Under the pieces are notes generated by a model. That model saw only the letters and a program-made list of their open reading frames with translations. It had not been told where the DNA came from and searched no databases. From the NCBI GenBank assembly GCA_945861665.1, contig CAMAVS010000001.1, positions 62,001-126,000 on the forward strand: a DNA stretch of 64,000 nucleotides, read 5' to 3'. This DNA comes from Chitinophaga pinensis. GTDB taxonomy: Bacteria > Bacteroidota > Bacteroidia > UBA4408. A program made the position numbers and the translations under genes. Below, piece by piece: positions 1 through 64,000 of this stretch. Each line of letters opens with the position of its first letter. The stretch's first letter is position 1.

Positions 1-634
1 TGTAAGCACCTTTCTTATCAATTTTAGTTTCGTAAATATCTGTAAAACTTTGACCTGTAGTTCCATCAGCCGAATTTCCGGTTGCACCTTCACGCGCTGA
101 AGTAAAGTATAGGGTTAAGTATTTTCTGTCTGCAAATGTTGGCGAAAAATCTTGGAATTTACCATTTATTTGAGCAGCGTTGTTAACTTCATAACGAGTC
201 GGATTGTCTTTCCACTTTTGAGCCATTTCACAAGACTTAGCTCCTTCAGTTCCTCTAACATCAGAAGGTACAGCTTTAGCATATTCATTGTAATCAACAA
301 TTGCCTCACTGTATTTTTCATTTATCTTTTTAGCATCTGCTAAATATAAGGTTGCAATTGGATTAGGGTATTTTGCTTTAATAGCTTTTGCAAACCAAAC
401 TTCAGCTTGTTTAGGATCGTTCACTAAACGATAGCAATCAGCTGTTTTGAAAGTCATCTCAGCCTTTTTAGTCTTATTCTTTTCTTTAGTAGCTGCTTTT
501 TTGTACAATTCAATAGCATTGAAATACTGATTAGAATTATACATTTTATCTGCCTCTTTATTCTGAGCACTTAGTGTGGTAAAACCACTAGCAAAAAATA
601 AAGCAACAACAGTAAACAATTTGACAATTTTCAT
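1..634 (-). CDS. PorE-like/OmpA-family protein, N-terminal part (cut by window edge)
   Basis: I translated the reverse strand from the ATG at 634; the frame stays open to the window edge, giving about 211 residues. It starts with a signal peptide ending near LSAQ (about residue 24). Next come TPR-like helices (ADKMYNSNQYFNAIELYKKA) and then the start of a PD40-type beta-propeller (FSPTFADRKYLTLYFTSAREG). In this phylum, signal peptide, TPR and PD40 propeller, usually followed by a C-terminal OmpA peptidoglycan-binding domain, is the layout of PorE/PG1058-like type IX secretion or gliding proteins. The OmpA domain would lie outside the window, so the family assignment is inferred from the N-terminal half. 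A good promoter lies just upstream. Confidence 0.75.
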   Translation of the reverse strand, partial: MKIVKLFTVVALFFASGFTTLSAQNKEADKMYNSNQYFNAIELYKKAATKEKNKTKKAEMTFKTADCYRLVNDPKQAEVWFAKAIKAKYPNPIATLYLADAKKINEKYSEAIVDYNEYAKAVPSDVRGTEGAKSCEMAQKWKDNPTRYEVNNAAQINGKFQDFSPTFADRKYLTLYFTSAREGATGNSADGTTGQSFTDIYETKIDKKGAY

Positions 635-669
635 AATTTCTTTTTTTTTGGTTATACAATTTCGCGGTG

Positions 670-700
670 CTAAGATAAACAAATTATTTAAGCAAACAAA
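670..700 (-). promoter_or_regulatory. Bacteroidota-type promoter for the PorE-like gene
   Basis: On the reverse strand a TTTG (697-700) is followed after 19 nt by TATCTTAG (670-677), close to the phylum consensus TTTG / TAnnTTTG. The start codon at 634 lies about 36 nt downstream of the -7 box. The match and spacing are visible; activity is inferred. Confidence 0.55.
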
Positions 701-810
701 TAAATACTGTTTATTTTTTATCAAATAAGTTATTTATTTATTAAATTAAAACTAATTAATAGTTAATAGCATTTAATGATAAATGCATATTAATTTCAGT
801 ATGGAAACGG

Positions 811-1089
811 CTATAATAAATTTAATTTTTCAATGAAATTAATTGTCATTTCGCTTAATTCCTCTTTTACCTCCGCATAACACTTTTTTACCTCAGATCT
901 TGTCGTTAATTTTTGAGCAGCATTAATTTTACCTATTAACGAGTCAGCGACTTCCACCACTTCATCTATAATAGCTTCAACTTCCTTCTCATTTTGACCT
1001 TTATTACGGTACAGTGATTCGTAACATTCATAAATTACGTCAGCGAGTAATTCATTGATATCCTTTTTTATTTGTCTTCGATTTGCCAT
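811..1089 (-). CDS. small conserved-type hypothetical protein, 92 aa
   Basis: A 92-residue, soluble, mostly helical, charged protein with no signal peptide or membrane segment. The acidic central part (EKEVEAIIDEVVEVADSL) and basic patches (RRQIKKDI, TTRSEVKKCY) suggest a helical bundle. I do not recognise a named family. It starts 27 nt after the valS stop on the same strand, so it is probably the second gene of a valS transcript. No terminator was seen between the two. Confidence 0.7.
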   Translation of the reverse strand: MANRRQIKKDINELLADVIYECYESLYRNKGQNEKEVEAIIDEVVEVADSLIGKINAAQKLTTRSEVKKCYAEVKEELSEMTINFIEKLNLL

Positions 1090-1116
1090 TTTTTATGATA
1101 TTTGTTACAGTTTATA

Positions 1117-3753
1117 TTATTTTAATGTACTTAATTGCTCCTCTATAACCTTTATTTTAGCCAATGCATCTGTTTGCTTTTTACGTTCATTGCCTAACAA
1201 TTCGGGTTTTGCATTTGATACAAATTTTTCATTTGTTAATTTTTTCAAAACACTTTCTAAAAAACCTTTATTGTATTGTAATTCTTTTAATAAGCGATCT
1301 CTCTCAACAATTGTATCAATATTTTGAGATATAGGAACATAAAACTCGGCATTATTTACTAAAAAGGAGTTTGCCCCATCAACCTTTTCATTTACATATT
1401 TAAAACTTTTTAAGTTGCACAATTTCAAAATAATTACATCATATATATTAATAATTTCACTTTGATTTACTTTTTTAAACACTTCTAACTTTTCTTTTGG
1501 AGAAATATTTTTTTGTTTACGAATGTTTCTAATATTCGTAATAACCTCCGTAACTATCTCAAAATCTTTTAAAATTATTCTATTTTTATTGCTAGTTGCG
1601 GGCCATTCTTCAACAATTAGACACTCTTTCTCATTACGTTCTGATATTAAATGCCATATTTCTTCTGTAATAAAAGGCATAAAAGGATGCAACACTTTTA
1701 ATATTTTTTCAAAAAAAGCAATCGTTGTATCATATGTTTCTTTATCTACAGACAATGACTTACCATCTACAAATTCCGGTTTAATCATTTCCAAATACCA
1801 AGCACAGAAGTCGTCCCAAACCAATTTGTAAGTCGCCATCAAAGCTTCGCTCATTCTGTATTTCGAATACAAATCATTGATAATATCCAACTGTGCATTG
1901 AATTTTGCATCAAACCATTGAATTGCAATCTTATTTATTTCATTTTGTTGAGTATCAACAGCATGCTCCCATCCGTTAATCAACCTAAAAGCATTCCAAA
2001 TTTTATTTGAAAAATTCCTTCCTTGTTCACTATAGCTTTCATCAAACAATAAATCATTTCCTGCAGGAGCACATAAAAGCATTCCCACCCGCACACCATC
2101 TGCCCCGTATTTTTCTATCAACTCAATAGGGTCAGGAGAGTTTCCTAATTGTTTGCTCATTTTACGACCTTTTTTATCGCGGACAATTCCTGTCAGATAA
2201 ACATTGTTAAATGGTTTTTCCCCTCTGTATTCGTATCCTGCAATAATCATTCGTGCAATCCAGAAAAATAAAATATCTGGGCCAGTTACTAAATCATTTG
2301 TTGGATAATAATAGTTGATGTCCTTTCCATCTGGATTTTTAAAACCATCGAAAACACTTATCGGCCACAACCATGAGGAAAACCAAGTATCTAATACATC
2401 TTCATCCTGTTTTAGCTGTTGAATGTTGGATCTTGGATGTTGGACTTTATAGGCAGCTAAAGCCTTAACGTGAGTCTTAGCAACAACCGTATTTCCTTTA
2501 TCATCGTACCAAGCCGGAATTTGTTGTCCCCACCATAACTGACGGGAAATACACCAATCTTGTACATTCTCCATCCAATGCTTGTAAGTATTTATGAACT
2601 TTTCAGGAATCAATTTTATCTCACCATTCAACACATTCTCTAAGGCCGGTTTTGAAATAGTATCCATTTTTAAAAACCATTGCATTGACAGCTTCGGCTC
2701 AATCACTGCATTTGTACGTTCACTGTATCCTACTTTGTTTTTAATGTCTTCAATTTTCACCATCTGCCCCATCTCTTCCAAATCTTGCGCAATTTTTTTA
2801 CGAACAATGAAGCGATCTTCGCCAATGTAAAATTGAGCAGCAGCATTCATTTTACCATCTGATGCAATTGTATCAATTACATCCAACTTGTGCTTTATGC
2901 CAAGATTGTAATCGTTGATATCATGTGCAGGTGTTACCTTTAATGCACCTGTTCCAAATTCCAAATCAATATATGTATCAAAAATAACGGGCACCGAACG
3001 GTTTACCATTGGAATGATACAGCGTTTGCCTTTTAGATGTTTGTAGCGTTCATCCTCAGGATGGACGCATACAGCGGTATCACCCAATATTGTTTCGGGG
3101 CGAGTTGTTGCAACCGTAATCCAGCCATCTGCTTCTCCTTCAATCTTATATCGTACATAATACAACTTAGAATTTACTTCTTTGTGAATCACTTCCTCAT
3201 CCGAAACAGCAGTCAACCCTTTCGGATCCCAATTCACCATTCGTACACCGCGATAAATTTGTCCTTTATTATACAAGTCTATAAATACATCGATTACAGC
3301 TTCGCTCAAATCTCCTTCCATCGTAAAACGCGTGCGATCCCAATCACAAGACGCCCCTAATTTTTCAAGTTGTTTAAGGATAATCCCTCCGTATTTTACT
3401 TTCCATTCCCAAGCGTGTTTTAAAAAATCTTCACGAGACAGGTCTGTTTTCTTTATTCCCTTTTCTGCTAATAATGCTACCACTTTTGCTTCGGTAGCAA
3501 TTGAAGCGTGGTCAGTTCCAGGAACCCAGCAAGCATTTTTACCTTGCATACGTGCTCTGCGAATCAACACATCTTGTATGGTATTGTTTAACATATGCCC
3601 CATATGCAACACTCCTGTAACGTTTGGAGGGGGTATTACAATGGTATATGGCTCACGTTCATCGGGAATGGATTTGAAAAATTTATGCTTTATCCAATGG
3701 GCATACCATTTGTCTTCTACAGGTTTTGGGTCGTATATTTTTGGAATTTCCAT
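1117..3753 (-). CDS. valS: valyl-tRNA synthetase
   Basis: Class I aminoacyl-tRNA synthetase charging tRNA-Val in the cytoplasm. At 878 residues it has the usual length for this phylum. The HIGH-type motif is HMGH at about 50-53 in the context PPPNVTGVLHMGH, and the KMSKS-type motif is KMSKQ near 528. The large insert between them is the editing domain that clears mischarged Thr, and the C-terminal 70 residues form the ValS coiled-coil tRNA-binding arm. The stretch near residues 436-448 (QHPRSNIQQ) looks unlike the rest and resembles a translated intergenic repeat; see findings. A TAGCTTTG -7-like box lies at 3791-3798. It is followed by the small gene at 811-1089. Confidence 0.97.
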   Translation of the reverse strand: MEIPKIYDPKPVEDKWYAHWIKHKFFKSIPDEREPYTIVIPPPNVTGVLHMGHMLNNTIQDVLIRRARMQGKNACWVPGTDHASIATEAKVVALLAEKGIKKTDLSREDFLKHAWEWKVKYGGIILKQLEKLGASCDWDRTRFTMEGDLSEAVIDVFIDLYNKGQIYRGVRMVNWDPKGLTAVSDEEVIHKEVNSKLYYVRYKIEGEADGWITVATTRPETILGDTAVCVHPEDERYKHLKGKRCIIPMVNRSVPVIFDTYIDLEFGTGALKVTPAHDINDYNLGIKHKLDVIDTIASDGKMNAAAQFYIGEDRFIVRKKIAQDLEEMGQMVKIEDIKNKVGYSERTNAVIEPKLSMQWFLKMDTISKPALENVLNGEIKLIPEKFINTYKHWMENVQDWCISRQLWWGQQIPAWYDDKGNTVVAKTHVKALAAYKVQHPRSNIQQLKQDEDVLDTWFSSWLWPISVFDGFKNPDGKDINYYYPTNDLVTGPDILFFWIARMIIAGYEYRGEKPFNNVYLTGIVRDKKGRKMSKQLGNSPDPIELIEKYGADGVRVGMLLCAPAGNDLLFDESYSEQGRNFSNKIWNAFRLINGWEHAVDTQQNEINKIAIQWFDAKFNAQLDIINDLYSKYRMSEALMATYKLVWDDFCAWYLEMIKPEFVDGKSLSVDKETYDTTIAFFEKILKVLHPFMPFITEEIWHLISERNEKECLIVEEWPATSNKNRIILKDFEIVTEVITNIRNIRKQKNISPKEKLEVFKKVNQSEIINIYDVIILKLCNLKSFKYVNEKVDGANSFLVNNAEFYVPISQNIDTIVERDRLLKELQYNKGFLESVLKKLTNEKFVSNAKPELLGNERKKQTDALAKIKVIEEQLSTLK

Positions 3754-3874
3754 TTTTTTTTTTTTTCTTCGTGCATAGTTGATGAATATGCAAAGCTATT
3801 AATTTTTAGTTTTTGTGATTTAAACAATGATGGCACGATTTATGCCGTAATGTTACGTTAAAATAAAGGATTTT

Positions 3875-4369
3875 ATGAAAAAACTATTTTTAATTGCTTG
3901 CGCTTTGTTTGTTAACTCGCTTGTTGTAAAGGGGCAAACACCATCGTCTACTACGATTACTCCAGCACCCGCTACTATAACCGCGACCAATCCAAATGCG
4001 CCAGAGATAACTTTTGATAAGGACATTCACGATTTTGGAACCATAGAAAATGGAGGTGATGGCACCTATGAATTTAGGTTTAAAAATACAGGGAAGGAAC
4101 CTTTAATTATTAGCAGCGCAAAAGCTTCTTGTGGATGTACTGTTCCTACTTGGCCAAAAGAACCAATACTAGTTGGGAAATTGTCAACAATAAAAGTAAT
4201 GTACGACACCAAAAGAACCGGAAGTTTCACAAAACAAGTTACTATTACTTCCAATGCAAAGACTGCAAATAAAATAATTACCATAAAAGGTGTGGTTAAA
4301 GCCGCCCCAGTTGAAGAAACCTTTCCGGCAAAAAAAACGAACCCCGGATCACCTTTTGAAAATAAATAA
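3875..4369 (+). CDS. secreted DUF1573 protein, copy 1
   Basis: 164 residues with a signal peptide ending at about residue 21 (VKGQ) and one DUF1573 domain (about 45-145), an immunoglobulin-like fold common in Bacteroidota. The family's hallmark sequence FKNTGKEPL...SCGCTVPTWPKEPI is present, with two Cys in CGC. The function of the family is unknown; it is thought to act at the cell surface or in the periplasm. It lies 41 bp before a second DUF1573 gene on the same strand, and the two share identical core motifs, which points to a local duplication. The start is the ATG giving a good signal peptide. Confidence 0.9.
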   Translation: MKKLFLIACALFVNSLVVKGQTPSSTTITPAPATITATNPNAPEITFDKDIHDFGTIENGGDGTYEFRFKNTGKEPLIISSAKASCGCTVPTWPKEPILVGKLSTIKVMYDTKRTGSFTKQVTITSNAKTANKIITIKGVVKAAPVEETFPAKKTNPGSPFENK

Positions 4370-4410
4370 AATTAAAAAACAAAAAACAACTAATCTAAAA
4401 ACACCAAACA

Positions 4411-4920
4411 ATGAAAAAATCAATTTTATCTCTAAGTTTTGTATTCTTTACTATTCTTGCAGTTAATGCTCAAAGCACTACAACTCCTGCTACTGTCATG
4501 GTGGCTACAGCTCCAGTGGAAAATCCGAATGCTCCTGATCTTAAGTTTGAATCTGAAACATTAGATTACGGTACAATCGAACACAATGCTAACGGAGACA
4601 GAGAATTTAAATTCAAAAATACAGGTAAAGAACCTCTAATCATTACAAATTGCCAAGGTTCTTGTGGATGTACTGTTCCTACTTGGCCCAAAGAGCCTAT
4701 AAAGCCAGGTGCTTCTGCAGCCATTAAAGTTCACTATGCAACTGATAGAGTTGGTGCTTTTGAAAAAACAATTACCGTTAATTCAAACGCTAAAACACCG
4801 GTTAAGGTTATTAAAATTAAAGGGGTTGTTAAGCCAGACCCAACAGCTGCAGCAGGAACCGTAACACCTTCACCTGCACCTGCAACGGCTACTCCGATAG
4901 CTTCACCTGATAAAAAATAG
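4411..4920 (+). CDS. secreted DUF1573 protein, copy 2
   Basis: 169 residues with signal peptide MKKSILSLSF...VNAQ (cleavage about residue 21), a DUF1573 domain (about 48-148) and a Pro/Ala/Thr-rich low-complexity tail. It is a paralogue of the preceding gene: both contain FKNTGKEPLII and CGCTVPTWPKEPI, while the signal peptides and tails differ. The pair is probably co-transcribed, ending at the strong hairpin 26 bp downstream. No precise role can be given. Confidence 0.9.
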   Translation: MKKSILSLSFVFFTILAVNAQSTTTPATVMVATAPVENPNAPDLKFESETLDYGTIEHNANGDREFKFKNTGKEPLIITNCQGSCGCTVPTWPKEPIKPGASAAIKVHYATDRVGAFEKTITVNSNAKTPVKVIKIKGVVKPDPTAAAGTVTPSPAPATATPIASPDKK

Positions 4921-4937
4921 TAAAAAATAATATTTAT

Positions 4938-4945
4938 TACTTTTG
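4938..4945 (+). promoter_or_regulatory. -7-like box just before the terminator hairpin
   Basis: TACTTTTG fits the TAnnTTTG consensus and is the only -7-like box I noticed in the 68 bp between the DUF1573 gene and the aminotransferase. No clear TTTG is seen at the -33 position. If used, transcription would start inside the following hairpin. Confidence 0.3.
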
Positions 4946-4978
4946 TCCCGAACAGAACTAATTCTGTTCGGGATTTTT
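4946..4978 (+). terminator. rho-independent terminator after the DUF1573 pair
   Basis: A perfect 12-bp stem (4946-4957 with 4962-4973) with a 4-nt loop is followed by TTTTT. It ends 10 bp before the start codon of the next gene, so it also sits in that gene's leader region. Confidence 0.9.
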
Positions 4979-4988
4979 ATTTTATTTT

Positions 4989-6188
4989 ATGCCAAAAATT
5001 TCAAAAAAAGGTGAATCAATGCCTTCATCACCCATAAGGAAATTAGTTCCTTATGCAGAAAAAGCTAAATCAGAAGGAAAAAAAATTTATCACTTAAACA
5101 TCGGCCAACCAGATATTGAAACACCGGATACGATGCTAAATGCTATCAAGAACTTCAGTCCGAAAGTTGTTGAATACAGTCACAGTGCTGGAGTAGAAAG
5201 CTATAGAAAGAAATTGGCAAAATATTATAACACTTTTAATATTGATATTGATTATACCGAAATTATGATTACCACAGGTGGCTCGGAGGCGATAGAAATT
5301 GCTCTTATGGCTTGCTTAAACAATGGTGATGAGCTCATTATTCCAGAACCATTTTATGCAAATTACAATGGATTTGCTTGCCAAGCAGATGTAAAAATTG
5401 TTCCAGTTTGTTCTTATATTGAAAATGGGTTTGCGTTGCCACCCATAAGCGAATTCGAAAAAAAAATTACGCCTAAAACAAAGGCTATAATGATTTGTAA
5501 TCCAGGAAACCCAACAGGATACTTATACTCGCGGGAAGAACTAGAATCATTGAAGGAATTGGTTTTTAAGTATGATTTATTTCTTTTCTCAGATGAAGTG
5601 TACAAAGAGTTTTGTTACGATAATAAAGAGTACGTATCAGTAATGCATCTTAAAGGAATAGATAACAATGTTGTATTGATGGATTCTATATCCAAAAGAT
5701 ACAGTGCTTGTGGAGCTAGGATTGGTGCATTGATATCAAAGAATAAAGAAGTAATGAATACAGCCTTGAAATTTGCGCAAGCGCGTTTAAGTCCGCCTAC
5801 ATTTGGACAGGTAGCAGCCGAAGCCGCTATTGATACTCCACAGTCGTATTTTGATGGAGTAAAAAAGGAATACGTTGCCAGAAGGGATTTTGTAATAGAG
5901 AAGCTAAACAAAATGGACAATGTTTTTTGTCCGAATCCCAGTGGTTCATTTTATTGTATTGCACGTTTGCCAATTGACAATGCAGATAAATTTTGCCAAT
6001 GGTTATTAGAAGATTTTAGCTATAAAGGACAAACTGTAATGCTTGCACCTGCAACAGGTTTTTACTCTACACCGGGTGCCGGAATTAACGAGGTAAGAAT
6101 TGCATACGTGTTGAATATTGAATCATTAAAAAATGCAATGGAATGCTTAAGCGAAGCATTGAAAGTTTATCCTGGAAGAGTACAATAA
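4989..6188 (+). CDS. PLP-dependent class I/II aminotransferase
   Basis: Fold-type I aminotransferase of 399 residues, aspartate/aromatic aminotransferase-like. Visible hallmarks are NIGQPDIETPD near 34-44, the GGSEAIEIAL cofactor-loop region, CNPGNPTGYLYS, the SDEVYKEF Asp and the PLP-binding lysine in SISKRYSACGARIG. The C-terminal part includes GSFYCIARLP and an arginine in NEVRIAYVL that would bind the substrate carboxylate. The substrate cannot be set from sequence. A second aminotransferase of the same superfamily lies at 35159-36352. The gene starts just 10 bp after a terminator and ends 7 bp before the next one, so it looks monocistronic. Confidence 0.92.
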   Translation: MPKISKKGESMPSSPIRKLVPYAEKAKSEGKKIYHLNIGQPDIETPDTMLNAIKNFSPKVVEYSHSAGVESYRKKLAKYYNTFNIDIDYTEIMITTGGSEAIEIALMACLNNGDELIIPEPFYANYNGFACQADVKIVPVCSYIENGFALPPISEFEKKITPKTKAIMICNPGNPTGYLYSREELESLKELVFKYDLFLFSDEVYKEFCYDNKEYVSVMHLKGIDNNVVLMDSISKRYSACGARIGALISKNKEVMNTALKFAQARLSPPTFGQVAAEAAIDTPQSYFDGVKKEYVARRDFVIEKLNKMDNVFCPNPSGSFYCIARLPIDNADKFCQWLLEDFSYKGQTVMLAPATGFYSTPGAGINEVRIAYVLNIESLKNAMECLSEALKVYPGRVQ

Positions 6189-6195
6189 TTTTAAT

Positions 6196-6233
6196 AAAAA
6201 AGCGTCCTGCAAATTATTGTAGGACGCTTTTTT
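6196..6233. terminator. bidirectional rho-independent terminator
   Basis: Stem AGCGTCCT/AGGACGCT (6201-6208 with 6221-6228) is flanked by A5 and T-rich runs, giving a usable U-tract on both strands. It separates the aminotransferase (+) from the convergent small lipoprotein gene (-). Confidence 0.88.
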
Positions 6234-6253
6234 ATACCAATTTCACTATATAT

Positions 6254-6430
6254 TTAACCGTGCATCATTGAGCCGGCCATTCTATTTGTCTTTTTTTGAC
6301 GAGCTTTATGTTGTGATTTTGAACCACAATTGGCTTTTGGAGCACAGGACTCCAATACAAATCCAGAAACAGCAAAAGCCATAAATAAAACCATTATTTT
6401 ATAGGTAAATATATTTTTTATTATTTTCAT
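6254..6430 (-). CDS. small predicted lipoprotein, 58 aa
   Basis: A 58-codon reverse-strand frame starting at the ATG at 6430. It reads as a lipoprotein: basic N-terminus (MKIIKN), hydrophobic core (IMVLFMAFAVSGFVL) and lipobox-like LESC with the lipid cysteine at about residue 29. The mature part of about 30 residues is very basic (SQHKARQKKTNR) and ends MAGSMMHG. It ends 21 bp before the shared terminator and has a TAATTTTG box (6465-6472) upstream, both consistent with a real gene. I do not recognise a family. Confidence 0.65.
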   Translation of the reverse strand: MKIIKNIFTYKIMVLFMAFAVSGFVLESCAPKANCGSKSQHKARQKKTNRMAGSMMHG

Positions 6431-6494
6431 TATTAAATTTTAAAACTATGATTTTAATTCAATTCAAAATTAACTGATAAATGCCTAATCGTGC

Positions 6495-6519
6495 TACCGT
6501 TAACTAAATAAAGTGTAAC
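6495..6519. repeat. 25-bp dispersed repeat, copy 1
   Basis: This 25-bp sequence (TACCGT..., ending AAAGTGTAAC) recurs at 12812-12836 with 24 of 25 bases identical, in the same orientation. Both copies lie in non-coding DNA. Confidence 0.7.
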
Positions 6520-6534
6520 TAAATCAAAGCAACT

Positions 6535-7941
6535 TTATGATGGAAATATTTTATTGGGGTTTAGTATATTATTAGGGTCAAATACTTTTTTAATCCCCTT
6601 TTGAAGTTCTATTGTTTTCTTGGAAAATACTATATCAACATATTCCTTTTGAACCCAACCGATTCCGTGTTCCCCAGAAATGGTGCCACCCAATTTTTTG
6701 CATAATTGAAATATTTCTCTTATACCTTTCTGAATTTCATTTTCCCAAAAATATTGACTAAGTTCTCCTTTAATTATGTTTATATGTAGATTACCATCTC
6801 CTGCGTGGCCATAGCAAACAGATTTAAAACCATACTTCTCGCCAATTTGCTTAACGCCTACTATTAATTTTGGAAGCTCTGCTCGAGGCACCACTGTATC
6901 TTCTTCTTTGTAAACAGAATTAGCCCTGACTGCTTCAGCTACTTTTCTTCGAAGTTTCCACAAGTTTTCTTTTTGCTCCGTTGTCTCTGCAAACAATATT
7001 TCATCACAATCAAAAACTTGCATAACTTCTGAAATTTTCTCGCAATCTTTAAACAATGCATCTAAATCATTTCCATCCACTTCAACAAGTAAATGTGCTT
7101 GAATATCAGCTGCTACAAGTATGTTTATTCCTTCATTAAATTTTAAACTCCAATCAATTGCGTCACGTTCCATAAACTCCATAGCTGAGGGTATTATACC
7201 TTGTCGAAAAACTGCAGATACGGATTCACAGGCACTTTCGTAAGATTTAAAAGGAACCAACATTAACAAATTAAACTTTGGATAAGGAATCAGTTTGAAC
7301 ACAATTTTTGTTATTACTCCCAAAGTACCTTCACTTCCCACCATTAACTGCGTTAGGTTATATCCTGTCGAATTTTTCAACACGTTTGCTCCTGTCCATA
7401 TTATTTCACCGGTTGGGAGTACCACTTCTAAGTTAAGTACATACTCTTTTGTTACACCATACTTCACTGCTTTTGGTCCGCCAGAGGACATTGCTAAATT
7501 ACCACCCAAAAAACAACTTCCTTTACTTGCCGGATCGGGAGGATAAAACAAGCCTTTTTCTTTCACTGCTTCTTGGAAAAACTCATTGATAACGCCAGGT
7601 TCAACAGTAGCTTGCAAATTTCGTTCGTCAATTTCAATGATTGAATTAAAGCGCTCCATAGAAAGAATAATCCCTTTACAAACTGGCAATGCAGCACCAC
7701 TAAGCCCGGTACCAGCCCCCCTAGGTGTTATAGCGATTTTGTGTTCGTTACAAATTTTAAGTATTTCAGATATTTCAACCGGTAGTCTCGGTTTTATAAC
7801 CACTTCAGGAAAAAAATTCAAGTCCTCTGTTTCATCGTGCGAACACCTTTCAAGTGATTCATTATCAAGTAAAACGAAACGATCGCCAACAATTTCTTTC
7901 AATCGAAAAATTATTTCAGAACTTATTGCTGTATATGACAT
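6535..7941 (-). CDS. FAD-linked oxidase, GlcD/D-lactate dehydrogenase type
   Basis: 468-residue flavoprotein of the VAO/PCMH family, likely oxidising a 2-hydroxy acid such as glycolate or D-lactate. The N-terminal FAD-binding domain shows ITPRGAGTGLSGAALP (about 71-86), the typical GlcD FAD loop. The C-terminal domain has GHAGDGNLH (about 377) and SGEHGIG (about 427), the family's substrate/metal-site motifs. No iron-sulfur subunit (GlcF) is adjacent and no fused ferredoxin domain is seen, so the electron acceptor is unknown. The length matches stand-alone GlcD. It is transcribed divergently from the YdcF gene, with 56 bp between. Confidence 0.92.
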   Translation of the reverse strand: MSYTAISSEIIFRLKEIVGDRFVLLDNESLERCSHDETEDLNFFPEVVIKPRLPVEISEILKICNEHKIAITPRGAGTGLSGAALPVCKGIILSMERFNSIIEIDERNLQATVEPGVINEFFQEAVKEKGLFYPPDPASKGSCFLGGNLAMSSGGPKAVKYGVTKEYVLNLEVVLPTGEIIWTGANVLKNSTGYNLTQLMVGSEGTLGVITKIVFKLIPYPKFNLLMLVPFKSYESACESVSAVFRQGIIPSAMEFMERDAIDWSLKFNEGINILVAADIQAHLLVEVDGNDLDALFKDCEKISEVMQVFDCDEILFAETTEQKENLWKLRRKVAEAVRANSVYKEEDTVVPRAELPKLIVGVKQIGEKYGFKSVCYGHAGDGNLHINIIKGELSQYFWENEIQKGIREIFQLCKKLGGTISGEHGIGWVQKEYVDIVFSKKTIELQKGIKKVFDPNNILNPNKIFPS

Positions 7942-7951
7942 TGTCTAAAAT

Positions 7952-7981
7952 TTTGTTTCAAAAATACTTATTGTACTTTTG
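7952..7981 (+). promoter_or_regulatory. Bacteroidota-type promoter for the YdcF gene
   Basis: TTTG (7952-7955), an 18-nt spacer and TACTTTTG (7974-7981) match the TTTG/TAnnTTTG consensus well. The start codon at 7998 is only 16 nt after the -7 box, so the leader should be very short. Confidence 0.7.
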
Positions 7982-7997
7982 TTTTTAACCTATTTTT

Positions 7998-8759
7998 ATG
8001 TTTTTTGTTTTATCAAAGTTACTTCATTTTTTAATAGCGCCATTGACGTGGATATTACTGTTACTTTGTTTTTATTTTTTTAGCAAAAACGAAAAAAACA
8101 AAAAGAAGTATTTAATTACTTCGATAACATTTTTACTCTTTTTCTCAAACTCATTTATTTTGGACGAATGTATGCGTAATTGGGAAATTCCGGCTTTAAG
8201 TTCAGCAGACCTACCACAAGCACAATATGAAGCCGCAATAGTATTAGGGGGAATGAGTTTTTACGATGGTAAAATTAACAGGATACAATTTACACGCAGT
8301 GCTGATAGATTATTTCAAGCAATTGATTTATATAAATCGGGTAAAATAAAAAAAATTATTTTCGTGGGTGGCTCAGGAAGTATACTTCACAACAAAGAAA
8401 AAGAAGCCTTCTTTGTAAAAGAATACCTACAAAAAATACAGTTCCCTGATTCAGTATTATTAATTGAAAGCGAGTCGAAAAACACACATGAAAACGCCTT
8501 CCTTGTAAAACCACTACTGCCCTATAGTAAAGCAAGATATTTACTTGTTACTTCCGCATCACATATGAGGAGAAGCTTGGGATGTTTTAAGAAAGCAGGA
8601 ATTGCAACATATCCTTATAGTGTAGATAGATACAGTGGCCCCAGAAAATTTGAATTCGACCATTTAATTATACCGAACATTGCTGCATTGCAAGAATGGA
8701 CTGTTCTTATTCACGAAATGGTAGGGTATGTTGTATATAAAATTGAAGGATATATTTAA
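7998..8759 (+). CDS. YdcF/SanA/ElyC-family (DUF218) membrane protein
   Basis: 253 residues. Two N-terminal hydrophobic segments (about 3-27 and 36-54) anchor a DUF218 domain (about 75-230). Family motifs are visible: the AAIVLGG strand-loop, AIDLYKSGKIKKIIFVGGSG, ESESKNTHENA and LLVTSASHMRRSLGCFKKAG. DUF218 proteins such as SanA and ElyC affect cell-envelope integrity and lipid-carrier use, but the biochemical activity is unclear. The stop overlaps the stop of the convergent Rieske gene in a shared TTAA. Confidence 0.88.
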   Translation: MFFVLSKLLHFLIAPLTWILLLLCFYFFSKNEKNKKKYLITSITFLLFFSNSFILDECMRNWEIPALSSADLPQAQYEAAIVLGGMSFYDGKINRIQFTRSADRLFQAIDLYKSGKIKKIIFVGGSGSILHNKEKEAFFVKEYLQKIQFPDSVLLIESESKNTHENAFLVKPLLPYSKARYLLVTSASHMRRSLGCFKKAGIATYPYSVDRYSGPRKFEFDHLIIPNIAALQEWTVLIHEMVGYVVYKIEGYI

Positions 8760-9124
8760 AACAAGCACCACATTTCTTTTTCAATCCCAATAAACAATCC
8801 TTTTTCGTTCAATTTTAATTCATATTTTTGGAGTTTACCTAAACAATTTACGGAATTACTATTGCCTGTTTTTAAATCAAATTTATAACGGTGATAAGGA
8901 CAAATTATTTCATCATCCTTTGTACACAGCCCATTGTGCAATGGGAACGCTTGATGTGGACATTTATTTTTAATGGCATAAAAACTATTTTTTGTTCTAA
9001 CTAAACAAAGTTCGTCAATGTCAACCATCACTTTGATAGCACTATCCAATGCAACTGCCTCCTCTGCTTCCTCGAGGGAGGAAAATAACTTAAACCACTT
9101 AATTTTTTTCTTTTTAGAAAACAT
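8756..9124 (-). CDS. Rieske [2Fe-2S] ferredoxin-like protein
   Basis: 122 residues with one Rieske domain. The ligand boxes are CPHQAFPLHNG (C-x-H) and CPYHRYKFDLKTG (C-x2-H), giving two Cys and two His for the [2Fe-2S] cluster. No signal peptide or membrane segment is seen, so it resembles soluble ferredoxin-type Rieske proteins such as those of nitrite reductase small subunits or dioxygenases. No oxygenase partner lies nearby. It is 10 bp downstream of comEC on the same strand and may be co-transcribed with it. An AT-rich start region encodes a Lys-rich N-terminus (MFSKKKKIKWFK). Confidence 0.9.
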   Translation of the reverse strand: MFSKKKKIKWFKLFSSLEEAEEAVALDSAIKVMVDIDELCLVRTKNSFYAIKNKCPHQAFPLHNGLCTKDDEIICPYHRYKFDLKTGNSNSVNCLGKLQKYELKLNEKGLFIGIEKEMWCLF

Positions 9125-9134
9125 ATATACAAAA

Positions 9135-11234
9135 TTAAATATTTAAAACACAAGCACCTTTTTGCAGAACATTAAAACACTTTATGTGTGCCTTTTCACA
9201 ATCCTTTTGCCATTTTCTTGCTTTGTAAAAAGAGTTTGATGAGTCTATAATGAAATTATCACACTCGAAACAAGAAAGCAAATTGGATATTTTTAGTTTT
9301 GTATTTCCACTCAAAATTATGTAATCCACCTTCATTCGTTCCTTATTATATTTATTAGTTATAGCAAGTAAATTATTTGCAATAATTATTCTTTTGTTAT
9401 TAAACATTACAAAATTACCTTTCTTATAAAATGTGTTCTCATTATAATCTTTAGATACAAATGCGTGGCTCACTACACCCTGCTCCCACCAATTATGATA
9501 TACATGAAAAAGCATCGTACTCTTATCTTTGTACAACAAAGAATCAGACACAAAATAATTTTTATTTCCCGTAATAAAATCGATTGCCGATTGTTTTTTT
9601 ATACTGTAAATGACAAGCGCCCTATTTGCTGCTTCTTTATATTTTTCTAGAATTTGATAGGAAAGAACCAACACAAATAAAGACAAAGAAATATGTATAA
9701 AATATGGACGCTTATAAAAAAAGAAAATAAAAGTAAAAATTAATATCCCGTAAATTAACCAAACTTCAAGTATACCAAGCGAAACACCTTCAACAATAGC
9801 ATAAGGAGCATTTTCAAAAAAAACAACCGAAGTGTTTAAAAATGAAATTAAACGCGACAGTAGCCAAGCGATCCAAAAGGCTAAGAAAAATATTTTCGAA
9901 ACAAACAGTAAGAGAATTCCAACATATAATATTAAGGCTGAAAGTGGGATTACAACTAAATTACTCAAAATAAAATAATTCGGAAACTGATGAAAGTAAA
10001 GTAATCCGAGTGAAAATGTTGCTAATTGTGCAGCAATGGATACTGTAGTAACAGTCCATATTTGATCAAGTATCCAATTATTGGTTTCAATTAAATTATA
10101 GATTCCCGGTTGTAACATTACAATTCCAAAAACAGCCAAAAAGGAAAGCTGAAAACCTACTTCCATTATTAAATAAGGATTGATAATGAGTAACAATAGT
10201 GCTGAAGCTGCTAATGTATTATATACATTGGTATACCGATTGAATAGTTTAGCAATGACAATAAAACTAAACATAGTAGCTGCTCGCATAACAGAAGGCG
10301 ACAAACCTGTTAAGCAAGCGTAAAACCAAAGCATTAGAACTAAAATAATTGCTTTTATTATTTTTCCATTTTTAAATTTATCGAGAAAAAAAAGTAATTT
10401 TAACAATACTACATAAATGATTGCTATATGTAAACCTGAAACAGAAAGTACGTGTAAGGCTCCACTACTTGAATAAGCCGATATAATTTCGGGATTCAAT
10501 TTATCTTCAAACCCCAATATAAGAGCAGATCCTACAGCAAACTCATTGCCCGTTATATTATATTGTTTAAATATATTTAGAAAATAGTCGCGAAGACTGA
10601 TAGATGTTTTTAAAATAAAACTGCCTTCATTTTTATTTGTACTTATCCATTTTTTATCCGACAAATAACATTGATGAAATACATTGTGGAATTCAAGATA
10701 TTGTTTATAGTTAAATTCATGTGGATTTACAGGGGGATCAATGCTCTTAAAAGCAGGACTAACAAACAATATATCTCCATATTTTATTTTCAAAGAATTA
10801 CTATCCTTTTGAAAATACAGCATTGCTTTTCCTTTTGTTGAAACCCATCCCCCTTGGGTACGAACAGAAATTACTTCTACTATCGTTTTCAAGGTTTTAT
10901 CCTTTTCAACAAAGGGTTCAAGTACTCGAACGGTTGCAAATTGATTAGAGTTAATTTTTTGTCCAAAATGGGATGGGTAATTTATTTCATTATTATAATG
11001 GGTTAACTGAAATCCAATAATAAAAAAGGCTAAATGCATTGTAAACCCGGCAAGCCATCTGTAATTATAGGCTAATTTAAAACGAACATTTATTAAAAGT
11101 TGAAACAATAACAGTATCCCTAAAATAAGAGACCAAAATGGAATTTCAATTTGAGTATAAATACAAACCAGTATTCCTGCCAAGAAGGGCAGTAAAATGC
11201 GAAAAAGGGGTATTTGATTTTTTAAAGCAAGCAT
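9135..11234 (-). CDS. comEC: ComEC/Rec2 family DNA-uptake channel protein
   Basis: 699-residue polytopic membrane protein. The N-terminus has several membrane helices and a DUF4131-like beta region (about 100-200). The central Competence domain (about 230-510) contains the family signature HVLSVSGLHIAI, followed by repeated membrane helices and LTGLSPSVMRAATM. The C-terminal 150 residues are predicted extracytoplasmic and resemble a degenerate metallo-beta-lactamase-like region without the canonical HxHxDH motif, as is frequent in this phylum. ComEC carries transforming DNA across the inner membrane. No other competence genes are adjacent. Confidence 0.92.
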   Translation of the reverse strand: MLALKNQIPLFRILLPFLAGILVCIYTQIEIPFWSLILGILLLFQLLINVRFKLAYNYRWLAGFTMHLAFFIIGFQLTHYNNEINYPSHFGQKINSNQFATVRVLEPFVEKDKTLKTIVEVISVRTQGGWVSTKGKAMLYFQKDSNSLKIKYGDILFVSPAFKSIDPPVNPHEFNYKQYLEFHNVFHQCYLSDKKWISTNKNEGSFILKTSISLRDYFLNIFKQYNITGNEFAVGSALILGFEDKLNPEIISAYSSSGALHVLSVSGLHIAIIYVVLLKLLFFLDKFKNGKIIKAIILVLMLWFYACLTGLSPSVMRAATMFSFIVIAKLFNRYTNVYNTLAASALLLLIINPYLIMEVGFQLSFLAVFGIVMLQPGIYNLIETNNWILDQIWTVTTVSIAAQLATFSLGLLYFHQFPNYFILSNLVVIPLSALILYVGILLLFVSKIFFLAFWIAWLLSRLISFLNTSVVFFENAPYAIVEGVSLGILEVWLIYGILIFTFIFFFYKRPYFIHISLSLFVLVLSYQILEKYKEAANRALVIYSIKKQSAIDFITGNKNYFVSDSLLYKDKSTMLFHVYHNWWEQGVVSHAFVSKDYNENTFYKKGNFVMFNNKRIIIANNLLAITNKYNKERMKVDYIILSGNTKLKISNLLSCFECDNFIIDSSNSFYKARKWQKDCEKAHIKCFNVLQKGACVLNI

Positions 11235-11246
11235 TAAAGTATTTCC

Positions 11247-11665
11247 TTATAAGTCAATTGCATTTGTTTTGAAATTTATAACAGCTAAATATTTTAAAAA
11301 AATATCTCCACCTAAAACATGATCAATTGGCATTATTTTAGGATCCTATATGTTTTATTAACGTGAGAAAGATCAAGTAAAAGTATATTGTAATTTTTTA
11401 GTGTTAGTCCAGCCATTACAATTTTTTTAATTTTACAATTATGACTTTGCATTGAACTTGTACCTAAGCCAGACGATAGGTTTCCATTTTTATCAAAGGT
11501 TTTTTGTTTTGTAAACTTATTTATCCTATTTACATCAAAAACAGTTTGCGAAGCACCGATGTCAATTAACAAACTAGCCTTTTTTTCATTTTTAGTTACC
11601 TTTATCAATAAATCACTTTCATTTGGTTTTACCGATAGAATATTAATTTAAAACCTTGTTACCAT
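11247..11665 (-). pseudogene. decayed retropepsin-like aspartic protease gene
   Basis: The reverse strand encodes pieces of a small (about 135 aa) retropepsin-like protein in broken frames. Reading from the ATG at 11665 gives MVTRF, then a stop (TAA, 11648-11650). The same frame continues as INILSVKPNESDLLIKV and the active-site segment LLIDIGASQTVFD (normally DTGAS; here DIGAS) up to a stop at 11333. The C-terminal half (MPIDHVLGGDIFLKYLAV, ending TNAIDL) is in another frame, ending at 11247. One missing A in the run at 11336-11339 would rejoin the frames. A stop plus a frameshift plus DIGAS point to genuine decay rather than a single sequencing error. Confidence 0.75.
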
Positions 11666-11680
11666 ACATTACAATAAGAT

Positions 11681-11708
11681 AAAAAAGCCCCACAAATGCG
11701 AGGCTTTT
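11681..11708 (-). terminator. terminator downstream of mdh
   Basis: On the reverse strand the stem AAAAGCC/GGCTTTT (11683-11689 with 11702-11708) is followed by a U-run (plus-strand A's 11681-11686). It lies 20 bp after the mdh stop. Confidence 0.75.
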
Positions 11709-11728
11709 AAATAATTAATATAAACTTA

Positions 11729-12667
11729 CTAAGCTACTACTTTCATGTTGTCTAGCACTTCCATTACTTGCTTAACGGCATTTGCCGACTCTTTTAACAA
11801 TGCCATTTCAGCATCGTTTAACTTCAGCTCTATAATTTTTTCAATACCATTTTTACCTAATACAACCGGAACGCCCAAATAAATATCTTTCATTCCGTAC
11901 TCCCCATTTAATAATGCGCATACCGGAAAAATCCTTCGTTGATCACGAACAATAGCCTCAACCATTTGAGCTGCTGCCGCTCCTGGTGCAAACCAAGCCG
12001 ATGTTCCCATTAAATTCACTAATTCCCCTCCACCTTTTTTGGTCCGTTCAATGATTGCATCCAATTTATTGACTTCAATTAACTCGGTTACAGGAATACC
12101 TGCAACTGTTGTATAACGAGGAAGTGGAACCATTGTATCACCATGCCCTCCCATTAAAACGGCTTTAATATCCTTAGGTGAAACATTCAATGCCTCCGCT
12201 AAAAATGCACTGTAACGAGCAGTATCTAAAATTCCTGCCATACCAAATACTCTGCTTGACGGAATTTTTGCTGTTAAAAATGCACAATAAGTCATTACAT
12301 CTAAGGGATTAGAAACAACAATTATTTTTGCATTGGGTGAATATTTAATTATGCTTTCGGTAACTGATTTTACAATTCCGGCATTGGTAGCGATAAGATC
12401 ATCGCGACTCATACCTGGCTTTCTAGGTAAACCGGAAGTAATTACAACTACCTCAGAATTTGCTGTTTTAGTATAATCATTTGTATATCCTATTACGCGT
12501 GAGTCGTACAAATTAATAGGAGCAGTTTGCCACATATCAAGCGATTTTCCTTCGGCTACACCTTCCTTAATGTCAATAAGGACAACCTCATTTGCCAATT
12601 CCTTATGAGCTATAACGTTTGCACAGGTTGCACCAACATTTCCGGCTCCAACTACAGTAATTTTCAT
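11729..12667 (-). CDS. mdh: malate dehydrogenase
   Basis: NAD-dependent malate dehydrogenase of the LDH-like class, 312 residues, catalysing malate to oxaloacetate in the TCA cycle. The Rossmann nucleotide loop is GAGNVGATCANV (about 7-18). The substrate loop LPRKPGMSRDDL carries the Arg pair that selects malate over lactate. The catalytic His is in MGGHGDTMVPLPRY and the Asp of the relay in ILDTARYSAF. It stands alone between its own terminator and a roughly 300-bp upstream region. Confidence 0.96.
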   Translation of the reverse strand: MKITVVGAGNVGATCANVIAHKELANEVVLIDIKEGVAEGKSLDMWQTAPINLYDSRVIGYTNDYTKTANSEVVVITSGLPRKPGMSRDDLIATNAGIVKSVTESIIKYSPNAKIIVVSNPLDVMTYCAFLTAKIPSSRVFGMAGILDTARYSAFLAEALNVSPKDIKAVLMGGHGDTMVPLPRYTTVAGIPVTELIEVNKLDAIIERTKKGGGELVNLMGTSAWFAPGAAAAQMVEAIVRDQRRIFPVCALLNGEYGMKDIYLGVPVVLGKNGIEKIIELKLNDAEMALLKESANAVKQVMEVLDNMKVVA

Positions 12668-12811
12668 TTTTTATTTTTTTAATAGTGAATATTCTTTTTA
12701 AAAAACTTCGGCTAATGTAATAAACTACTTTTTATTAAAAAAAGTTATTTATCACCAAAAGATTAAAATAAAATAGTTTGGCATTCGAAGCGATTCATTT
12801 CAATTCCTTTT

Positions 12812-12836
12812 TACCGTAAACTAAATAAAGTGTAAC
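12812..12836. repeat. 25-bp dispersed repeat, copy 2
   Basis: Second copy of the 25-bp sequence at 6495-6519, with one mismatch (T to A at the seventh base). It lies in the 298-bp gap between mdh and the type-B-sorted protein gene, which also holds two TAnnTTTG boxes (12864-12871 and 12929-12936). Confidence 0.7.
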
Positions 12837-12928
12837 GTAGCATTTTAAACTATACATTTAAACTACATTTGTACTGAATATAGTGTTAAAAAAACCAATA
12901 CCACGTATTTATTATTTGTTTAAATGAT

Positions 12929-12936
12929 TACATTTG
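12929..12936 (+). promoter_or_regulatory. candidate -7 box upstream of the type-B-sorted protein
   Basis: TACATTTG matches TAnnTTTG and lies 29 nt before the start codon. A second identical box is at 12864-12871. The -33 spacing is not ideal for either. Confidence 0.4.
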
Positions 12937-12965
12937 CGTATTCTAGTAAGTAGTAAATTGTAATA

Positions 12966-14930
12966 ATGAAAAAAATTGTACTATTTTTTCTTTTTTTGTT
13001 TGCTATTAGTAAAATAGCAACGGCACAATTAACAGCTAATGGTGCAGGAAAGGCTGTTGTTACACAGTATACCAACATTTCCCCGAACGATACGATTTAT
13101 GTTTTTTGTAGCATAGATGCTAATGGAAACCCGAATATGGGCTCCTTAACAGCTACACCTGTTGGAGGGATGCCAAATTACAATTTCGATTGGCAAAAAT
13201 TTAACCCGAATACATACGTGTACGATCCCTTTACGAACACAAATGGATTAACTTCCACGATTAATAATTTAGGTGATGGAGGATACAATGTTACGATTAC
13301 CGATGCTAATGGCAACAAACAATGTATGCGTGCTTGGGTTTATATTGACAGTATTATACCTAAAATTGACCCCATTATTCCAAGATGTGATACCATAAAG
13401 CTAAACGCTACCATAGGAAAATCCGCACCCTTTACCTATTATGATCCGCCAGCAACCTCCTTGCTGATTGATTCTAACACAACGATAACAGTATGTTTTG
13501 ATGCCTTACATACCTTTGTTTCTGATTTAGGTTTTTTTCTTATTGGACCACCTAGTTGCTTAAGTCCAACTATTTGTTTAGCAAACCCAATTGCAGCAAA
13601 TAATGGGGGATTAAATTGCAATTCTGGAAACGATGTAATTGGACTATGCTTTACCACATCAAGTGGCGTCCTGTTTAATGGATGTGTTCCCGCTCCTGCA
13701 CATACACTTTCAGGAACTTATGCTTCCAATAATCCTTGGAATCCAATTTACGGTTGCGATGCAGCTACTGCAGGGTGGACAGTTCAAGTGTATGATTGTG
13801 TAGGTGCAGATGTTGGCTCCCTTACACATGCATCCATTTCTTTTTCGGGCCAAGGACCTTGTGGACCAACTTCTATTTTTTATGATTCCGGCATTATAAA
13901 TTCCATCATCAATGACAACTCTTGTTTACCGGGAAATGCTTCTGTATTTATTGTACCTCCTGGTGTACCGGCAACTCACGTAATGAATCTTCCACCTGCC
14001 ACATACCTATGGACGTCTAATCCACCTACATCAGTACAAAATTTTACCGACTCATTAAATCCAGAAATATATGGCAATTTATTTCCACAACAAGATGTCT
14101 GGTTTTATTTAAAAGCAACTGACAGTTTAGGCGTTTGTACAAAAAAGGATTCAACAAAATACACCTTCACTATTTTACAAGCTACTATGCAATTTGCAGA
14201 TGATACTTGTGGAATGGGAGAAGGAAAAGCAAAAGTGACTGTTACAGGTGGAAAACCCCCTTATACTTATGCTTGGGACGATGCTAAAGCCCAAACAGCA
14301 GACTCTGCTATTAACCTCCCTATGGGCGCTTACAATGTGGTAGTCACCGATGCAAATCACTGTACAGTGGCTATGATGGTACAAATAGTAACAATACCTT
14401 TACCAATAGCTGAATTTTTCCCAACACCTGAAGTAATTAGTTTGCTTGATCCCGTATGTTTATTTGTCAATAAATCAAAAAATGCAATAAAGTATTGGTG
14501 GAATTTTGGTGACGGTGATACTTCTACTTCTTTTAATCCCAAACACAGCTATGTTCAAGAGGGCACATATGAAGTAAAATTAGTAGTTGAAAATCAATAT
14601 GGATGCAGAGATAGTATTACGCATACAGTTATTGTAGAATCCTATTTCACTTTTTATATTCCAAATGCATTTAGACCAAATACAGATGGATTAAACGATG
14701 AATTTATTCCAAAAATATTTGGGGTAATTAATGATGGCTATGATTTCAGCGTATTTAACAGATGGGGAACTGAAATATTTCACACAAATGACCCTTTAAA
14801 AGGTTGGTCGGGAAATGTTGATGGAGGAACCAAAAATGCTATGAATGAAGTGTATGTTTACGTTATTAAATTTACTGATTTCAAGTTAAAAAAACACAGT
14901 GTTGTAGGTCACGTTACTTTGGTACAATAA
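12966..14930 (+). CDS. secreted multidomain protein with gliding-motility-associated C-terminal (type B) sorting domain
   Basis: 654 residues. The signal peptide ends at about residue 20 (ATAQ). A proprotein-convertase P-like domain lies at about 165-295 (TITVCFDALHTFVSDLGFFL; GWTVQVYDCVGADVGSLTHA). An SprB-type repeat follows (about 415-470, GKAKVTVTGGKPPYTYAWDD) and then a PKD domain (about 480-560, WWNFGDGDTSTSFNPKHSY). The last 90 residues are the CHU_C/type B sorting domain (FYIPNAFRPNTDGLNDEF; FNRWGTEIFHT; GWSGNVDGG), directing export by the type IX system. An adhesin-like surface role is inferred. It begins a same-strand run of five genes. Confidence 0.9.
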   Translation: MKKIVLFFLFLFAISKIATAQLTANGAGKAVVTQYTNISPNDTIYVFCSIDANGNPNMGSLTATPVGGMPNYNFDWQKFNPNTYVYDPFTNTNGLTSTINNLGDGGYNVTITDANGNKQCMRAWVYIDSIIPKIDPIIPRCDTIKLNATIGKSAPFTYYDPPATSLLIDSNTTITVCFDALHTFVSDLGFFLIGPPSCLSPTICLANPIAANNGGLNCNSGNDVIGLCFTTSSGVLFNGCVPAPAHTLSGTYASNNPWNPIYGCDAATAGWTVQVYDCVGADVGSLTHASISFSGQGPCGPTSIFYDSGIINSIINDNSCLPGNASVFIVPPGVPATHVMNLPPATYLWTSNPPTSVQNFTDSLNPEIYGNLFPQQDVWFYLKATDSLGVCTKKDSTKYTFTILQATMQFADDTCGMGEGKAKVTVTGGKPPYTYAWDDAKAQTADSAINLPMGAYNVVVTDANHCTVAMMVQIVTIPLPIAEFFPTPEVISLLDPVCLFVNKSKNAIKYWWNFGDGDTSTSFNPKHSYVQEGTYEVKLVVENQYGCRDSITHTVIVESYFTFYIPNAFRPNTDGLNDEFIPKIFGVINDGYDFSVFNRWGTEIFHTNDPLKGWSGNVDGGTKNAMNEVYVYVIKFTDFKLKKHSVVGHVTLVQ

Positions 14931-14942
14931 AAATTTATTGGA

Positions 14943-16223
14943 ATGATTACTGAGGAGTTTCTACAGTATGTTTGGAAACTTAGACTGTTCAATCAAAAAG
15001 ATCTATTCACTGAAGAAGGTGAAGCTGTTTCGATAATTAAAACAGGAGAACAAAACAGCAATGCTGGTCCTGATTTTTTAAATGCCAAAATTAAAATTGG
15101 GAAAACCACTTGGGCAGGCAATGTTGAAATCCATACACTGGCTTCCGATTGGAAAAAACATAAGCATCAAAACGATGATGCATACAACAATGTTATTTTG
15201 CACGCTGTGTATAAAGATGATGTTCCACTTCATAGAAAATCGGGAGAAAAATGTCCTACATTAGTGTTAGACAGCTTAATTCCAATGTACCTATTGAATA
15301 ATTACAGTAAAATACAAAAAAGTACTCATCATTGGATCCCCTGTGAAAAGCAACTGAATAGAATTGACACTTTTTTTATTAAAAACTTTCTCGACAGAAT
15401 GCTTGTTGAACGATTGGAAAGGAAAACAAAAACAATTTTAACCAGTTTAGCAATCAATAAAAACAATTGGGAAGAAACTTTTTACCAACAAATTGCCAGG
15501 AGTTTTGGATTTAAAATAAACAGCGAACCATTTGAATTACTTGCAAAATCGCTGCCGAACATTTTACTTTCCAAGCACAAGAATAGTTTGTTTCAAATTG
15601 AAGCTTTATTATTCGGACAAGCAGGTTTTTTAGGACTGCCCTTAAAAGATAAATATGCTCAGCAACTGCAAAATGAATATGCTTTTTTACAAAAAAAATT
15701 CAACCTTATTCCAATTGAAAAACATTTGTGGAAAAACATGAGACTGCACCCATTGAATTTTCCTTGCATTCGAATTGCTCAATTTGCATCACTTATATTT
15801 AAATCATCCCATTTGTTTTCAAAAATAATTGAGGCAAAAGTTTTAGTCGATTTAAAGAAAATATTGTCAGTGGAAGTATCGGAGTATTGGACCACACACT
15901 ATAAATTTGATAAAAAATCCCCCCTAAAGAAGAAAAAGCTAGGTGCTAATGGCATTCAAAATTGTATCATCAATACAGTTGTTCCGCTTTATTTTGTCTA
16001 TGGTAAAACCAAAAAAGAAGGAGATTATGTTAGCCTATCAATGAACTTATTGGAACAATTAAAGAGCGAAAAAAATTCCACCATAAGCAAATGGAATAGT
16101 ATAGGAATAAAATCTACCACAGCTTTTGATAGCCAAGCATTGTTGGAATTGAAAAACGAATACTGTTCACATAAAAAATGTTTACAATGTGCTGTTGGTA
16201 ATAAATTACTTAATAAAGTATAA
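14943..16223 (+). CDS. DUF2851 family protein
   Basis: 426-residue soluble protein of the Bacteroidota-typical DUF2851 family. The N-terminus EEFLQYVWKLRLFNQKDLFT and the motif GEQNSNAGPDFLNAKIKI...WAGNVEIHTLASDWKKHKH are diagnostic. The C-terminal end carries a Cys cluster (CSHKKCLQCAVG) that may bind metal. The function is unknown; the conserved acidic/His core looks enzymatic, but I cannot assign it. It starts 12 bp after the preceding stop and is probably in the same transcript. Confidence 0.9.
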   Translation: MITEEFLQYVWKLRLFNQKDLFTEEGEAVSIIKTGEQNSNAGPDFLNAKIKIGKTTWAGNVEIHTLASDWKKHKHQNDDAYNNVILHAVYKDDVPLHRKSGEKCPTLVLDSLIPMYLLNNYSKIQKSTHHWIPCEKQLNRIDTFFIKNFLDRMLVERLERKTKTILTSLAINKNNWEETFYQQIARSFGFKINSEPFELLAKSLPNILLSKHKNSLFQIEALLFGQAGFLGLPLKDKYAQQLQNEYAFLQKKFNLIPIEKHLWKNMRLHPLNFPCIRIAQFASLIFKSSHLFSKIIEAKVLVDLKKILSVEVSEYWTTHYKFDKKSPLKKKKLGANGIQNCIINTVVPLYFVYGKTKKEGDYVSLSMNLLEQLKSEKNSTISKWNSIGIKSTTAFDSQALLELKNEYCSHKKCLQCAVGNKLLNKV

Positions 16224-16264
16224 AATACATTCTCTTTTCATAAATTTGTAGTATATAAAATAAA

Positions 16265-16495
16265 ATGGCACGAAAAATAACGGTTTGGTTTGAACAACAG
16301 GCATTCGGTGTATGTGAATGGTGGGGCAACAAACTGGGTATTAAGTCGACCAATATACGTATGTATTTTATTTACCTTTCTTTTTTCACTGTTGGTTCAC
16401 CCATCATTGTATATTTCATAATGGCCTTTATATTGGAGCACAAAAACTATTTAAAACCTAATAAAAGTAAACGATCAAGTATTTGGGACATTTAA
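16265..16495 (+). CDS. PspC-domain small membrane protein
   Basis: 76 residues. It matches the PspC domain layout: a short amphipathic start (GVCEWWGNKLGIKSTNIRMYFIYLSF) and a hydrophobic segment (about 35-58, FFTVGSPIIVYFIMAFILE). PspC-family proteins are inner-membrane partners in envelope-stress responses. No pspA or pspB is nearby. It lies between DUF2851 and the K+ channel gene, 12 bp upstream of the latter. Confidence 0.85.
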   Translation: MARKITVWFEQQAFGVCEWWGNKLGIKSTNIRMYFIYLSFFTVGSPIIVYFIMAFILEHKNYLKPNKSKRSSIWDI

Positions 16496-16507
16496 TACCC
16501 CTAAGAA

Positions 16508-17521
16508 TTGCAGCGTAAATTCCGCCCTTTTTTTAACATTTACTTTCCAATTGCCTTAATAGCAACTATTTTTTGTATAGGTATTATTGGTTTTATAATT
16601 ATTGAAGATTACAGCATTTTTGATGCCTACTACATGACCGTTATAACGGTTGCTACCGTAGGATTTCAAGAAGTGCACCCATTGAGTGAATCAGGGAGAT
16701 TATTTACATCTTTTCTTATCATAACAAGTTTTGGTACATTTGCCTATGCATTAACATCGCTTTCAAAATATGTTATTGATGGAGAGTTTAATCATTATTT
16801 TAAAAATTACAAAGTGAATTCAGCAATACAACAATTACACGATCATATTATTATCTGCGGTTACGGTCGTAATGGACGACAAGCAGCACAAGTATTAAAA
16901 AAACACAACAAGCGATTTGTTGTAATTGAACAAAAGGCCGATGTGATAGAAGGAATGAATAAAAAATACGAGAGTCTTGTTGTTCAAGGAGATTCAACAA
17001 GAGATGAAACTTTAATAAAGGCAGGTATTCATAAAGCCAAAGCATTGATAACAACCCTGCCCATTGATGCAGATAATTTATTTATTGTACTTTCAGCCCG
17101 TTCATTAAATCCAGCTTTAACTATCATTAGTAGAGCATCAGACGACAATTCAGACAAAAAATTAAAAATAGCAGGTGCAAACAATGTGATTATGCCAGAC
17201 AAAATTGGTGGTGCTCATATGGCTTCCTTGGTAATGCAGCCCGATGTGATTGAATTTATTGATGTGATTACGGGACAAGAAGGAACTAGCATTAACTTAG
17301 AAGAAATAACTTTTGATAACCTTCCGCAAGAATACAGAAACAAGACTATTAAAGACTTAGAAGTGAGACAAAAAACAGGTGCCAATATTGTTGGTTTCAA
17401 AACTGCACAAGGCGAATACGTTATTAATCCGAGTGCCGACACAAAAATTATTCCCGATGCAAAACTGTTTGTATTAGGAACAGGCGAGCAAATAAAAAAA
17501 CTAAAGGAATTGTTTAATTAG
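16508..17521 (+). CDS. TrkA-N (RCK) potassium channel protein
   Basis: 337 residues. A two-helix pore module (about 8-33 and 66-90) surrounds a filter-like TVATVGFQEVHP, with TVGF in place of the usual TVGYG. The RCK-N Rossmann domain follows (about 113-230, HIIICGYGRNGRQAAQVLKKH...VVIEQKADVIEGM), then an RCK-C domain to the end. Such channels pass K+ under control of a nucleotide or ion bound to RCK. The start is TTG at 16508, 12 bp after the pspC-like stop, since no ATG fits the pore helix. It is followed after 2 bp by the RmlD-like gene. Confidence 0.9.
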   Translation: MQRKFRPFFNIYFPIALIATIFCIGIIGFIIIEDYSIFDAYYMTVITVATVGFQEVHPLSESGRLFTSFLIITSFGTFAYALTSLSKYVIDGEFNHYFKNYKVNSAIQQLHDHIIICGYGRNGRQAAQVLKKHNKRFVVIEQKADVIEGMNKKYESLVVQGDSTRDETLIKAGIHKAKALITTLPIDADNLFIVLSARSLNPALTIISRASDDNSDKKLKIAGANNVIMPDKIGGAHMASLVMQPDVIEFIDVITGQEGTSINLEEITFDNLPQEYRNKTIKDLEVRQKTGANIVGFKTAQGEYVINPSADTKIIPDAKLFVLGTGEQIKKLKELFN

Positions 17522-17523
17522 AA

Positions 17524-18432
17524 ATGAAAAAAATTCTAATTACAGGCAGCAATGGTTTGCTCGGGCAAAAGCTTGTTACAGCACTACTTAAAAGCAATAC
17601 TTTTGAAATAAATGCCACATCAAAGGGAGAAAACCGTATAAACAATAAAGCTGGTTATATCTATCAATCATTAGACATTACGAATAAACAGGAAGTTGAT
17701 ACACTTATTTCAAAATACACCCCAGATGTTATAATCAACACCGCAGCAATGACCAATGTAGATGCCTGCGAAACACAAAAGGGGGAATGTTGGAAATTGA
17801 ATGTTATTGCAGTAGAGTACCTAATAAGTGCCATAGAAAAACTCAGTCATAATACCCATTTTATTCAGCTCTCAACGGATTTTATTTTTGATGGTAAAAA
17901 AGGAAGTCCTTATACTGAAGAAGATGCTCCAAATCCTTTAAGTTATTATGCACTTTCAAAATGGGAAGCAGAAAAAAGAGTGATGATAAGCAATCTTAGG
18001 TGGGCAATTGCTCGCACTATAATTGTTTACGGTATTGTTGATAATATGAGTCGTAGTAATATTGTTTTATGGGCAAAAGAAGCCTTGACAAAAGGACAAA
18101 AAATAAATGTGGTGGACGATCAATTCCGTTCCCCTACTCTTGCCGAAGACCTTGCTGCAGGCTGCATCCTTATTGCTGAAAAAGAGGCAACAGGGGTGTA
18201 CAATCTTTCTGGTCCAAAAACATTAAGCGTATTGGAAATAGTAAATGCAGTAGCAGGTTATTGGAAATTGGATAAATCACTCATCACACCGAGTAAATCA
18301 AACACCTTGAACCAAGCTGCTAAACGACCGCCTCGTACAGGTTTTATAATTGATAAAGCAATTAAAGAATTGGGCTATGCTCCGCATTCGTTTGAGGAAG
18401 GCTTGGAGATATTGGATAAACAAATTAATTGA
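17524..18432 (+). CDS. RmlD-like NAD(P)-dependent sugar-nucleotide reductase (SDR superfamily)
   Basis: 302-residue extended short-chain dehydrogenase. The N-terminal GSNGLLGQKL nucleotide loop, INTAAMTNVDACE and the catalytic triad region (QLSTDFIFDG; SYYALSKWEAEK, with YxxxK) fit the RmlD/dTDP-4-dehydrorhamnose reductase group. No rmlA, rmlB or rmlC gene is nearby, so it may act on another nucleotide sugar or belong to the MAT2B-like relatives. It is probably translationally coupled to the channel gene, whose stop lies 2 bp upstream. Confidence 0.85.
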   Translation: MKKILITGSNGLLGQKLVTALLKSNTFEINATSKGENRINNKAGYIYQSLDITNKQEVDTLISKYTPDVIINTAAMTNVDACETQKGECWKLNVIAVEYLISAIEKLSHNTHFIQLSTDFIFDGKKGSPYTEEDAPNPLSYYALSKWEAEKRVMISNLRWAIARTIIVYGIVDNMSRSNIVLWAKEALTKGQKINVVDDQFRSPTLAEDLAAGCILIAEKEATGVYNLSGPKTLSVLEIVNAVAGYWKLDKSLITPSKSNTLNQAAKRPPRTGFIIDKAIKELGYAPHSFEEGLEILDKQIN

Positions 18433-18561
18433 CGGTTGTTGGTTGTTGGTTGACGATTGCAATATTTTGTAACATTATTGCCAAACAAAATTAGAACGTC
18501 TTTGCGATGATCTTTTTCAGGAAAAAGCAATCCTTTAAAAAGTTTCCAAAAAAATTCACCC

Positions 18562-21500
18562 CTACTCCTTCACAACCCTCACATTACTGATACCGCTTTC
18601 AGAACGAACTTGAAGAATATACATACCTGTTGGGAGTTCGTGTATATCAATTACTGTTTTTTCGTTCATTAATTGTTTGGTGTACACCAATTCACCGAGA
18701 GTATTAAACAATAATATAGTTCCGCTTTGTGTATTGCTTGTTATAAGTGTTAAGATATCGCTAACCGGGTTCGGGTATACCTTTATAGTATTTGCTGCAT
18801 CGCTCGTAACTTCAATACCAAACAAGGTATAATTCAATACAGCCGAACAACTTTTACATCCGTTCGAATCAGAAAAGCATACAAAATAATTGCCGTTGGC
18901 ATTGCTGATATAAATTTGGTTCATTGCCCCATTAATAGGACTACCATTCAAATACCACTGATTACCGTAAGTTGCAGAGCTTGTAAAAGTGTCACCATTG
19001 GAATTAATAAATGGAATTGGTGGCAAAGGGTTTACTTGTAAAAAGTTATAGGCTTTTTTGGAACAACCGGTATTCGGGTCGGTGTAAGTATAAGTAATTT
19101 GATGAAAACCTAAACCTGCAACAGTAGGATAAAAAACACCATTTGTTACTCCTAATCCACTGTAAATCCCACCTAAAGGCATTCCTCCCGTTAAGGTATA
19201 AGGCAGTGCGTCAATACATATCCCTTTTATGTTTAAAACTAAGGTAACAATCGGTAAAGGGTTAACAATTACAGTAGTAATTACTAAACTATCGCAACCC
19301 TTTATGGTCATTAATAAATTGTTGTAAGTACCTGCAGTTTTTCGGTAAGCCCCACCCAATAAAATACTATCGCCTTGGCAAATATGCAAGCTCACATTCA
19401 TGGTATAGATTGGATTTACTGTTACTGATACTGTCTTTTGAGGCGATGCTCCGCAAGAATTATTTGCTGTTACCGTGATAATTCCACTGTTTGCTGAAGC
19501 TGTTGCGGCAATGCTATTGGTGATAGAAGTGCCTATCCAGCCGTTTGGTAAAGTCCAAGTATAACTGATAGCACCAGGCACCACTGGTATGCTATAGGTA
19601 TTGGTACTCGCTTGACATACAACCGGTGCTCCGCCAATGGAAAAAGGCACAGGAGGAATTAATGTTACTATAACATATAGAGATATATTAGGTGATCCAC
19701 CGCAAGCATTGTTATATGCTTGTACGAAAACATTACCGCTTATAGGCCCTGCAGTTGCATTAATAGTATTGGTTACACTGGTTCCTGTCCATCCATTCGG
19801 CAAAGTCCATATATAACTATTTGCACCTGCAACAGGAGTCACGCTGTATGTATTTGTTGATCCGTTGCAAACGGATTGTGACCCACTGATAATTCCAGGT
19901 GTTTGCGGCACTTGGTTAACAACAACAGCAAGGGTTTGAACAGTTGATGTTCCACATCCATCGTTTGCTTTTACGGTTATATTACCTCCTACAAAAGCTG
20001 CCAAAGCAACAATACTATTGGTAGTACTGCTACCACTCCACCCGTTTGGTAAAGTCCAGGTGTAATTCATTACTCCCGGAATAGCGGGTACACTGTAAGT
20101 GTTAGTAGTTAATTCACAAATATTAGTAGGACCACTTATTGAAGCAGGTTGTGCAGGCAATATACAAGGACAAACTAAAAAATCACCGTAAGGAAAGTTT
20201 CCATTGGCACTACTCAAACTTTTTGTCACTGAGTATATATTTGTTAAAGTATCCCATTCAAAAATACAACCTTGATCGTAGACTCCACCACGAGAAGTCA
20301 TTCCATAGTATTTACTACCTATACGAGCCAATGAACCATAAGGGTTTTTTCCCGCAATGGGATTAAGATGTGATCTATCTCTGTAAACATTTGTAATCGG
20401 GTTCCAGTCGAAAATAACACCTGCTAAGTTTATCCCACCTTGGTAAGTCATACCGTAAAACATATTATTATTAACAGCCAGTGAACCAAAAGGGTTGCTT
20501 CCAAGCGAATCTACCATATCAATTTTCTTGGAGTAGATATTGCTTGCCGGATCCCACTCAAAAATTACGCCTTTATTATTTGCTCCGCCAAAAGCTGTCA
20601 TACCATAAAACTTAGCGTTGTTGAAGGTTAAAGAACCGAATGGAGTTCTCCCCATTGCATCGGTAAGATCCATTTTTTTGGTGTACACATTTGTAATCGG
20701 GTCCCACTGAAAAATCACCCCTTTATTGTTTGCTCCACCTGTTTGCATCATACCATAAAATTTACCTCCGCTAAGCGTGAGACTTCCCCATGGTTCGCAA
20801 CCAATTGTAGTACTTAGGTCAATTTTTTTGGTATATACATTTAATATTGGGTCCCACTCAAAAATAACACCCAAATTATTGGCACCACCTTTAGAAGTCA
20901 TACCGTAATACTTGTTTCCGCTTAGTGCAAGAGAGCCATAAGGACTGCAGCCGAGTGCAACGCTCATATCAATTTTCTTTGTGTAAATATTCACAACCGT
21001 ATCGTATTCGAAAATAACACCCTTATCATTCGTCCCACCATTGACTGTCATACCGTACATTTTGGTTCCGTTCAAAACCAAAGAACCATAAGGGCCACTG
21101 CCAATACTGTAATTCAACTCTACCTTTTTTACGTAGATATTGCTTACAGGATCCCATTCAAAAATAACACCTTTATCAGGTGTACCACCAAAACAAGTTA
21201 CTCCATAAAACTTACCTGTTTTCAGCACCATAGGACCAAAAGGAGTATTTCCTGAGCTAGCACTTAGGTCTATTTTTTTGACATAAATGTTTGTGATGGG
21301 ATTCCATTCAAAAATTACCCCTCTGTTATTTAAGCCGCCCCGCGAGGTTAGCCCATAAAACTTACCTGCATTAATTGCCATTCTACCGTGCCCATTTCCT
21401 CCATTAGCAGGACTTAGGTCAATTTTTTTTGTATATATATTTGTTATAGGATCCCATTCAAAAATTACTCCCTTATTGTTTACTCCTCCACTATCAGTAG

Positions 21501-22362
21501 TTCCGTAAAACTTATTTCCACTATAAGTAAGAGCACCAAAACTACTAGAACCACCATTGCTACTCATATCAATTTTCTTTACATATATCCCGTTCAAAGG
21601 GTTCCATTCAAAAATGGTACCGCAACGGTTAGCGCCACCCTCTTTGGTGGTCCCATAAAACAAACTCCCTTGCAATACTAAGCTCCCATAAGGTCGCTGT
21701 CCGATATTCGGAGAAAAGTCCAATTGGGTAATATAAATGTTGCTAATCGGATCCCACTCAAAAAGTGTCCCACTTGAATAACCTCCACCAATAGATGTCA
21801 TACCATAAAACTTACCTGAATAGAGACTTAAAGCGCCAAATGGAAAGCCTCCATTTACCATATCAAGATCTCTCTTTTTCGTAAATACATTCGTATTTAA
21901 ATCCCACTCGAATATAGTACCTATCCCGTTTGCTCCTCCATAGGAAGTCATACCATAAAATTTACCATTGAACATTGTTAATGAACCCATTGGAGAATAG
22001 CCTCCACCATTAGCACTTGCAAAATCAAATTTTCGGACATATGTATTTAAAACAGGGTCCCATTCGAAAATCACACCTTCGTCAAACATGCCGCCGTTAA
22101 TGGTCATTCCATAAAATTTGCCATTACCTCCATCGGTAAGTTCAACATAGCCCGTAAAAATACCGGGAGCTAAATTCCTCATCGATTGCTTTAAATCTTG
22201 GTAAGTTGTGGGTGGATCGTAACGAAAAAGAGTACCTATATAATCAGCTCCACCGCCACTGGTAAGTCCAAATAATTGAGCCTGTGCAAAACTTTGTGTT
22301 GGCTTAAGTAAAAAAAGTGCAGCTGTAATCAAGGCTACAAAAATTAATTTACTGCTTTTCAT
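18562..22362 (-). CDS. secreted GloVer-repeat protein with type A sorting domain
   Basis: About 1266 residues from the ATG at 22362, chosen because it begins the signal peptide MKSSKLIFVALITAAL...SFAQ; the frame is open 17 codons further upstream. Fourteen tandem units of about 50 residues follow, with consensus (G)KFYGMTxxGGxNxxGVIFEWDPxTNxYxKKxDLS: the GloVer (Gloeobacter/Verrucomicrobia) propeller-like repeat. Then come three Ig-like copies of about 85 residues (PTNICELTTNTYSV... and relatives, each with YTWTLPNGW-type cores), a linker region and a type A sorting domain (IKVYPNPVSDIL; LPTGMYILQV). It is exported by the type IX system; the ligand is unknown. A G9 tract lies in its promoter region. 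Confidence 0.92.
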   Translation of the reverse strand: MKSSKLIFVALITAALFLLKPTQSFAQAQLFGLTSGGGADYIGTLFRYDPPTTYQDLKQSMRNLAPGIFTGYVELTDGGNGKFYGMTINGGMFDEGVIFEWDPVLNTYVRKFDFASANGGGYSPMGSLTMFNGKFYGMTSYGGANGIGTIFEWDLNTNVFTKKRDLDMVNGGFPFGALSLYSGKFYGMTSIGGGYSSGTLFEWDPISNIYITQLDFSPNIGQRPYGSLVLQGSLFYGTTKEGGANRCGTIFEWNPLNGIYVKKIDMSSNGGSSSFGALTYSGNKFYGTTDSGGVNNKGVIFEWDPITNIYTKKIDLSPANGGNGHGRMAINAGKFYGLTSRGGLNNRGVIFEWNPITNIYVKKIDLSASSGNTPFGPMVLKTGKFYGVTCFGGTPDKGVIFEWDPVSNIYVKKVELNYSIGSGPYGSLVLNGTKMYGMTVNGGTNDKGVIFEYDTVVNIYTKKIDMSVALGCSPYGSLALSGNKYYGMTSKGGANNLGVIFEWDPILNVYTKKIDLSTTIGCEPWGSLTLSGGKFYGMMQTGGANNKGVIFQWDPITNVYTKKMDLTDAMGRTPFGSLTFNNAKFYGMTAFGGANNKGVIFEWDPASNIYSKKIDMVDSLGSNPFGSLAVNNNMFYGMTYQGGINLAGVIFDWNPITNVYRDRSHLNPIAGKNPYGSLARIGSKYYGMTSRGGVYDQGCIFEWDTLTNIYSVTKSLSSANGNFPYGDFLVCPCILPAQPASISGPTNICELTTNTYSVPAIPGVMNYTWTLPNGWSGSSTTNSIVALAAFVGGNITVKANDGCGTSTVQTLAVVVNQVPQTPGIISGSQSVCNGSTNTYSVTPVAGANSYIWTLPNGWTGTSVTNTINATAGPISGNVFVQAYNNACGGSPNISLYVIVTLIPPVPFSIGGAPVVCQASTNTYSIPVVPGAISYTWTLPNGWIGTSITNSIAATASANSGIITVTANNSCGASPQKTVSVTVNPIYTMNVSLHICQGDSILLGGAYRKTAGTYNNLLMTIKGCDSLVITTVIVNPLPIVTLVLNIKGICIDALPYTLTGGMPLGGIYSGLGVTNGVFYPTVAGLGFHQITYTYTDPNTGCSKKAYNFLQVNPLPPIPFINSNGDTFTSSATYGNQWYLNGSPINGAMNQIYISNANGNYFVCFSDSNGCKSCSAVLNYTLFGIEVTSDAANTIKVYPNPVSDILTLITSNTQSGTILLFNTLGELVYTKQLMNEKTVIDIHELPTGMYILQVRSESGISNVRVVKE

Positions 22363-22410
22363 AAATCGTAAAAAATATAAAAAAAGAATATGATTGAAAA
22401 TTTTATCAAC

Positions 22411-22449
22411 CAAAAGTAATTAAAAGAAACGAGATTTGGGGGGGGGAAA
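22411..22449 (-). promoter_or_regulatory. putative promoter with a 9-G homopolymer at the -33 position
   Basis: On the reverse strand TACTTTTG (22411-22418) is a -7 box 48 nt before the start codon of the GloVer gene. Nineteen nucleotides upstream of it begins a run of nine C (G9 on the plus strand, 22438-22446), preceded by TTT, where the TTTG box would be expected. The layout is visible; length variation is a hypothesis. Confidence 0.45.
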
Positions 22450-22456
22450 TATTTAA

Positions 22457-23722
22457 TCAATTCAACAACAAATACACAATACTTCCTGCAAAGTAGCCCA
22501 GCAATGCCAACCAACTTATCTTTTTTAAATACCAACCAAAAGCAATTTTCTCTAAACCCATTACAGCCACACCTGCAGCCGAACCAATTATTAACACACT
22601 ACCACCGGTACCTGAACAAAAAGCCAAGAACTCCCAAATAAACGAATCGGGTGGATAGGCAGACAAATCATACATCCCAATTGTAGCAGCTACAAGCGGT
22701 ACATTGTCAATAACTGCCGAAAACAATCCTATGATTAATACAATAATGCTTTCGTTGCCAATTTTTTCATTCATAAAAGTTGACAAATTGTGCAAATGAC
22801 CTACAGACTGCAAAGCAGCAACGGCCAATAAAATCCCTAAAAAGAAAAGGATACTAGGAACATCTATTTTTTGGAGTGCACGCGCTACAGACAAGGTATC
22901 TTTTTCTACCCTATTTTTATTTTTGTGTATTAGCTCGGTCACCAACCAAAGGATGGCAAGTCCAAACATAACCCCCATAAATGGTGGTAAGTGTGTTATC
23001 GTTTTAAAAACCGGCACAAATACTAATGCTGCCAATGCCAAATAGAATACTACATTTCTTTCAAACAAAGAATTCATAGAATTACTTGCTTTTTCTATTA
23101 CAGGTCGCACAAAAGAACCTTTCATATTAAAGGACAATAATAATAAAGGCACCAATAAACAAACCAAAGAAGGGAGTATTAATTTCAGAATGATATTCAC
23201 GGCAGTTATTTGCCCACCTATCCATAACATAGTAGTGGTAACATCTCCGATAGGACTCCAAGCACCTCCTGCATTGGCTGCTATAATTACCATTCCAGAA
23301 AATAACCACCTGTCCTCTTTATCATCTAAGAACTTGCGTAACAATGAAACCATCACAATGGCTGTAGTCAAATTATCGAGCACTGCCGATAATAAAAATG
23401 CAAGGACAGAAATTATCCATAGCAAGGTGTGTTTATTATTCGTGTTTATTCTGCTGGTTATCACATCAAAACCATCGTGTGCATCAACCAGTTCAACAAT
23501 TGTCATTGCACCCATCAAAAAAAACAAGATACCCGATATTTCACTCAGGTGCTCCAACAAGGAATGTGATACAACCGTTACATCGGTACTACCTACCATA
23601 TAAACCGACCAGCACAATACCCCGGTTAACAATGCCAAGGAAGCCTTGTTCACTTTTATGGAATGCTCAAGTGTTATAAACAGGTATCCTAAAATAAATA
23701 ATACTAAAACAATCATTTCCAT
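22457..23722 (-). CDS. nhaD: NhaD-type Na+/H+ antiporter
   Basis: 421-residue polytopic membrane protein with about 11-12 helices. The segments AVLDNLTTAIVMVSLL and ANAGGAWSPIGDVTTTMLWIGGQ are signatures of the NhaD/ArsB ion-transporter superfamily. The second half repeats the pattern (FSAVIDNVPLVAATIGMY; SGTGGSVLIIGSAAGVAVMG). It exports Na+ in exchange for H+. It is 94 bp upstream of the GloVer gene and divergent from the amino-acid permease. Confidence 0.92.
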   Translation of the reverse strand: MEMIVLVLFILGYLFITLEHSIKVNKASLALLTGVLCWSVYMVGSTDVTVVSHSLLEHLSEISGILFFLMGAMTIVELVDAHDGFDVITSRINTNNKHTLLWIISVLAFLLSAVLDNLTTAIVMVSLLRKFLDDKEDRWLFSGMVIIAANAGGAWSPIGDVTTTMLWIGGQITAVNIILKLILPSLVCLLVPLLLLSFNMKGSFVRPVIEKASNSMNSLFERNVVFYLALAALVFVPVFKTITHLPPFMGVMFGLAILWLVTELIHKNKNRVEKDTLSVARALQKIDVPSILFFLGILLAVAALQSVGHLHNLSTFMNEKIGNESIIVLIIGLFSAVIDNVPLVAATIGMYDLSAYPPDSFIWEFLAFCSGTGGSVLIIGSAAGVAVMGLEKIAFGWYLKKISWLALLGYFAGSIVYLLLN

Positions 23723-23833
23723 AGGGCGAATTTACCTTTATTTTTCAAAACGAATAGCACAATTTTTTTATACGCAAAACTTAGTTATATTTGAGTTGTA
23801 AAGTTATAATTGTAATTAATAAATAATTTAAGT

Positions 23834-25309
23834 ATGTCTGTTTGGAGAATAAAACCAGTTTCGGCTTTTGAAGCTGATATGAAAAAAAGTGATTTGAAAC
23901 GTGTATTAACTAAATGGGGATTAACCTCTTTAGGAATAGGTGCTATTATTGGAGGAGGTATTTTTACCTTAACTGGTATTGCAGCGCATGATTACGCAGG
24001 ACCAGCTTTAGCCTTATCATTTGTAATTGCAGGTATTGGTTGTTTATTCGCCTCTTTATGTTATGCTGAGTTTGCTTCGGTATTACCTGTTGAGGGCTCT
24101 GCTTATGCATATGCTTATGGAACTGTAGGTGAATTATTTGCATGGTTTATTGGTTGGAATTTAATTTTAGAATATATGATGGGAGCTACAACTGTGGCTG
24201 TTGCATGGAGTGGTTATTTTTGTAAACTGTTGCATTTATTCCATTTAGATATTCCTATTTGGTTAAGTAATGATTTAGCTACTGCTACTGAAAAAAGTTT
24301 GGCTGCAGGAATCACTGCTCCAAGTTTTGCTTTTAATTTACCTGCCTTATTAATTACTTGGGTTGTAACCGCAATTTTAATAAAAGGTATTCAGGAAGCT
24401 GCTAAAACAAATAACGTCATAGTAATTATTAAAATAGCTGTTGTTTTATTTGTAATTATTGTTGGTGCTTTTTATATTAATACAGAAAACTGGACCCCTT
24501 TTATTCCTTCTGAAATCAATACAATAGGAGAAGACGGTGTAGCAGGTGTTAAATTTGGTTTCGGAGGAGTTTTAACAGCAGCAACTATTGTGTTCTTTGC
24601 TTACATTGGTTTTGATGCGGTTTCTACGCAAGCAGGGGAAGCTATTAATCCTAAAAAGGATGTTCCTTTTGCTATTATTGCTTCTCTAGTTATTTGTACT
24701 GTTTTATACATTTTAGTTTCATTAGTTTTAACTGGAATGGTAAAATATGATCAATTAGATAAAGCTGCACCAGTAGCTTCTGCTTTCTCAGCAATTGGTT
24801 TAAATTGGGCTGTATTTATTATAACGTTGGCTGCTACAGCGGGTTTAACATCAGTAATGTTAGTAATGATGTTAGGTCAAACTCGTATCTTTTTAGGTAT
24901 GGCTAAAGATGGTTTATTACCAAGAGGTTTATTTGGAACGTTACACGAAAAATTTAAAACTCCATATAAAAGTACTATCCTAGTTGGTTTAATCGTCTCA
25001 ATTGTTGCCGCATTAACTCCGATAAATAAAGTAAGTGAAATGTGCAGTATGGGAACGTTATTAGCTTTTGCAATGGTATGTGTTGCCGTTATGATTTTAC
25101 GTTATAAAAAACCAGAGTTAGAAAGACCTTATCGTACACCTGCAGTTTATTTAGTGGGTTGTTTAGGGGTTGCATTTAATATATTTTTAATGTGCTTTGT
25201 TAGAAAAGAAACTTGGGTTGCATTTTTAATTTGGGGTGCAATTGGTATTGCTGTTTACTTTATTTACAGTAAACGAAATAGTAATTTAGAAAAACAAGGA
25301 ATAGAATAA
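23834..25309 (+). CDS. APC-family amino acid permease
   Basis: 491 residues with about 12 membrane helices. The first helix carries SLGIGAIIGGGIFTLTG, the unwound substrate site of the APC fold, and EGSAYAYAYGTVGELFAWFIGWNLILEY follows as in cationic amino-acid transporters (CAT/YfnA group). The substrate is unknown. Third codon positions run strongly to T and A (TTA for Leu, GGT/GGA for Gly, GCT for Ala), more uniformly than in neighbouring genes, which suggests high expression. A TATATTTG -7 box lies at 23786-23793. The start is the ATG at 23834; a second in-frame ATG (MKKSDLKR) lies 15 codons in. Confidence 0.93.
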   Translation: MSVWRIKPVSAFEADMKKSDLKRVLTKWGLTSLGIGAIIGGGIFTLTGIAAHDYAGPALALSFVIAGIGCLFASLCYAEFASVLPVEGSAYAYAYGTVGELFAWFIGWNLILEYMMGATTVAVAWSGYFCKLLHLFHLDIPIWLSNDLATATEKSLAAGITAPSFAFNLPALLITWVVTAILIKGIQEAAKTNNVIVIIKIAVVLFVIIVGAFYINTENWTPFIPSEINTIGEDGVAGVKFGFGGVLTAATIVFFAYIGFDAVSTQAGEAINPKKDVPFAIIASLVICTVLYILVSLVLTGMVKYDQLDKAAPVASAFSAIGLNWAVFIITLAATAGLTSVMLVMMLGQTRIFLGMAKDGLLPRGLFGTLHEKFKTPYKSTILVGLIVSIVAALTPINKVSEMCSMGTLLAFAMVCVAVMILRYKKPELERPYRTPAVYLVGCLGVAFNIFLMCFVRKETWVAFLIWGAIGIAVYFIYSKRNSNLEKQGIE

Positions 25310-25355
25310 GTTTACTTTCTTTTTAAAACCACAAACAAAAGTAGTTCCCCCCTTT

Positions 25356-26288
25356 ATGAAGCTAGCACCAACGCAATCACTAAAGAATATAGCAGAGCTT
25401 ATAAACGCAAAATTTGTAGGGAAGCCCGATTTTGTAATATCGGGAATAAATGAAATTCACATGGTTGAGGCCGGTGATTTAACCTTTGTTGACCATCCGA
25501 AATATTACGATAAGGCACTTAACTCAAAAGCAACTACCATACTCATCAACAAGGAAGTTGACTGCCCTGAAGGCAAAGCCCTCTTGTTTTCCGATGATCC
25601 TTTTAGGGATTATGTGTATTTGTGTAAAAAATTCAGGGTCTTCACTCCCTCTACTGCCAGTATTAGCCCAACAGCTACTATAGGTGAAGGAACAGTGATA
25701 CAACCCGGAGCCTTTGTAGGTAACAATGCCAAAATTGGCAAAAACTGCCTTATACACAGCAATGTTAGTATTTACGACCATACGGTTATTGGCGACAATG
25801 TAGTTATACACGCAGGAGCCGTTTTGGGTGCCGATGCTTTTTACTTTAAAAAACGACCCGAAGGATACGATAAGATGTTCTCTTGTGGCAGAGTGGTGAT
25901 TGAAGATAATGTAGAAATTGGTGCATTGTGTACCATTGACAAGGGTGTTTCGGGAGATACACGCATTGGTTGGGGAACAAAATTAGACAACCAGGTGCAT
26001 ATTGGCCACGATACGGTGGTGGGCAAAAACTGCTTACTGGCAGCACAAGTTGGTGTTGCCGGAGTTGTGGTAATTGAGGACGATGTAATACTCTGGGGAC
26101 AAGTTGGAGTACAAAAGGACCTTGTAATTGGAAAAGGAGCGGTTGTATTTGGACAATCGGGAGTAACAAAATCCATAAAAGGTGGAATTACTTATTTTGG
26201 AACACCTGCTGCCGAGGTACGAGAAAAGTTAAAAGAAATGGCGATGGTGAAAAAGATACCGGAGATAATTGAAGCTTTGAAAAAGTGA
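25356..26288 (+). CDS. LpxD-like UDP-3-O-acylglucosamine N-acyltransferase
   Basis: 310 residues. The N-terminal UDP-binding LpxD domain (about 10-95, SLKNIAELINAKFVGKPDFVISGI...GDLTFVDHPKYYD) is followed by a left-handed beta-helix of hexapeptide repeats (about 98-280). The catalytic-His region DNQVHIGHDTVVG corresponds to that of LpxD, which adds a second acyl chain in lipid A synthesis. It is somewhat short (usual about 340 aa) and no other lipid A genes are adjacent, so it may be an lpxD paralogue. Confidence 0.85.
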   Translation: MKLAPTQSLKNIAELINAKFVGKPDFVISGINEIHMVEAGDLTFVDHPKYYDKALNSKATTILINKEVDCPEGKALLFSDDPFRDYVYLCKKFRVFTPSTASISPTATIGEGTVIQPGAFVGNNAKIGKNCLIHSNVSIYDHTVIGDNVVIHAGAVLGADAFYFKKRPEGYDKMFSCGRVVIEDNVEIGALCTIDKGVSGDTRIGWGTKLDNQVHIGHDTVVGKNCLLAAQVGVAGVVVIEDDVILWGQVGVQKDLVIGKGAVVFGQSGVTKSIKGGITYFGTPAAEVREKLKEMAMVKKIPEIIEALKK

Positions 26289-26346
26289 AAATGTAATAAA
26301 ACTAATAATTTATATGGATAATATTAATATATTGATATACAATACT

Positions 26347-27229
26347 TTAATTTTTAATTAACTTTACCATAAACACATTTTCTGCATCTCTTACTTCAAG
26401 AATATAAATTCCATTTGCCTGGTTTTGTAAGCTTATTATTTGCTTTCCCAATTCCAATGTTTGATACAAAATTACTTCCCCGAGGATATTCATAATAGAA
26501 ATCTCTGCCTTACTTTGGAGTACAATGGTAAATAAGCCAACAGAAGGATTGGGATAAACACGTATACTCCCTTCGCTTTTGTTTTCACTTATCCCAACTC
26601 CCGATTGGCTCATTTTGTGAATAAAAATATCACTAAAACCAGCCGCATAAAGATAGTACGCCCCAGCATCAGGATTAAAATCAGTAGTACCCCAAAAATA
26701 TCCTGTTGTATATACATTACCAAAGCCATCCACGGTTAAGGAAGTAGACCAATCATCACCACCACCATCTAAACCTCCACCAATTTGCTTTGCCCAAACA
26801 AAATTGCCCAAAGAATCAAGTTTAGATATATAAGAATCATATTCCGGTGCTCCAGCATTTGTAAAGTTATAGTTTCCTACTCCAGGGTCAAAATCTACTG
26901 TTTGTGAATTAAACCTACCTGTTGTATATACATTTTCTATTGTATCCAAAGCAATAAAGATACCAATATCATCCGTACCACCCATTACCCCAACCATTGC
27001 TTTCGCCCAAACAAAATTTCCGGCAACATTTAGTTTCAGTATAAAAATATCTACAATTCCAAAAAGGTTGTATGTTCCCATTCCGGGATCAAAATACTGA
27101 ATAAGCCTCATCGTAACCTGAATTTCCAATTTGCTTAACCCAGTCAAAGTTGACCTGTTGTGCAAAAAGGTTTGATATGCCCATTGCAAGCGTCAAAAAA
27201 CCCAAAACCAATATGTATTTAGTTTTCAA
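26347..27229 (-). pseudogene. broken beta-propeller-repeat protein with type A sorting domain
   Basis: The C-terminal 280 residues are one open frame: SBBP-like propeller repeats (ILKLNVAGNFVWAKAM; WAKQIGGGLDGGGDDW...GNVYTTGYFWGTTDFNPDAGAY) and a type A sorting domain (IRVYPNPSVGLF; QANGIYILEV). The matching N-terminus sits upstream in a different frame: from a TTG at 27229 it reads KTKYILVLGFLTLAMGIS...LFAQ, then VNFDWVKQIGNSGYDEAYSV, and stops at a TGA near 27090. The two parts join at a position where about 20 repeat residues are missing, so an internal deletion with frame change has cut the signal peptide from the rest. Without it the product should not be exported. Confidence 0.75.
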
Positions 27230-27284
27230 ATTTTATTAAACTATTAGTTTATATAAAACACATAAATATATGACATACAATATA

Positions 27285-30068
27285 TTAATTAATAATCAAC
27301 TGTTTCGATTTCTTTCTTCCTTCAGCAATAAATGTTACATAATAAACTCCTGACGCAAGATTCTCTTTTGAGAAAGTAAAGCTGTGTTTTCCTTCATTGA
27401 GGGTTTCGTTTTCAAGTACTTTAATCATCCTTCCCAATTCATCGCTTACAATTAATTGTATCTGCTGCTTGTCGCTTAAAGATATTTGAATGTTTGTATT
27501 CTCCACAAAAGGGTTAGGGTACACCATAATATTCAAATCGTTGCTTAACAGGGATTGTTTCGGAACACCCACCTGATCAACATTGGTAATATTGCTTGAA
27601 AATATACCTTGTGCGTGTGTAGCCACCACCAATAAACCATCCGATTCTCTCCAATCCAGCATTGTACATACCTGATTACCAATTTCGTTGGCTGCTTGCT
27701 GCACCCAAACAGTATTGGTTCCGTTTAAAAAGGTGGTAGCGTATAATCCGGTACTTGTCGCCACAAAATAAGCCGTTGCATTTCCAATATGCGCAAAAGT
27801 AGCCCACCTCACTGATGGTCCTGTTCCGTTTGCCGGCTCTAAATTACCACCAATAGGAGTCCAATTTGTACCTCCGTTGGCTGTATACCAAATGCTCTGC
27901 ACGCCATAATTAGAATAAGTAACCATTACCTTGTTCGCATCGTGCGGGTCAACCGCTATACAGCTTACTGTTCCATTGGGCATCGTATTGCTTGAAACAA
28001 CCACCGGTGTTCCATTCGGATTAGCATTGGCGTTCAATACCTTATATACCTTTTTTGCATTGGTTCCATAGTATAAAATATTGGCAGGAGTTTTTGAGAT
28101 GCCCAAGGCTGTAATTCTATTGGTAGAAACGGTTAAAGAATCGGTATAAGGATACCAATTGGTACTGATGGAGTCGAAGTTGCCTGCATAGGGTATGGTA
28201 CTCAAATCGTTGTTGCGCCATATTCTTTTACCGCCAGCCATATACATCATGTTGTTATTGTTGGGATCGAGTAAAAAAGGATTGATAAACTGGTAACTTT
28301 TTGCTCCAATAGGATCGATGCGGGTAAACTGAGTTACTCCCCCATTTGCATCCAAGGTGGCTTTCATCATTTTACCATTTTGTATAGAGAAGTAATAGGC
28401 CGACTGCCCATCTGCTATGGCACAATACGAACCATCACCTCCACGAGGAGTTACCCAAGGGTCGGTAGGGTTTGCTGAATTGGTATACCAACTTCCATTG
28501 TCCTGAGCACCACCAATTACAATATTGTTGTTGGGTGTGGCGTGATCAACCGCAACGGTATAGAACATTGATGTTAAATAACCATTGTTTTTTGAGGCCC
28601 ACACAACTGTTGCTGCCATATTATCGGATGTTTTAAACACTCCACCATCGTTACTAGAATACATCACATCGGGATTGGAAGGACTAAAACAAATACCGTG
28701 CTGGTCGGGATGGTGATTCGCATACATATTCACAATGGGCAATGCTGCGTGCTCTTCATATCCGCCAATAAAAGTGGTATTGTTTAAGGAAGTAAAAGCA
28801 TCGGTAGAACGATATACGTTTGTTCCCCCAATAAACACAACCGTTGTATCGTTTGGTTTCACTTTCACAACCAAATCATATGATCCTTGACAGTTAAACT
28901 TGTCGAACCAACCTCCACTGGTTGGAAGATTTACCGAACGATCTTCCCATAATCCGCCTGAAGCGCTGTCGCCATCTCCTGAAAGGTATTTGTACTTCCA
29001 CAAGCTGTTTCCTTCTATATCGCCTTGATAATTGGTATCTAACTGACCAAAACCCGGGGTATTGCCTAAAATATAAATCTGCGTTTCATCGCTTGGTGCA
29101 TAGGTAATTACCAATCGATTATAAGAGGCAGGAAAGTTAGGAGGAGTAATGTTGGTAAAATTTACTCCATCATCCGAACGATATATGCCTTTGTACTGAC
29201 TATCGCTGCTTAGCGTTGCATAAACTAGTCCACTTGGTGTTACCTCTACATCTGTAAAATAGGAATAGGTATTTAAATTACCCCCTATAACAGCAGTCCA
29301 AGTTGTACCTCCATTAATACTGCGAAAAATGCCACCAATAGTTGCAGCATACACAACATCGTTTACAGCATCGCTGCTGTCGGTTTTAACAGCCCACACT
29401 ATATCAAACAAGTTTTCGAACTGCTGAGGTGTGTTGGTTGCCGTTGAAGGAAGCGAGTTCCAAGTCAGTCCGCCATCAGTTGATTTATAAATACCGTTTC
29501 CTAAATAATAAGCTCCTGCTCCACTTGCCGAAGCTCCGTAAGCTTCACCTGTTCCATAATACCACACATTCGTTTTATTACTTCGTAAATCTTGTGCAAT
29601 GCAGGTTGGTCCGTGATACATTCCCAAAGGAGTTGTATTCGCCCAAGTTGTACCCGCATCAATACTGCGCCATACCCCACCACTGGTTGAACCTGCCAGT
29701 AAAATATTCTCGTTTGTTGCATCCAAGGCAAAAGCACGTGTTCGTCCACCTAAGTTCCATGGACCTCTATTTACCCAGGTTAAAGCGTTTGCTTTTTGAA
29801 AACCAAGACCTTCTGTAGAAGGCAATGTTGCAGCATAGGCAAGTTCCTTCTCACGAACATTATCCGGAATTGTTCCCGTTGCCGGGTCTGCCAATCGTTC
29901 AAACTCCCATTGTATTCTTCCTTTTGCTTCGTCCGGTGATCCATTTGCAAAACCTTCCCCTTGTTCGGTTTTACCTGAAATGGAATTGGTTTGAGTATTT
30001 ATTGAGATATAGCTTATTACTGCCAATGCAGCAATGGATGATAAGATTGCAGGGGAATGTATTTTCAT
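27285..30068 (-). CDS. large secreted BNR/sortilin-like propeller protein with type A sorting domain
   Basis: About 927 residues from the ATG at 30068, which begins the signal sequence MKIHSPAILSSIAALAVISY; a TTG seven codons upstream is also possible. Repeated BNR/sialidase-type Asp-box motifs (SIDAGTTWANTTP, STDGGLTWNSLP, SINGGTTWTAV, TANGGTNWTPI) mark a multi-bladed beta-propeller like the VPS10/sortilin or exo-sialidase fold. No catalytic residues can be assigned. The C-terminus is a type A sorting domain (IMVYPNPFVENTNIQI; LASGVYYVTF). Export by the type IX system to the surface or medium is inferred. Confidence 0.9.
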   Translation of the reverse strand: MKIHSPAILSSIAALAVISYISINTQTNSISGKTEQGEGFANGSPDEAKGRIQWEFERLADPATGTIPDNVREKELAYAATLPSTEGLGFQKANALTWVNRGPWNLGGRTRAFALDATNENILLAGSTSGGVWRSIDAGTTWANTTPLGMYHGPTCIAQDLRSNKTNVWYYGTGEAYGASASGAGAYYLGNGIYKSTDGGLTWNSLPSTATNTPQQFENLFDIVWAVKTDSSDAVNDVVYAATIGGIFRSINGGTTWTAVIGGNLNTYSYFTDVEVTPSGLVYATLSSDSQYKGIYRSDDGVNFTNITPPNFPASYNRLVITYAPSDETQIYILGNTPGFGQLDTNYQGDIEGNSLWKYKYLSGDGDSASGGLWEDRSVNLPTSGGWFDKFNCQGSYDLVVKVKPNDTTVVFIGGTNVYRSTDAFTSLNNTTFIGGYEEHAALPIVNMYANHHPDQHGICFSPSNPDVMYSSNDGGVFKTSDNMAATVVWASKNNGYLTSMFYTVAVDHATPNNNIVIGGAQDNGSWYTNSANPTDPWVTPRGGDGSYCAIADGQSAYYFSIQNGKMMKATLDANGGVTQFTRIDPIGAKSYQFINPFLLDPNNNNMMYMAGGKRIWRNNDLSTIPYAGNFDSISTNWYPYTDSLTVSTNRITALGISKTPANILYYGTNAKKVYKVLNANANPNGTPVVVSSNTMPNGTVSCIAVDPHDANKVMVTYSNYGVQSIWYTANGGTNWTPIGGNLEPANGTGPSVRWATFAHIGNATAYFVATSTGLYATTFLNGTNTVWVQQAANEIGNQVCTMLDWRESDGLLVVATHAQGIFSSNITNVDQVGVPKQSLLSNDLNIMVYPNPFVENTNIQISLSDKQQIQLIVSDELGRMIKVLENETLNEGKHSFTFSKENLASGVYYVTFIAEGRKKSKQLIIN

Positions 30069-30107
30069 AGAATGATTATTGGTATTCAAATATAGGAAAT
30101 TAAAGTA

Positions 30108-30464
30108 TTATCCCTTCGTATAAATCCAAGCCCACCAAATTAGGGCTATTTGAAGAGGTAGACGCACAATGGCAACCCACAAGTTAGGGTCGTTTGCTTT
30201 TGAAAAGTTCACTGCCATTTGTATGTTGGCAGGAAAAATAGCAAGCAATAAAGCAATCAGTAACCAAGCACCCAGTGGACGGGTACTTTCTGGAATCAAC
30301 ATCAAGGCAAAAAGTGTTTCACACACACCACTTACTTGCACCAATAACAATGGGTTTGGTAAATAAGGCGGCATTATTTTTAAATATACATTGGGCTTTA
30401 TAAAATGATACACGCCTGCTATGGCATAAAAGATTATCATTAAGTAAAGGAAAAACACCTTCAT
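30108..30464 (-). CDS. DoxX-family membrane protein
   Basis: 118 residues with four predicted membrane helices. The DoxX-like pattern is visible: AGVYHFIKPNVYLKIMPPYLP, then VSGVCETLFALMLI and a last helix ending in WWAWIYTKG. Many DoxX-like proteins have no known activity. It lies 60 bp downstream of pruA on the same strand. That gap contains short AT-rich repeated sequence (AGCTAATTTGAAAAT at 30491-30505, repeated inverted at 41912-41926). Confidence 0.85.
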   Translation of the reverse strand: MKVFFLYLMIIFYAIAGVYHFIKPNVYLKIMPPYLPNPLLLVQVSGVCETLFALMLIPESTRPLGAWLLIALLLAIFPANIQMAVNFSKANDPNLWVAIVRLPLQIALIWWAWIYTKG

Positions 30465-30524
30465 AAAACTAATTTGAAAATTTGGTAATTAGCTAATTTG
30501 AAAATTAAAAAACAACCAAGTACT

Positions 30525-32159
30525 CTATTTTTCCGGCTCCAAGAAAGGGTATTTGTAATCGGTGGGCGGTACAAATACTTCTTTGATGGTACGAGGTGAC
30601 ACCCAACGCAACAAGTTTATCATTGAGCCTGCTTTATCATTTGTTCCGGAACCTCTAGCTCCTCCAAATGGTTGCTGACCAACAACGGCACCTGTACATT
30701 TATCGTTGATGTAAAAATTACCCGCAGATTGCTGTAATGCTTTTGTTGCCATTTCAATGGCATACCTGTCTTGTGCTATGATTGCACCCGTTAAAGCATA
30801 TATGGAGGTTGAATCAATCACTTTTAAGGTTTCTTCAAACTTCTTCTCATCGTACACATAAATCGTCAATACCGGTCCGAATAACTCTTCGCACATTGTT
30901 GTGTATTTTGGATCTTCCGCCACAATAACCGTTGGCTCTATAAAGTAGCCTTTCGATTTATCGTAATTCCCTCCTGCAATTATTTCAACACCTTTGTCTT
31001 TCTTAGCATTGTCAATGTATTTTGCCAATTTGTCAAATGACTTTTCATCGATAACAGCATTGAAGAAACAGCTAAAATCTTCTGTTGGTCCCATTTTAAT
31101 GCTCTTGATATCTTTTACCAATCGCTCTTTTACTTGTGGCCAAAGGTTTGAAGGAATATAAGCGCGTGAACAGGCCGAACATTTTTGTCCTTGGTACTCG
31201 AAAGATGCACGCGTAATGGCTGTAGCTAATACTTCCACATCGGCACTTGAATGACCTAAAATAAAGTCCTTCCCACCTGTTTCGCCCACAATACGTGGAT
31301 ACGATTTGTATAAATGAATGTTGTTACCAATGGTTTTCCATATACTTTGGAATACTTCGGTAGATCCTGTAAAATGGATGCCACCAAAATCGCGGTGTGA
31401 GAAAATTACGTCTGCCGCATCTTTCCCTGTTGGGTAAATAAGATTGATAACGCCATCGGGCAATCCTGCTTTTTTAAGTATTTGCAGAATGAAATAAGCA
31501 GAATATATTTGTGTATTGGATGGCTTCCACACTACCGTATTTCCCATCATAGCAGCCGAAGTCGGTAAATTACCCGCAATGGCTGTAAAGTTAAAGGGTG
31601 TAAGCGCAAACACAAATCCTTCTAAAGGGCGTTGCTCCAAACGGTTCCAAACTCCTTGTGAAGAAACAGGCTGTTGCTTGTATATTTCGCCCATATACTG
31701 AACATTGAAACGTAAAAAGTCGATTAGTTCGCAAGCAGCATCAATCTCTGCCTGAAACACACTTTTCGATTGCCCCAACATAGTGGCTGCATTCAAGGTC
31801 ATTCTATAAGGACCCGCCAACAAATCGGCTGCTTTTAAAAAGATGGCTGCACGGTGTTCCCAACCTAAGTTAGCCCAATCCTCTTTGGCTGCCATAGCAG
31901 CATCAATGGCTTGTGTAATGTGCGATTTATCGGCTTTATGGTAATTACCTAACAGGTGTTTATGATCGTGAGGAGGATTCAGTGGCAATGTGTTTCCGCT
32001 TCTTACTTCCTTACCACCAATATACATTGGTATATCAATTACTTCACTGCGAAGCCTTGCAAGGGTTTCTTTCAGTTCTTTTCTTTCGGCACTTCCGGGA
32101 GCATAGCTCTTAATAGGGTCGTTGATGGCTGGTGGTATATTATAAAATCCTTTAGGCAT
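30525..32159 (-). CDS. pruA: L-glutamate gamma-semialdehyde (1-pyrroline-5-carboxylate) dehydrogenase
   Basis: 544-residue aldehyde dehydrogenase, the second step of proline breakdown (glutamate semialdehyde to glutamate with NAD+). The catalytic Cys lies in YQGQKCSACSRAYIP and the general-base Glu in IVGETGGKDFIL. FTPFNFTAIAGNLPTSAAMMGN and WKPSNTQ form the NAD site. The C-terminal FGGARGSGTNDKAGS matches stand-alone PruA of this group rather than bifunctional PutA. No proline dehydrogenase gene is adjacent. Confidence 0.96.
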   Translation of the reverse strand: MPKGFYNIPPAINDPIKSYAPGSAERKELKETLARLRSEVIDIPMYIGGKEVRSGNTLPLNPPHDHKHLLGNYHKADKSHITQAIDAAMAAKEDWANLGWEHRAAIFLKAADLLAGPYRMTLNAATMLGQSKSVFQAEIDAACELIDFLRFNVQYMGEIYKQQPVSSQGVWNRLEQRPLEGFVFALTPFNFTAIAGNLPTSAAMMGNTVVWKPSNTQIYSAYFILQILKKAGLPDGVINLIYPTGKDAADVIFSHRDFGGIHFTGSTEVFQSIWKTIGNNIHLYKSYPRIVGETGGKDFILGHSSADVEVLATAITRASFEYQGQKCSACSRAYIPSNLWPQVKERLVKDIKSIKMGPTEDFSCFFNAVIDEKSFDKLAKYIDNAKKDKGVEIIAGGNYDKSKGYFIEPTVIVAEDPKYTTMCEELFGPVLTIYVYDEKKFEETLKVIDSTSIYALTGAIIAQDRYAIEMATKALQQSAGNFYINDKCTGAVVGQQPFGGARGSGTNDKAGSMINLLRWVSPRTIKEVFVPPTDYKYPFLEPEK

Positions 32160-32257
32160 AAGATTAGATTTGTGTTGGGAAACAAAATTAACTTTTTTTA
32201 CTGAAAAAAAGAGTTGGAAACATTATTACTCTATTTTTGCAGCATCAAAACCTTAGG

Positions 32258-32809
32258 ATGAACAACGATAGAATATTTTACGAAGAGAAAGATAGATTTT
32301 TAACCATTATGGTAACCTCTACCATCACTAAAACAAAAATGAATTTACTTTTTTTATGGTTGATGCTTTGGACGCTGTGCGGCATCGTTGTTTTTTCTCA
32401 ATTTTTTGCTGCACATAGCAAGGAAATGAAATTGATGATGGTTGTTTGGTTTGCCTTTTGGAGCTATTTCGAATACAAAATAGGCTATGCTTACCTGTGG
32501 CGAAAAACAGGAAGAGAAATTATTCGCATCATCGATGGCAAATTGTTTTTAAAGCGCGATATCAGCGGAAGTGGAAAAGAGGAAAGTTATTTAGTAGGAA
32601 ATATAAGCAAACTTAAAACCATAGATTTTAACAGCAAACAGTTTACACAAACAATGAATAATTCCTTTTGGGTAATTGGTGGTGAGACTGTATTTTTTGA
32701 ATATATGGGAAAAACAATAGGCTGCGGACTTCAATTGAGCGAGCCTGAAGCCATTGTATTATTCAAAAAACTGAAACAGGGAATAAAAGACTCCTTGAAA
32801 CAATCTTAA
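32258..32809 (+). CDS. conserved-type hypothetical membrane protein
   Basis: 183 residues from the ATG at 32258; an upstream TTG (32237) overlaps a -7 box (TATTTTTG, 32232-32239), which favours the ATG. Two hydrophobic segments lie at about 32-55 and 62-80, followed by a soluble beta-rich part (REIIRIIDGKLFLKRDISG...). I do not recognise the family, though the layout resembles small PH-like membrane-anchored proteins. Its stop overlaps that of the convergent methyltransferase in TTAA. Confidence 0.75.
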   Translation: MNNDRIFYEEKDRFLTIMVTSTITKTKMNLLFLWLMLWTLCGIVVFSQFFAAHSKEMKLMMVVWFAFWSYFEYKIGYAYLWRKTGREIIRIIDGKLFLKRDISGSGKEESYLVGNISKLKTIDFNSKQFTQTMNNSFWVIGGETVFFEYMGKTIGCGLQLSEPEAIVLFKKLKQGIKDSLKQS

Positions 32810-33597
32810 ACCTTAGATATAATGTAGTAATTGGTGGTGGTTACAAAGTCCCTAAACCAAGGAATAGCAGCTATTAGCTTAAATTGCTCACGCGGTTTTA
32901 AATTGAACTTGTATTTATAGATTGGGTTTATCAAATAAAACTGGCGTTTATCTATTTTAAAATTACATTCCTTTACCAATTTCTCAAAACGATCGATTGA
33001 AATTTGTGTGTCAACAATGCTCATTAAGTCGGGCAAGGTTTCTTTTTCGCCAAAGAGCTTTAATAAACCCAAGTAAAGTGGTCTTGGTAACATATGGTAA
33101 AAAGGCATTTTACCCAACTTACTTTTACACATTTGTTGGTGACCGCCAAAAGGCATTCGCCAAGCCGGAAAAGCCATAAATATTACACCATCGTCCTTTA
33201 TAAACTCACGCAAGGCAAACATTACCTTCTTTTGATCGTAAATATGCTCTAAGGTGTCTTTTAATATGATAACATCAAACTTACCGATGAGTGTTTTTTT
33301 GAACTCCTCATCGTAAATATCTTTGGTAATAAACTCCAACTTGCCATCGGCCAACTCCTGTTTTAACAACTCCTTTCCGTTGTTTATTTTAAACTCCGAT
33401 AAGTCGATACCCAAACAAGTACAACCTTTATCAATAAATGCTTTCAATACCCCACCCTCTCCACAACCAACCTCAAGTACCTTAGTGGAAGCATTAATAG
33501 GCTTAACACTATCAATAAAAGGCAGAATGTAGTTTTTTGAATTTTCGAACTGCTGTTGTAATTTAAGCAGCGGATTATTATGATAATATAGTGCCAT
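32806..33597 (-). CDS. class I SAM-dependent methyltransferase
   Basis: 263 residues. Motif I is VLEVGCGEGGVLKAF (about 40-54), followed by the acidic ribose-binding end of beta-2 (CLGIDLSEFKI), FDVIILKDTLEHI and a C-terminal extension with an aromatic/basic surface. The substrate is unknown; UbiG/COQ3-like small-molecule methyltransferases share this layout. It lies downstream of sucC on the same strand but beyond a terminator, so it is probably expressed separately. Confidence 0.88.
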   Translation of the reverse strand: MALYYHNNPLLKLQQQFENSKNYILPFIDSVKPINASTKVLEVGCGEGGVLKAFIDKGCTCLGIDLSEFKINNGKELLKQELADGKLEFITKDIYDEEFKKTLIGKFDVIILKDTLEHIYDQKKVMFALREFIKDDGVIFMAFPAWRMPFGGHQQMCKSKLGKMPFYHMLPRPLYLGLLKLFGEKETLPDLMSIVDTQISIDRFEKLVKECNFKIDKRQFYLINPIYKYKFNLKPREQFKLIAAIPWFRDFVTTTNYYIISKV

Positions 33598-33617
33598 AGG
33601 GGCTGTAAAATTAATAT

Positions 33618-33649
33618 AAAAAACGAAAGGAACCCATAGAGGATTCCTT
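33618..33649 (-). terminator. terminator downstream of sucC
   Basis: On the reverse strand AAGGAATCC (33641-33649) pairs with GGGTTCCTT (33627-33635) with one G-U pair and a 5-nt loop, followed by TCGTTTTTT. It lies 22 bp after the sucC stop. Confidence 0.7.
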
Positions 33650-33670
33650 AAGCTTTGAAATCAAATAATA

Positions 33671-34882
33671 TTATGCTAATACTTTTTGTACTAAGTCAGC
33701 AGCTTCCTGTAATTGAATGGCCGAAAACACTTTAAGACCTGACTCATCGATAATTTTTTTCGCTTCAACCGCATTGGTTCCTTGTAAACGAACTATAATT
33801 GGAACATTTATGCTGCCCATATTTTTGTAGGCATCTACAATTCCTTGTGCTACACGGTCGCAACGAACAATACCACCAAATATATTTACCAAAATAGCTT
33901 TTACATTAGGGTCCTTTAAAATGATTCTGAAGGCTTGTTCAACGCGCTCTGCATTAGCTGTTCCACCTACATCCAAAAAGTTAGCGGGGTCGCCACCGGC
34001 TAATTTAATGATATCCATTGTTGCCATTGCCAATCCTGCACCGTTTACCATACAACCCACATTTCCATCCAATTTCACATAGTTCAAACTATATTCTCCT
34101 GCTTCCACTTCCGTTGGGTCTTCTTCGGTAACATCTCTCAATGCTGCATAATCAGCGTGACGGAACAAAGCGTTTTCATCTAAACTTACTTTTGCATCTA
34201 CTGCAATAATTTTATTGTCGGATGTTTTTAAAACTGGATTAATTTCAAACATAGCCGAATCGGTTGAATCGTATGCTTTGTAAAGGGATGCAACAAACTT
34301 TGTCATTTGTTTAAACGCTTCACCGTCTAAGCCTAAGTTGAAAGCAATTTTGCGTGTTTGAAAACCTTGCAAACCTACTTTCGGATCAATCTCTTCTTTA
34401 AAAATTAAATGGGGTGTGTTGTGCGCAACATCTTCAATGTTCATACCGCCTTCGGTTGAATACATAATGATATTTTTTCCCGTTTGACGGTTTAACAATA
34501 CGCTCATATAAAATTCGGAGGTTTTACTTTCACCGGGATAGTATACATCTTGAGCAATTAACACCTTGCTAACTTTTTTTCCTGCAGCACCAGTTTGAAT
34601 GGTAACCAAGGTTCCACCCAATATATTTTTCGATTTCTCTTTTACTTCATCTAAATTTTTAGCCAACACTACTCCACTGCTATCGGTTTCTTTTACTCTT
34701 CCTTTTCCTCTTCCACCAGCGTGTATTTGCGCTTTCACAACCCACCAACCGGTACCTGTTTGCTTTTGCAATTCTTTGGCTGCTTCAACAGCTTGCTCAG
34801 GAGTATCGGCTACAATACCTTCCTGTATAGCTACTCCAAAACTCTTCAGTATAGCTTTCCCTTGATATTCGTGTATATTCAT
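33671..34882 (-). CDS. sucC: succinyl-CoA synthetase (ADP-forming) beta subunit
   Basis: 403 residues, close to the usual length for SucC in this phylum. The N-terminal ATP-grasp domain shows MNIHEYQGKAILKSFGV and HAGGRGKGRVK (nucleotide binding). The C-terminal ligase CoA domain shows FLDVGGTANAERVEQAF and VNIFGGIVRCDRVAQGIV (phosphohistidine/CoA site). It works with SucD to convert succinyl-CoA to succinate with ADP/GDP phosphorylation in the TCA cycle. sucD is not adjacent, as often in Bacteroidota. A TACTTTTG -7 box lies at 34909-34916. Confidence 0.96.
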   Translation of the reverse strand: MNIHEYQGKAILKSFGVAIQEGIVADTPEQAVEAAKELQKQTGTGWWVVKAQIHAGGRGKGRVKETDSSGVVLAKNLDEVKEKSKNILGGTLVTIQTGAAGKKVSKVLIAQDVYYPGESKTSEFYMSVLLNRQTGKNIIMYSTEGGMNIEDVAHNTPHLIFKEEIDPKVGLQGFQTRKIAFNLGLDGEAFKQMTKFVASLYKAYDSTDSAMFEINPVLKTSDNKIIAVDAKVSLDENALFRHADYAALRDVTEEDPTEVEAGEYSLNYVKLDGNVGCMVNGAGLAMATMDIIKLAGGDPANFLDVGGTANAERVEQAFRIILKDPNVKAILVNIFGGIVRCDRVAQGIVDAYKNMGSINVPIIVRLQGTNAVEAKKIIDESGLKVFSAIQLQEAADLVQKVLA

Positions 34883-35037
34883 TGTTTATGGTTATTTTTA
34901 ATGGTTTCCAAAAGTATAGTTTTTTTTTAATAATTATCCTACTTTCCTAAATTTCAAACTATTGTTTGTTTTTCTCTTTTATTATTCTAGCTTTACTATT
35001 CAAATAAAAAATTTCTATGAAAACAATCACACAAGCA

Positions 35038-35056
35038 TAAAAGCATTTTGCTTTTA
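35038..35056. other. hairpin in the sucC-aminotransferase intergenic region
   Basis: TAAAAGCA (35038-35045) pairs with TGCTTTTA (35049-35056) around a 3-nt loop in the 276-bp divergent gap. It has no U-run and its role is unclear. The gap also holds a TAGATTTG -7 box (35130-35137) for the aminotransferase. Confidence 0.35.
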
Positions 35057-35158
35057 CTTAGTTTATGCACTTTTATGTGTATAACATTACAAAGTAAAGT
35101 CTCTTATTTTTAAGCATAAAGTATTTTAGTAGATTTGTACTAACATCAATATGGGTAT

Positions 35159-36352
35159 ATGACAAAATTATCGTCTAGAATAAACAAATTGTCCGAGTCG
35201 CAAACCTTGGCAATGGCTAAAAAGAGCAGGGAATTGCAGGCACAAGGAAAAGACATTATCAGTTTAAGCATTGGTGAGCCCGATTTTGATACTCCTCAAT
35301 TTATTAAGGATGCGGCCTATAAAGCCATCAAAGAGAACTTTACACATTATACGCCTGTACCGGGATTTTTAGACTTAAGAGAAGCAATTGCCACGAAATT
35401 TAAACGCGACAATGATTTAATTTACACTCCACAACAGATTGTTGTTTCAACTGGAGCCAAGCAAGCAATTGCCAATGTGATATTGAGTTTAGTAGACCCC
35501 AACGAAGAGGTTATTGTACCAGTTCCTTATTGGGTGAGCTATATTGAGCTTATTAAAATGGCAGACGGTATACCTGTTTTTATTCCAACCGGAATTGAAA
35601 GCAATTTTAAAATTACTCCCGAGCAATTAAAGGCGGCCATTACACCAAAAACAAAAATGATTATTTTCAGTACTCCTTGTAATCCAAGTGGATCGGTGTA
35701 CAATAAAGCAGAATTAAAAGCTTTGGCTGAAGTGATTTCGCAATATCCTGATTTATATATAGTATCGGACGAAATATACGAACACATTAACTTTGCCGGA
35801 AAGCACGAAAGCATTGCACAGTTTGATTTCATTTACGACCGTGTAATTACTGTTAACGGTGTTTCAAAAAGTTTTGCAATGACCGGTTGGAGAATAGGAT
35901 ATATTGGAGCACCCGTTTGGATAGCCCAAGCTTGTGAAAAAATGCAAGGACAATTTACCTCCGGAACTAGCTCTGTATCACAAAAAGCTGCCACTGCGGC
36001 ACTGTTAGCTGATGTAAGCGAAACCTTTGAAATGCGCGATGCATTTAGACGCAGACGTGATTTGGTATTAAAATTATTGGGAGAAATTCCCGGATTAAAA
36101 TTGAATGTGCCCGATGGTGCGTTTTATGTATTCCCTGATTGTTCCTTTTACTTTGGAAAAAAATTCGGAAACCACCTGATAAAAGATTCCCACGATTTAA
36201 GTATGTATTTACTTGACGAAGCGGGAGTAGCAATTGTTTCGGGTGATGCTTTCGGTGATAATAATTGTTTTCGTTTTTCCTATGCTGCGGCAGACGAACG
36301 ATTGGTGGAAGCAATAAGAAGGATGAAATTAGCGTTAGAGAAATTGAATTAA
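35159..36352 (+). CDS. aspartate aminotransferase-like PLP enzyme
   Basis: 397-residue class I aminotransferase. Visible hallmarks are ISLSIGEPDFDTPQFI, the YTPVPGFLDLREAIA region, STGAKQAIANVI (cofactor loop), STPCNPSGSVYN, VSDEIYEHINF and the PLP lysine in VNGVSKSFAMTGWRIGYIG (about 237). The substrate-carboxylate Arg is in CFRFSYA. It fits the prephenate/aspartate aminotransferase (Ib) group better than the paralogue at 4989-6188. It heads a same-strand run with a heptose kinase, ubiE and porT. Confidence 0.94.
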   Translation: MTKLSSRINKLSESQTLAMAKKSRELQAQGKDIISLSIGEPDFDTPQFIKDAAYKAIKENFTHYTPVPGFLDLREAIATKFKRDNDLIYTPQQIVVSTGAKQAIANVILSLVDPNEEVIVPVPYWVSYIELIKMADGIPVFIPTGIESNFKITPEQLKAAITPKTKMIIFSTPCNPSGSVYNKAELKALAEVISQYPDLYIVSDEIYEHINFAGKHESIAQFDFIYDRVITVNGVSKSFAMTGWRIGYIGAPVWIAQACEKMQGQFTSGTSSVSQKAATAALLADVSETFEMRDAFRRRRDLVLKLLGEIPGLKLNVPDGAFYVFPDCSFYFGKKFGNHLIKDSHDLSMYLLDEAGVAIVSGDAFGDNNCFRFSYAAADERLVEAIRRMKLALEKLN

Positions 36353-36364
36353 CCTTGAATTGTT

Positions 36365-37366
36365 GTGTTGAAAAAGCAAGAACTCACTTCCCTCTTCCAG
36401 TCTTTTAACAAGCTTAAAATTCTTGTTATTGGCGATGTTATGGTCGACTCCTATCTTTTTGGAAAGGTAAACCGTATTTCGCCCGAAGCACCTGTGCCTG
36501 TTGTGGCTGTTACTAAAAAGGAAAACCGACTGGGTGGTGCTGCTAACGTAGCACTGAACATAAAAGCAATGGGCGCTAGCCCAATTATTTGTTCCGTTGT
36601 AGGAAATGATTTTTATGGAAAGGAATTTATTCAACAGTTAAAAAAAGTAAGCATTATTGATACTGGAATGGTGGTTAGCACAAAACGTATTACTACTGTA
36701 AAAACACGTGTAATAGGCAATAACCATCAAATGTTGCGGGTAGACGAAGAGCAAACAAGCGACTTATCGAAAAATGATACTGAGGCGTTATTGAAAAAGA
36801 TAAATACACTCATTCAAAAAGAAAAACCCAATGCCATCCTTTTTGAAGATTATGACAAAGGCTGTATAACACCTTTGCTAATTGAAAAGGTATTAAAGTT
36901 AGCGAAACAAAAAAGCATACCTGTGGTTGTTGATCCAAAGAAAAACAACTTTTTTAATTTCAGTGATGTAGCTTTTTTTAAGCCGAATTTAAAGGAATTG
37001 CAAGAGGGTTTAAAAAAAGACATTGATGTTTCCAATAAAAAAGAATTGGCGACTGCAGTGGCACAACTTATCAAAAAAACAAATTGCAAAACAGCAATGA
37101 TTACGCTTTCTGAACACGGTGTATATATTGCTTCCTCTAAAAAAGCTGAAACAATACCGGCTCACATACGCAGTATTGCAGATGTTTCGGGTGCCGGTGA
37201 TACAGTAATAAGCATAGCGGCACTTTGCACCGCATTACAATTGGATACGCATACAACTGCAGAATTATCAAACATTGCAGGCGGCTTGGTGTGTGAAAAA
37301 GTAGGCGTTGTTTCCATTAACAAAGAAGAATTGTTTACCGAGGCTGTCAGACTATTGAGCAAATGA
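36365..37366 (+). CDS. D-glycero-beta-D-manno-heptose-7-phosphate kinase (HldE N-terminal type)
   Basis: 333-residue PfkB-family sugar kinase. The N-terminal motif NRLGGAANVALNIKAMGA and the C-terminal anion-hole/catalytic motif ADVSGAGDTVISIA are the PfkB signatures. DVMVDSYLFGKVNRISPEAPVPV is typical of RfaE1/HldE kinases, which make heptose bisphosphate for LPS inner core. The nucleotidyltransferase half of HldE is absent, as in the split form. The start is GTG at 36365 or TTG at 36368; no suitable ATG exists. Its stop overlaps the ubiE start by 4 bp. Confidence 0.9.
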   Translation: MLKKQELTSLFQSFNKLKILVIGDVMVDSYLFGKVNRISPEAPVPVVAVTKKENRLGGAANVALNIKAMGASPIICSVVGNDFYGKEFIQQLKKVSIIDTGMVVSTKRITTVKTRVIGNNHQMLRVDEEQTSDLSKNDTEALLKKINTLIQKEKPNAILFEDYDKGCITPLLIEKVLKLAKQKSIPVVVDPKKNNFFNFSDVAFFKPNLKELQEGLKKDIDVSNKKELATAVAQLIKKTNCKTAMITLSEHGVYIASSKKAETIPAHIRSIADVSGAGDTVISIAALCTALQLDTHTTAELSNIAGGLVCEKVGVVSINKEELFTEAVRLLSK

Positions 37367-38082
37367 CCGTAACACCCTACAATAATACAAGCGGTAAAAA
37401 AGAACAGGTGGAGCAAATGTTTGACAACATTGCACACAAATACGATTTCCTAAATAATCTTTTATCGATGGGCATCGACCGTCTATGGCGGAAAAAGGCC
37501 ATTCGTTTGATTTCAGTTTATAAACCATTAAGCGTTTTAGATATTGCAACGGGCACCGGAGACTTTGCAATTGAAGCATTGAAACTGAATCCGACTAAAA
37601 TAGTAGGGGTTGATATTTCGGAAGGTATGCTTGAAAAAGGAAGAGAGAAATTAATACAAACAAAACTCGACAGTAAGATAACCCTGATGAAAGCCGATTC
37701 AGAAAAATTACCCTTTTCAGACAATTCCTTTGATGCCGTAACAGTTGGATTTGGTGTGAGAAATTTTGAAAACCTTGAAAAAGGATTAATCGACATTTAC
37801 CGCGTACTCAACAAAAATGGCACTTTTGTGGTATTGGAATTTTCAAAGCCTACCGGGTTCCCATTCAAACAAGTTTATAATTTTTATTTTAAATATGCTT
37901 GTCCCTTTTTAGGTAAAATCATTTCAAAGGATGCTTCTGCCTATACTTACCTTTACGACTCGGTACAAGCTTTTCCCGATGGTGAAAATTTCAACAAAAT
38001 ATTGCGTGATACCGGATTTATGGAAGTAGAAAACCATAAACTCACGGGAGGTATTGCCACTATTTATGTAGCTAAAAAATAA
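37363..38082 (+). CDS. ubiE: demethylmenaquinone methyltransferase
   Basis: 239-residue SAM-dependent C-methyltransferase making menaquinone (MenG activity). The UbiE signatures VEQMFDNIAHKYDFLNNLLSMGID and motif I VLDIATGTGDFAIEAL are present, with FGVRNFENLEKGL further on. Menaquinone is the usual quinone in this phylum, so MenG activity is more likely than ubiquinone synthesis. The ATG overlaps the kinase stop (ATGA), pointing to translational coupling. porT follows 28 bp later, an arrangement known from other Bacteroidota. Confidence 0.95.
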   Translation: MTVTPYNNTSGKKEQVEQMFDNIAHKYDFLNNLLSMGIDRLWRKKAIRLISVYKPLSVLDIATGTGDFAIEALKLNPTKIVGVDISEGMLEKGREKLIQTKLDSKITLMKADSEKLPFSDNSFDAVTVGFGVRNFENLEKGLIDIYRVLNKNGTFVVLEFSKPTGFPFKQVYNFYFKYACPFLGKIISKDASAYTYLYDSVQAFPDGENFNKILRDTGFMEVENHKLTGGIATIYVAKK

Positions 38083-38088
38083 AATAGG

Positions 38089-38096
38089 TACTTTTG
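38089..38096 (+). promoter_or_regulatory. candidate -7 box before porT
   Basis: TACTTTTG fits TAnnTTTG and lies 15 nt before the TTG start of porT; the -33 box is weak. It could give porT its own transcript within the operon. Confidence 0.4.
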
Positions 38097-38110
38097 TGTT
38101 TTATAATTAG

Positions 38111-38818
38111 TTGAAAAAAGCCACACATATACTTTTGTTAATCCTTATTAACCAAGTAATAGCGGTAGCACAAAAAGAAAAAGTGCAAACTACCCCTAAT
38201 TACGATAAAGATCCTATTCACTTTGGTTTCTTGTTGGGGATTAATAAAACAGATTTTTTTCTGCACCGAAAACCTACTACCAATTTATTGGATTCGGTAT
38301 ATGTAATTGAAACAACTCCACAAAGAGGATTTGATTTACAAATGGTGTGTAATTTACGCTTGGGTGAGTATTTTGATTTACGACTTTTACCGGGACTATC
38401 CTTTGTTTCACGTAACATTAACTACACTTTTGTAAGTCCATTGCAAACACTATCATATAAAAAAGATGTAGAGTCTACTTTCATCACTCTCCCACTCGAT
38501 TTAAAATACAAATCGGTACGACTTAATAACTACAGAGTATATGTGTTGGGGGGACTTAAATACTCCATTGATATGGCTTCTAACAAAGACGTAAATAATT
38601 CTGATTTGAAAGTGGCGATTGTTAAAATAAAAAAACAGGACTTAGCATACGAATTTGGTTTTGGCTTAGACATCTATTTCCGTTATTATAAATTTTCACC
38701 CGAAATAAAATATGCAGTTGGAATAACGAACTTACTGATACAAGACAATACTGCCTTCTCAACTCCTATTCAAAAATTAAACTCCAAGTGCATATCACTA
38801 GCATTCACATTTGAATAA
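38111..38818 (+). CDS. porT: PorT/SprT outer-membrane-associated type IX secretion protein
   Basis: 235 residues with an N-terminal signal peptide (KKATHILLLILINQVIAVAQ) and an eight-strand-like beta-barrel pattern. The PorT hallmark near the N-terminus, NYDKDPIHFGFLLGINKTDFF, is clear, as is the RGFDLQMVCNLRLGEYFDLRLLPGLSF segment. PorT is needed for type IX secretion and gliding in Porphyromonas and Flavobacterium. The position after ubiE supports the call. The start codon is TTG at 38111. It is followed after 6 bp by an FAD dehydrogenase gene. Confidence 0.92.
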   Translation: MKKATHILLLILINQVIAVAQKEKVQTTPNYDKDPIHFGFLLGINKTDFFLHRKPTTNLLDSVYVIETTPQRGFDLQMVCNLRLGEYFDLRLLPGLSFVSRNINYTFVSPLQTLSYKKDVESTFITLPLDLKYKSVRLNNYRVYVLGGLKYSIDMASNKDVNNSDLKVAIVKIKKQDLAYEFGFGLDIYFRYYKFSPEIKYAVGITNLLIQDNTAFSTPIQKLNSKCISLAFTFE

Positions 38819-38824
38819 TAGACC

Positions 38825-40417
38825 GTGAAAAACGAAATTGATATTGTACTTAGTCCTGCAGAAGCAGCGAATGACGAAGCAATCCTTAAGTGTATTAAAG
38901 GCGTACTGGGAATAAAAATCAGCGAAGCAATTTTCTATAAAATTATTCGTAAGTCGATAGATGCGAGGGGAAGAAACCTAAAAATAAATGCAAGAATACA
39001 AGTAAGCGATAGTGAGCTTGAAATTGAACAAAGCGAATTTGCTCCTGCTTACCAAAATGTTTCACAAGCTATACCTGTTATAATTGTTGGAGCCGGTCCT
39101 GCAGGTTTATTTGCTGCATTGCGTTTATTGGAAATGGGTTTAAAACCAATCATCATTGAACGTGGCAAGAATGTACGCGACCGCAGACGTGACTTGGCAG
39201 CGATTAGCAAGTTGCATCAAGTGAATCCCAACTCCAACTATTGTTTTGGTGAAGGTGGAGCCGGAACATACTCCGATGGAAAATTATATACACGCTCCAC
39301 CAAAAGAGGAGATGTAACAAACATATTAAACACCTTGGTGTTTCATGGTGCCGACCCAATTATATTGGTAGATGCACACCCACACATAGGCACCAATAAA
39401 TTACCCGATATTATTGTTAACATTCGCGAAACGATACTTAAGTTTGGAGGAGAGATTCATTTTAACACACAAGTCACTAATTTTATACAAAAAGAAAATT
39501 CCATTCAAGGAGTTGTTTGTACCGAAACAATAGCACCCTTTGCACAAAAGGAATTTATTGCATCTTCGGTTATCCTTGCAACAGGTCACTCAGCGAACGA
39601 TGTATATAATTTATTGCACACACAACATATTTTACTGGAAGAAAAACCTTTTGCGATAGGTGTTCGAGTAGAACATCCACAATCGCTTATCGACAGTATA
39701 CAATACCATTGCAGAACTGAAGAACAATTACTTGAAGCGAGAGAATTTTTACCCGCAGCTTCTTACTCCTTGGTAAAACAAATAAAAGGCCGCGGTGTTT
39801 ATTCCTTTTGTATGTGTCCGGGTGGAATAATAGCACCCTGCGCAACACAAAACAGTGAAGTAGTAACCAATGGTTGGTCACCTTCAAAAAGAAATAATCC
39901 TTATGCCAACTCAGGAATAGTAACCACCATTGAAGCTGCCGATTATGCTCACTTAAAGGATTACGGAGTGTTAGCAGGATTAGCATACCGAAGTGAATTA
40001 GAAAAAGCAGCTTGTATTTCGGCAGGTGGAACACAAGCTGCACCTGCTCAACGTTTGGTCGATTTTTTAAATAACAATGTATCGCCTACTCTACCCGATT
40101 GTTCGTATCAACCCGGAATTAAAAGTGTTTCAATGAAAGATGTTTTAAGCTATCCTATTTGGTCGAGATTGCAAATAGCCTTTAAAGAATTTGGTAAAAA
40201 AATGCACGGATATGTAACAAACGAGGCGGTGTTGGTTGGAATAGAATCGAGAACATCCTCGCCTTTGCGCATACCACGCGATAAGGAAACAATGGAGCAT
40301 CCTCAAGTAAAAGGGTTGTACCCTTGCGGAGAAGGTGCAGGATATGCCGGAGGTATAGTTTCGGCAGCCATTGACGGGCAATTATGTGCCGAAAAAATTG
40401 CTGCAGCGAAATCGTAA
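38825..40417 (+). CDS. FAD-dependent dehydrogenase (COG2509 type)
   Basis: 530 residues. A 75-residue N-terminal module precedes the FAD Rossmann motif VGAGPAGLFAALRLLEMGLKPIIIERG (about 91-117). CFGEGGAGTYSDGKLYTR and the C-terminal LYPCGEGAGYAGGIVSAAIDG are characteristic of the COG2509 dehydrogenase group, whose substrate is not established. No membrane segment is seen. The start is GTG at 38825, six bases after the porT stop. The 3' end is followed 7 bp later by the heme/copper lipoprotein gene. Confidence 0.88.
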   Translation: MKNEIDIVLSPAEAANDEAILKCIKGVLGIKISEAIFYKIIRKSIDARGRNLKINARIQVSDSELEIEQSEFAPAYQNVSQAIPVIIVGAGPAGLFAALRLLEMGLKPIIIERGKNVRDRRRDLAAISKLHQVNPNSNYCFGEGGAGTYSDGKLYTRSTKRGDVTNILNTLVFHGADPIILVDAHPHIGTNKLPDIIVNIRETILKFGGEIHFNTQVTNFIQKENSIQGVVCTETIAPFAQKEFIASSVILATGHSANDVYNLLHTQHILLEEKPFAIGVRVEHPQSLIDSIQYHCRTEEQLLEAREFLPAASYSLVKQIKGRGVYSFCMCPGGIIAPCATQNSEVVTNGWSPSKRNNPYANSGIVTTIEAADYAHLKDYGVLAGLAYRSELEKAACISAGGTQAAPAQRLVDFLNNNVSPTLPDCSYQPGIKSVSMKDVLSYPIWSRLQIAFKEFGKKMHGYVTNEAVLVGIESRTSSPLRIPRDKETMEHPQVKGLYPCGEGAGYAGGIVSAAIDGQLCAEKIAAAKS

Positions 40418-40424
40418 ATTCACA

Positions 40425-41795
40425 ATGAAACGATACAACAAATACACTTTTCTACTACAAATAATTCTCTCTTCTATTCTTTTTTCCTGTGGTAATCCTG
40501 AAAAAAAAGAAGAAACAAAAAACATTACCTACTCCGAACACATTGCACCAATAATTTATCAGCATTGCACCAATTGTCACCGCCCGGGAGCAGTTGGCCC
40601 CTTTTCACTTATTTCTTACAAGGATGTGAGTAAACGTGCTAAACTGATACGCTTTGTTACCGAAACACGTTTTATGCCACCTTGGCCTGCCGACAATACG
40701 TACACACATTTTATAGATGAAAATGTATTAAGTGCAGAAGAAATTAATACCATTAAAAAATGGGTTGCAAATGGTTCACCGATTGGAGATAGCACCAAAA
40801 TTCCTGCTCCGCCTTTATTTACCGATGGTTCCTTGTTGGGAAAACCCGACTTAGTTATACAAATGCGGGAAGCAATTAAAATAAAAGGCAATAATAAAGA
40901 CTTGTTCCTAACTGTAAAAGTACCCTATGAATTCAGCAAGGACACCTTTGTAAAAGCCATAGAATATGTTCCGGGAAACGCAAAACTGGTGCATCACTTA
41001 AACGGTCATTATATAAAATATGAATTTGATAAAAAGAAAAATGTTTATGAAGGTTTAAACATAGTAAACAGTGATGAGTTTACACCTATGGAAGTATTCA
41101 AGCAATTGAGTGTTACCAACGATGATGGAACTTTTCCGGTGTTAACACCATCGGCAGTAAATTATTTACCGGGGGTAAGCTATACATTATATCCACAGGG
41201 TATTGGAGGTTTTAAATTCAATCGAAAAGGAGCTATTTTACTCAACAATATTCACTACGGACCATCACGCATTGACACAACAGATAATTCCTACTTCAAC
41301 ATTTTCTTTGGTAATAAACCCGAACGGCCAACAATGGAAATGCAGTTGGGAACACTTGGTATTTCACAAATAATTCCACCGCTATTAATACCACCCAACG
41401 AAGAAAAAACTTTTTATACTCAAACAAAAGCCTTGATGGATATGAGTATATTAACCATTAATCCGCATATGCACTTATTGGGAAAAAGCTATTTGGCATT
41501 TGCTATTAAGCCCGATGGTGATACCATTCCATTGATTAGAATCAAAAAGTGGGATTTCCGTTGGCAGTATTTTTACACCTTCACAAAGCCTGTAATTATT
41601 CCCCAAGGCTCAATTATTTATGCTTACGGAACTTTTGATAATACAAAAAACAATCCCTTTAATCCCTTCACCCCACCCCAACAAGTAAGTGACAGAAGTG
41701 GCAGCATGAAAACCACTGATGAAATGTTTCAGTTTATTATTACTTATTTGCCCTATAAAGCAGGCGATGAGAATATTGATTTAAGGAGGAAGTGA
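40425..41795 (+). CDS. lipoprotein: c-type cytochrome fused to PHM-type dicopper monooxygenase-like domains
   Basis: 456 residues from the ATG at 40425, chosen because it starts a lipoprotein signal (LSSILFSC, lipid Cys 22). A heme c site CTNCH (48-52) is followed by PHM-like domains. By comparison with peptidylglycine alpha-hydroxylating monooxygenase, the copper ligands are present: HH at 190-191, His 277 in NNIHYGP (together the CuH site), and HMH at 348-350 with Met 434 in TTDEM (the CuM site). It would be attached to the outer side of a membrane. The substrate is unknown. It converges on a cluster with a second enzyme of the same kind (43672-45300). Confidence 0.85.
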   Translation: MKRYNKYTFLLQIILSSILFSCGNPEKKEETKNITYSEHIAPIIYQHCTNCHRPGAVGPFSLISYKDVSKRAKLIRFVTETRFMPPWPADNTYTHFIDENVLSAEEINTIKKWVANGSPIGDSTKIPAPPLFTDGSLLGKPDLVIQMREAIKIKGNNKDLFLTVKVPYEFSKDTFVKAIEYVPGNAKLVHHLNGHYIKYEFDKKKNVYEGLNIVNSDEFTPMEVFKQLSVTNDDGTFPVLTPSAVNYLPGVSYTLYPQGIGGFKFNRKGAILLNNIHYGPSRIDTTDNSYFNIFFGNKPERPTMEMQLGTLGISQIIPPLLIPPNEEKTFYTQTKALMDMSILTINPHMHLLGKSYLAFAIKPDGDTIPLIRIKKWDFRWQYFYTFTKPVIIPQGSIIYAYGTFDNTKNNPFNPFTPPQQVSDRSGSMKTTDEMFQFIITYLPYKAGDENIDLRRK

Positions 41796-41811
41796 TGGTT
41801 GTTTGTTGTTA

Positions 41812-41829
41812 CCCCGATGGCTATCGGGG
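41812..41829. repeat. GC-rich palindrome, copy 1
   Basis: CCCCGATGGCTATCGGGG is an 18-bp near-perfect palindrome related to the copy at 41929-41946. It lies in the 172-bp gap between convergent genes and could act as a bidirectional structural element. Confidence 0.7.
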
Positions 41830-41928
41830 GCACAAGCCATCACATAGTTAAAACAACTTTTCAATCAACTTTGGAAAATATGAATTTGATTTTTTAACCT
41901 AGGAAAAAATTATTTTCAAATTAGCTCA

Positions 41929-41946
41929 TCCCGATAGCTATCGGGA
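41929..41946. repeat. GC-rich palindrome, copy 2
   Basis: TCCCGATAGCTATCGGGA is a perfect 18-bp palindrome. It is flanked by AAATTAGC-type sequence on both sides (ATTTTCAAATTAGCT at 41912-41926 and AAATTAGCAAATT after it). The 15-mer ATTTTCAAATTAGCT is an inverted exact copy of 30491-30505. Confidence 0.75.
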
Positions 41947-41967
41947 CAAATTAGCAAATTGATTTTA

Positions 41968-42846
41968 TCAAACCCTAAAAACCCTTGAAATATTAAAGCC
42001 TAATTTAATTCCACCGTTTAGCCAATTAGAGCTTGTATGAGGAATAAATTGATCTTCAACCAAACCAAATGAATTGGTTAACTGCATTTGAAAAACGTGA
42101 CCGCCTGTTTCAATTTCAATCCCTATTGCAGCACTGTCGTAATATTTTACATTGGTATATTTTGAAGTACGTACAGCATACTCCAATGTGATAGCCGACC
42201 TCTTGGTGTATTTTAATCTGCTAGCAAACTGAATACCAAACATATCGTTCATATCTTCAACGCTGTCAACAATATTGTAATGTACCATAATAGGTGCCAT
42301 TTGAAAAGAGAATCGTTCGGAAAACTTTCTTCCAATAATGATTTGATGAGCATAAGAAAGGCGGTTAACATCGTAACCATATTTCGGCTGAGCCTTAACT
42401 GTTGTGTAAAACATAGAAGACACAAGTGTAACACTCAAAGGCATACTGTTATTGGTAGTTTGACGCAATAGTCTGAACTTCATAAATCCATCCAGCTTTT
42501 TTTCGTAAGATGTTCTTCCAATTCCGAACATAAATCTACCTTCAAAACTATACTCCAAACCAAGTCGAATACAAGCCGGCCCGTCCAAACCAAAAGCATT
42601 GTTTGCACCGCTGTTAAAATCGCCAAAACGGTGTGAGATGCGAAAATCCAATGTACGCTTCCCCAATGTTTCGAGTGTATGAAAATTTATTAAACGCGTA
42701 CCTTTGAAAGCAGCTGTAATAAATTCCTTTTTAGGTTTTTCAAGCAATGTTTCTTCGTCCAGCATTTTCGTCATATCATCTTCCTGGGCAAATAACACGG
42801 AAGAAAAAGAATTTGAAAACAATAAAAAAATAAGTATTTTCTTCAT
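41968..42846 (-). CDS. DUF5777-family outer-membrane beta-barrel protein
   Basis: 292 residues from the ATG at 42846, which begins the signal peptide MKKILIFLLFSNSFSSVLFAQ; the frame is open 8 codons upstream. The rest is a beta-barrel pattern of alternating aromatic strands. The segment GTRLINFHTLETLGKRTLDFRISHRFGDFNSG is the recognisable DUF5777 signature, and the protein ends with GFNISRVFRV, an aromatic-rich barrel terminus. It is the last gene of the minus-strand cytochrome/copper cluster, 7 bp after the preceding stop, suggesting an outer-membrane partner of that redox system (inference). Confidence 0.85.
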   Translation of the reverse strand: MKKILIFLLFSNSFSSVLFAQEDDMTKMLDEETLLEKPKKEFITAAFKGTRLINFHTLETLGKRTLDFRISHRFGDFNSGANNAFGLDGPACIRLGLEYSFEGRFMFGIGRTSYEKKLDGFMKFRLLRQTTNNSMPLSVTLVSSMFYTTVKAQPKYGYDVNRLSYAHQIIIGRKFSERFSFQMAPIMVHYNIVDSVEDMNDMFGIQFASRLKYTKRSAITLEYAVRTSKYTNVKYYDSAAIGIEIETGGHVFQMQLTNSFGLVEDQFIPHTSSNWLNGGIKLGFNISRVFRV

Positions 42847-42853
42847 AAAAACC

Positions 42854-43249
42854 TTATTGTGCATATCCATTATCTATCCATCTTTTAATTTTTGTAATGT
42901 TGCAAGCACTTAATTTACTACCTCCTTGCGGCATAGTGATGTATCCCTGCGTTTGAGCAATAGCTCCATATAACTGCCCGGATTGACCAACAGCTTTTAC
43001 TCCTATATAGGCCGATAAATTATAACCGCTGGTATTAGTTGCACCGTGACAAGAATTATTGATACCGCAATTTGCATTTAAAATAACCGTAACATCTGAA
43101 TATAGTGTTAGATTAGTTGTATCGCAAGTGTTTGGTGAAACTGCTTTGTTATTAATGATAGGAGGAGCTGGAGAGAGCTCTTCGAAATTATCGTAATAAC
43201 ATCCCGAAAATAATCCAAGTACAAAAAATACACTTATTATCTTTTTCAT
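42854..43249 (-). CDS. small cytochrome c-like lipoprotein with C-X5-CH motif
   Basis: 131 residues from the ATG at 43249, giving a lipoprotein signal with lipid Cys 17 (LFSGC); upstream in-frame ATGs at 43255 and 43276 would extend it. The candidate heme site is C61-GINNS-C67-H68, five residues between the cysteines instead of the usual two. The later Met in YITMPQGGSKLS could be the distal heme ligand. The C-terminal IKRWIDNGY is typical of Bacteroidota cytochrome c domains. It lies between the DUF5777 gene and a similar lipoprotein gene, on one strand. Confidence 0.75.
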   Translation of the reverse strand: MKKIISVFFVLGLFSGCYYDNFEELSPAPPIINNKAVSPNTCDTTNLTLYSDVTVILNANCGINNSCHGATNTSGYNLSAYIGVKAVGQSGQLYGAIAQTQGYITMPQGGSKLSACNITKIKRWIDNGYAQ

Positions 43250-43259
43250 ATTCATACGT

Positions 43260-43634
43260 TTAATTATCCTTAGCACCTTGCATAATCCACCAATAAATGA
43301 GCTTTATTTGATTGTGAGTCAATGGACTGTTAGGTGGCTGTGGCATAAACTCTTCACCTTTACCAGTTATTGACTGATATAACTCACTGTTATCTGCATT
43401 GTAAGCGATGATATCACCTTCCTTTATTATATCATTATAAGTCAGCAACTCAAAATCAGACGTATTAACAGTTCCGTGGCAACCCGACTGAGTACAATTT
43501 GAAACTATGATGGGTTGAATATCATTTTTATAACTAATAGCGGGAGTATCAGGAATAGTCATTTCGTGTTTACAAGAAACAAAACAAAATATTCCTATAA
43601 AAACAAAAGCTATAATTGTTAAATTCCTTTTCAT
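43260..43634 (-). CDS. small cytochrome c-like lipoprotein with C-X4-CH motif
   Basis: 124 residues from the ATG at 43634 (eight codons inside the open frame), chosen for its lipoprotein signal with lipid Cys 21 (CFVSC). The heme-binding candidate is C47-TQSG-C52-H53, and the Met of EFMPQPPNSPLT is a likely distal ligand. It ends IYWWIMQGAKDN, like other class I-like cytochromes of this phylum. It is related to the next gene downstream (42854-43249). As an anchored electron carrier it could feed the copper enzyme encoded upstream; this is inference from context. Confidence 0.78.
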   Translation of the reverse strand: MKRNLTIIAFVFIGIFCFVSCKHEMTIPDTPAISYKNDIQPIIVSNCTQSGCHGTVNTSDFELLTYNDIIKEGDIIAYNADNSELYQSITGKGEEFMPQPPNSPLTHNQIKLIYWWIMQGAKDN

Positions 43635-43671
43635 TGTGTAAAGGTAAACAAGTAACATGCTTGTACTATCA

Positions 43672-45300
43672 TTAATTCGCTTTTAATAGACGCTTCACAA
43701 ATAAATCATCACCAACAGTCACCTTTAACATATAAACACCATTGCTATATTGACTGGTATTCAACTTATAATTATGACTTCCCTTCGACTGACTTTCTTC
43801 AACCACATCTACAATTTTTTCACCTAAAATATTAAACAGTTCAATTGAAACTTTTCCTTCATTTTCGAGGGAATAATTAATTTCAAACTCATGGGTAAAT
43901 GGGTTTGGGTATGCTTTAAAAAAATACTTTTTATCCATTTCGCTTAGTCCTGTAATTCCATCACCCAATGTATATTGTATGTAATACAACATCATTTCAT
44001 CATCAGTAGTTAATCCAAATGAAACAGGAACATTTCCATAATTTCTAAACGTAGCCCTTTGTATTAAACCATTCCAAGGGTTAACAACTTGAAATGGATT
44101 TTCAAATTTTTTAATGGGTGGATGCTGCCAATCATAATAACCTTGGTTAAATATATAATCTGTATCATAAAAACCTTCATAAATTTGTTGCCCGTCTGTT
44201 CCATTTGCATTACGTAGAAAAATATCAAAATCCTTACCATATTTATGAGTATGTGATGTAAGCATCCACACATTCCAATTCCTCCAATTATTATGGGCAA
44301 AGTCAACATCGCTTTGCGAAAAAGTGTGGTCCAAATTATCGTTCGGTATTGGAATAACATAATTTGCAATCAAGTCGCTGAACATAATTTCACCGGGTGT
44401 ATTTTTGGGTTGTGTGTACACATCAAAATATACATCAGCCGCCAAAACAGTGTCTGTGTTAATATTCTTGAAGTGGAAATTCAAATCCAATATGGCATTT
44501 TTTTCATACAAATAAGCAGTGCTGGCCGGTAATTGTAAATCGTAGGTTTGTTGCCAAGCATTTGTAAAAGAAACATAATTTCCAGAAGAATTAACACGTA
44601 AACCTTCAGGAAAAAGAGCTGCACCACCTGGTAAAAATTTATAGATAATAAAATGGTGCGATTCAGTTGGCATTTTTAAGTCTACCCTATTTACCTTAAC
44701 TGTATCAGGCAAATTCAATTTGTATTTTATAAAATATTCTATTTCGGATACAGGGGGCAGAAACATTCTTCCTAAATGCACTTGAAATGCTCCTGCAGGA
44801 GCCGGAGGAGGCGCGACAACATTTCCAACCTTTCCCTTTCCTCTGTAAAAGGTATTTATAACAGCGGTATCAACCACAACACCTGTTTGTGGAGCACCAA
44901 ACATAATCCATTGTCTTATCAATTCCCTTTCATTAGCAGCCATTGCAGGAAGATTTTTAGGCATAGCCGCTCCTTCATTTTGTGCCAATGTCATATCAGG
45001 ATCTAAACCTTGGTTACATTTTCTAAAAAGGAAACTACGGTGAGGGTCGCCAGGCCAAACACGTTTATATCCTGCAGTTACCGCAGCGGGATTTACAGGA
45101 GTAACGTTAACAAGTTGGGTATATATTACAGCAGCAGATAAACTTAAATCAAGATTACCAGCATTATTATTTGTATTGTGACAACCTACAGTATTGCAAT
45201 TTGCAATAAACAACGCACGTACATTGTCAAAAGTATTTTGTGCGCTAGCAGTAAAAGATGATATAGCTAACAAAACAACAGAAAGGCATTTTCTTTTCAT
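43672..45300 (-). CDS. secreted heme c / PHM-type dicopper monooxygenase-like protein with type A sorting domain
   Basis: 542 residues with signal peptide MKRKCLSVVLLAISSFTASA. An N-terminal heme c domain has C35-NTVG-C40-H41. PHM-like domains follow with the full ligand set: HH 215-216 (TESHHFIIYK) and His 276 (LNFHFKN) for CuH; HTH 350-352 (TSHTHKYG) and Met 436 (TTDDEMMLYY) for CuM. The end is a type A sorting domain (FKAYPNPFTHEFEI; YSNGVYMLKV), so it is exported by the type IX system. The substrate is unknown. It heads a four-gene minus-strand cluster with two cytochrome lipoproteins and a DUF5777 barrel. Confidence 0.87.
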   Translation of the reverse strand: MKRKCLSVVLLAISSFTASAQNTFDNVRALFIANCNTVGCHNTNNNAGNLDLSLSAAVIYTQLVNVTPVNPAAVTAGYKRVWPGDPHRSFLFRKCNQGLDPDMTLAQNEGAAMPKNLPAMAANERELIRQWIMFGAPQTGVVVDTAVINTFYRGKGKVGNVVAPPPAPAGAFQVHLGRMFLPPVSEIEYFIKYKLNLPDTVKVNRVDLKMPTESHHFIIYKFLPGGAALFPEGLRVNSSGNYVSFTNAWQQTYDLQLPASTAYLYEKNAILDLNFHFKNINTDTVLAADVYFDVYTQPKNTPGEIMFSDLIANYVIPIPNDNLDHTFSQSDVDFAHNNWRNWNVWMLTSHTHKYGKDFDIFLRNANGTDGQQIYEGFYDTDYIFNQGYYDWQHPPIKKFENPFQVVNPWNGLIQRATFRNYGNVPVSFGLTTDDEMMLYYIQYTLGDGITGLSEMDKKYFFKAYPNPFTHEFEINYSLENEGKVSIELFNILGEKIVDVVEESQSKGSHNYKLNTSQYSNGVYMLKVTVGDDLFVKRLLKAN

Positions 45301-45403
45301 CGATATCTAAATTTTGATATAAATTTAATCATTATTTTGAGAATATTCAAAGCATTCAGACATGTAAATTTAAAAATAGCAGCACCCGTTCAATAGAAAA
45401 AGA

Positions 45404-45970
45404 CTAGACTATTCTTTTCATAACTTGCTCATTCACTTTATCAAAAAAAGTCTTTGGAGAAAGTGTACGCCATTCAATTTCGTTTAGCTTACCACCCAAA
45501 ACTAAGTAAGAATCAATATTATACTGTTTGAAATCATCGTAAATGTGTTTGCGTAAATTTAGCACCGCAATCCAACCATCATCCACATCATCATACCATT
45601 CGGCATAATACTCATCATCGCTGGCGTGAAAATTTAATACATTTTCTGCAACGAGTATGAACTTGTTTATTCCTTTATAAATTAATTCATCGGCTATTTC
45701 TCGCTTTAAAAACATAATATCATTGTTTACACAATCGTTCCACTCTCCTATCATTTCAATGATTACATAAGCTTCATCATAATCAATAAATAGTATTTTA
45801 ATGTATAAGGTTTCCGAACCGATGTTGTCCCATTGAGGATGAATGAGGTAATTGTATATACTGTTGGAATATTCAAATTCGCTGTATTCCCTACCGTAAA
45901 ATGGAGACAACTCATCTTCGGATGCTATGTATAAATTGCGCCAGTTGTAAAAAGGTTCAAGGCTATGCAT
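45404..45970 (-). CDS. hypothetical acidic protein, 188 aa
   Basis: 188 residues, strongly acidic, with many aromatic residues (EYSEFEYSNSIYNYLI; DDEYYAEWYDDVDDGW). No signal peptide or membrane segment is visible. A pattern of short beta-strands and helices is suggested, but I do not recognise the family. It starts 25 bp after the murQ stop on the same strand, so it is likely in the murQ transcript. A 103-bp gap to the next gene shows no clear terminator. Confidence 0.7.
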   Translation of the reverse strand: MHSLEPFYNWRNLYIASEDELSPFYGREYSEFEYSNSIYNYLIHPQWDNIGSETLYIKILFIDYDEAYVIIEMIGEWNDCVNNDIMFLKREIADELIYKGINKFILVAENVLNFHASDDEYYAEWYDDVDDGWIAVLNLRKHIYDDFKQYNIDSYLVLGGKLNEIEWRTLSPKTFFDKVNEQVMKRIV

Positions 45971-45995
45971 ACAATTGCTCCACTAAAAAGAAAAA

Positions 45996-46805
45996 TTAAT
46001 TTTTGTAATTGCTCACCGCACTCCTAACACTTCCGTATTTTAACAGTAGGTCGTTGGCAATTTCATAAGAAACGTTCAATTCCTGAGCTACCATTTTAGT
46101 TCCCCTATCCAGCAATTTATTATTGCTTAACTGCATATCCACCATTTTGTTTCCTTTCACCTTACCCATTCGTATCATAACGGCTGTTGAAAGCATATTT
46201 AAAATAAGCTTTTGAGCAGTACCCGATTTCAACCTGGTACTACCTGTAACAAATTCAGGACCCACTACACAAACAATAGGATATTTTGCCGTTGCAGCCA
46301 AGGTAGAGGACTCATTACAAGTAATGCACCCGGTTGTGATACCCTTTAAATTGCAGGTATGAAGTGCACTGATGACATAGGGTGTAGAACCCGAAGCAGC
46401 TATCCCTATTACAACATCTTTGCTTGAAATATTATTTTCCTGTAAGTCTACCCAACCTTGTACTGTACTGTCTTCAGCAAATTCAACAGCTTTGCGAATG
46501 GCTTCATCGCCACCGGCAATTAAACCGATAACAACACCTTGTTCAACACCAAAAGTTGGAGGACATTCCGATGCATCTACAACTCCTAACCTTCCGCTGG
46601 TACCTGCTCCCATATAAAAAAGCCTTCCTCCTTGCTTCATTTTTTCAACAATTACTTCTACTAGTTTTTCTATGGAAGGAATTATTTTTTGAACTGCGTG
46701 TGCTACTGTTTGATCTTCTTTGTTGATATTTATGAGCAATTCGTTTACGCTCATATTTTCGAGGTAATTGTAATTTGAATCAGATTCAGTAATTTTTATA
46801 TTCAT
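45996..46805 (-). CDS. murQ: N-acetylmuramic acid 6-phosphate etherase
   Basis: 269 residues with a SIS domain. MurQ cleaves the lactyl ether of MurNAc-6-phosphate to GlcNAc-6-phosphate in cell-wall recycling. The diagnostic motif GAGTSGRLGVVDASECPPTFG is intact, with the catalytic Glu in SECPPT, and GIAASGSTPYVISAL and VTGSTRLKSGTAQKLILNMLSTA match the SIS phosphate site. It is somewhat shorter than E. coli MurQ (about 298 aa), lacking part of the C-terminal helices. No anmK or amiD gene is adjacent. Confidence 0.95.
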   Translation of the reverse strand: MNIKITESDSNYNYLENMSVNELLININKEDQTVAHAVQKIIPSIEKLVEVIVEKMKQGGRLFYMGAGTSGRLGVVDASECPPTFGVEQGVVIGLIAGGDEAIRKAVEFAEDSTVQGWVDLQENNISSKDVVIGIAASGSTPYVISALHTCNLKGITTGCITCNESSTLAATAKYPIVCVVGPEFVTGSTRLKSGTAQKLILNMLSTAVMIRMGKVKGNKMVDMQLSNNKLLDRGTKMVAQELNVSYEIANDLLLKYGSVRSAVSNYKN

Positions 46806-46847
46806 TTGTATCTTGCTAAAATTAACAACAAAATTAAGTCAAAATAA

Positions 46848-46880
46848 ATTGAAAAAACAATTTATTAAACCCTACTTTTG
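46848..46880 (+). promoter_or_regulatory. promoter for the spermidine-synthase-like gene
   Basis: ATTG (46848-46851), a 21-nt spacer and TACTTTTG (46873-46880) lie 7 nt before the start codon at 46888, so the transcript would be almost leaderless. Confidence 0.55.
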
Positions 46881-46887
46881 AATTGAA

Positions 46888-47562
46888 ATGAAAGAGGTCA
46901 TTGCCTGGAACACTTATATAGCAAGTTACTTGTGGGGAACCATACTTGAAACAACATCCAGTAAGTATAATCCTACACTGGAAGTGTGGCTTATCAACGG
47001 AAAAAAAACATTGAATGCTGCGCGTGCAAACTATTCATACGGAAGCTTACACAAAGTATTTCGAAAAACGTTTCGCACTATTAAACTTAAATACAAAAAT
47101 CCGAAAAGTATTTTGGTATTAGGGTTTGGAGCAGGCAGTATTGCGAGTATCGTATACGATGAACTAAAACTGAGTTGTAAAATGACAGGTGTTGAAATTG
47201 ATCCTACCATTATTGAATTGGCAAAACGACATTTTGATTTAAATCGATTTGAAAATTTAAGCATTCATTGCGAAGCTGCGGAAGAATTTGTGCAGCATTG
47301 CACTAACAGCTACGATGTAATTTGCGTTGATATTTTTAACGATATGACTGTTCCTGTATCCGTTGAAACAGAAACCTTTTTAGCGTCCCTAAAAAAGTGT
47401 TTAAATTCAAATGGCACTATGGTGTTTAACAAAATTGTTGATTCAAAAAACAAGCAAAAAACATTCTTGGATTTGAAAGATAAAATTTCCAAAGTATTCG
47501 GAAATATTGACGTTATTAGGCTTAACTCAACAAACCGAGTATTGGTAAGCTCAAATACTTAA
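46888..47562 (+). CDS. spermidine-synthase-like methyltransferase-fold protein
   Basis: 224 residues. The N-terminus has the beta-strand region of spermidine synthase relatives (YIASYLWGTILETTSSKYNPTLEVWLINGKKTLN). The Rossmann motif ILVLGFGAGSIASIVYDE is followed by VEIDPTIIELAKRHFDL and DVICVDIFNDM. The polyamine-site residues of true SpeE are only partly recognisable, so activity as an aminopropyltransferase is uncertain. It overlaps the pirin gene stop in TTAA. Confidence 0.82.
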   Translation: MKEVIAWNTYIASYLWGTILETTSSKYNPTLEVWLINGKKTLNAARANYSYGSLHKVFRKTFRTIKLKYKNPKSILVLGFGAGSIASIVYDELKLSCKMTGVEIDPTIIELAKRHFDLNRFENLSIHCEAAEEFVQHCTNSYDVICVDIFNDMTVPVSVETETFLASLKKCLNSNGTMVFNKIVDSKNKQKTFLDLKDKISKVFGNIDVIRLNSTNRVLVSSNT

Positions 47563-48269
47563 TGCATAGGCACATCAATTACCAATACTTCGGCAGATGA
47601 ATTGGCTTTTACAGTAAATTTTTCTGTTTCAGAAATCCCTAATGCATCTCTTTTACTCAATACTTGTCCGTTTATTTCTACCGAACCTTCAATAATAAAA
47701 ACATAGGCTCCATTGCTGGGATGCTGTATGGTATACTCCACCTCTTTCTTATCGTCAATACTCGCTAAGGCAAAAAAGGCATCCTGATTGATCCACAAAG
47801 TATCGTCCGATTGAATAGGTGACACAATGGTTTGAAATTTATTCTTCCTAGTTTCCGACAAATATGTTTTTTGATCGTAACGAGGGCTAATGTTTTTAAT
47901 TTTGGGAAATACCCATATCTGCAATAATTTTAATTCTTCGGTGGGTGAATTATTAAATTCAGAATGGGTTATTCCTTTTCCTGCCGACATAATTTGCACT
48001 TCGTTTACTTTTATTTCGGACGCATTTCCCATACTGTCCTTATGACCTAGAGCACCTGAAAGAGGAATGGTAACAATTTCCATATTATCGTGTGGATGTG
48101 TACCAAAACCCATACCTGCTGCAACAATATCATCGTTTAATACACGCAACAGTCCAAAATGTTTACGTGTGGGATCGTAATAATTTGAAAAGCTAAAGGA
48201 GTAACGCGGTTTTAGCCAACCATAATCGGCACGACCTCTTGTTTCTTCTGAATAATAAATTATTTTCAT
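47559..48269 (-). CDS. pirin family protein
   Basis: 236 residues with the bicupin pirin fold. The metal motif FGTHPHDNMEIVTIPLSGALGHKDSMGN and ITHSEFNNSPTEELKLLQIWVFP supply the His/His/His/Glu iron ligands of pirins. Many bacterial pirins act as quercetinases or redox-sensing regulators; the substrate is unknown here. The start codon lies 5 bp after the stop of the MFS gene, so both probably share a transcript. Confidence 0.92.
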   Translation of the reverse strand: MKIIYYSEETRGRADYGWLKPRYSFSFSNYYDPTRKHFGLLRVLNDDIVAAGMGFGTHPHDNMEIVTIPLSGALGHKDSMGNASEIKVNEVQIMSAGKGITHSEFNNSPTEELKLLQIWVFPKIKNISPRYDQKTYLSETRKNKFQTIVSPIQSDDTLWINQDAFFALASIDDKKEVEYTIQHPSNGAYVFIIEGSVEINGQVLSKRDALGISETEKFTVKANSSAEVLVIDVPMH

Positions 48270-48274
48270 TATGT

Positions 48275-49477
48275 TTATTTTTTAATTGATGTATCCATTG
48301 GCTTCACATTACCTGCAATGAATAAGCAAAGCAAGCTTATTGCCATTCCAATGTATCCAACATATTGATAATGCAATAATTCGTTTAAACTATTTTTGCT
48401 CACTATAGTTCCTGCCATTATAGCGGCAAAACCAATGCCTATTTGTTGTAAAGAGGCATTTACATTCATAAAGCCACCTCTTAATTGAGGGGGAACTACC
48501 GAAGTAATCAATGCCTGAGCAGGTATCATACGCCCTCCTGCAAAAATGAAAAATAAAGAAGTAACAACCAACACATAATAAAAAGAAACTCGGGGCATAT
48601 TTGTAATTCCAAATACCGGTATTATTGAGAGAATTAAAAACAGTGATAATATTTTGTACTTTCCATATTTATCGGCCAACTTTCCAATAATTGGGGAACT
48701 GATTAAGGATACTATTCCCCCTACCATATACATGATGGCTACTTGCTCTTTAGTAAAACCAACGTTGTTTTCCAAGTAAGGTGCTATAAAAGGAATGATT
48801 GAAAAATGCGCTACAATAAGAGTGAGCATCATTAACAATCCGTATTGCTGATTCCTGTTTGTGAATATACCTCTGTATATATCTAAGGATTTTTGTTCAA
48901 CACCTTTTGTAAGATGGGAGCGCATTTCGGGGATACCGTAAATGATAAGAGGAATCAGTAGAATACCTATTGAACCGACCATTACGAAGGGTATATGCCA
49001 AGAATAGTGTGATGCTAAAAACAAACCAAGAGGAACACCAATTACTGCAGCAAAAGAAAATGCTGCCATTAATAATCCCATTGCAGCACCTCTTTTTTCG
49101 AAGGGAAAAATATCGCCAACAATAGCCATTACTTGAGCACCAATTAAGCCGCCAAATACGCCTGCAACAATTCGAGCAAGTATAAGCAGTGAATATGTAG
49201 GGGCGAATGCACAAGCCCAAGTACCAATAATAAAACCGATGTATGCAAAAAGCAGGACCCTTTTTCTATCGAAACGATCAACAATAAAAGATGCAGTTAA
49301 ACTTGATAAACCAGCACTGAATGCATACACGGAAACCAACCAACTAAATTCTTTGGGACTTATATGAAAATCGGGCACTAAATACTCTTGCAGCGGCATC
49401 AATATCATAAAATCCATAATATTAGTGAAGTTGATACTTGCCAGAATAAACAACAAAAACTTTTCTTTCCTAGTCAT
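48275..49477 (-). CDS. MFS transporter (drug/sugar efflux type)
   Basis: 400 residues with 12 membrane helices. DRFDRKRVLLFAYIG between helices 2 and 3 is the MFS loop motif. RIVAGVFGGLIGAQVMAIVGDIFPFEKRGAAMG fits the AraJ/PbuE-like DHA1 efflux group. The substrate is unknown. It heads a two-gene unit with pirin, downstream of the marR-yceI-CDGSH terminator. Confidence 0.9.
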   Translation of the reverse strand: MTRKEKFLLFILASINFTNIMDFMILMPLQEYLVPDFHISPKEFSWLVSVYAFSAGLSSLTASFIVDRFDRKRVLLFAYIGFIIGTWACAFAPTYSLLILARIVAGVFGGLIGAQVMAIVGDIFPFEKRGAAMGLLMAAFSFAAVIGVPLGLFLASHYSWHIPFVMVGSIGILLIPLIIYGIPEMRSHLTKGVEQKSLDIYRGIFTNRNQQYGLLMMLTLIVAHFSIIPFIAPYLENNVGFTKEQVAIMYMVGGIVSLISSPIIGKLADKYGKYKILSLFLILSIIPVFGITNMPRVSFYYVLVVTSLFFIFAGGRMIPAQALITSVVPPQLRGGFMNVNASLQQIGIGFAAIMAGTIVSKNSLNELLHYQYVGYIGMAISLLCLFIAGNVKPMDTSIKK

Positions 49478-49510
49478 ATACTGTAATTAATTATACCCTG
49501 CTATAATAGT

Positions 49511-49545
49511 AAAAAAGGGCAGGCAGTTTTAAGCAGCTGCCCTTT
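49511..49545 (-). terminator. terminator of the marR-yceI-CDGSH unit
   Basis: On the reverse strand AAAGGGCAG (49537-49545) pairs with CTGCCCTTT (49514-49522), followed by a U-run (plus-strand A's 49511-49516). It is 21 bp after the CDGSH stop and before the MFS gene. Confidence 0.8.
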
Positions 49546-49565
49546 CAACCACAGTAACCTAAAAC

Positions 49566-49757
49566 TTATTTTTCAAACTCATTGGTACGGTGAGAACCAT
49601 CACAATAAGGTGTATTTTGAGAATGACCACAACGGCACAAAAATATTTTACCTTCCTTTTGCTCCACATTACCATCTTTGTTGGTAAGTGTAATTGAACC
49701 TTCCACCATTAATGGCCCAAAAGGAATTACTTGAATTTTTACTTGTTGATTTTCCAT
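49566..49757 (-). CDS. CDGSH iron-sulfur domain protein
   Basis: 63 residues. The C-terminal half is a CDGSH domain, CRCGHSQNTPYCDGSH, giving three Cys and one His ligands for a [2Fe-2S] cluster as in mitoNEET. The N-terminal part (VIPFGPLMVEGSITLTNKDG) is typical of small bacterial CDGSH proteins. It is 21 bp downstream of yceI, with its own terminator after it. A redox or iron-sulfur transfer role is inferred from the family. Confidence 0.93.
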   Translation of the reverse strand: MENQQVKIQVIPFGPLMVEGSITLTNKDGNVEQKEGKIFLCRCGHSQNTPYCDGSHRTNEFEK

Positions 49758-49778
49758 TTCTATTTTTATTTATTTGAT

Positions 49779-50411
49779 TTATTTAGTGGCTACTATTTTC
49801 AATTTCAACAAAAACTCATCGCTAATTGCTTTATCACCTAAGCCTTCAAAAAAGTTTTTTGAACCGTATTTAATTTCATATTTTGTTCTGTCCACTTTAA
49901 CATCTGCAAAAGCAACTAATGTTCCTTTTATCACTTTTACATTTGCAGGAAAAGTAATGTTGTTTGCAATTCCTTTGATGGTAAGCTTACCTGTAACGGT
50001 TGTATTGTTCAATACATCACCTGTTAAAGGAGCAACGGAGGAGATAACAAATTTTGACTTATTATTTTTTTCAACCGAGAAAAAATCTTCCGATTTTAAA
50101 TGTCCCAATAATTTATCGGCATACTCCCCTTTCATATCAGTACAAGTCATTGAAGTCATATCAACTTCAAACCAACCACCCGTTATTGTCTCCTTCACTA
50201 AATTAAATTCTCCGGATGCGAAATTAATGTTCCCTGTATGTTTACCAGTTACTTTTTCACCCGTCCAATCAATGGTGCTTACTTTAGCATCAATTTTAAA
50301 AGTCGTTACTGTTCCTTTTACGAGAGTAATTGGTTTAACGATTTCTTTGCTTGTAAAAGCTGTCAATAATGCTACTGTAGCAATTGACAATGTTAAAATT
50401 TTTGTTTTCAT
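49779..50411 (-). CDS. YceI family periplasmic lipocalin-like protein
   Basis: 210 residues with an N-terminal signal peptide (KTKILTLSIATVALLTAFTS) and the YceI fold: STIDWTGEKVTGKHTGNINFASGEF, HLKSEDFFSVEKNNKSKFVISS and FEGLGDKAISDEFLLKLKIVA. YceI proteins bind isoprenoid lipids in a beta-barrel; in this phylum they often accompany MarR regulators and redox proteins. It starts 64 bp after the MarR stop. Confidence 0.93.
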   Translation of the reverse strand: MKTKILTLSIATVALLTAFTSKEIVKPITLVKGTVTTFKIDAKVSTIDWTGEKVTGKHTGNINFASGEFNLVKETITGGWFEVDMTSMTCTDMKGEYADKLLGHLKSEDFFSVEKNNKSKFVISSVAPLTGDVLNNTTVTGKLTIKGIANNITFPANVKVIKGTLVAFADVKVDRTKYEIKYGSKNFFEGLGDKAISDEFLLKLKIVATK

Positions 50412-50475
50412 TTACTTTTTTGGTTTTTATTTGTTTTTACATTAATTGTTTATATATCTATTTACTCAAAAAATT

Positions 50476-50925
50476 TTAGTCTCTCATTTTATCCAATATT
50501 CTGTTCACTTCTGCCGCTTCCTTTTCCGTAACATTATTCATGGAATTTTCCAAGCTGTTTACTTTATCGTCTAATTGTTTTAATACATCCAATCCTTTTT
50601 CAGTAATGGAAATCTCTACTTGTCTTCTATCCTCCGGACATTGTTTTCTGTCAACCATTTTCTTCAACAATAATTTATCAACCAACCTCGATGCATTCGA
50701 CATTTTATCAATCATTCTTTCTTGCAGCACACTTAATGCTACTGCCTTGCCTTGTTGACCTCTTAATATTCGCAAAATATTGTATTGCTGAGGAGATATG
50801 CCATAAGGTTTAAATGTTTTATTTTGCAAGGTATTTAACCAGCTTGCCGAAAATAAAATATTCAGTACCAATTTGTGGTACGGACTTTTAAAACTCTTTT
50901 GCTTTATTTCCTTTTCCAATTCCAT
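50476..50925 (-). CDS. MarR-family transcriptional regulator
   Basis: 149 residues with a winged helix: PQQYNILRILRGQQGKAVALSVLQERMIDKMSNASRLVDKLLLKKMVDRKQCPEDRRQVEISITEKGLDVLKQLD. MarR regulators dimerise and often repress their own operon until a phenolic or redox ligand binds. It heads the yceI-CDGSH unit. An inverted repeat overlaps its putative promoter, consistent with autorepression (inference). Confidence 0.94.
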   Translation of the reverse strand: MELEKEIKQKSFKSPYHKLVLNILFSASWLNTLQNKTFKPYGISPQQYNILRILRGQQGKAVALSVLQERMIDKMSNASRLVDKLLLKKMVDRKQCPEDRRQVEISITEKGLDVLKQLDDKVNSLENSMNNVTEKEAAEVNRILDKMRD

Positions 50926-50943
50926 TTTTTCATTTTAACGACA

Positions 50944-50974
50944 CAAATATATACACAAACATTAAATGTATATA
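50944..50974 (-). promoter_or_regulatory. marR promoter with a candidate MarR operator
   Basis: A TATATTTG -7 box (50944-50951, reverse strand) lies 19 bp upstream of the marR start. Overlapping it is a perfect inverted repeat TATATACA-N11-TGTATATA (50948-50955 and 50967-50974), a spacing suited to a dimeric winged-helix regulator. Confidence 0.5.
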
Positions 50975-51066
50975 CATATATTTTGAATTGTATACCTAAA
51001 CACCTGATTTAAAGTATAATAAAATGATTTTAAGAAGCCTGTGTTTTTTATACCTTCGGTGTATCA

Positions 51067-51208
51067 GGGCCGAACGTTTAGAAAATGTACGGTGTACATT
51101 TTTAGTGAAGGAGCCAGCTTGCGGGAAAGCACGATACACCAACCAATAATTTAGTATATTTGGAATAAACTTCGGTGTATCGTAGTTTTACATTCATAAA
51201 AACCAGAA
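51067..51208 (+). repeat. structured repeat, copy A (left arm of an inverted pair)
   Basis: 142 bp that recurs in inverted orientation at 52175-52309 with clear sequence identity along most of its length. It contains a hairpin AAATGTAC-GGT-GTACATTT and a longer-range pair ACGATACACC...GGTGTATCGT (51131-51140 with 51174-51183). A remnant CTTCGGTGTATC of a further unit precedes it (51054-51065). Confidence 0.75.
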
Positions 51209-51300
51209 TTTGTATGTATAGAAGTGTTAGGGCCCTGGGTTCAGATCCGAGATAATAATTAATTAATAATTACTAATGATGACATGGATTGCGAGGCACA

Positions 51301-51348
51301 TTTGCTTTTGCCTCTCTCCCACAAGCCGACAAAAAAGGCAAAAACAAA
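51301..51348. other. long hairpin inside the cassette leader
   Basis: TTTGCTTTTGCC (51301-51312) and GGCAAAAACAAA (51337-51348) pair over 11 of 12 positions with a 24-nt loop. The whole 250 bp between repeat A and the remnant gene holds no open frame of note. Confidence 0.4.
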
Positions 51349-51460
51349 AGAGCCAAATCTCCCGCGCTCCATTATCATTCAATTTATAATTGATACATTT
51401 GGTATACATTTAAATCTCGATTCTACTCCGTTGACAGAATGAGATCGATCACAGGAACAT

Positions 51461-52042
51461 ATGAGAAAAATTAAAATCCAAACCGTATTTTTAATATGCG
51501 GGATCTTCCTTTTCTCCTGCTCTCAAAAAAAAGAGCAGGAACGACCAAACACTTTTGCACCAAAGGTGATTGAAACAAAAGGTTATGTTGTACCGTCTTT
51601 AAAACAATCAAGCAAAGATGAATCTACGAGAGACGGAATGGACATTGCTATTTGCTCCGTAGACACAAAAAACCGTATTGTAAAATATGCTGGTGCAAAC
51701 CGACCTGTGTGGATTATTCGTAACGGGCAGATCGAGGTGGAAGAAATAAAAGCAACTAAAACCGCCATTGGCGGTTTGACACAGGACGACCACTATTTTG
51801 AATCTCACGAAATAAAATTACAGCAAGGCGACACTTTTTATATTTGCACAGACGGTTACGCAGACCAGTTTAGTGGGAAGGATGGAAAAAAATTAATGAC
51901 CAGAAAACTAAAAGAGATCTTGGTTGGTATTCAAAACAAATCAATGCAAGAACAAGAGCAATACTTAGACAACTTTGTGGAAGACTGGAAAGCAGGAACA
52001 GAGCAAGTTGACGACATTTTAGTAATTGGAATCAGAGTTTAA
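51461..52042 (+). pseudogene. internally deleted SpoIIE/PP2C-type phosphatase remnant with lipoprotein leader
   Basis: 193 codons form one frame that reads like two gene ends joined. Residues 1-48 are a lipoprotein signal and linker (IFLFSCSQKKEQ; KVIETKGYVVP). From about residue 58 it is the C-terminal half of a SpoIIE-type serine phosphatase (GMDIAICSVDTKNRIVKYAGANRPVWIIRNG; FYICTDGYADQFSGKDGKK; VDDILVIGIRV). The N-terminal half of the catalytic domain, with the first metal-binding Asp motif (D-x-TGHG), is missing, as are the TPR/PAS and membrane parts usual for these proteins. Catalysis is therefore unlikely, though the frame is open and could be expressed; an AGGA lies 5 nt before the ATG. 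Confidence 0.7.
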
Positions 52043-52130
52043 AAATAGCCAACGCATTTACTCATAAATTGTTAATTTTTATTGGTATTCGTGAGTGCTT
52101 CGCAATTGCAAGCACATTTAAAAGCCGCGC

Positions 52131-52157
52131 CTCAGGGTTATGAATCCTGAGTTTTTT
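52131..52157 (+). terminator. terminator after the phosphatase remnant
   Basis: CTCAGG (52131-52136) pairs with CCTGAG (52146-52151) around a 9-nt loop, followed by TTTTTT. It lies 88 bp after the stop and inside the repeat-bounded segment. Confidence 0.65.
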
Positions 52158-52174
52158 CCATATACTATTCATCT

Positions 52175-52309
52175 TTCTGCTTTTTATGAATGTAAATCTA
52201 CGATGTACCGAAGTATAAAGCAAATTAGAAATTCTAGTACATCGTGCTTGCCCGCAAGCTGGCCCCTTCACTAAAAAAGCATACTATGCTTTTTCTTTAC
52301 GTTCGGTCC
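52175..52309 (-). repeat. structured repeat, copy B (right arm of the inverted pair)
   Basis: 135 bp, the inverted counterpart of 51067-51208. Read on the reverse strand it keeps GACCGAACGT, TTTTTAGTGAAGG, CCAGCTTGCGGG, CTTCGGT and TTACATTCATAAAAA. Both its hairpins have changed in sequence but still pair: AAAAGCATA/TATGCTTTT and ACGATGTAC/GTACATCGT. Confidence 0.75.
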
Positions 52310-52378
52310 TCCGCAAGCCGGCTCCTGCACTAAAAATATACACCGTACATTTTCTTAACGCACGGTCCTCCGCAACAC
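52310..52378 (-). repeat. structured repeat, partial tandem copy C
   Basis: A third, shorter unit in direct tandem with copy B, about 59 bp out of phase (GCAAGCTGG at 52254, GCAAGCCGG at 52313). Its hairpin core TGTACGGTGTA matches copy A more closely than copy B. The remaining 57 bp to the tatA stop show nothing further. Confidence 0.65.
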
Positions 52379-52435
52379 GTAAAATGAATTGTTTTGTATA
52401 AATAATGATTTGTTAGGGATATTTAAATCTAATCC

Positions 52436-52717
52436 CTAGTCCAGCTGATCCAGCTTTCTTGGTATGGTATTTTCCACGCCTTCGTGCTTGATTTCTTTCT
52501 TTACCTCACCTGTCTCTTTCTCTTCCTTCTCTAAGTTATTTATGCTGTCTTGTATATCGCGTTGAATGCCATTGGTAGCATCTTTGAATTCACGAATTCC
52601 TCTGCCCAAACCCCGAGCAATATCGGGAACACCTTTAGAGCCAAAAAAAAGGATAATTACCAATACCACAATCATCACCTCTCCTCCACCCAAATTCAAG
52701 AACAACAGCGTATTCAT
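52436..52717 (-). CDS. tatA: Sec-independent protein translocase TatA/E
   Basis: 93 residues. An N-terminal membrane helix (about 8-24, GGGEVMIVVLVIILFFG) leads into the TatA hinge and amphipathic helix (SKGVPDIARGLGRGIREFKDA), followed by a charged tail. TatA oligomers form the passage for folded proteins. TatC is not adjacent. A TACATTTG -7 box at 52738-52745 abuts the secDF terminator. Confidence 0.92.
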   Translation of the reverse strand: MNTLLFLNLGGGEVMIVVLVIILFFGSKGVPDIARGLGRGIREFKDATNGIQRDIQDSINNLEKEEKETGEVKKEIKHEGVENTIPRKLDQLD

Positions 52718-52748
52718 TTTGTAATTTTATTAGAATACAAATGTAATA

Positions 52749-52782
52749 AAAAAGGGCTTCACATTTCTATGAAGCCCTTTTT
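52749..52782 (-). terminator. secDF terminator
   Basis: A perfect 13-bp stem (AAAAAGGGCTTCA with TGAAGCCCTTTTT) and an 8-nt loop, with the U-run on the reverse strand, 18 bp after the secDF stop. Confidence 0.9.
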
Positions 52783-52799
52783 AGAAAATTTAAATTTCC

Positions 52800-55700
52800 T
52801 TATTTTTTAGGAAGCTCTTCTTCCTTTTTGTCAAAGTCGATTACAATTGGAGTTGCAATACATATTGATGAATAAGTACCGATAACGATACCGATTAACA
52901 ATGCGAAAGAGAATCCACGAATAACCTCACCACCGAATATAAAGATGGCAAGTAATACAAAGAATATCGTTAAGGATGTATTGATAGTACGACTCAAAGT
53001 ACTGTTCAATGCATAATTAATAATGCTGTTTCTTTCTTTGCCTTCCAAATCCTTTTTGTTGTTAGAAGTTAAATATTCCCTGATTCTATCGAACACAACC
53101 ACCGTATCGGTCATTGAGTAACCCATTACAGTTAATATAGCCGCAATAAAGTGTTGGTCAATTTCCAGGGAGAATGGTAACAAACCATTGAAGATGGCAT
53201 AAAACGATAGTACTATAAGCACATCATGGAAAAGAGCCGCAACGGCACCCAATCCATATTGCCACTTACGGAAACGAATAAAGATGTAAATAAACATCAA
53301 CAAACAAGAAAACAAAATAGACCAAACAGCTGATACTTTAATATCATCAGAGATATTCTCCCCTACTTTTTGAGAACTCATAATCTCATGTTTTCCAAAT
53401 GCATCTAATCCTTCGTTCAGTTTGCTTTCTACTAACCCATCTACCTCAGCAGTATTGTCCTCAATTAAATAGGAAGTAGTAATCTTTAACTGGTTATCAT
53501 CACCAAACGTTTTAACTTCAGGAGCGTTTCCAAAAGACTTCGCCAATGCTTCACGCACCGGAGCTGTTTCCATATCTTTATCGAAACGCACTACGTAGGT
53601 TCTGCCTCCTTTAAAATCTACACCAAAGTTCAATCCCTTTTGAGAATACGCTATAATACCCGCTAAAATAATCACAGCAGAAAATATGTAATACATTTTT
53701 CGTTTGCCAACAAAGTCAATGTTCACATTCTTAAATGCATTTGCAGTGAGTGGTGTAGAGAAGGTAACATCTTTGTTCTTTTCCAACAATGAATCGAAAA
53801 TTAAACGCGAAATAAAAATTGCCGAAAACAAAGATGTTAAAATACCAATGATTAAAGTAGTTGCAAAACCTTGAATTGGACCATTACCAAAAGAATACAA
53901 TATAATACCCAATAACAAAGTCGTTACATTCGAGTCAATGATAGACGACATTGCATTCGAAAAACCATCTTTAACAGCTTGTTTCACTGAATTTCCGGCA
54001 GTTAACTCTTCCCGTATACGTTCAAATATTAAGATATTTGCATCAACGGATAATCCTATTGTTAGCACTATACCAGCAATACCCGGCAATGTTAATACAG
54101 CACCCAATGAGGCTAGTACCCCCATTATAAAAAATACGTTTGCGAACAAAGCGATATCGGCAACCCAACCAGCTTTGCTGTAATAGAAACCCATAAACAA
54201 TAAAACAACTATTAGTGCAATTACAAACGATAGAAAACCTGCATTGATTGCTTCTTTTCCTAAAGATGGTCCAACGATTGCTTCTTCCACAATACGTGCA
54301 GGAGCAGGAAGCTTACCTGCTTTTAAAATATTCGCTAAATCTTTCGCCTCCGAAATATCAAAATTGCCAGTAATAGATGAACGTCCACCACTAATTTCTG
54401 CATTTACAGTTGGGAATGAATACACGTTATTGTCCAATACGATGGCAATACTTTTACCGATGTTATCCGCTGTTAAACGTTTCCAGGTTTGAGCACCTTC
54501 GGCATTCATTGCCATCGATACTTCCGCTTGGGATGAATTTTGTGAATAATCACCGCTTGCATCGGTAATCACATTTCCTTCTAAAGGAGCTCTTCCATCA
54601 CGACTAGTAACTTTAATAGCGACTAGTTGTAAAAACTTTTCGTCTTTATCAAAAGCCTTAACAGTCCATAAAGTGCGTAAATTACGAGGCAACAATGCCC
54701 TTACTTGAGGAATGCTAAGCATTGCATTAATTTTTGCAGTATCCTTTATTGCTGCAGTTCCAATTACAGGACCTTCAGCAGGAAAATATCCGCCTTTCTC
54801 ATCTTGACGAACAGATAACTGCATAATATCGCGCAAAGGAGTTTTTGTATCCTTCTTCAACGAATCGCTTTTAGCAATTTTCCTGTTTTTATTATCACCC
54901 AATTTACCTACTAAGTAAGCAGCTTCATTTGCAGTATCTGTTTTTGATTTTGCAGCAACCAAGGCAGTATCTTTTACTTCTGTTTTAGCAGTTAAAGAAT
55001 CCTCTTTAACGGATAATGAATCGGACAGAGCAGCACTTGAATCAACATCGTCTTTTTTACCTGTATATAAGTCACCCAATTTAGTATCGGCATCAATTAA
55101 TTTTTGAACAATTTCAGCATTCTCGTATGTTTCCCAGAATTCTAAATTAGCAGTTCCTTGCAATAATTTACGAACACGTTGTTTGTCTTTTACACCCGGT
55201 AACTCTACCAATATTCGGCCCGAAACATCCAATTTTTGAATATTTGGTTGTGTTACACCAAATTTATCGATACGGGTACGTAGAATATTAAATGAACGAT
55301 CGATTGCATCGTTCGCTTCTTTACGAATCACTTCAATTACCTGCTCGTTAGTTGATTGATAATTGATTTTATCTTTTAACTCAAGAGTATTAAACACAGC
55401 AGCCAATTTTGCATTGGGGTCAACTGCTTTAAAAGACTCTGCAAATAAAGTAACAAAATCTTTTTGACTGTTTTTTTGACTGGCAACCGCCTTGCTTATG
55501 GCACGGTTAAAAGTACTGTCGGTACTGTAATTTGACATAGAACGGATAAGGTCTACAACCGATACCTCCAGGGTAACATTCATACCACCACGTAAGTCCA
55601 AGCCTAAGTTAATTTCCTTTTCCTTACATTCTTTGTAAGTATAGTTTTTAACCAATACGTTAAATACCGGAACCGTACCCAAGGAATCCAAGTAGCGTTT

Positions 55701-55898
55701 TTCGTAAGCTTCAATTACCGAATCTTTATTGGTAATGGATGCTGCGGTTAAGCTTACTTGGTTTTTGGTATACAGTGTTTGAGCATATTCTTTCGCTTTC
55801 TTTTCAACCCTGTAGGTTATAAGCGTAAACGACAACTGAAAAACACACACAATTGCTAAAGCAATTGCAAAAAATCGAATGGCCCCTTTGTTTTGCAT
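52800..55898 (-). CDS. secDF: fused protein translocase SecDF
   Basis: 1032 residues. The N-terminal SecD half has one membrane helix, LGLDLRGGMNVTLEV (about 98) and a large periplasmic domain with long low-complexity inserts (about 270-345). Five helices follow, with GLSVDANILIFERIREEL. The SecF half starts near 730 (NVNIDFVGKRKMYYIF), with VDFKGGRTYVVRFD near 758 and VMGYSMTDTVVVFDRIREYL. SecDF uses the proton gradient to help SecA/SecYEG export. The fused form and the periplasmic insertion are usual in Bacteroidota. Confidence 0.96.
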   Translation of the reverse strand: MQNKGAIRFFAIALAIVCVFQLSFTLITYRVEKKAKEYAQTLYTKNQVSLTAASITNKDSVIEAYEKRYLDSLGTVPVFNVLVKNYTYKECKEKEINLGLDLRGGMNVTLEVSVVDLIRSMSNYSTDSTFNRAISKAVASQKNSQKDFVTLFAESFKAVDPNAKLAAVFNTLELKDKINYQSTNEQVIEVIRKEANDAIDRSFNILRTRIDKFGVTQPNIQKLDVSGRILVELPGVKDKQRVRKLLQGTANLEFWETYENAEIVQKLIDADTKLGDLYTGKKDDVDSSAALSDSLSVKEDSLTAKTEVKDTALVAAKSKTDTANEAAYLVGKLGDNKNRKIAKSDSLKKDTKTPLRDIMQLSVRQDEKGGYFPAEGPVIGTAAIKDTAKINAMLSIPQVRALLPRNLRTLWTVKAFDKDEKFLQLVAIKVTSRDGRAPLEGNVITDASGDYSQNSSQAEVSMAMNAEGAQTWKRLTADNIGKSIAIVLDNNVYSFPTVNAEISGGRSSITGNFDISEAKDLANILKAGKLPAPARIVEEAIVGPSLGKEAINAGFLSFVIALIVVLLFMGFYYSKAGWVADIALFANVFFIMGVLASLGAVLTLPGIAGIVLTIGLSVDANILIFERIREELTAGNSVKQAVKDGFSNAMSSIIDSNVTTLLLGIILYSFGNGPIQGFATTLIIGILTSLFSAIFISRLIFDSLLEKNKDVTFSTPLTANAFKNVNIDFVGKRKMYYIFSAVIILAGIIAYSQKGLNFGVDFKGGRTYVVRFDKDMETAPVREALAKSFGNAPEVKTFGDDNQLKITTSYLIEDNTAEVDGLVESKLNEGLDAFGKHEIMSSQKVGENISDDIKVSAVWSILFSCLLMFIYIFIRFRKWQYGLGAVAALFHDVLIVLSFYAIFNGLLPFSLEIDQHFIAAILTVMGYSMTDTVVVFDRIREYLTSNNKKDLEGKERNSIINYALNSTLSRTINTSLTIFFVLLAIFIFGGEVIRGFSFALLIGIVIGTYSSICIATPIVIDFDKKEEELPKK

Positions 55899-55934
55899 AA
55901 TACGGTTTAATTGATGTTCAAAAAATTAAGGGTG

Positions 55935-55965
55935 CAAATATAGTATAACTAAGGGTAATAAACAA
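55935..55965 (-). promoter_or_regulatory. secDF promoter
   Basis: On the reverse strand TTG (55963-55965), a 20-nt spacer and TATATTTG (55935-55942) fit the TTTG/TAnnTTTG type. The start codon is about 37 nt downstream of the -7 box. Confidence 0.6.
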
Positions 55966-55969
55966 CCCT

Positions 55970-56386
55970 ATTATTGTATTTGACAACCAATCAGATACAG
56001 ATTTTAGCGATTTGACATTAAGAAAGAAATTTTAGGGGATACGAGTATTGCTGTGTTTTCGTAAAACAATTGAACTAACACTCGATAATTGGTGATTTTA
56101 TGGGATTCTTTTAAACAATTCGCCTAAGTAACCTGATAGACAGATGGATAATTGGATAAAAAAAATCATAACATTACAAGTAAAAGTATTGTTTTTTTGA
56201 AAAAACATTGTATTATTGAAAATAGATTACAAAAAACAATTAACAGGTTCTCTAATTTTTATTCAAATTTTGATATTTCTTAAAAAAACATTTTAGAAAA
56301 TTAAAAAAGTGGAGTCCAGAATCCACGTTAAAAAACGGGGCGTAATTCGAAAAGCCTTATGAGTAGAAAAAAAAATCAAAAAAATC
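55970..56386. other. 417-bp AT-rich intergenic region
   Basis: No open frame of note, RNA gene or mobile element was seen. It holds low-complexity A/T tracts, a GATAGACAGATGGATAATTGGAT-like stretch at about 56137-56158 and a weak hairpin GTGGA/TCCAC (56309-56313 with 56322-56326) without a U-run. Confidence 0.5.
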
Positions 56387-56917
56387 ATGGAAAATCAAAA
56401 CATTGCATTTGATCAAAAAACAGAAGACTTCGATTTTAAGGAACATTTTATCAAAGCTCTTTTATCGAGTTTTTATTACATTTTTGTGTATATTCCATTT
56501 TTATTACCTTTTAAAATTTGGGGGAAAGCCGCAACAAGAATTAGTGCACATTGGGAAAAAAAATCGTTAAGTTATAATGAAAATAATGCAAACTCACCAT
56601 TGTTGTATTTTTATTTTTTGTTTTTAGTACACTTTTTACTTGATGCATTAATCTTTCTCATATGGCCATTAGGGTTTTTATTTCAAACATATACTTATTT
56701 TATTGCGAATGAAGCAAAGATGCCTTTCTTTGATGCTTATGTATTAGTACTATTGGGCATATACTTTTCTGTTGTTACTATCAAAGCCGGTAAAGAAGTT
56801 ATTTATTTCTTCCTAAATGTATTGCTTAAGTGGCTTCTTGAAACAATATCCAATATTGGTAAGTTGATTAAGAATATGTGGCTGCTTAATTTTGTTTATA
56901 AGAAAAAAGGAGAATAG
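56387..56917 (+). CDS. hypothetical membrane protein, 176 aa
   Basis: 176 residues with about three to four hydrophobic segments (about 27-45, 72-100 and 118-135, and possibly 140-155), many Phe and Tyr residues and a short basic C-terminus (NFVYKKKGE). The N-terminal 20 residues are acidic and soluble. I recognise no family. It stands alone between a long intergenic region and the inverted repeat before gldH. Codon use is like its neighbours. Confidence 0.7.
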   Translation: MENQNIAFDQKTEDFDFKEHFIKALLSSFYYIFVYIPFLLPFKIWGKAATRISAHWEKKSLSYNENNANSPLLYFYFLFLVHFLLDALIFLIWPLGFLFQTYTYFIANEAKMPFFDAYVLVLLGIYFSVVTIKAGKEVIYFFLNVLLKWLLETISNIGKLIKNMWLLNFVYKKKGE

Positions 56918-56958
56918 AAATTAAATTTACTTAGATCAAAACCAGTCCATAACATCAC

Positions 56959-57064
56959 ATTGGCGGATATGGCGGATTTATTGATTAATTGAACATTTAT
57001 ACTACTAATATACATTAGTGTTAAAGTGAAAGTTCATTGCTTCTAAATCCGTCACATCGCCAAT
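56959..57064. repeat. 106-bp inverted-repeat element
   Basis: ATTGGCGGATATGGCGGATTTA (56959-56980) and its imperfect complement at 57044-57064 enclose 63 bp. The left arm itself contains the direct repeat GGCGGATAT/GGCGGATTT. It lies in the 192-bp gap between convergent genes. Confidence 0.55.
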
Positions 57065-57109
57065 CTACAAACCGTATAAGTTCATTGTAAAAAAGCCTAT
57101 TTGTAAGCA

Positions 57110-57580
57110 TCATTGTTTTTCAATACGTAAACCTACATCAGTAATCATTGATATATCTTCGACCCTCATCGCTTGTTCGTATGAAAAGGTATAGATACCC
57201 GTTTTTGTAAAACGCACTCCACTTTTAAATAAAATTTGATTGTCCCACACATCACCCGAACCTTTCCCTAGCCATCTTCCACCAATATCTGCTAATATGC
57301 ATTCTACTGTATCGCAGGACACTTTTCCACCAGGGTAAGCTGTTCGCAAAAACATAAACAGATTACTGTAAGCATAATCTCCTGCATTGCGTATATTAAT
57401 ATATACATTGTGTAAAGATATTGTATCGGTAATATCAACGGTGAAATGAACAAGGTTTTTATTGTTCCAAACTCGCTTGGGGATTTGCTTATTTTCTTCG
57501 TACAACCTCTTACTATCACAACCTGCAAAATAAAAAAGGCTAATAATACCCAACAAATAAAATATGTATTTTATTTTCAA
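57110..57580 (-). CDS. gldH: gliding motility lipoprotein GldH
   Basis: 156 residues with a lipoprotein signal (KYIFYLLGIISLFYFAGC, lipid Cys 21). The GldH features are visible: VWNNKNLVHFTVDITDTISLHNVYINIRNAGDYAYSNLFMFL and the C-terminal GIYTFSYEQAMR...VGLRIEK. GldH is required for gliding in Flavobacterium johnsoniae and is found with the type IX/gliding machinery. Its ATG overlaps the ricT stop by 4 bp, so translation is probably coupled. The ricT-gldH neighbourhood occurs elsewhere in the phylum. Confidence 0.93.
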   Translation of the reverse strand: MKIKYIFYLLGIISLFYFAGCDSKRLYEENKQIPKRVWNNKNLVHFTVDITDTISLHNVYINIRNAGDYAYSNLFMFLRTAYPGGKVSCDTVECILADIGGRWLGKGSGDVWDNQILFKSGVRFTKTGIYTFSYEQAMRVEDISMITDVGLRIEKQ

Positions 57581-58740
57581 TTTGTTTTTACTTGTGAAGC
57601 ATTCGCTCTTTTATTGTTATTATTTCTTCTTTTCTGATTGCTGCTTTTCTTTTTCTTTTTTGAATTGTCGAAGCGTGTAATACTGTCTTGCCCTACCACA
57701 TTTTCGTAATCCAACTTTTTCTCTATAATTACAACATCCTTAAATGTAGTTAATTCGGCAGGAATTTCATTTTTAGCATTCAGTTCAATAATCTCCTTTA
57801 CCCTATCGATGGTTACTGGAATAAAATTTCCAGGATTATCGGGATACGAAAACCACATTAGTCTTTTAAAAATATCGGTTTTTTGGTGAAAAGCGTTTCC
57901 TTTTAACGTATTCAAGCGAACGTTTGAATCAGGAATGTCTTTAATTGCATCTAAATAGGTATCTAATTCGTAATTAAGACAACATTTTAATTTACCGCAT
58001 TGTCCGGCTAATTTCAAAGGATTCAATGATAATTGCTGGTATCTTGCTGCACTTGTTGATACCGAACGAAAATCGGTCAACCACGTTGAGCAACATAATT
58101 CGCGGCCACAAGAACCTATTCCTCCTAACCTACTCGCCTCTTGACGAGCCCCAATCTGACGCATTTCAATACGAACCTTAAACTCATCTGCCAATACCTT
58201 AATAAGTTCTCTAAAATCAACACGTTCATCGGCTGTATAATAAAATATTGCTTTGGTTTTATCGCCTTGATACTCGACATCGCTAATTTTCATATTCAAC
58301 TTCAGCTCCACAGCAATGGTACGAGCTCTATACATTGTAGGATTTTCAAGTGCACGGGCAGCTTCCCATTTATCAATGTCGCTTTGCTTTGCTTTGCGGT
58401 AAATCTTTTTTATTTCAGCCGAATTGGAATCGATTGATTTCTTCTTTAGCTGAAGTTTTACCAACTCACCTGCCATTGAAACAGTGCCAATATCGTGACC
58501 GGGAGAAGTTTCAACAGAAACAATGTCACCAGTAAATAAGCTCATTCCGGCTTCTTTTAGGTAAAAATCTTTACGACCATTCTTAAATCGCACCTCAACT
58601 ATGTTAAACTGCGACTGCCCCTTTGGCAATTCCATATTTGAAAGCCAATCGAATATATTTAATTTATTACAGCCTCCGCTGCCACAAGATCCATTATTTT
58701 TACAACCACCCGGGGTTGACCCACAACTACCACATCCCAT
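57577..58740 (-). CDS. ricT: PSP1/RicT family protein
   Basis: 387 residues. An unusual Gly/Cys-rich N-terminus (GCGSCGSTPGGCKNNGSCGSGGC) precedes a PSP1 domain (about 60-270) with the conserved Cys pairs CGRELCCSTW and CGKLKCCLNYELDTY that bind iron-sulfur clusters in RicT (YaaT). The C-terminus is Lys/Asn-rich (KKKKKSSNQKRRNNNNKR). In Bacillus RicT acts with RicA/RicF on RNA processing; in Bacteroidota the role is unknown. It is followed by gldH and preceded by holB. Confidence 0.9.
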   Translation of the reverse strand: MGCGSCGSTPGGCKNNGSCGSGGCNKLNIFDWLSNMELPKGQSQFNIVEVRFKNGRKDFYLKEAGMSLFTGDIVSVETSPGHDIGTVSMAGELVKLQLKKKSIDSNSAEIKKIYRKAKQSDIDKWEAARALENPTMYRARTIAVELKLNMKISDVEYQGDKTKAIFYYTADERVDFRELIKVLADEFKVRIEMRQIGARQEASRLGGIGSCGRELCCSTWLTDFRSVSTSAARYQQLSLNPLKLAGQCGKLKCCLNYELDTYLDAIKDIPDSNVRLNTLKGNAFHQKTDIFKRLMWFSYPDNPGNFIPVTIDRVKEIIELNAKNEIPAELTTFKDVVIIEKKLDYENVVGQDSITRFDNSKKKKKSSNQKRRNNNNKRANASQVKTN

Positions 58741-58792
58741 ATTTCAATTTATCTAGTATACAAGTTAATTTTTCAAAGGTAAGATTTTTCTT

Positions 58793-59926
58793 TTAAACTG
58801 GAATGTGCAACAAGTCAACCATTTTAAAAGAAAGGTCGAGCAACAAAATTTTAGGGTGGGCGTTGCGCTCAATTTGATTTATTGCTTTATTTAATTGGTC
58901 TAAAATTTCAACGCAATTTTTTGGGTGGACAAACGGACTGAACTTCTTACTAAATTGAAGTTCCTGGCCATTCAGTCTCACTAAATTTTCAAGCTTTAAG
59001 TGTAACAATAATGTTTCACGCATAATTTGAGAAACATAGTTTAAAAAGTTTTTTTGTTTTTCCCTACCAATTGCTGCAATGGAATCAACCCAGGTTATTA
59101 AATCGGCAAACTTACGACCATAGCAATAGCGCACCCACAACTGTAAATTTGTAGGATTAAAATCATCACCGTCTGTTTCCTGTATTAGCTGAACAGCCAC
59201 GTTGTAATTCCCATTGCTCAAATGACATATTAATTGAGCTTGGGTTAATGATATGCTATGCTTTTGCTGCAAAGCGCCAATAAGCTCATCGTCTTTAATC
59301 TTATTCACTTTTACCAACTGTGTTCGCGAAATTATGGTACTCAGCAACTTTTCGTGTTCCTCTACGACCAATAAGAATAAAGTTTTTTCGGGTGGCTCTT
59401 CCAGTATTTTCAGTAATTTATTGGAACAAGAAATGTTCATTTTTTCGGCCATCCAAATAATCATCACCTTGTACTCTGATTCATAGGTAGTAAGGCTTAA
59501 CTTCTTAAAAATGGATGAACTTTCATCGGTATTAATAATTCCCTGTTTGTTTTCTACCCCCAAACGTTCCAACCAAGTAAAAACATCTAAATAGGGATTG
59601 TCTAATAAAGCCTCTCTCCATTCAACAATAAAATTATCGCTTACAGGTTTTGATGTAACACTTGCGGTGGAAGCAACAGGAAAAACAAAATGTAAGTCGG
59701 GATGCACAATTTTTTGGTACTTAATGCAAGAAAGGCACTCGCTACAGCTATCATCTTCTTGTTTATTGGTACAATTAATATATTGAGCATAGGCAATGGC
59801 CAATGCTAAATTCCCCGAACCTTGGCTTCCTAAAAACACTTGAGCGTGACTAACCCTTCCATCCTTAACCGTTTGCACGAGATTTTTTTTTAAGTCAACT
59901 AAACCTATAACGTCTTTAAATAACAC
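58793..59926 (-). CDS. holB: DNA polymerase III delta-prime subunit
   Basis: 377 residues, clamp-loader AAA+ family. FKDVIGLVDLKKNLVQTVKDGRVSHAQVFLGSQGSGN is the N-terminal box; a zinc site is formed by Cys 52, 61, 64 and 67 (CSECLSC). KMNISCSNKLLKILEEPPEKTLFLLV and IISRTQLVKVNK are the SRC-type motif region. The start is GTG at 59926, giving the normal N-terminus. A TACATTTG box (59931-59938) ends just 4 nt before it, which would make the message leaderless. Confidence 0.92.
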   Translation of the reverse strand: MLFKDVIGLVDLKKNLVQTVKDGRVSHAQVFLGSQGSGNLALAIAYAQYINCTNKQEDDSCSECLSCIKYQKIVHPDLHFVFPVASTASVTSKPVSDNFIVEWREALLDNPYLDVFTWLERLGVENKQGIINTDESSSIFKKLSLTTYESEYKVMIIWMAEKMNISCSNKLLKILEEPPEKTLFLLVVEEHEKLLSTIISRTQLVKVNKIKDDELIGALQQKHSISLTQAQLICHLSNGNYNVAVQLIQETDGDDFNPTNLQLWVRYCYGRKFADLITWVDSIAAIGREKQKNFLNYVSQIMRETLLLHLKLENLVRLNGQELQFSKKFSPFVHPKNCVEILDQLNKAINQIERNAHPKILLLDLSFKMVDLLHIPV

Positions 59927-59996
59927 GTTCCAAATGTACTAAAAAGGTACATTTAATTTGTGAGCAAAATGTTAATTACCGCAAGCATAAAAAAAA

Positions 59997-60004
59997 TAAT
60001 TTTG
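59997..60004 (+). promoter_or_regulatory. candidate -7 box for pgk
   Basis: TAATTTTG matches TAnnTTTG and lies 30 nt before the pgk start codon. No good TTTG is seen at the -33 position. Confidence 0.4.
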
Positions 60005-60034
60005 TATAAAATTTAGAGAATTAAAATTATAACG

Positions 60035-61228
60035 ATGAAAACAGTCGATAATTATAACTTTTCGGGCAAAAAAGCATTGGTTAGAGTGGATTTTAATGTG
60101 CCATTAGATTCTAGCTATAATATAACAGACGATACACGCATACGTGCCGCCATACCTACCCTCAAAAAAATTCTGAACGATGGAGGAACGGTAATATTGA
60201 TGTCGCATTTAGGAAGACCGAAAGAAATTTCGGAAGAAAAATTTTCACTCAAACACATTGTTAAACATATTTCTCAATTATTAGGTGTTCCTGTTAAATT
60301 TTCGAACGACTGTATTGGAGCAGGTACAAAAAGTATGGTTGAGGGACTTCAAAAAGGAGAAGTATTGTTGTTGGAAAATTTGCGTTTTCATAAACAAGAA
60401 CAGGCTGGTACCAAATCATTTGCACAAGAACTTTCTACTTTTGGCGATGTATATGTGAACGATGCTTTTGGGACGGCTCACCGTGCCCACGCATCCACCA
60501 CCATTATTGCTAAATTTTTTCCGAACAATAAAGTTTTTGGCTATGTAATGGCGGGCGAAATTGAAAACATACGCAAAGTATTGGACAATGCACACAAGCC
60601 ATTTACAGCTATAATGGGTGGAGCAAAAGTATCGGGCAAAATACTCATCATTGATCAATTGCTTGATAAAATAGACAACCTCATTATTGGTGGCGGAATG
60701 GCATACACCTTTATAAAAGCAAAGGGTGGAAATGTAGGCAGCTCCTTGGTGGAAGAAGATAAACTGGATATAGCGCTAAACATATTAAAAACAGCAAAAG
60801 AAAAGAATGTAACCATTTACATTCCAACAGATACGGTTGTTGCCAATGCTTTTGCAAACGAAGCCAACAAACAAACCGTTGATATTTATTCTATTCCCAG
60901 TGGCTGGATGGGTTTAGACATTGGACCCGATACAGCAAAAAAATACGATGAAGTAATTCAGCAATCAAATACCATTTTATGGAACGGACCAATGGGGGTA
61001 TTTGAAATGAGCAATTTTGAAAGCGGAACAAAATCGGTTGCCGAATCAATTGTTAAGGCTACAAAAAAAGGTGCCTATTCACTCATTGGCGGTGGCGACT
61101 CAGTAGCTGCTATAAACAAATATAAAATGGGTAAGGACGTTAGCTATGTTTCAACCGGTGGTGGCGCACTGCTCGAATACATTGAAACAGGTTGTTTGCC
61201 GGGGGTAAAAGCGATTGAAGAGGAGTAG
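60035..61228 (+). CDS. pgk: phosphoglycerate kinase
   Basis: 397 residues, the normal bacterial length. Glycolytic enzyme making ATP and 3-phosphoglycerate from 1,3-bisphosphoglycerate. Visible: [33 protein letters not shown] (substrate site), [50 protein letters not shown] and the C-terminal nucleotide site [13 protein letters not shown] with [12 protein letters not shown]. It stands alone, divergent from holB. Confidence 0.97.
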
Positions 61229-61257
61229 TTGTTGACTATTGAACTTTATTATTTATC

Positions 61258-63003
61258 TCACTTTTGTCTTTCTCCAATTTGTTGACGCCACATAGCGTAG
61301 TAAAGTCCTTTTTGATTCAATAATTCTTCGTGTTTTCCATTCTCTACAATAATTCCACGTTCCAACACCACAATTTTATCTGCATGCATAATAGTAGAAA
61401 GACGATGTGCAATAAGAATGGTGATGTGCTTTTTATTTTGAGAAACATCGCGTATCGTTTTACTTATTTCTTCTTCCGTAATGGAATCCAAAGATGAAGT
61501 AGCTTCATCAAAAACAAGCAAAGATGGCTTTCGCAGCAATGCACGAGCAATAGACAAGCGTTGCTTTTCACCGCCCGATACTTTCACACCACCCTCACCA
61601 ATTACCGTATCTAATCCTTTATCGGCTCGTGCCATTAAATTCTGGCAAGCTGCTTTGTTCAATATATCCAAACATTCTTCATCAGTAGCATTGGGTGCTA
61701 CAAACAATAAATTTTCTTTGATGGTTCCTGCAAATAACTGTGTATCCTGAGTTACAAATCCAATTTGAGAACGCAACTGATCTAAATAAATGTCCTTTCC
61801 ATTGTGATTGTTATACAACACCTCGCCTGACTTAGCGGTATAAAGCCCTACCAGCAATTTCACCAAAGTAGTTTTCCCCGAACCTGAGGGGCCGACAAAA
61901 GCAAGTGTTTCACCACTTTTCACCGAAAAAGAAACGTGCTCCAATGCATTGCTTGTAGCCGATTGGTGCCTAAAGCTAATGTCTTTAAATTCCAAAGTTT
62001 GTATATTCTCGATTGGAATGGGATTGACTGCTTTTGCTTCTTTGGGTATATTTATAATTGCTTGAAAATTATCCAAAGAAACTTCTGCTTCACGATATAT
62101 GCTTATAATATTTCCTAATTCCTGAAGGGGGCCAAAAATAAAGAAGGAATATATCTGTAAAGAAAATAATTGCCCCAAGGTCATATCATCGGCAAAAATC
62201 AAATACAACAACAAAAACAAAATACAACTGCGCAAAAAGTTCACAAAAGTTCCTTGAATAAAACTAATGCTTCGAATAAAACGTACCTTCTTTAATTCCA
62301 AGCCAAGTATTTTTACCGTGGTAGCATTCAATCGGTTAATTTCCTGATCGGCTAAACCTAAACTTTTAACCAATTCAATATTGCGCAACGATTCCGTTGT
62401 TGAACCTGCCAAGGCAGTAGTTTCTCCTACAATCACTTTTTGTATTTTTTTAATTCGCTTACTTAATATGGAAGTAATGAATCCTAAAACCGGAACAGAA
62501 GCAAAATACACTACTGCAATTAACCAATGTATATTTATCGCGTACACCATAACAAAAACAACACCTACCAAAGAGGTAAATAGAATACTTACAAAGGCGT
62601 TGATTAGTTTTTCTACATCGGTACGCACTTTTTGCAGTTTCCCCAATGTTTCACCACTACGCTGATCTTCAAAAACCTGATAAGGAAGTTCAAGAGAATG
62701 TTTTAATCCATCGGAATAAATTTGTGCGCCTAATTTTTGAACAATCACATTTACATAATAATCTTGAAAATTTTTGGCAATACGTGATACCATTGCAGCA
62801 CCCATCGACAATAAAATTAAATAGCCTATTCCTTTAATAAATTGTTCTTTGTTATATGAATGAGGATTGCCTGCATATTCATCTACTACCCTACTAAAAA
62901 TATAAGGATCGGTTAAAGAAAACAGTTGATTTATAGAAGCCAAGAGTAGCGCCAACAAAACCAAGAACTTATATTGCTTGAGGTATTGAAAAAGTAATTT
63001 CAT
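61258..63003 (-). CDS. ABC transporter, fused permease and ATP-binding (exporter type)
   Basis: 581 residues. Six membrane helices (about 15-300) form the type I exporter domain. The ATPase domain has Walker A VGPSGSGKTTLVKLL, the Q-loop (IGFVTQDTQLFAG), signature VSGGEKQRLSIARAL, Walker B LLVFDEATSSLD and the H-loop ILIAHRLS. It would act as a homodimer or with a partner outside the window. The substrate is unknown; lipid or drug export is typical (MsbA/LmrA-like). Confidence 0.94.
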   Translation of the reverse strand: MKLLFQYLKQYKFLVLLALLLASINQLFSLTDPYIFSRVVDEYAGNPHSYNKEQFIKGIGYLILLSMGAAMVSRIAKNFQDYYVNVIVQKLGAQIYSDGLKHSLELPYQVFEDQRSGETLGKLQKVRTDVEKLINAFVSILFTSLVGVVFVMVYAINIHWLIAVVYFASVPVLGFITSILSKRIKKIQKVIVGETTALAGSTTESLRNIELVKSLGLADQEINRLNATTVKILGLELKKVRFIRSISFIQGTFVNFLRSCILFLLLYLIFADDMTLGQLFSLQIYSFFIFGPLQELGNIISIYREAEVSLDNFQAIINIPKEAKAVNPIPIENIQTLEFKDISFRHQSATSNALEHVSFSVKSGETLAFVGPSGSGKTTLVKLLVGLYTAKSGEVLYNNHNGKDIYLDQLRSQIGFVTQDTQLFAGTIKENLLFVAPNATDEECLDILNKAACQNLMARADKGLDTVIGEGGVKVSGGEKQRLSIARALLRKPSLLVFDEATSSLDSITEEEISKTIRDVSQNKKHITILIAHRLSTIMHADKIVVLERGIIVENGKHEELLNQKGLYYAMWRQQIGERQK

Positions 63004-63030
63004 ACTATTTAGGGCGCAAATGTATGAAAA

Positions 63031-63669
63031 CTATCCGTAAAAAAAGCGATTTATTACCGCATTAAATTCGCTAATAATCATTGCCGTAGCACCCCAAACG
63101 TGATGCTCTTCAAAATTATAAAAGGGGGCTTCCACCAATCCTGCATAACTTGTTTCCAATTGCTTTGTCGACATCTTACTGATATCTAATAAATCATGTA
63201 TACTCACTTCCAAAATCTGTTCTACTTCTCTTTCGTTGCGTACAAAAATTGGAGTATTTATTATTCTTGCAACAACAGGATTAACTATATAATTACTTGC
63301 CGGTATAAACAAAGAAGATAAATTACCGATTAGTTCTAACTCTGTTTCAGGTACCCCAACTTCTTCATTCGTCTCCCGAAAAGCTGCTTCAACAATACTT
63401 TCGCCTTCCTCTATTTTCCCTCCCGGAAAACTAACCTGTGAACTGTGCACACCTTTATAAGTAGATCGCAGTGTTAGCAATGTATGTATACAATTATTTT
63501 TTTCATACAGCAAAATAAGCACACTACTTTTTTGGGGATGGCTGTTTTGTTGTAAATAATATTCGGACGACTTGCGCAAAGAAGGTGCCATTTTCAATTG
63601 CTCATTCTCTCCCGGTAAAACTTGTTGTAACTGGTATTTTAAATGTTTTGCAAAATCATTGAATAGCAT
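63031..63669 (-). CDS. Nudix hydrolase, CoA pyrophosphatase type
   Basis: 212 residues. The Nudix box GGKIEEGESIVEAAFRETNEEVGV is complete (G-x5-E-x7-REUxEExGU). The sequence upstream (SSVLILLYEKNNCIHTLLTLRSTYKGVHSSQVSFPGG) is typical of the CoA-diphosphatase subgroup NudL/YeaB. It would split CoA into 3',5'-ADP and phosphopantetheine; substrate preference cannot be shown. It lies 11 bp downstream of asnS on the same strand. Confidence 0.9.
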   Translation of the reverse strand: MLFNDFAKHLKYQLQQVLPGENEQLKMAPSLRKSSEYYLQQNSHPQKSSVLILLYEKNNCIHTLLTLRSTYKGVHSSQVSFPGGKIEEGESIVEAAFRETNEEVGVPETELELIGNLSSLFIPASNYIVNPVVARIINTPIFVRNEREVEQILEVSIHDLLDISKMSTKQLETSYAGLVEAPFYNFEEHHVWGATAMIISEFNAVINRFFYG

Positions 63670-63680
63670 CCCTTAATCAA

Positions 63681-64000
63681 TTAAAACTCTGCGCTCATTG
63701 GTGTGCGAGGAAAAGGTATCACATCGCGAATATTTGTCATACCGGTTACAAACAACATTAAACGTTCAAAACCCATTCCAAATCCGCTATGCGGACAAGT
63801 ACCGTACTTACGTGTTTCTAAATACCACCACAAACTTTCTTCATGTATATTCATTTCTTTCACACGCGCCAACAGTTTATCGTAATTATCTTCCCGTTGC
63901 GAACCACCAATTAATTCACCAATCCAAGGAAACAAAATATCCATTGCGCGCACCGTTTTTCCGTCCTCATTTTGCTTCATATAAAAAGACTTTATATGCT
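63681..64000 (-). CDS. asnS: asparaginyl-tRNA synthetase, C-terminal part (cut by window edge)
   Basis: The last 106 codons of a class II synthetase; the frame is open to the window edge. Visible are [35 protein letters not shown], followed by the motif 3 region [29 protein letters not shown]. The W-Y-L-E-T-R-K-Y-G segment and the HSGFG pocket distinguish AsnRS from AspRS. It charges tRNA-Asn. The catalytic motifs 1 and 2 lie outside the window. Confidence 0.93.

Follow-up and report, generated by a model that had tools for sequence, protein, structure and literature searches.

The region between positions 40425 and 45300 of the window, that is, of the whole 64,000-nucleotide stretch analysed, holds five verified open reading frames, P0001 to P0005 (Table 1), and raises the question of whether bacteria carry PHM-type copper oxygenases that take their electrons from a heme of their own and, if so, whether the neighbouring cytochrome and barrel genes deliver them. 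PHM and DBM, whose fold serves in the synthesis of hormones and neurotransmitters in animals, are the standard examples of non-coupled dicopper monooxygenases, and to our knowledge they have been studied almost exclusively in animals and with ascorbate. The first-pass annotation of this DNA had assigned the six PHM copper ligands and a heme c site to both P0001 and P0002, a type IX sorting signal to the latter and a DUF5777 identity to the barrel gene, and each of these assignments, the first two of them as predictions, is borne out by the comparisons given below.

Table 1. Genes and repeated palindrome of the locus, with positions in the window.
Feature	Position	Strand	Description
P0001	40425..41795	+	456-aa predicted lipoprotein; heme c motif CTNCH, then PHM-like two-domain region
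P0002	43672..45300	-	542-aa T9SS-exported protein; heme c motif CNTVGCH, predicted PHM-fold residues 160-447, T9SS type A sorting domain 464-540
P0003	43260..43634	-	124-aa cytochrome-like lipoprotein; single heme motif CTQSGCH
P0004	42854..43249	-	~131-aa cytochrome-like lipoprotein; unusual motif C-X5-CH (CGINNSCH)
P0005	41968..42870	-	300-aa DUF5777 predicted beta-barrel; PF19089 1.4e-88
Palindrome CCCGAT(A/G)GCTATCGGG, two copies	41813-41828 and 41930-41945		within the gap of the convergent P0001 and DUF5777 genes

The PHM-type reading of P0002 is strongly supported by its predicted structure. The AlphaFold model, built from an alignment of 97 sequences, reached a pLDDT of 92 and a pTM of 0.79, and the overlay on PHM that had been suggested as a check came out clearly, the best 31 matches of a Foldseek search against the PDB being all PHM or DBH, with E values down to 4e-12. 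In VIA-align, residues 160-447 were matched to rat PHM (6ala_C) with a Z of 23.1 and 2.8 Å over 260 residues, and P0002 to human dopamine beta-hydroxylase (4zel_A) with a Z of 22.5 and 2.7 Å over 264 residues; the next unrelated structures, at a Z of ~11, covered the T9SS tail only, and the predicted model shows the PHM double jelly-roll. The match of P0002 itself to the Pfam family Cu2_monoox_C (PF03712) lies below the cut-off of 23 (15.5 bits, E 0.012); this cut-off is passed by relatives of P0002, two of them in genome G052 and one in each of G053 and G010.

For P0001, the PHM-type reading comes from Pfam and from profile-profile comparison and is well supported on these grounds. The protein passes the Cu2_monoox_C cut-off with 25.9 bits, all 16 members of its family match this model at E <= 0.01, and an hhalign comparison of the P0001 and P0002 families (98.2% probability, E 5.8e-14, 372 columns) aligns the heme site, the HxH pair of the CuM-type site and the final Met; by this comparison, P0001 is a distant full-length relative of P0002. 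The P0001 model is poor (pLDDT 49), since the modelling alignment held one P0001 relative and otherwise P0002 relatives, and it is partly circular, since the HH pair was frequently out of register in larger alignments with P0002 relatives and a subset with aligned ligands was chosen. It is with this circularity that the structural ranking of the model has to be read, in which PHM and DBH come first, with DBH as the top match, at a Z of 10-12.5 against 8.4 for the next unrelated structure. In searches of the PDB chains by sequence, neither phmmer with P0001 or P0002 nor hmmsearch with the P0001 profile returned a PHM match, and the P0002 profile matched T9SS tails and cytochromes only, so that the link to PHM needed Pfam and structure.

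The predicted copper ligands are kept throughout both families. Both proteins present in order the PHM/DBM pattern of HH plus H for CuH and HxH plus M for CuM: H190, H191 and H277 as the predicted CuH-type site and H348, H350 and M434 as the predicted CuM-type site of P0001, each invariant in 16/16 family members, and H215, H216 and H276 together with H350, H352 and M436 as the corresponding predicted sites of P0002, each invariant in 99/99 relatives, a set drawn from another collection of genomes, some of which are also among the 60 related genomes considered below. M428 of P0001 is likewise invariant (16/16). A conservation of 98% or more is reached in both families by the five copper-ligand histidines and the heme His and by no other histidine, which corresponds to 6 of the 13 histidines of P0002 and 6 of the 10 of P0001. 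The P0002 ligands agree in order and spacing, the superposition being given as aligned ranges, with those of rat PHM (H107/H108/H172 and H242/H244/M314; PMC6123673).

The predicted heme sites are conserved to nearly the same degree. C48, C51 and H52 of P0001, together with the likely axial ligand M84, are invariant (16/16), and in the P0002 family C35, C40 and H41 are kept in 97-98 of the 99 sequences and the likely axial M113 in 94. The spacing of the P0002-type motif varies (CX2CH in 28, CX3CH in 34 and CX4CH in 35 sequences) with both Cys and the His retained, as would be expected of a covalent heme site. Both proteins show the combination typical of c-type cytochromes, a CXnCH motif followed by a conserved Met, and their matches to the cytochrome models curated in Pfam fall short of the cut-offs. 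The T9SS type A sorting domain of P0002 is recognized above cut-offs by Pfam PF18962 (1.4e-14) and TIGR04183 (4e-13), and a PNP motif is found in 96/99 of its relatives. In addition, the genome encodes cytochrome c assembly proteins and a heme-copper oxidase, which makes both heme attachment and oxygen use plausible.

Taken together, these data point, with a probability of roughly 60%, to PHM-type non-coupled dicopper oxygenases that fall into two Bacteroidota families, distantly related to each other and each provided with an N-terminal heme c domain as electron inlet. Found in nearly all members, the heme would most readily be understood as an inlet to the CuH-type site, and that it supplies the coppers with electrons is plausible. 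In such an enzyme, copper would be bound at the two sites, and electrons would pass from periplasmic or surface cytochromes to the heme and from there to the HH plus His site, the heme replacing or supplementing ascorbate as the source, whereas the HxH plus Met site would bind and activate O2 and attack the substrate, the product presumably being a hydroxylated substrate formed outside the cytoplasm. P0001 would act at a membrane as an anchored lipoprotein; P0002 would receive its heme in the periplasm, be exported by the T9SS and act at or beyond the cell surface. The reductant might instead be ascorbate or another diffusible small molecule, as in animals, with the heme serving for docking, sensing or peroxide disposal, and the fold and ligands shared with the ascorbate-dependent PHM and DBH agree with this explanation; it is nevertheless unlikely, since a heme motif kept in 97/99 P0002-type and 16/16 P0001-type sequences, with a near-invariant axial Met, suggests that no member can do without the heme, and it is not evident how bacteria would meet extracellular ascorbate.

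The surroundings of the two genes in relatives bear on what such oxygenases may do. P0001 relatives occur in 38 of the 60 related genomes and full-length P0002 relatives in ~13, and P0002 relatives were absent from all seven genomes of the same family; searches of viral contigs found no P0001 relatives, and searches of plasmids found none either and, for P0002, T9SS-tail matches only. The neighbourhood survey covered the genomes of 13 relatives and then 78 P0002 loci of up to ~20 kb each. P0002 homologues often stand as tandem pairs, and around them no conserved substrate gene, pathway or partner was found in the surveyed loci. The usual neighbour of P0001 elsewhere is a thioredoxin-fold redoxin with a CPxC or CPxS motif (8/15 loci); the best match to it in the present genome is remote (E 4e-5, 19% identity). 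The missing substrate gene and the adjoining redoxin, which might suit metal or redox handling, would both fit a reuse of the PHM fold in a heme-copper redox protein that carries out no organic hydroxylation and, for example, reduces O2, nitrite or peroxide, or handles copper. Such a reuse is more doubtful still than a small-molecule reductant, since all six ligands of both sites are strictly kept, including the CuM Met that PHM catalysis requires.

The heme-fed oxygenase reading concerns each protein separately, and the first-pass annotation had gone further, treating the five genes as one cluster. Their adjacency stands: P0002, P0003, P0004 and P0005 are co-directional and nearly contiguous, with ~37 bases between the P0002 stop and the P0003 start and an overlap of the P0004 and P0005 genes. 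The single unit does not, as P0001 converges on the other four and there are two convergent transcription units instead. The linkage in relatives on which the cluster was to be judged is likewise missing, neither DUF5777 nor a separate small cytochrome lipoprotein being found beside a P0002 relative in any of the 78 loci, and a conserved five-gene cluster is rejected. A P0001 relative lies within 10 kb of a P0002 relative in one of these loci (L159), where it passes the cut-off for the PHM C-domain, matches the N-domain weakly and carries a T9SS tail. Of 295 genomes from the class, ~25 have genes of both types, P0001 and P0002; by listed contig positions, the two are neighbours only in the genome studied here. 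P0001 and P0002 appear to act independently, and their adjacency here would result from chance or a recent rearrangement.

The remaining genes have a history of their own. P0005 scores 296.7 bits against DUF5777, with a cut-off of 23.1, and DUF5777 genes occur in 54/60 relatives, whether or not these have a P0002 homologue. Of 40 DUF5777 loci, 26 have a P0003- or P0004-like heme lipoprotein within four genes; in many, a YceI-sized protein lies in between, and the two that were checked are YceI. DUF5777 belongs with the cytochrome lipoproteins and YceI to a module of its own that is common in Bacteroidota. The same cytochrome-cytochrome-DUF5777 order as here recurs in the same-family genome G002, and the same family has no P0002 relative in its seven genomes, so that P0002 seems to have moved beside a pre-existing DUF5777 module. 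As to the two small cytochrome lipoproteins of the first-pass annotation, P0003 bears it out with one heme motif, a weak PSCyt1 match below cut-off (0.0018) and homologues that adjoin DUF5777 in relatives; P0004 fits less well, its motif being non-standard, whereas its relatives beside DUF5777 have C-X2-CH or C-X4-CH.

In Mtr-type porin-cytochrome conduits, as here, the genes for a barrel and for cytochromes lie side by side, with that of an exported redox protein close by. These conduits differ from the present locus in that no multiheme cytochrome is encoded with this barrel, P0003 and P0004 having one heme-like motif each, and in that relatives do not keep the barrel and cytochromes next to P0002. 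Little apart from the gene order of this single genome speaks for electron transfer through the DUF5777 barrel, and there is only a slight chance that P0002 is a heme-wired, ascorbate-free surface monooxygenase of PHM type fed here across the outer membrane by the single-heme lipoproteins through that barrel. That all five genes make up one system, with the cytochromes and the barrel wiring surface P0002 and with P0001 as its periplasmic counterpart, is very improbable, since the contiguity of the four co-directional genes here and the T9SS-tailed heme-motif protein found beside the cytochromes in 3/40 DUF5777 loci are set against the 0/78 linkage, the disparity between 54/60 genomes for DUF5777 and ~13/60 for P0002, a P0001 gene that is on the opposite strand and unlinked in relatives, and too few hemes for an Mtr-like wire.

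With regard to known systems, the fold and the copper sites are of a known kind, and the fusion to heme together with T9SS export or a lipid anchor is a variant. P0002 shares with rat PHM (1PHM, 6ALA) the predicted double jelly-roll and the six ligands in the same order and with similar spacing, whereas P0001 and P0002 are bacterial, have an N-terminal heme c domain and a T9SS tail or lipobox, and show ~15% identity to it; human DBH (4ZEL), also close in fold to P0002, has different extra domains, that of P0001 and P0002 holding a c-type heme motif. A functional parallel to the proposal may be the LPMOs with cytochrome partners (e.g., cellobiose dehydrogenase), secreted copper oxygenases fed by a heme domain or partner, although their copper fold is unrelated, with one copper instead of two and a polysaccharide substrate. 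Databases list bacterial proteins that have PHM Pfam domains and probably also some in which these are combined with cytochrome domains; descriptions of bacterial heme-fused PHM-like proteins or of DUF5777 were not found in the literature search, and may exist elsewhere.

The conserved heme and copper residues suggest that cytochromes, instead of vitamin C, may power PHM-type enzymes in Bacteroidota. Electron delivery by the heme, which is a prediction, is the part that would surprise specialists: if proteins that combine both copper sites and a heme c are carried by many bacteria, these would offer a built-in and optically readable donor, and thereby a new system for studying how electrons arrive at the two coppers and pass from one to the other, a matter of long debate, and further oxidative chemistry would be added at the Bacteroidota cell surface. 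A separate observation concerns the gap between the two convergent transcription units, whose palindrome is present in two copies (Table 1); at least four matches were reached in 0/100 shuffles, and the same palindrome has nine sites genome-wide, against none with the reversed control.

The palindrome CCCGAT(A/G)GCTATCGGG occurs at nine sites genome-wide, as opposed to none for the reversed control, and it is present in the window in two copies (Table). Directly upstream of the relatives of P0001, the predicted lipoprotein with a heme motif and putative copper sites, a redoxin with a CPxC or CPxS motif is found in 8 of 15 loci, its C-terminal GC(F/L/Y)I(E/N) being conserved; the P0001 locus in the window is without this upstream redoxin.

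Table. Positions in the window, or loci of relatives, of the features discussed
Feature	Position or loci	Context
Palindrome, copy 1	41813-41828	gap between convergent genes (P0001, DUF5777)
Palindrome, copy 2	41930-41945	same gap
C-X5-CH protein P0004	42854-43249	
YceI gene	49779-50411	~7 kb from DUF5777
Redoxin	L062, L063, L066, L069, L071, L072, L073, L075	upstream of P0001 relative

The usual spacings of the cytochrome heme motif are CX2-4CH; the cytochrome-like lipoprotein P0004 carries a C-X5-CH motif (CGINNSCH), which falls beyond this range, and its relatives present CX2CH or CX4CH instead. The heme may be absent from P0004 through loss, or it may be bound in an unusual manner. Among the relatives of the T9SS-exported protein P0002 (loci L092-L169), the heme motif is split almost equally into CX2CH (28/99), CX3CH (34/99) and CX4CH (35/99), with the flanking Cys and His kept despite the variable spacing. 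Tandem duplicates are frequent in this family (L079, L080, L082, L089, L090), and some genomes hold at least four copies.

At the DUF5777 loci L208, L221 and L227, a protein that combines a single heme motif with a T9SS tail lies near or adjoining the cytochrome lipoproteins, in the position that P0002 occupies in the window; one of the three matches a Reeler domain, and the L208 genome belongs to the same family as the window's genome. In relatives, YceI proteins recur between the cytochrome lipoproteins and DUF5777 (L170, L181 and other DUF5777 loci), an arrangement from which the window's genome, with its distant YceI gene, differs.

Follow-up and report, generated by a model that had tools for sequence, protein, structure and literature searches.

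We found that a segment of the window, a stretch of 64,000 nucleotides from contig C1 (positions 62001–126000) of a 2.49 Mb Chitinophaga pinensis genome (G000) that its relatives and gene content would place in the class Bacteroidia, is a decayed relic of a gene cassette. It probably belongs to a family of Bacteroidia gene cassettes which have inverted copies of a repeat, here called M2, at their ends and which would be moved in trans by a DDE enzyme. The cassette anatomy recurs across families, and the gene for the enzyme, with its catalytic triad intact, co-occurs with M2. The original prediction, made from the window alone, was of an undescribed type of cassette that is or once was mobile, and this is borne out by further copies, by covariation, by cassettes with intact genes elsewhere and by one empty site in a relative. 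The cassette type is apparently undescribed; no description of the repeat or of tRNA-ended cassettes was found in the mainly open-access literature searched.

Structure of the cassette relic

The inverted arms and the tandem unit that had been predicted to flank the element are present as 70 nt at 51066–51135 and 52241–52310 (83% complementary), 51 nt at 51158–51208 and 52175–52225 (84%) and 59 nt at 51066–51124 and 52311–52369 (88%), and the tandem unit indeed repeats the outer 59 nt in tandem (D1, 76%). The arms had been read as one repeat of about 140 bp; their likeness was confirmed, but alignment with a second copy of the structure in the genome revealed that both long arms are made up of two separate repeats, M1 and M2, which are found apart from each other in other genomes. 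This one further copy lies at C5:29305–29941 and its right arm is partial.

On the left lies the outer copy of the M1 unit, a 59-nt covarying hairpin on the forward strand (51066–51124), which is followed on the same strand by the left cassette end, an M2 made up of a palindrome and a CATTCATAAAAACCAGAA tail (51169–51208; R2, 54.9 bits; alignment A4). An L-type leader, which matches that of the C5 copy, then runs from M2 to a tRNA piece (51209–51229, forward strand). The piece itself is a degenerate 3′ part of tRNA-Lys(UUU) at 51230–51255 on the forward strand, of which 51230–51242 is an exact match to the host (13/13 nt). On the right, all on the reverse strand, are a tRNA-CAU anticodon-arm piece at 52130–52149, identical over 20/20 nt to the host gene at C1:151185–151258, the inverted M2 of the right cassette end at 52175–52214 (R2, 57.4 bits) and a tandem pair of M1 units, the inner at 52252–52310 and the outer, which is the tandem unit of the original prediction, at 52311–52369. 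That prediction had overlooked the tRNA pieces which adjoin the two arms on their inner side.

The cargo relic is an ORF of 193 aa on the forward strand (51461–52042; Pfam SpoIIE, 48.7 bits), directed away from the L end, in which a lipoprotein signal is joined in frame to the C-terminal part of SpoIIE. It had been taken for a chimeric gene remnant, and it is a remnant but not a chimera: it represents one gene with an in-frame internal deletion, the paralogue of which on C3 encodes 1258 aa. DNA identity to C3 is 83% for positions 51345–51595 (C3:295311–295563) and 88% for positions 51596–52059 (C3:291652–292115). We regard the window copy as decayed because there is no adjoining recombinase, the left tRNA piece is degenerate and the cargo is deleted. 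The left neighbour of the element is not syntenic within the family.

Two other repeated sequences were seen in this part of the window. A 69-bp repeat on the forward strand (GCGAGGCACATTTGCTTTTGCC..., 51295–51363), independent of M1 and M2, occurs at 73–82% in many Bacteroidia relatives, and a 60-bp segment (AGCCAACGCATTTACTCATAAATTGTTAATTTTT..., 52054–52113) occurs at 81–84% in the relatives G001, G005 and G007. The only over-threshold Rfam match in the window was to the DUF805 RNA (RF03081), at 56304–56373 (79.5 bits).

The M2 repeat and its cassettes

M2 is 40 nt long and consists of a palindrome, which has covarying variants, and a tail (CTTCGGTACACCGAAG-TTTT-GCATTCAGAAAAAGCGGA). Compensatory changes, on both sides of the stem, were found at 4 of its 6 pairs, and the stem often, but not always, ends in CGTAG. 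Using a search model built from 14 copies, with a cut-off of E <= 1e−8 and with matches above ~1e−4 taken as noise, we found M2 in 19 of 395 genomes of the class, usually in multiple copies per genome.

An exact 22-nt core gave no match in GTDB contigs or IMG/VR; the core is too variable for this, and a covariance model was needed. A plain DNA search of 60 relatives returned chance matches only, which were rejected on inspection, and the 21 matches to the M2 tail in IMG/VR, none of which had the palindrome, were judged to be chance or coding sequence. The left arm had no blastn match in phages and plasmids, and phage and viral collections contained nothing matching the repeats or the recombinase. 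Rfam gave no credible match to M1 or M2, the tmRNA matches in these searches being due to captured tmRNA 3′ pieces.

M2 copies are frequently paired facing inward and enclose whole genes, over distances of up to 11.5 kb. Cargo includes an 805-aa outer-membrane protein in G363, a 997-aa secreted protein in G149 and, in the 11.5-kb cassette of G334, a four-gene operon with a tyrosinase and a GH25 lysozyme. Three cassettes of one, one and three genes lie in tandem in G082, with a palindrome common to neighbours (CTCCGCTTTTTCTGAAACCTGAACTGCGATAGATCGCAGATTGACTTTCAGAAAATGCGGAG), and a fourth cassette in this genome contains a 561-aa gene for an RHS-like protein; PADLOC identified none of the known defence genes in what these G082 cassettes carry. 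At one end of a cassette the leader resembles a Bacteroidota promoter (TATATTT) and may have this function. It should be noted that several cassettes are gene-free relics, which counts against the reading of these structures as mobile cassettes.

The DDE recombinase

The C5 copy of the element adjoins an intact gene for a 444-aa DDE recombinase, the homologue of which in G302 is 78% identical and contains the Pfam domains rve and rve_3. The D236-D300-E339 triad was invariant in 8 of 8 sequences. Homologues were present in 18 of 295 sampled genomes of the class, in 17 of these as a single copy. In nine genomes from several families, including the window genome, the recombinase gene ends 16–95 bp before an M2 which points away from it, although in one of the nine (G217) only a 3′ fragment of the recombinase precedes M2. 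A close recombinase (at least 45% identity) was present in eight genomes, every one of which was among the 14 genomes with M2 in the sample of 295 (P about 2e−12, assuming that this sample is a subset of the 395 genomes scanned for M2). The distant homologues which we examined (30–35% identity) had no M2 within the fetched flanks. A further M2 located 5′ of the recombinase gene, which would make the gene part of an element with two M2 ends, was not found, and this counts against the mobile-cassette reading.

The recombinase locus of G302 has a syntenic counterpart in G363, from which most of the gene has been lost, and the enzyme therefore looks resident rather than recently moved. The recombinase had no match in phages or IMG/VR. 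A distant relative (28.8% identity) is encoded, unannotated, at 53961–55178 of the Leptospira mayottensis plasmid NZ_CP024873.1.

The original prediction had compared the ends to integron attC sites or REP/IS200-type ends and had proposed to look for a tyrosine recombinase or TnpA_REP encoded elsewhere. Neither comparison holds: the sites, in contrast to attC, are in inverted orientation, the second copy adjoins the gene for a DDE recombinase (rve), and the only Y1/HUH transposase sequence found in the genome, at C1:4001–4123 and far from the repeats, is a fragment of 73 aa. Membership of attC or REP was dropped; the system lacks the defining enzyme of integrons, judged by the gene beside the cassettes, and that of REP/RAYT systems.

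Comparison with known mobile systems

In the mechanism that we propose, a cassette lies between two M2 copies which face inward, each a palindrome with a conserved tail, and inside each M2 there is a short leader, then a tRNA or tmRNA 3′ piece and then the cargo. The gene for the recombinase, which belongs to a putative distinct clade of IS3/IS481-like enzymes, lies outside the cassette, immediately upstream of an M2; the enzyme would most likely bind M2 as its substrate and move cassettes in trans, and cassettes may still be moving. The M1 hairpins would be a separate dispersed repeat which settled beside the ends in the lineage of the window.

Mobile insertion cassettes (MICs) are passenger genes which are bounded by inverted repeats, contain no internal transposase and are thought to be moved in trans. 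MICs are treated, for example, in PMC3913671 and PMC5444012. The cassettes found here are like MICs in that passenger genes are bounded by M2 with no transposase inside. They are unlike MICs in having tRNA or tmRNA 3′ pieces at their ends, in that a single palindrome can serve two adjacent cassettes and, apparently, in that the enzyme gene lies beside a cassette and not within an independent IS which has both of these ends.

With integrons the system has in common that the gene cassettes are small, that the sites are palindromic, that tandem arrays occur and that a recombinase gene adjoins a cassette. However, the neighbouring enzyme here is a DDE recombinase (rve/rve_3) rather than a tyrosine recombinase (IntI), M2 faces inward at both ends of a cassette where integrons have one directly oriented attC per cassette, and tRNA pieces are present. 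As in REP/RAYT systems, a single-copy transposase gene adjoins a dispersed palindromic repeat, and M1 is similar to REPs in size and spread, whereas the enzyme is of the DDE and not the HUH/Y1 type of TnpA_REP and pairs of M2 bound genes. M1 also appears to differ from the GTAG and CGTC REPs, for the latter of which no dedicated enzyme has been reported (PMC3733652), in having neither GTAG nor CGTC at the edge of its consensus stem. The recombinase resembles those of IS3 and IS481 in its rve domains, its D-D-E triad and its NCBIfam similarity, but the scores of the G302 enzyme are far under the cut-offs (86.4 bits against 160 for IS3 and 64.6 bits against 224 for IS481), there is nearly always one copy per genome and M2 is found on one side only.

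The simplest reading of these comparisons is that the cassette family would work like MICs, with arrays and an enzyme-beside-cassette layout that are somewhat integron-like. A further-reaching reading, which we put forward tentatively and consider possible rather than probable, is that this is a new integron-like system of the Bacteroidota, in which the resident DDE gene would be the platform, inverted-palindrome cassettes would be stacked, next to this gene and at other places, by recombination at shared palindromes and the captured tRNA 3′ ends would be functional, as a recombination target, a guide or an RNA-processing signal. If the mobile-cassette reading is true, Bacteroidota would carry and stack accessory genes without tyrosine-recombinase integrons, in cassettes which are probably overlooked by current tools such as Rfam, IS profiles and integron finders. 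With the 40-nt M2 signature, a catalogue of the cassettes and of what they carry can already be made.

tRNA and tmRNA pieces

Just inside M2, beyond a leader of ~15–90 nt, part of a tRNA or tmRNA gene is found. In the C5 copy this is tRNA-Lys(UUU) on one side (30/30 nt, reaching the last base), at the place homologous to the degenerate tRNA-Lys piece of the window, and on the opposite side the 3′ end of tmRNA (26/26 nt). That the window site itself might contain a tRNA or tmRNA gene was considered and dropped, as ARAGORN finds none and only 3′ pieces are present. We searched for a strict sense T-loop motif in the 100 nt either side of 57 M2 copies from many genomes and found it after M2 in 22 of the 57 and before M2 in none (background 0.5%; P about 2e−35, which is optimistic because M2 copies within one genome are related). 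Several more M2 copies have degenerate T-arms or anticodon arms when read by eye. A sizeable share of M2 copies have no recognisable tRNA piece, and this too counts against the mobile-cassette reading. Three copies in G149 and G178 have M2, the leader and a tRNA-Glu piece in common, and their homology ends at the tRNA 3′ end. It is unusual for tRNA 3′ ends to occur so regularly at the ends of cassettes, and for the tRNA to vary from copy to copy, and the pieces raise a testable question about the use of tRNA genes by mobile DNA. How the pieces would be gained, and what role they may have, we infer from sequence.

The tRNA pieces are also well accounted for if they are remnants of the attachment sites of tyrosine-recombinase elements, of which M2 would be a conserved arm or adjoining repeat and the M2 pairs would be neighbouring relics, and on balance we consider this unlikely. 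In its favour, the pieces begin at the T-arm or the anticodon arm and mostly reach the tRNA 3′ end, as classical attachment segments do, some of them (in G302 and G254) precede a tRNA-type terminator and one cassette interior contains an apparent serine recombinase C-terminus. Such relics would not be expected to have a DDE recombinase as the partner of M2, or to form inward-facing pairs, in tandem with shared palindromes, which enclose complete genes; matching intact tRNA genes elsewhere in the window genome also argue against this explanation.

Evidence for mobility

For the cassettes moved in trans by a DDE enzyme which we favour, one empty site was found. The flanking genes are 30 bp apart in G402, and the same place in G302, a member of the same genus, contains a 968-bp M2 cassette; in G363 a different cassette, of 2.8 kb, lies next to the same formimidoylglutamase-like gene (named by eye). 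Counting against this, 143 nt of other DNA lie beside the cassette in G302 and the breakpoints relative to G402 are not clean. Five relatives have other inserts at this site, which do not contain M2. Also counting against it, no regular target duplication was detected: direct repeats flanking the outer ends were not significant in 14 of 15 pairs, in a test which is blind to duplications of 3–5 bp. In the remaining pair, at the L209 locus, an M2 cassette is flanked by a 63-bp direct repeat (98%) of the 3′ end of a gene (4246–4308 and 7892–7954). Transposition was not seen, which again counts against the mobile-cassette reading.

Each M2 end might instead be an independent miniature transposon, similar to a MITE and with an IS3/IS481-like end, so that host DNA was trapped between insertions. 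We regard this as quite unlikely, even though the M1-M2 arms of the window resemble a pair of separate copies in inverted orientation, M2 occurs singly in G221, G313 and G304 and the recombinase is flanked by M2 on one side only. Independent insertions do not readily account for the two different leader types, L and R, of which there was one each in every cassette that we examined, for the genes of intact cassettes being mostly directed from the tRNA-bearing end or for the same host gene adjoining different cargo in two species with none in one relative.

The M1 repeat

M1 is a 59-nt hairpin unit (consensus GGGCCGAGCGTTAAGAAAATGTCCAGTGGACATTTTTAGCGAAGGAGCC) which is scattered through the Bacteroidia. 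The paired stem changes noted in the original prediction are real: among 24 distinct homologous units, both partners had changed in 10 of the 13 stem pairs, 95.8% of cells were paired, compared to 36–49% in slid controls, and this covariation was reached by 0 of 500 shuffles. The predicted conservation of the fold therefore stands, but its assignment to the cassette end does not, as M1 lies outside the true ends (M2) and is a dispersed REP-like repeat separate from the cassette. M1 was rejected as a cassette end, many genomes carrying M1 without M2. A covariance model of the arms matched 22 of 395 genomes of the class, often by the M1 part alone, and an exact-core search identified 18 named M1 loci, nearly all in Bacteroidota, with hosts including Flavobacterium, Lutibacter, Sinomicrobium, Galbibacter, Croceivirga and Lutimonas.

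It is very improbable that M1 and M2 are hairpins of a transcript in a structured RNA or regulatory element, with the tRNA piece serving to process the cargo mRNA, for while covariation is strong in both repeats, leaders contain the promoter-like TATATTT and the tRNA piece of a G082 cassette is ~20–25 nt ahead of the start codon, single-stranded or cruciform DNA sites would be expected to covary likewise, M2 is upstream of the promoter-like box and M1 occurs in varied contexts.

Some M1 copies were found at tRNA ends. At L091 (1366–1698) three tandem copies lie behind a tRNA-Phe gene in repeat units of 140 bp, each M1 being accompanied by a duplicate of the 3′ end and terminator of the tRNA. 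In two species M1 directly follows an apparent thiamine (THI) riboswitch, read by eye (L088, position 1501; L107, position 6862). At three loci (L086, 1590–1648; L109, 1667–1725; L102, 1501–1559) M1 lies between direct duplications of host DNA of 71–109 bp, an unusual length for target duplications, and at L086 the duplicated sequence is the 3′ end of a gene. A Flavo-1 RNA (RF01705) was found at L113 (224–309), ~300 bp from an M1 copy and on the opposite strand.
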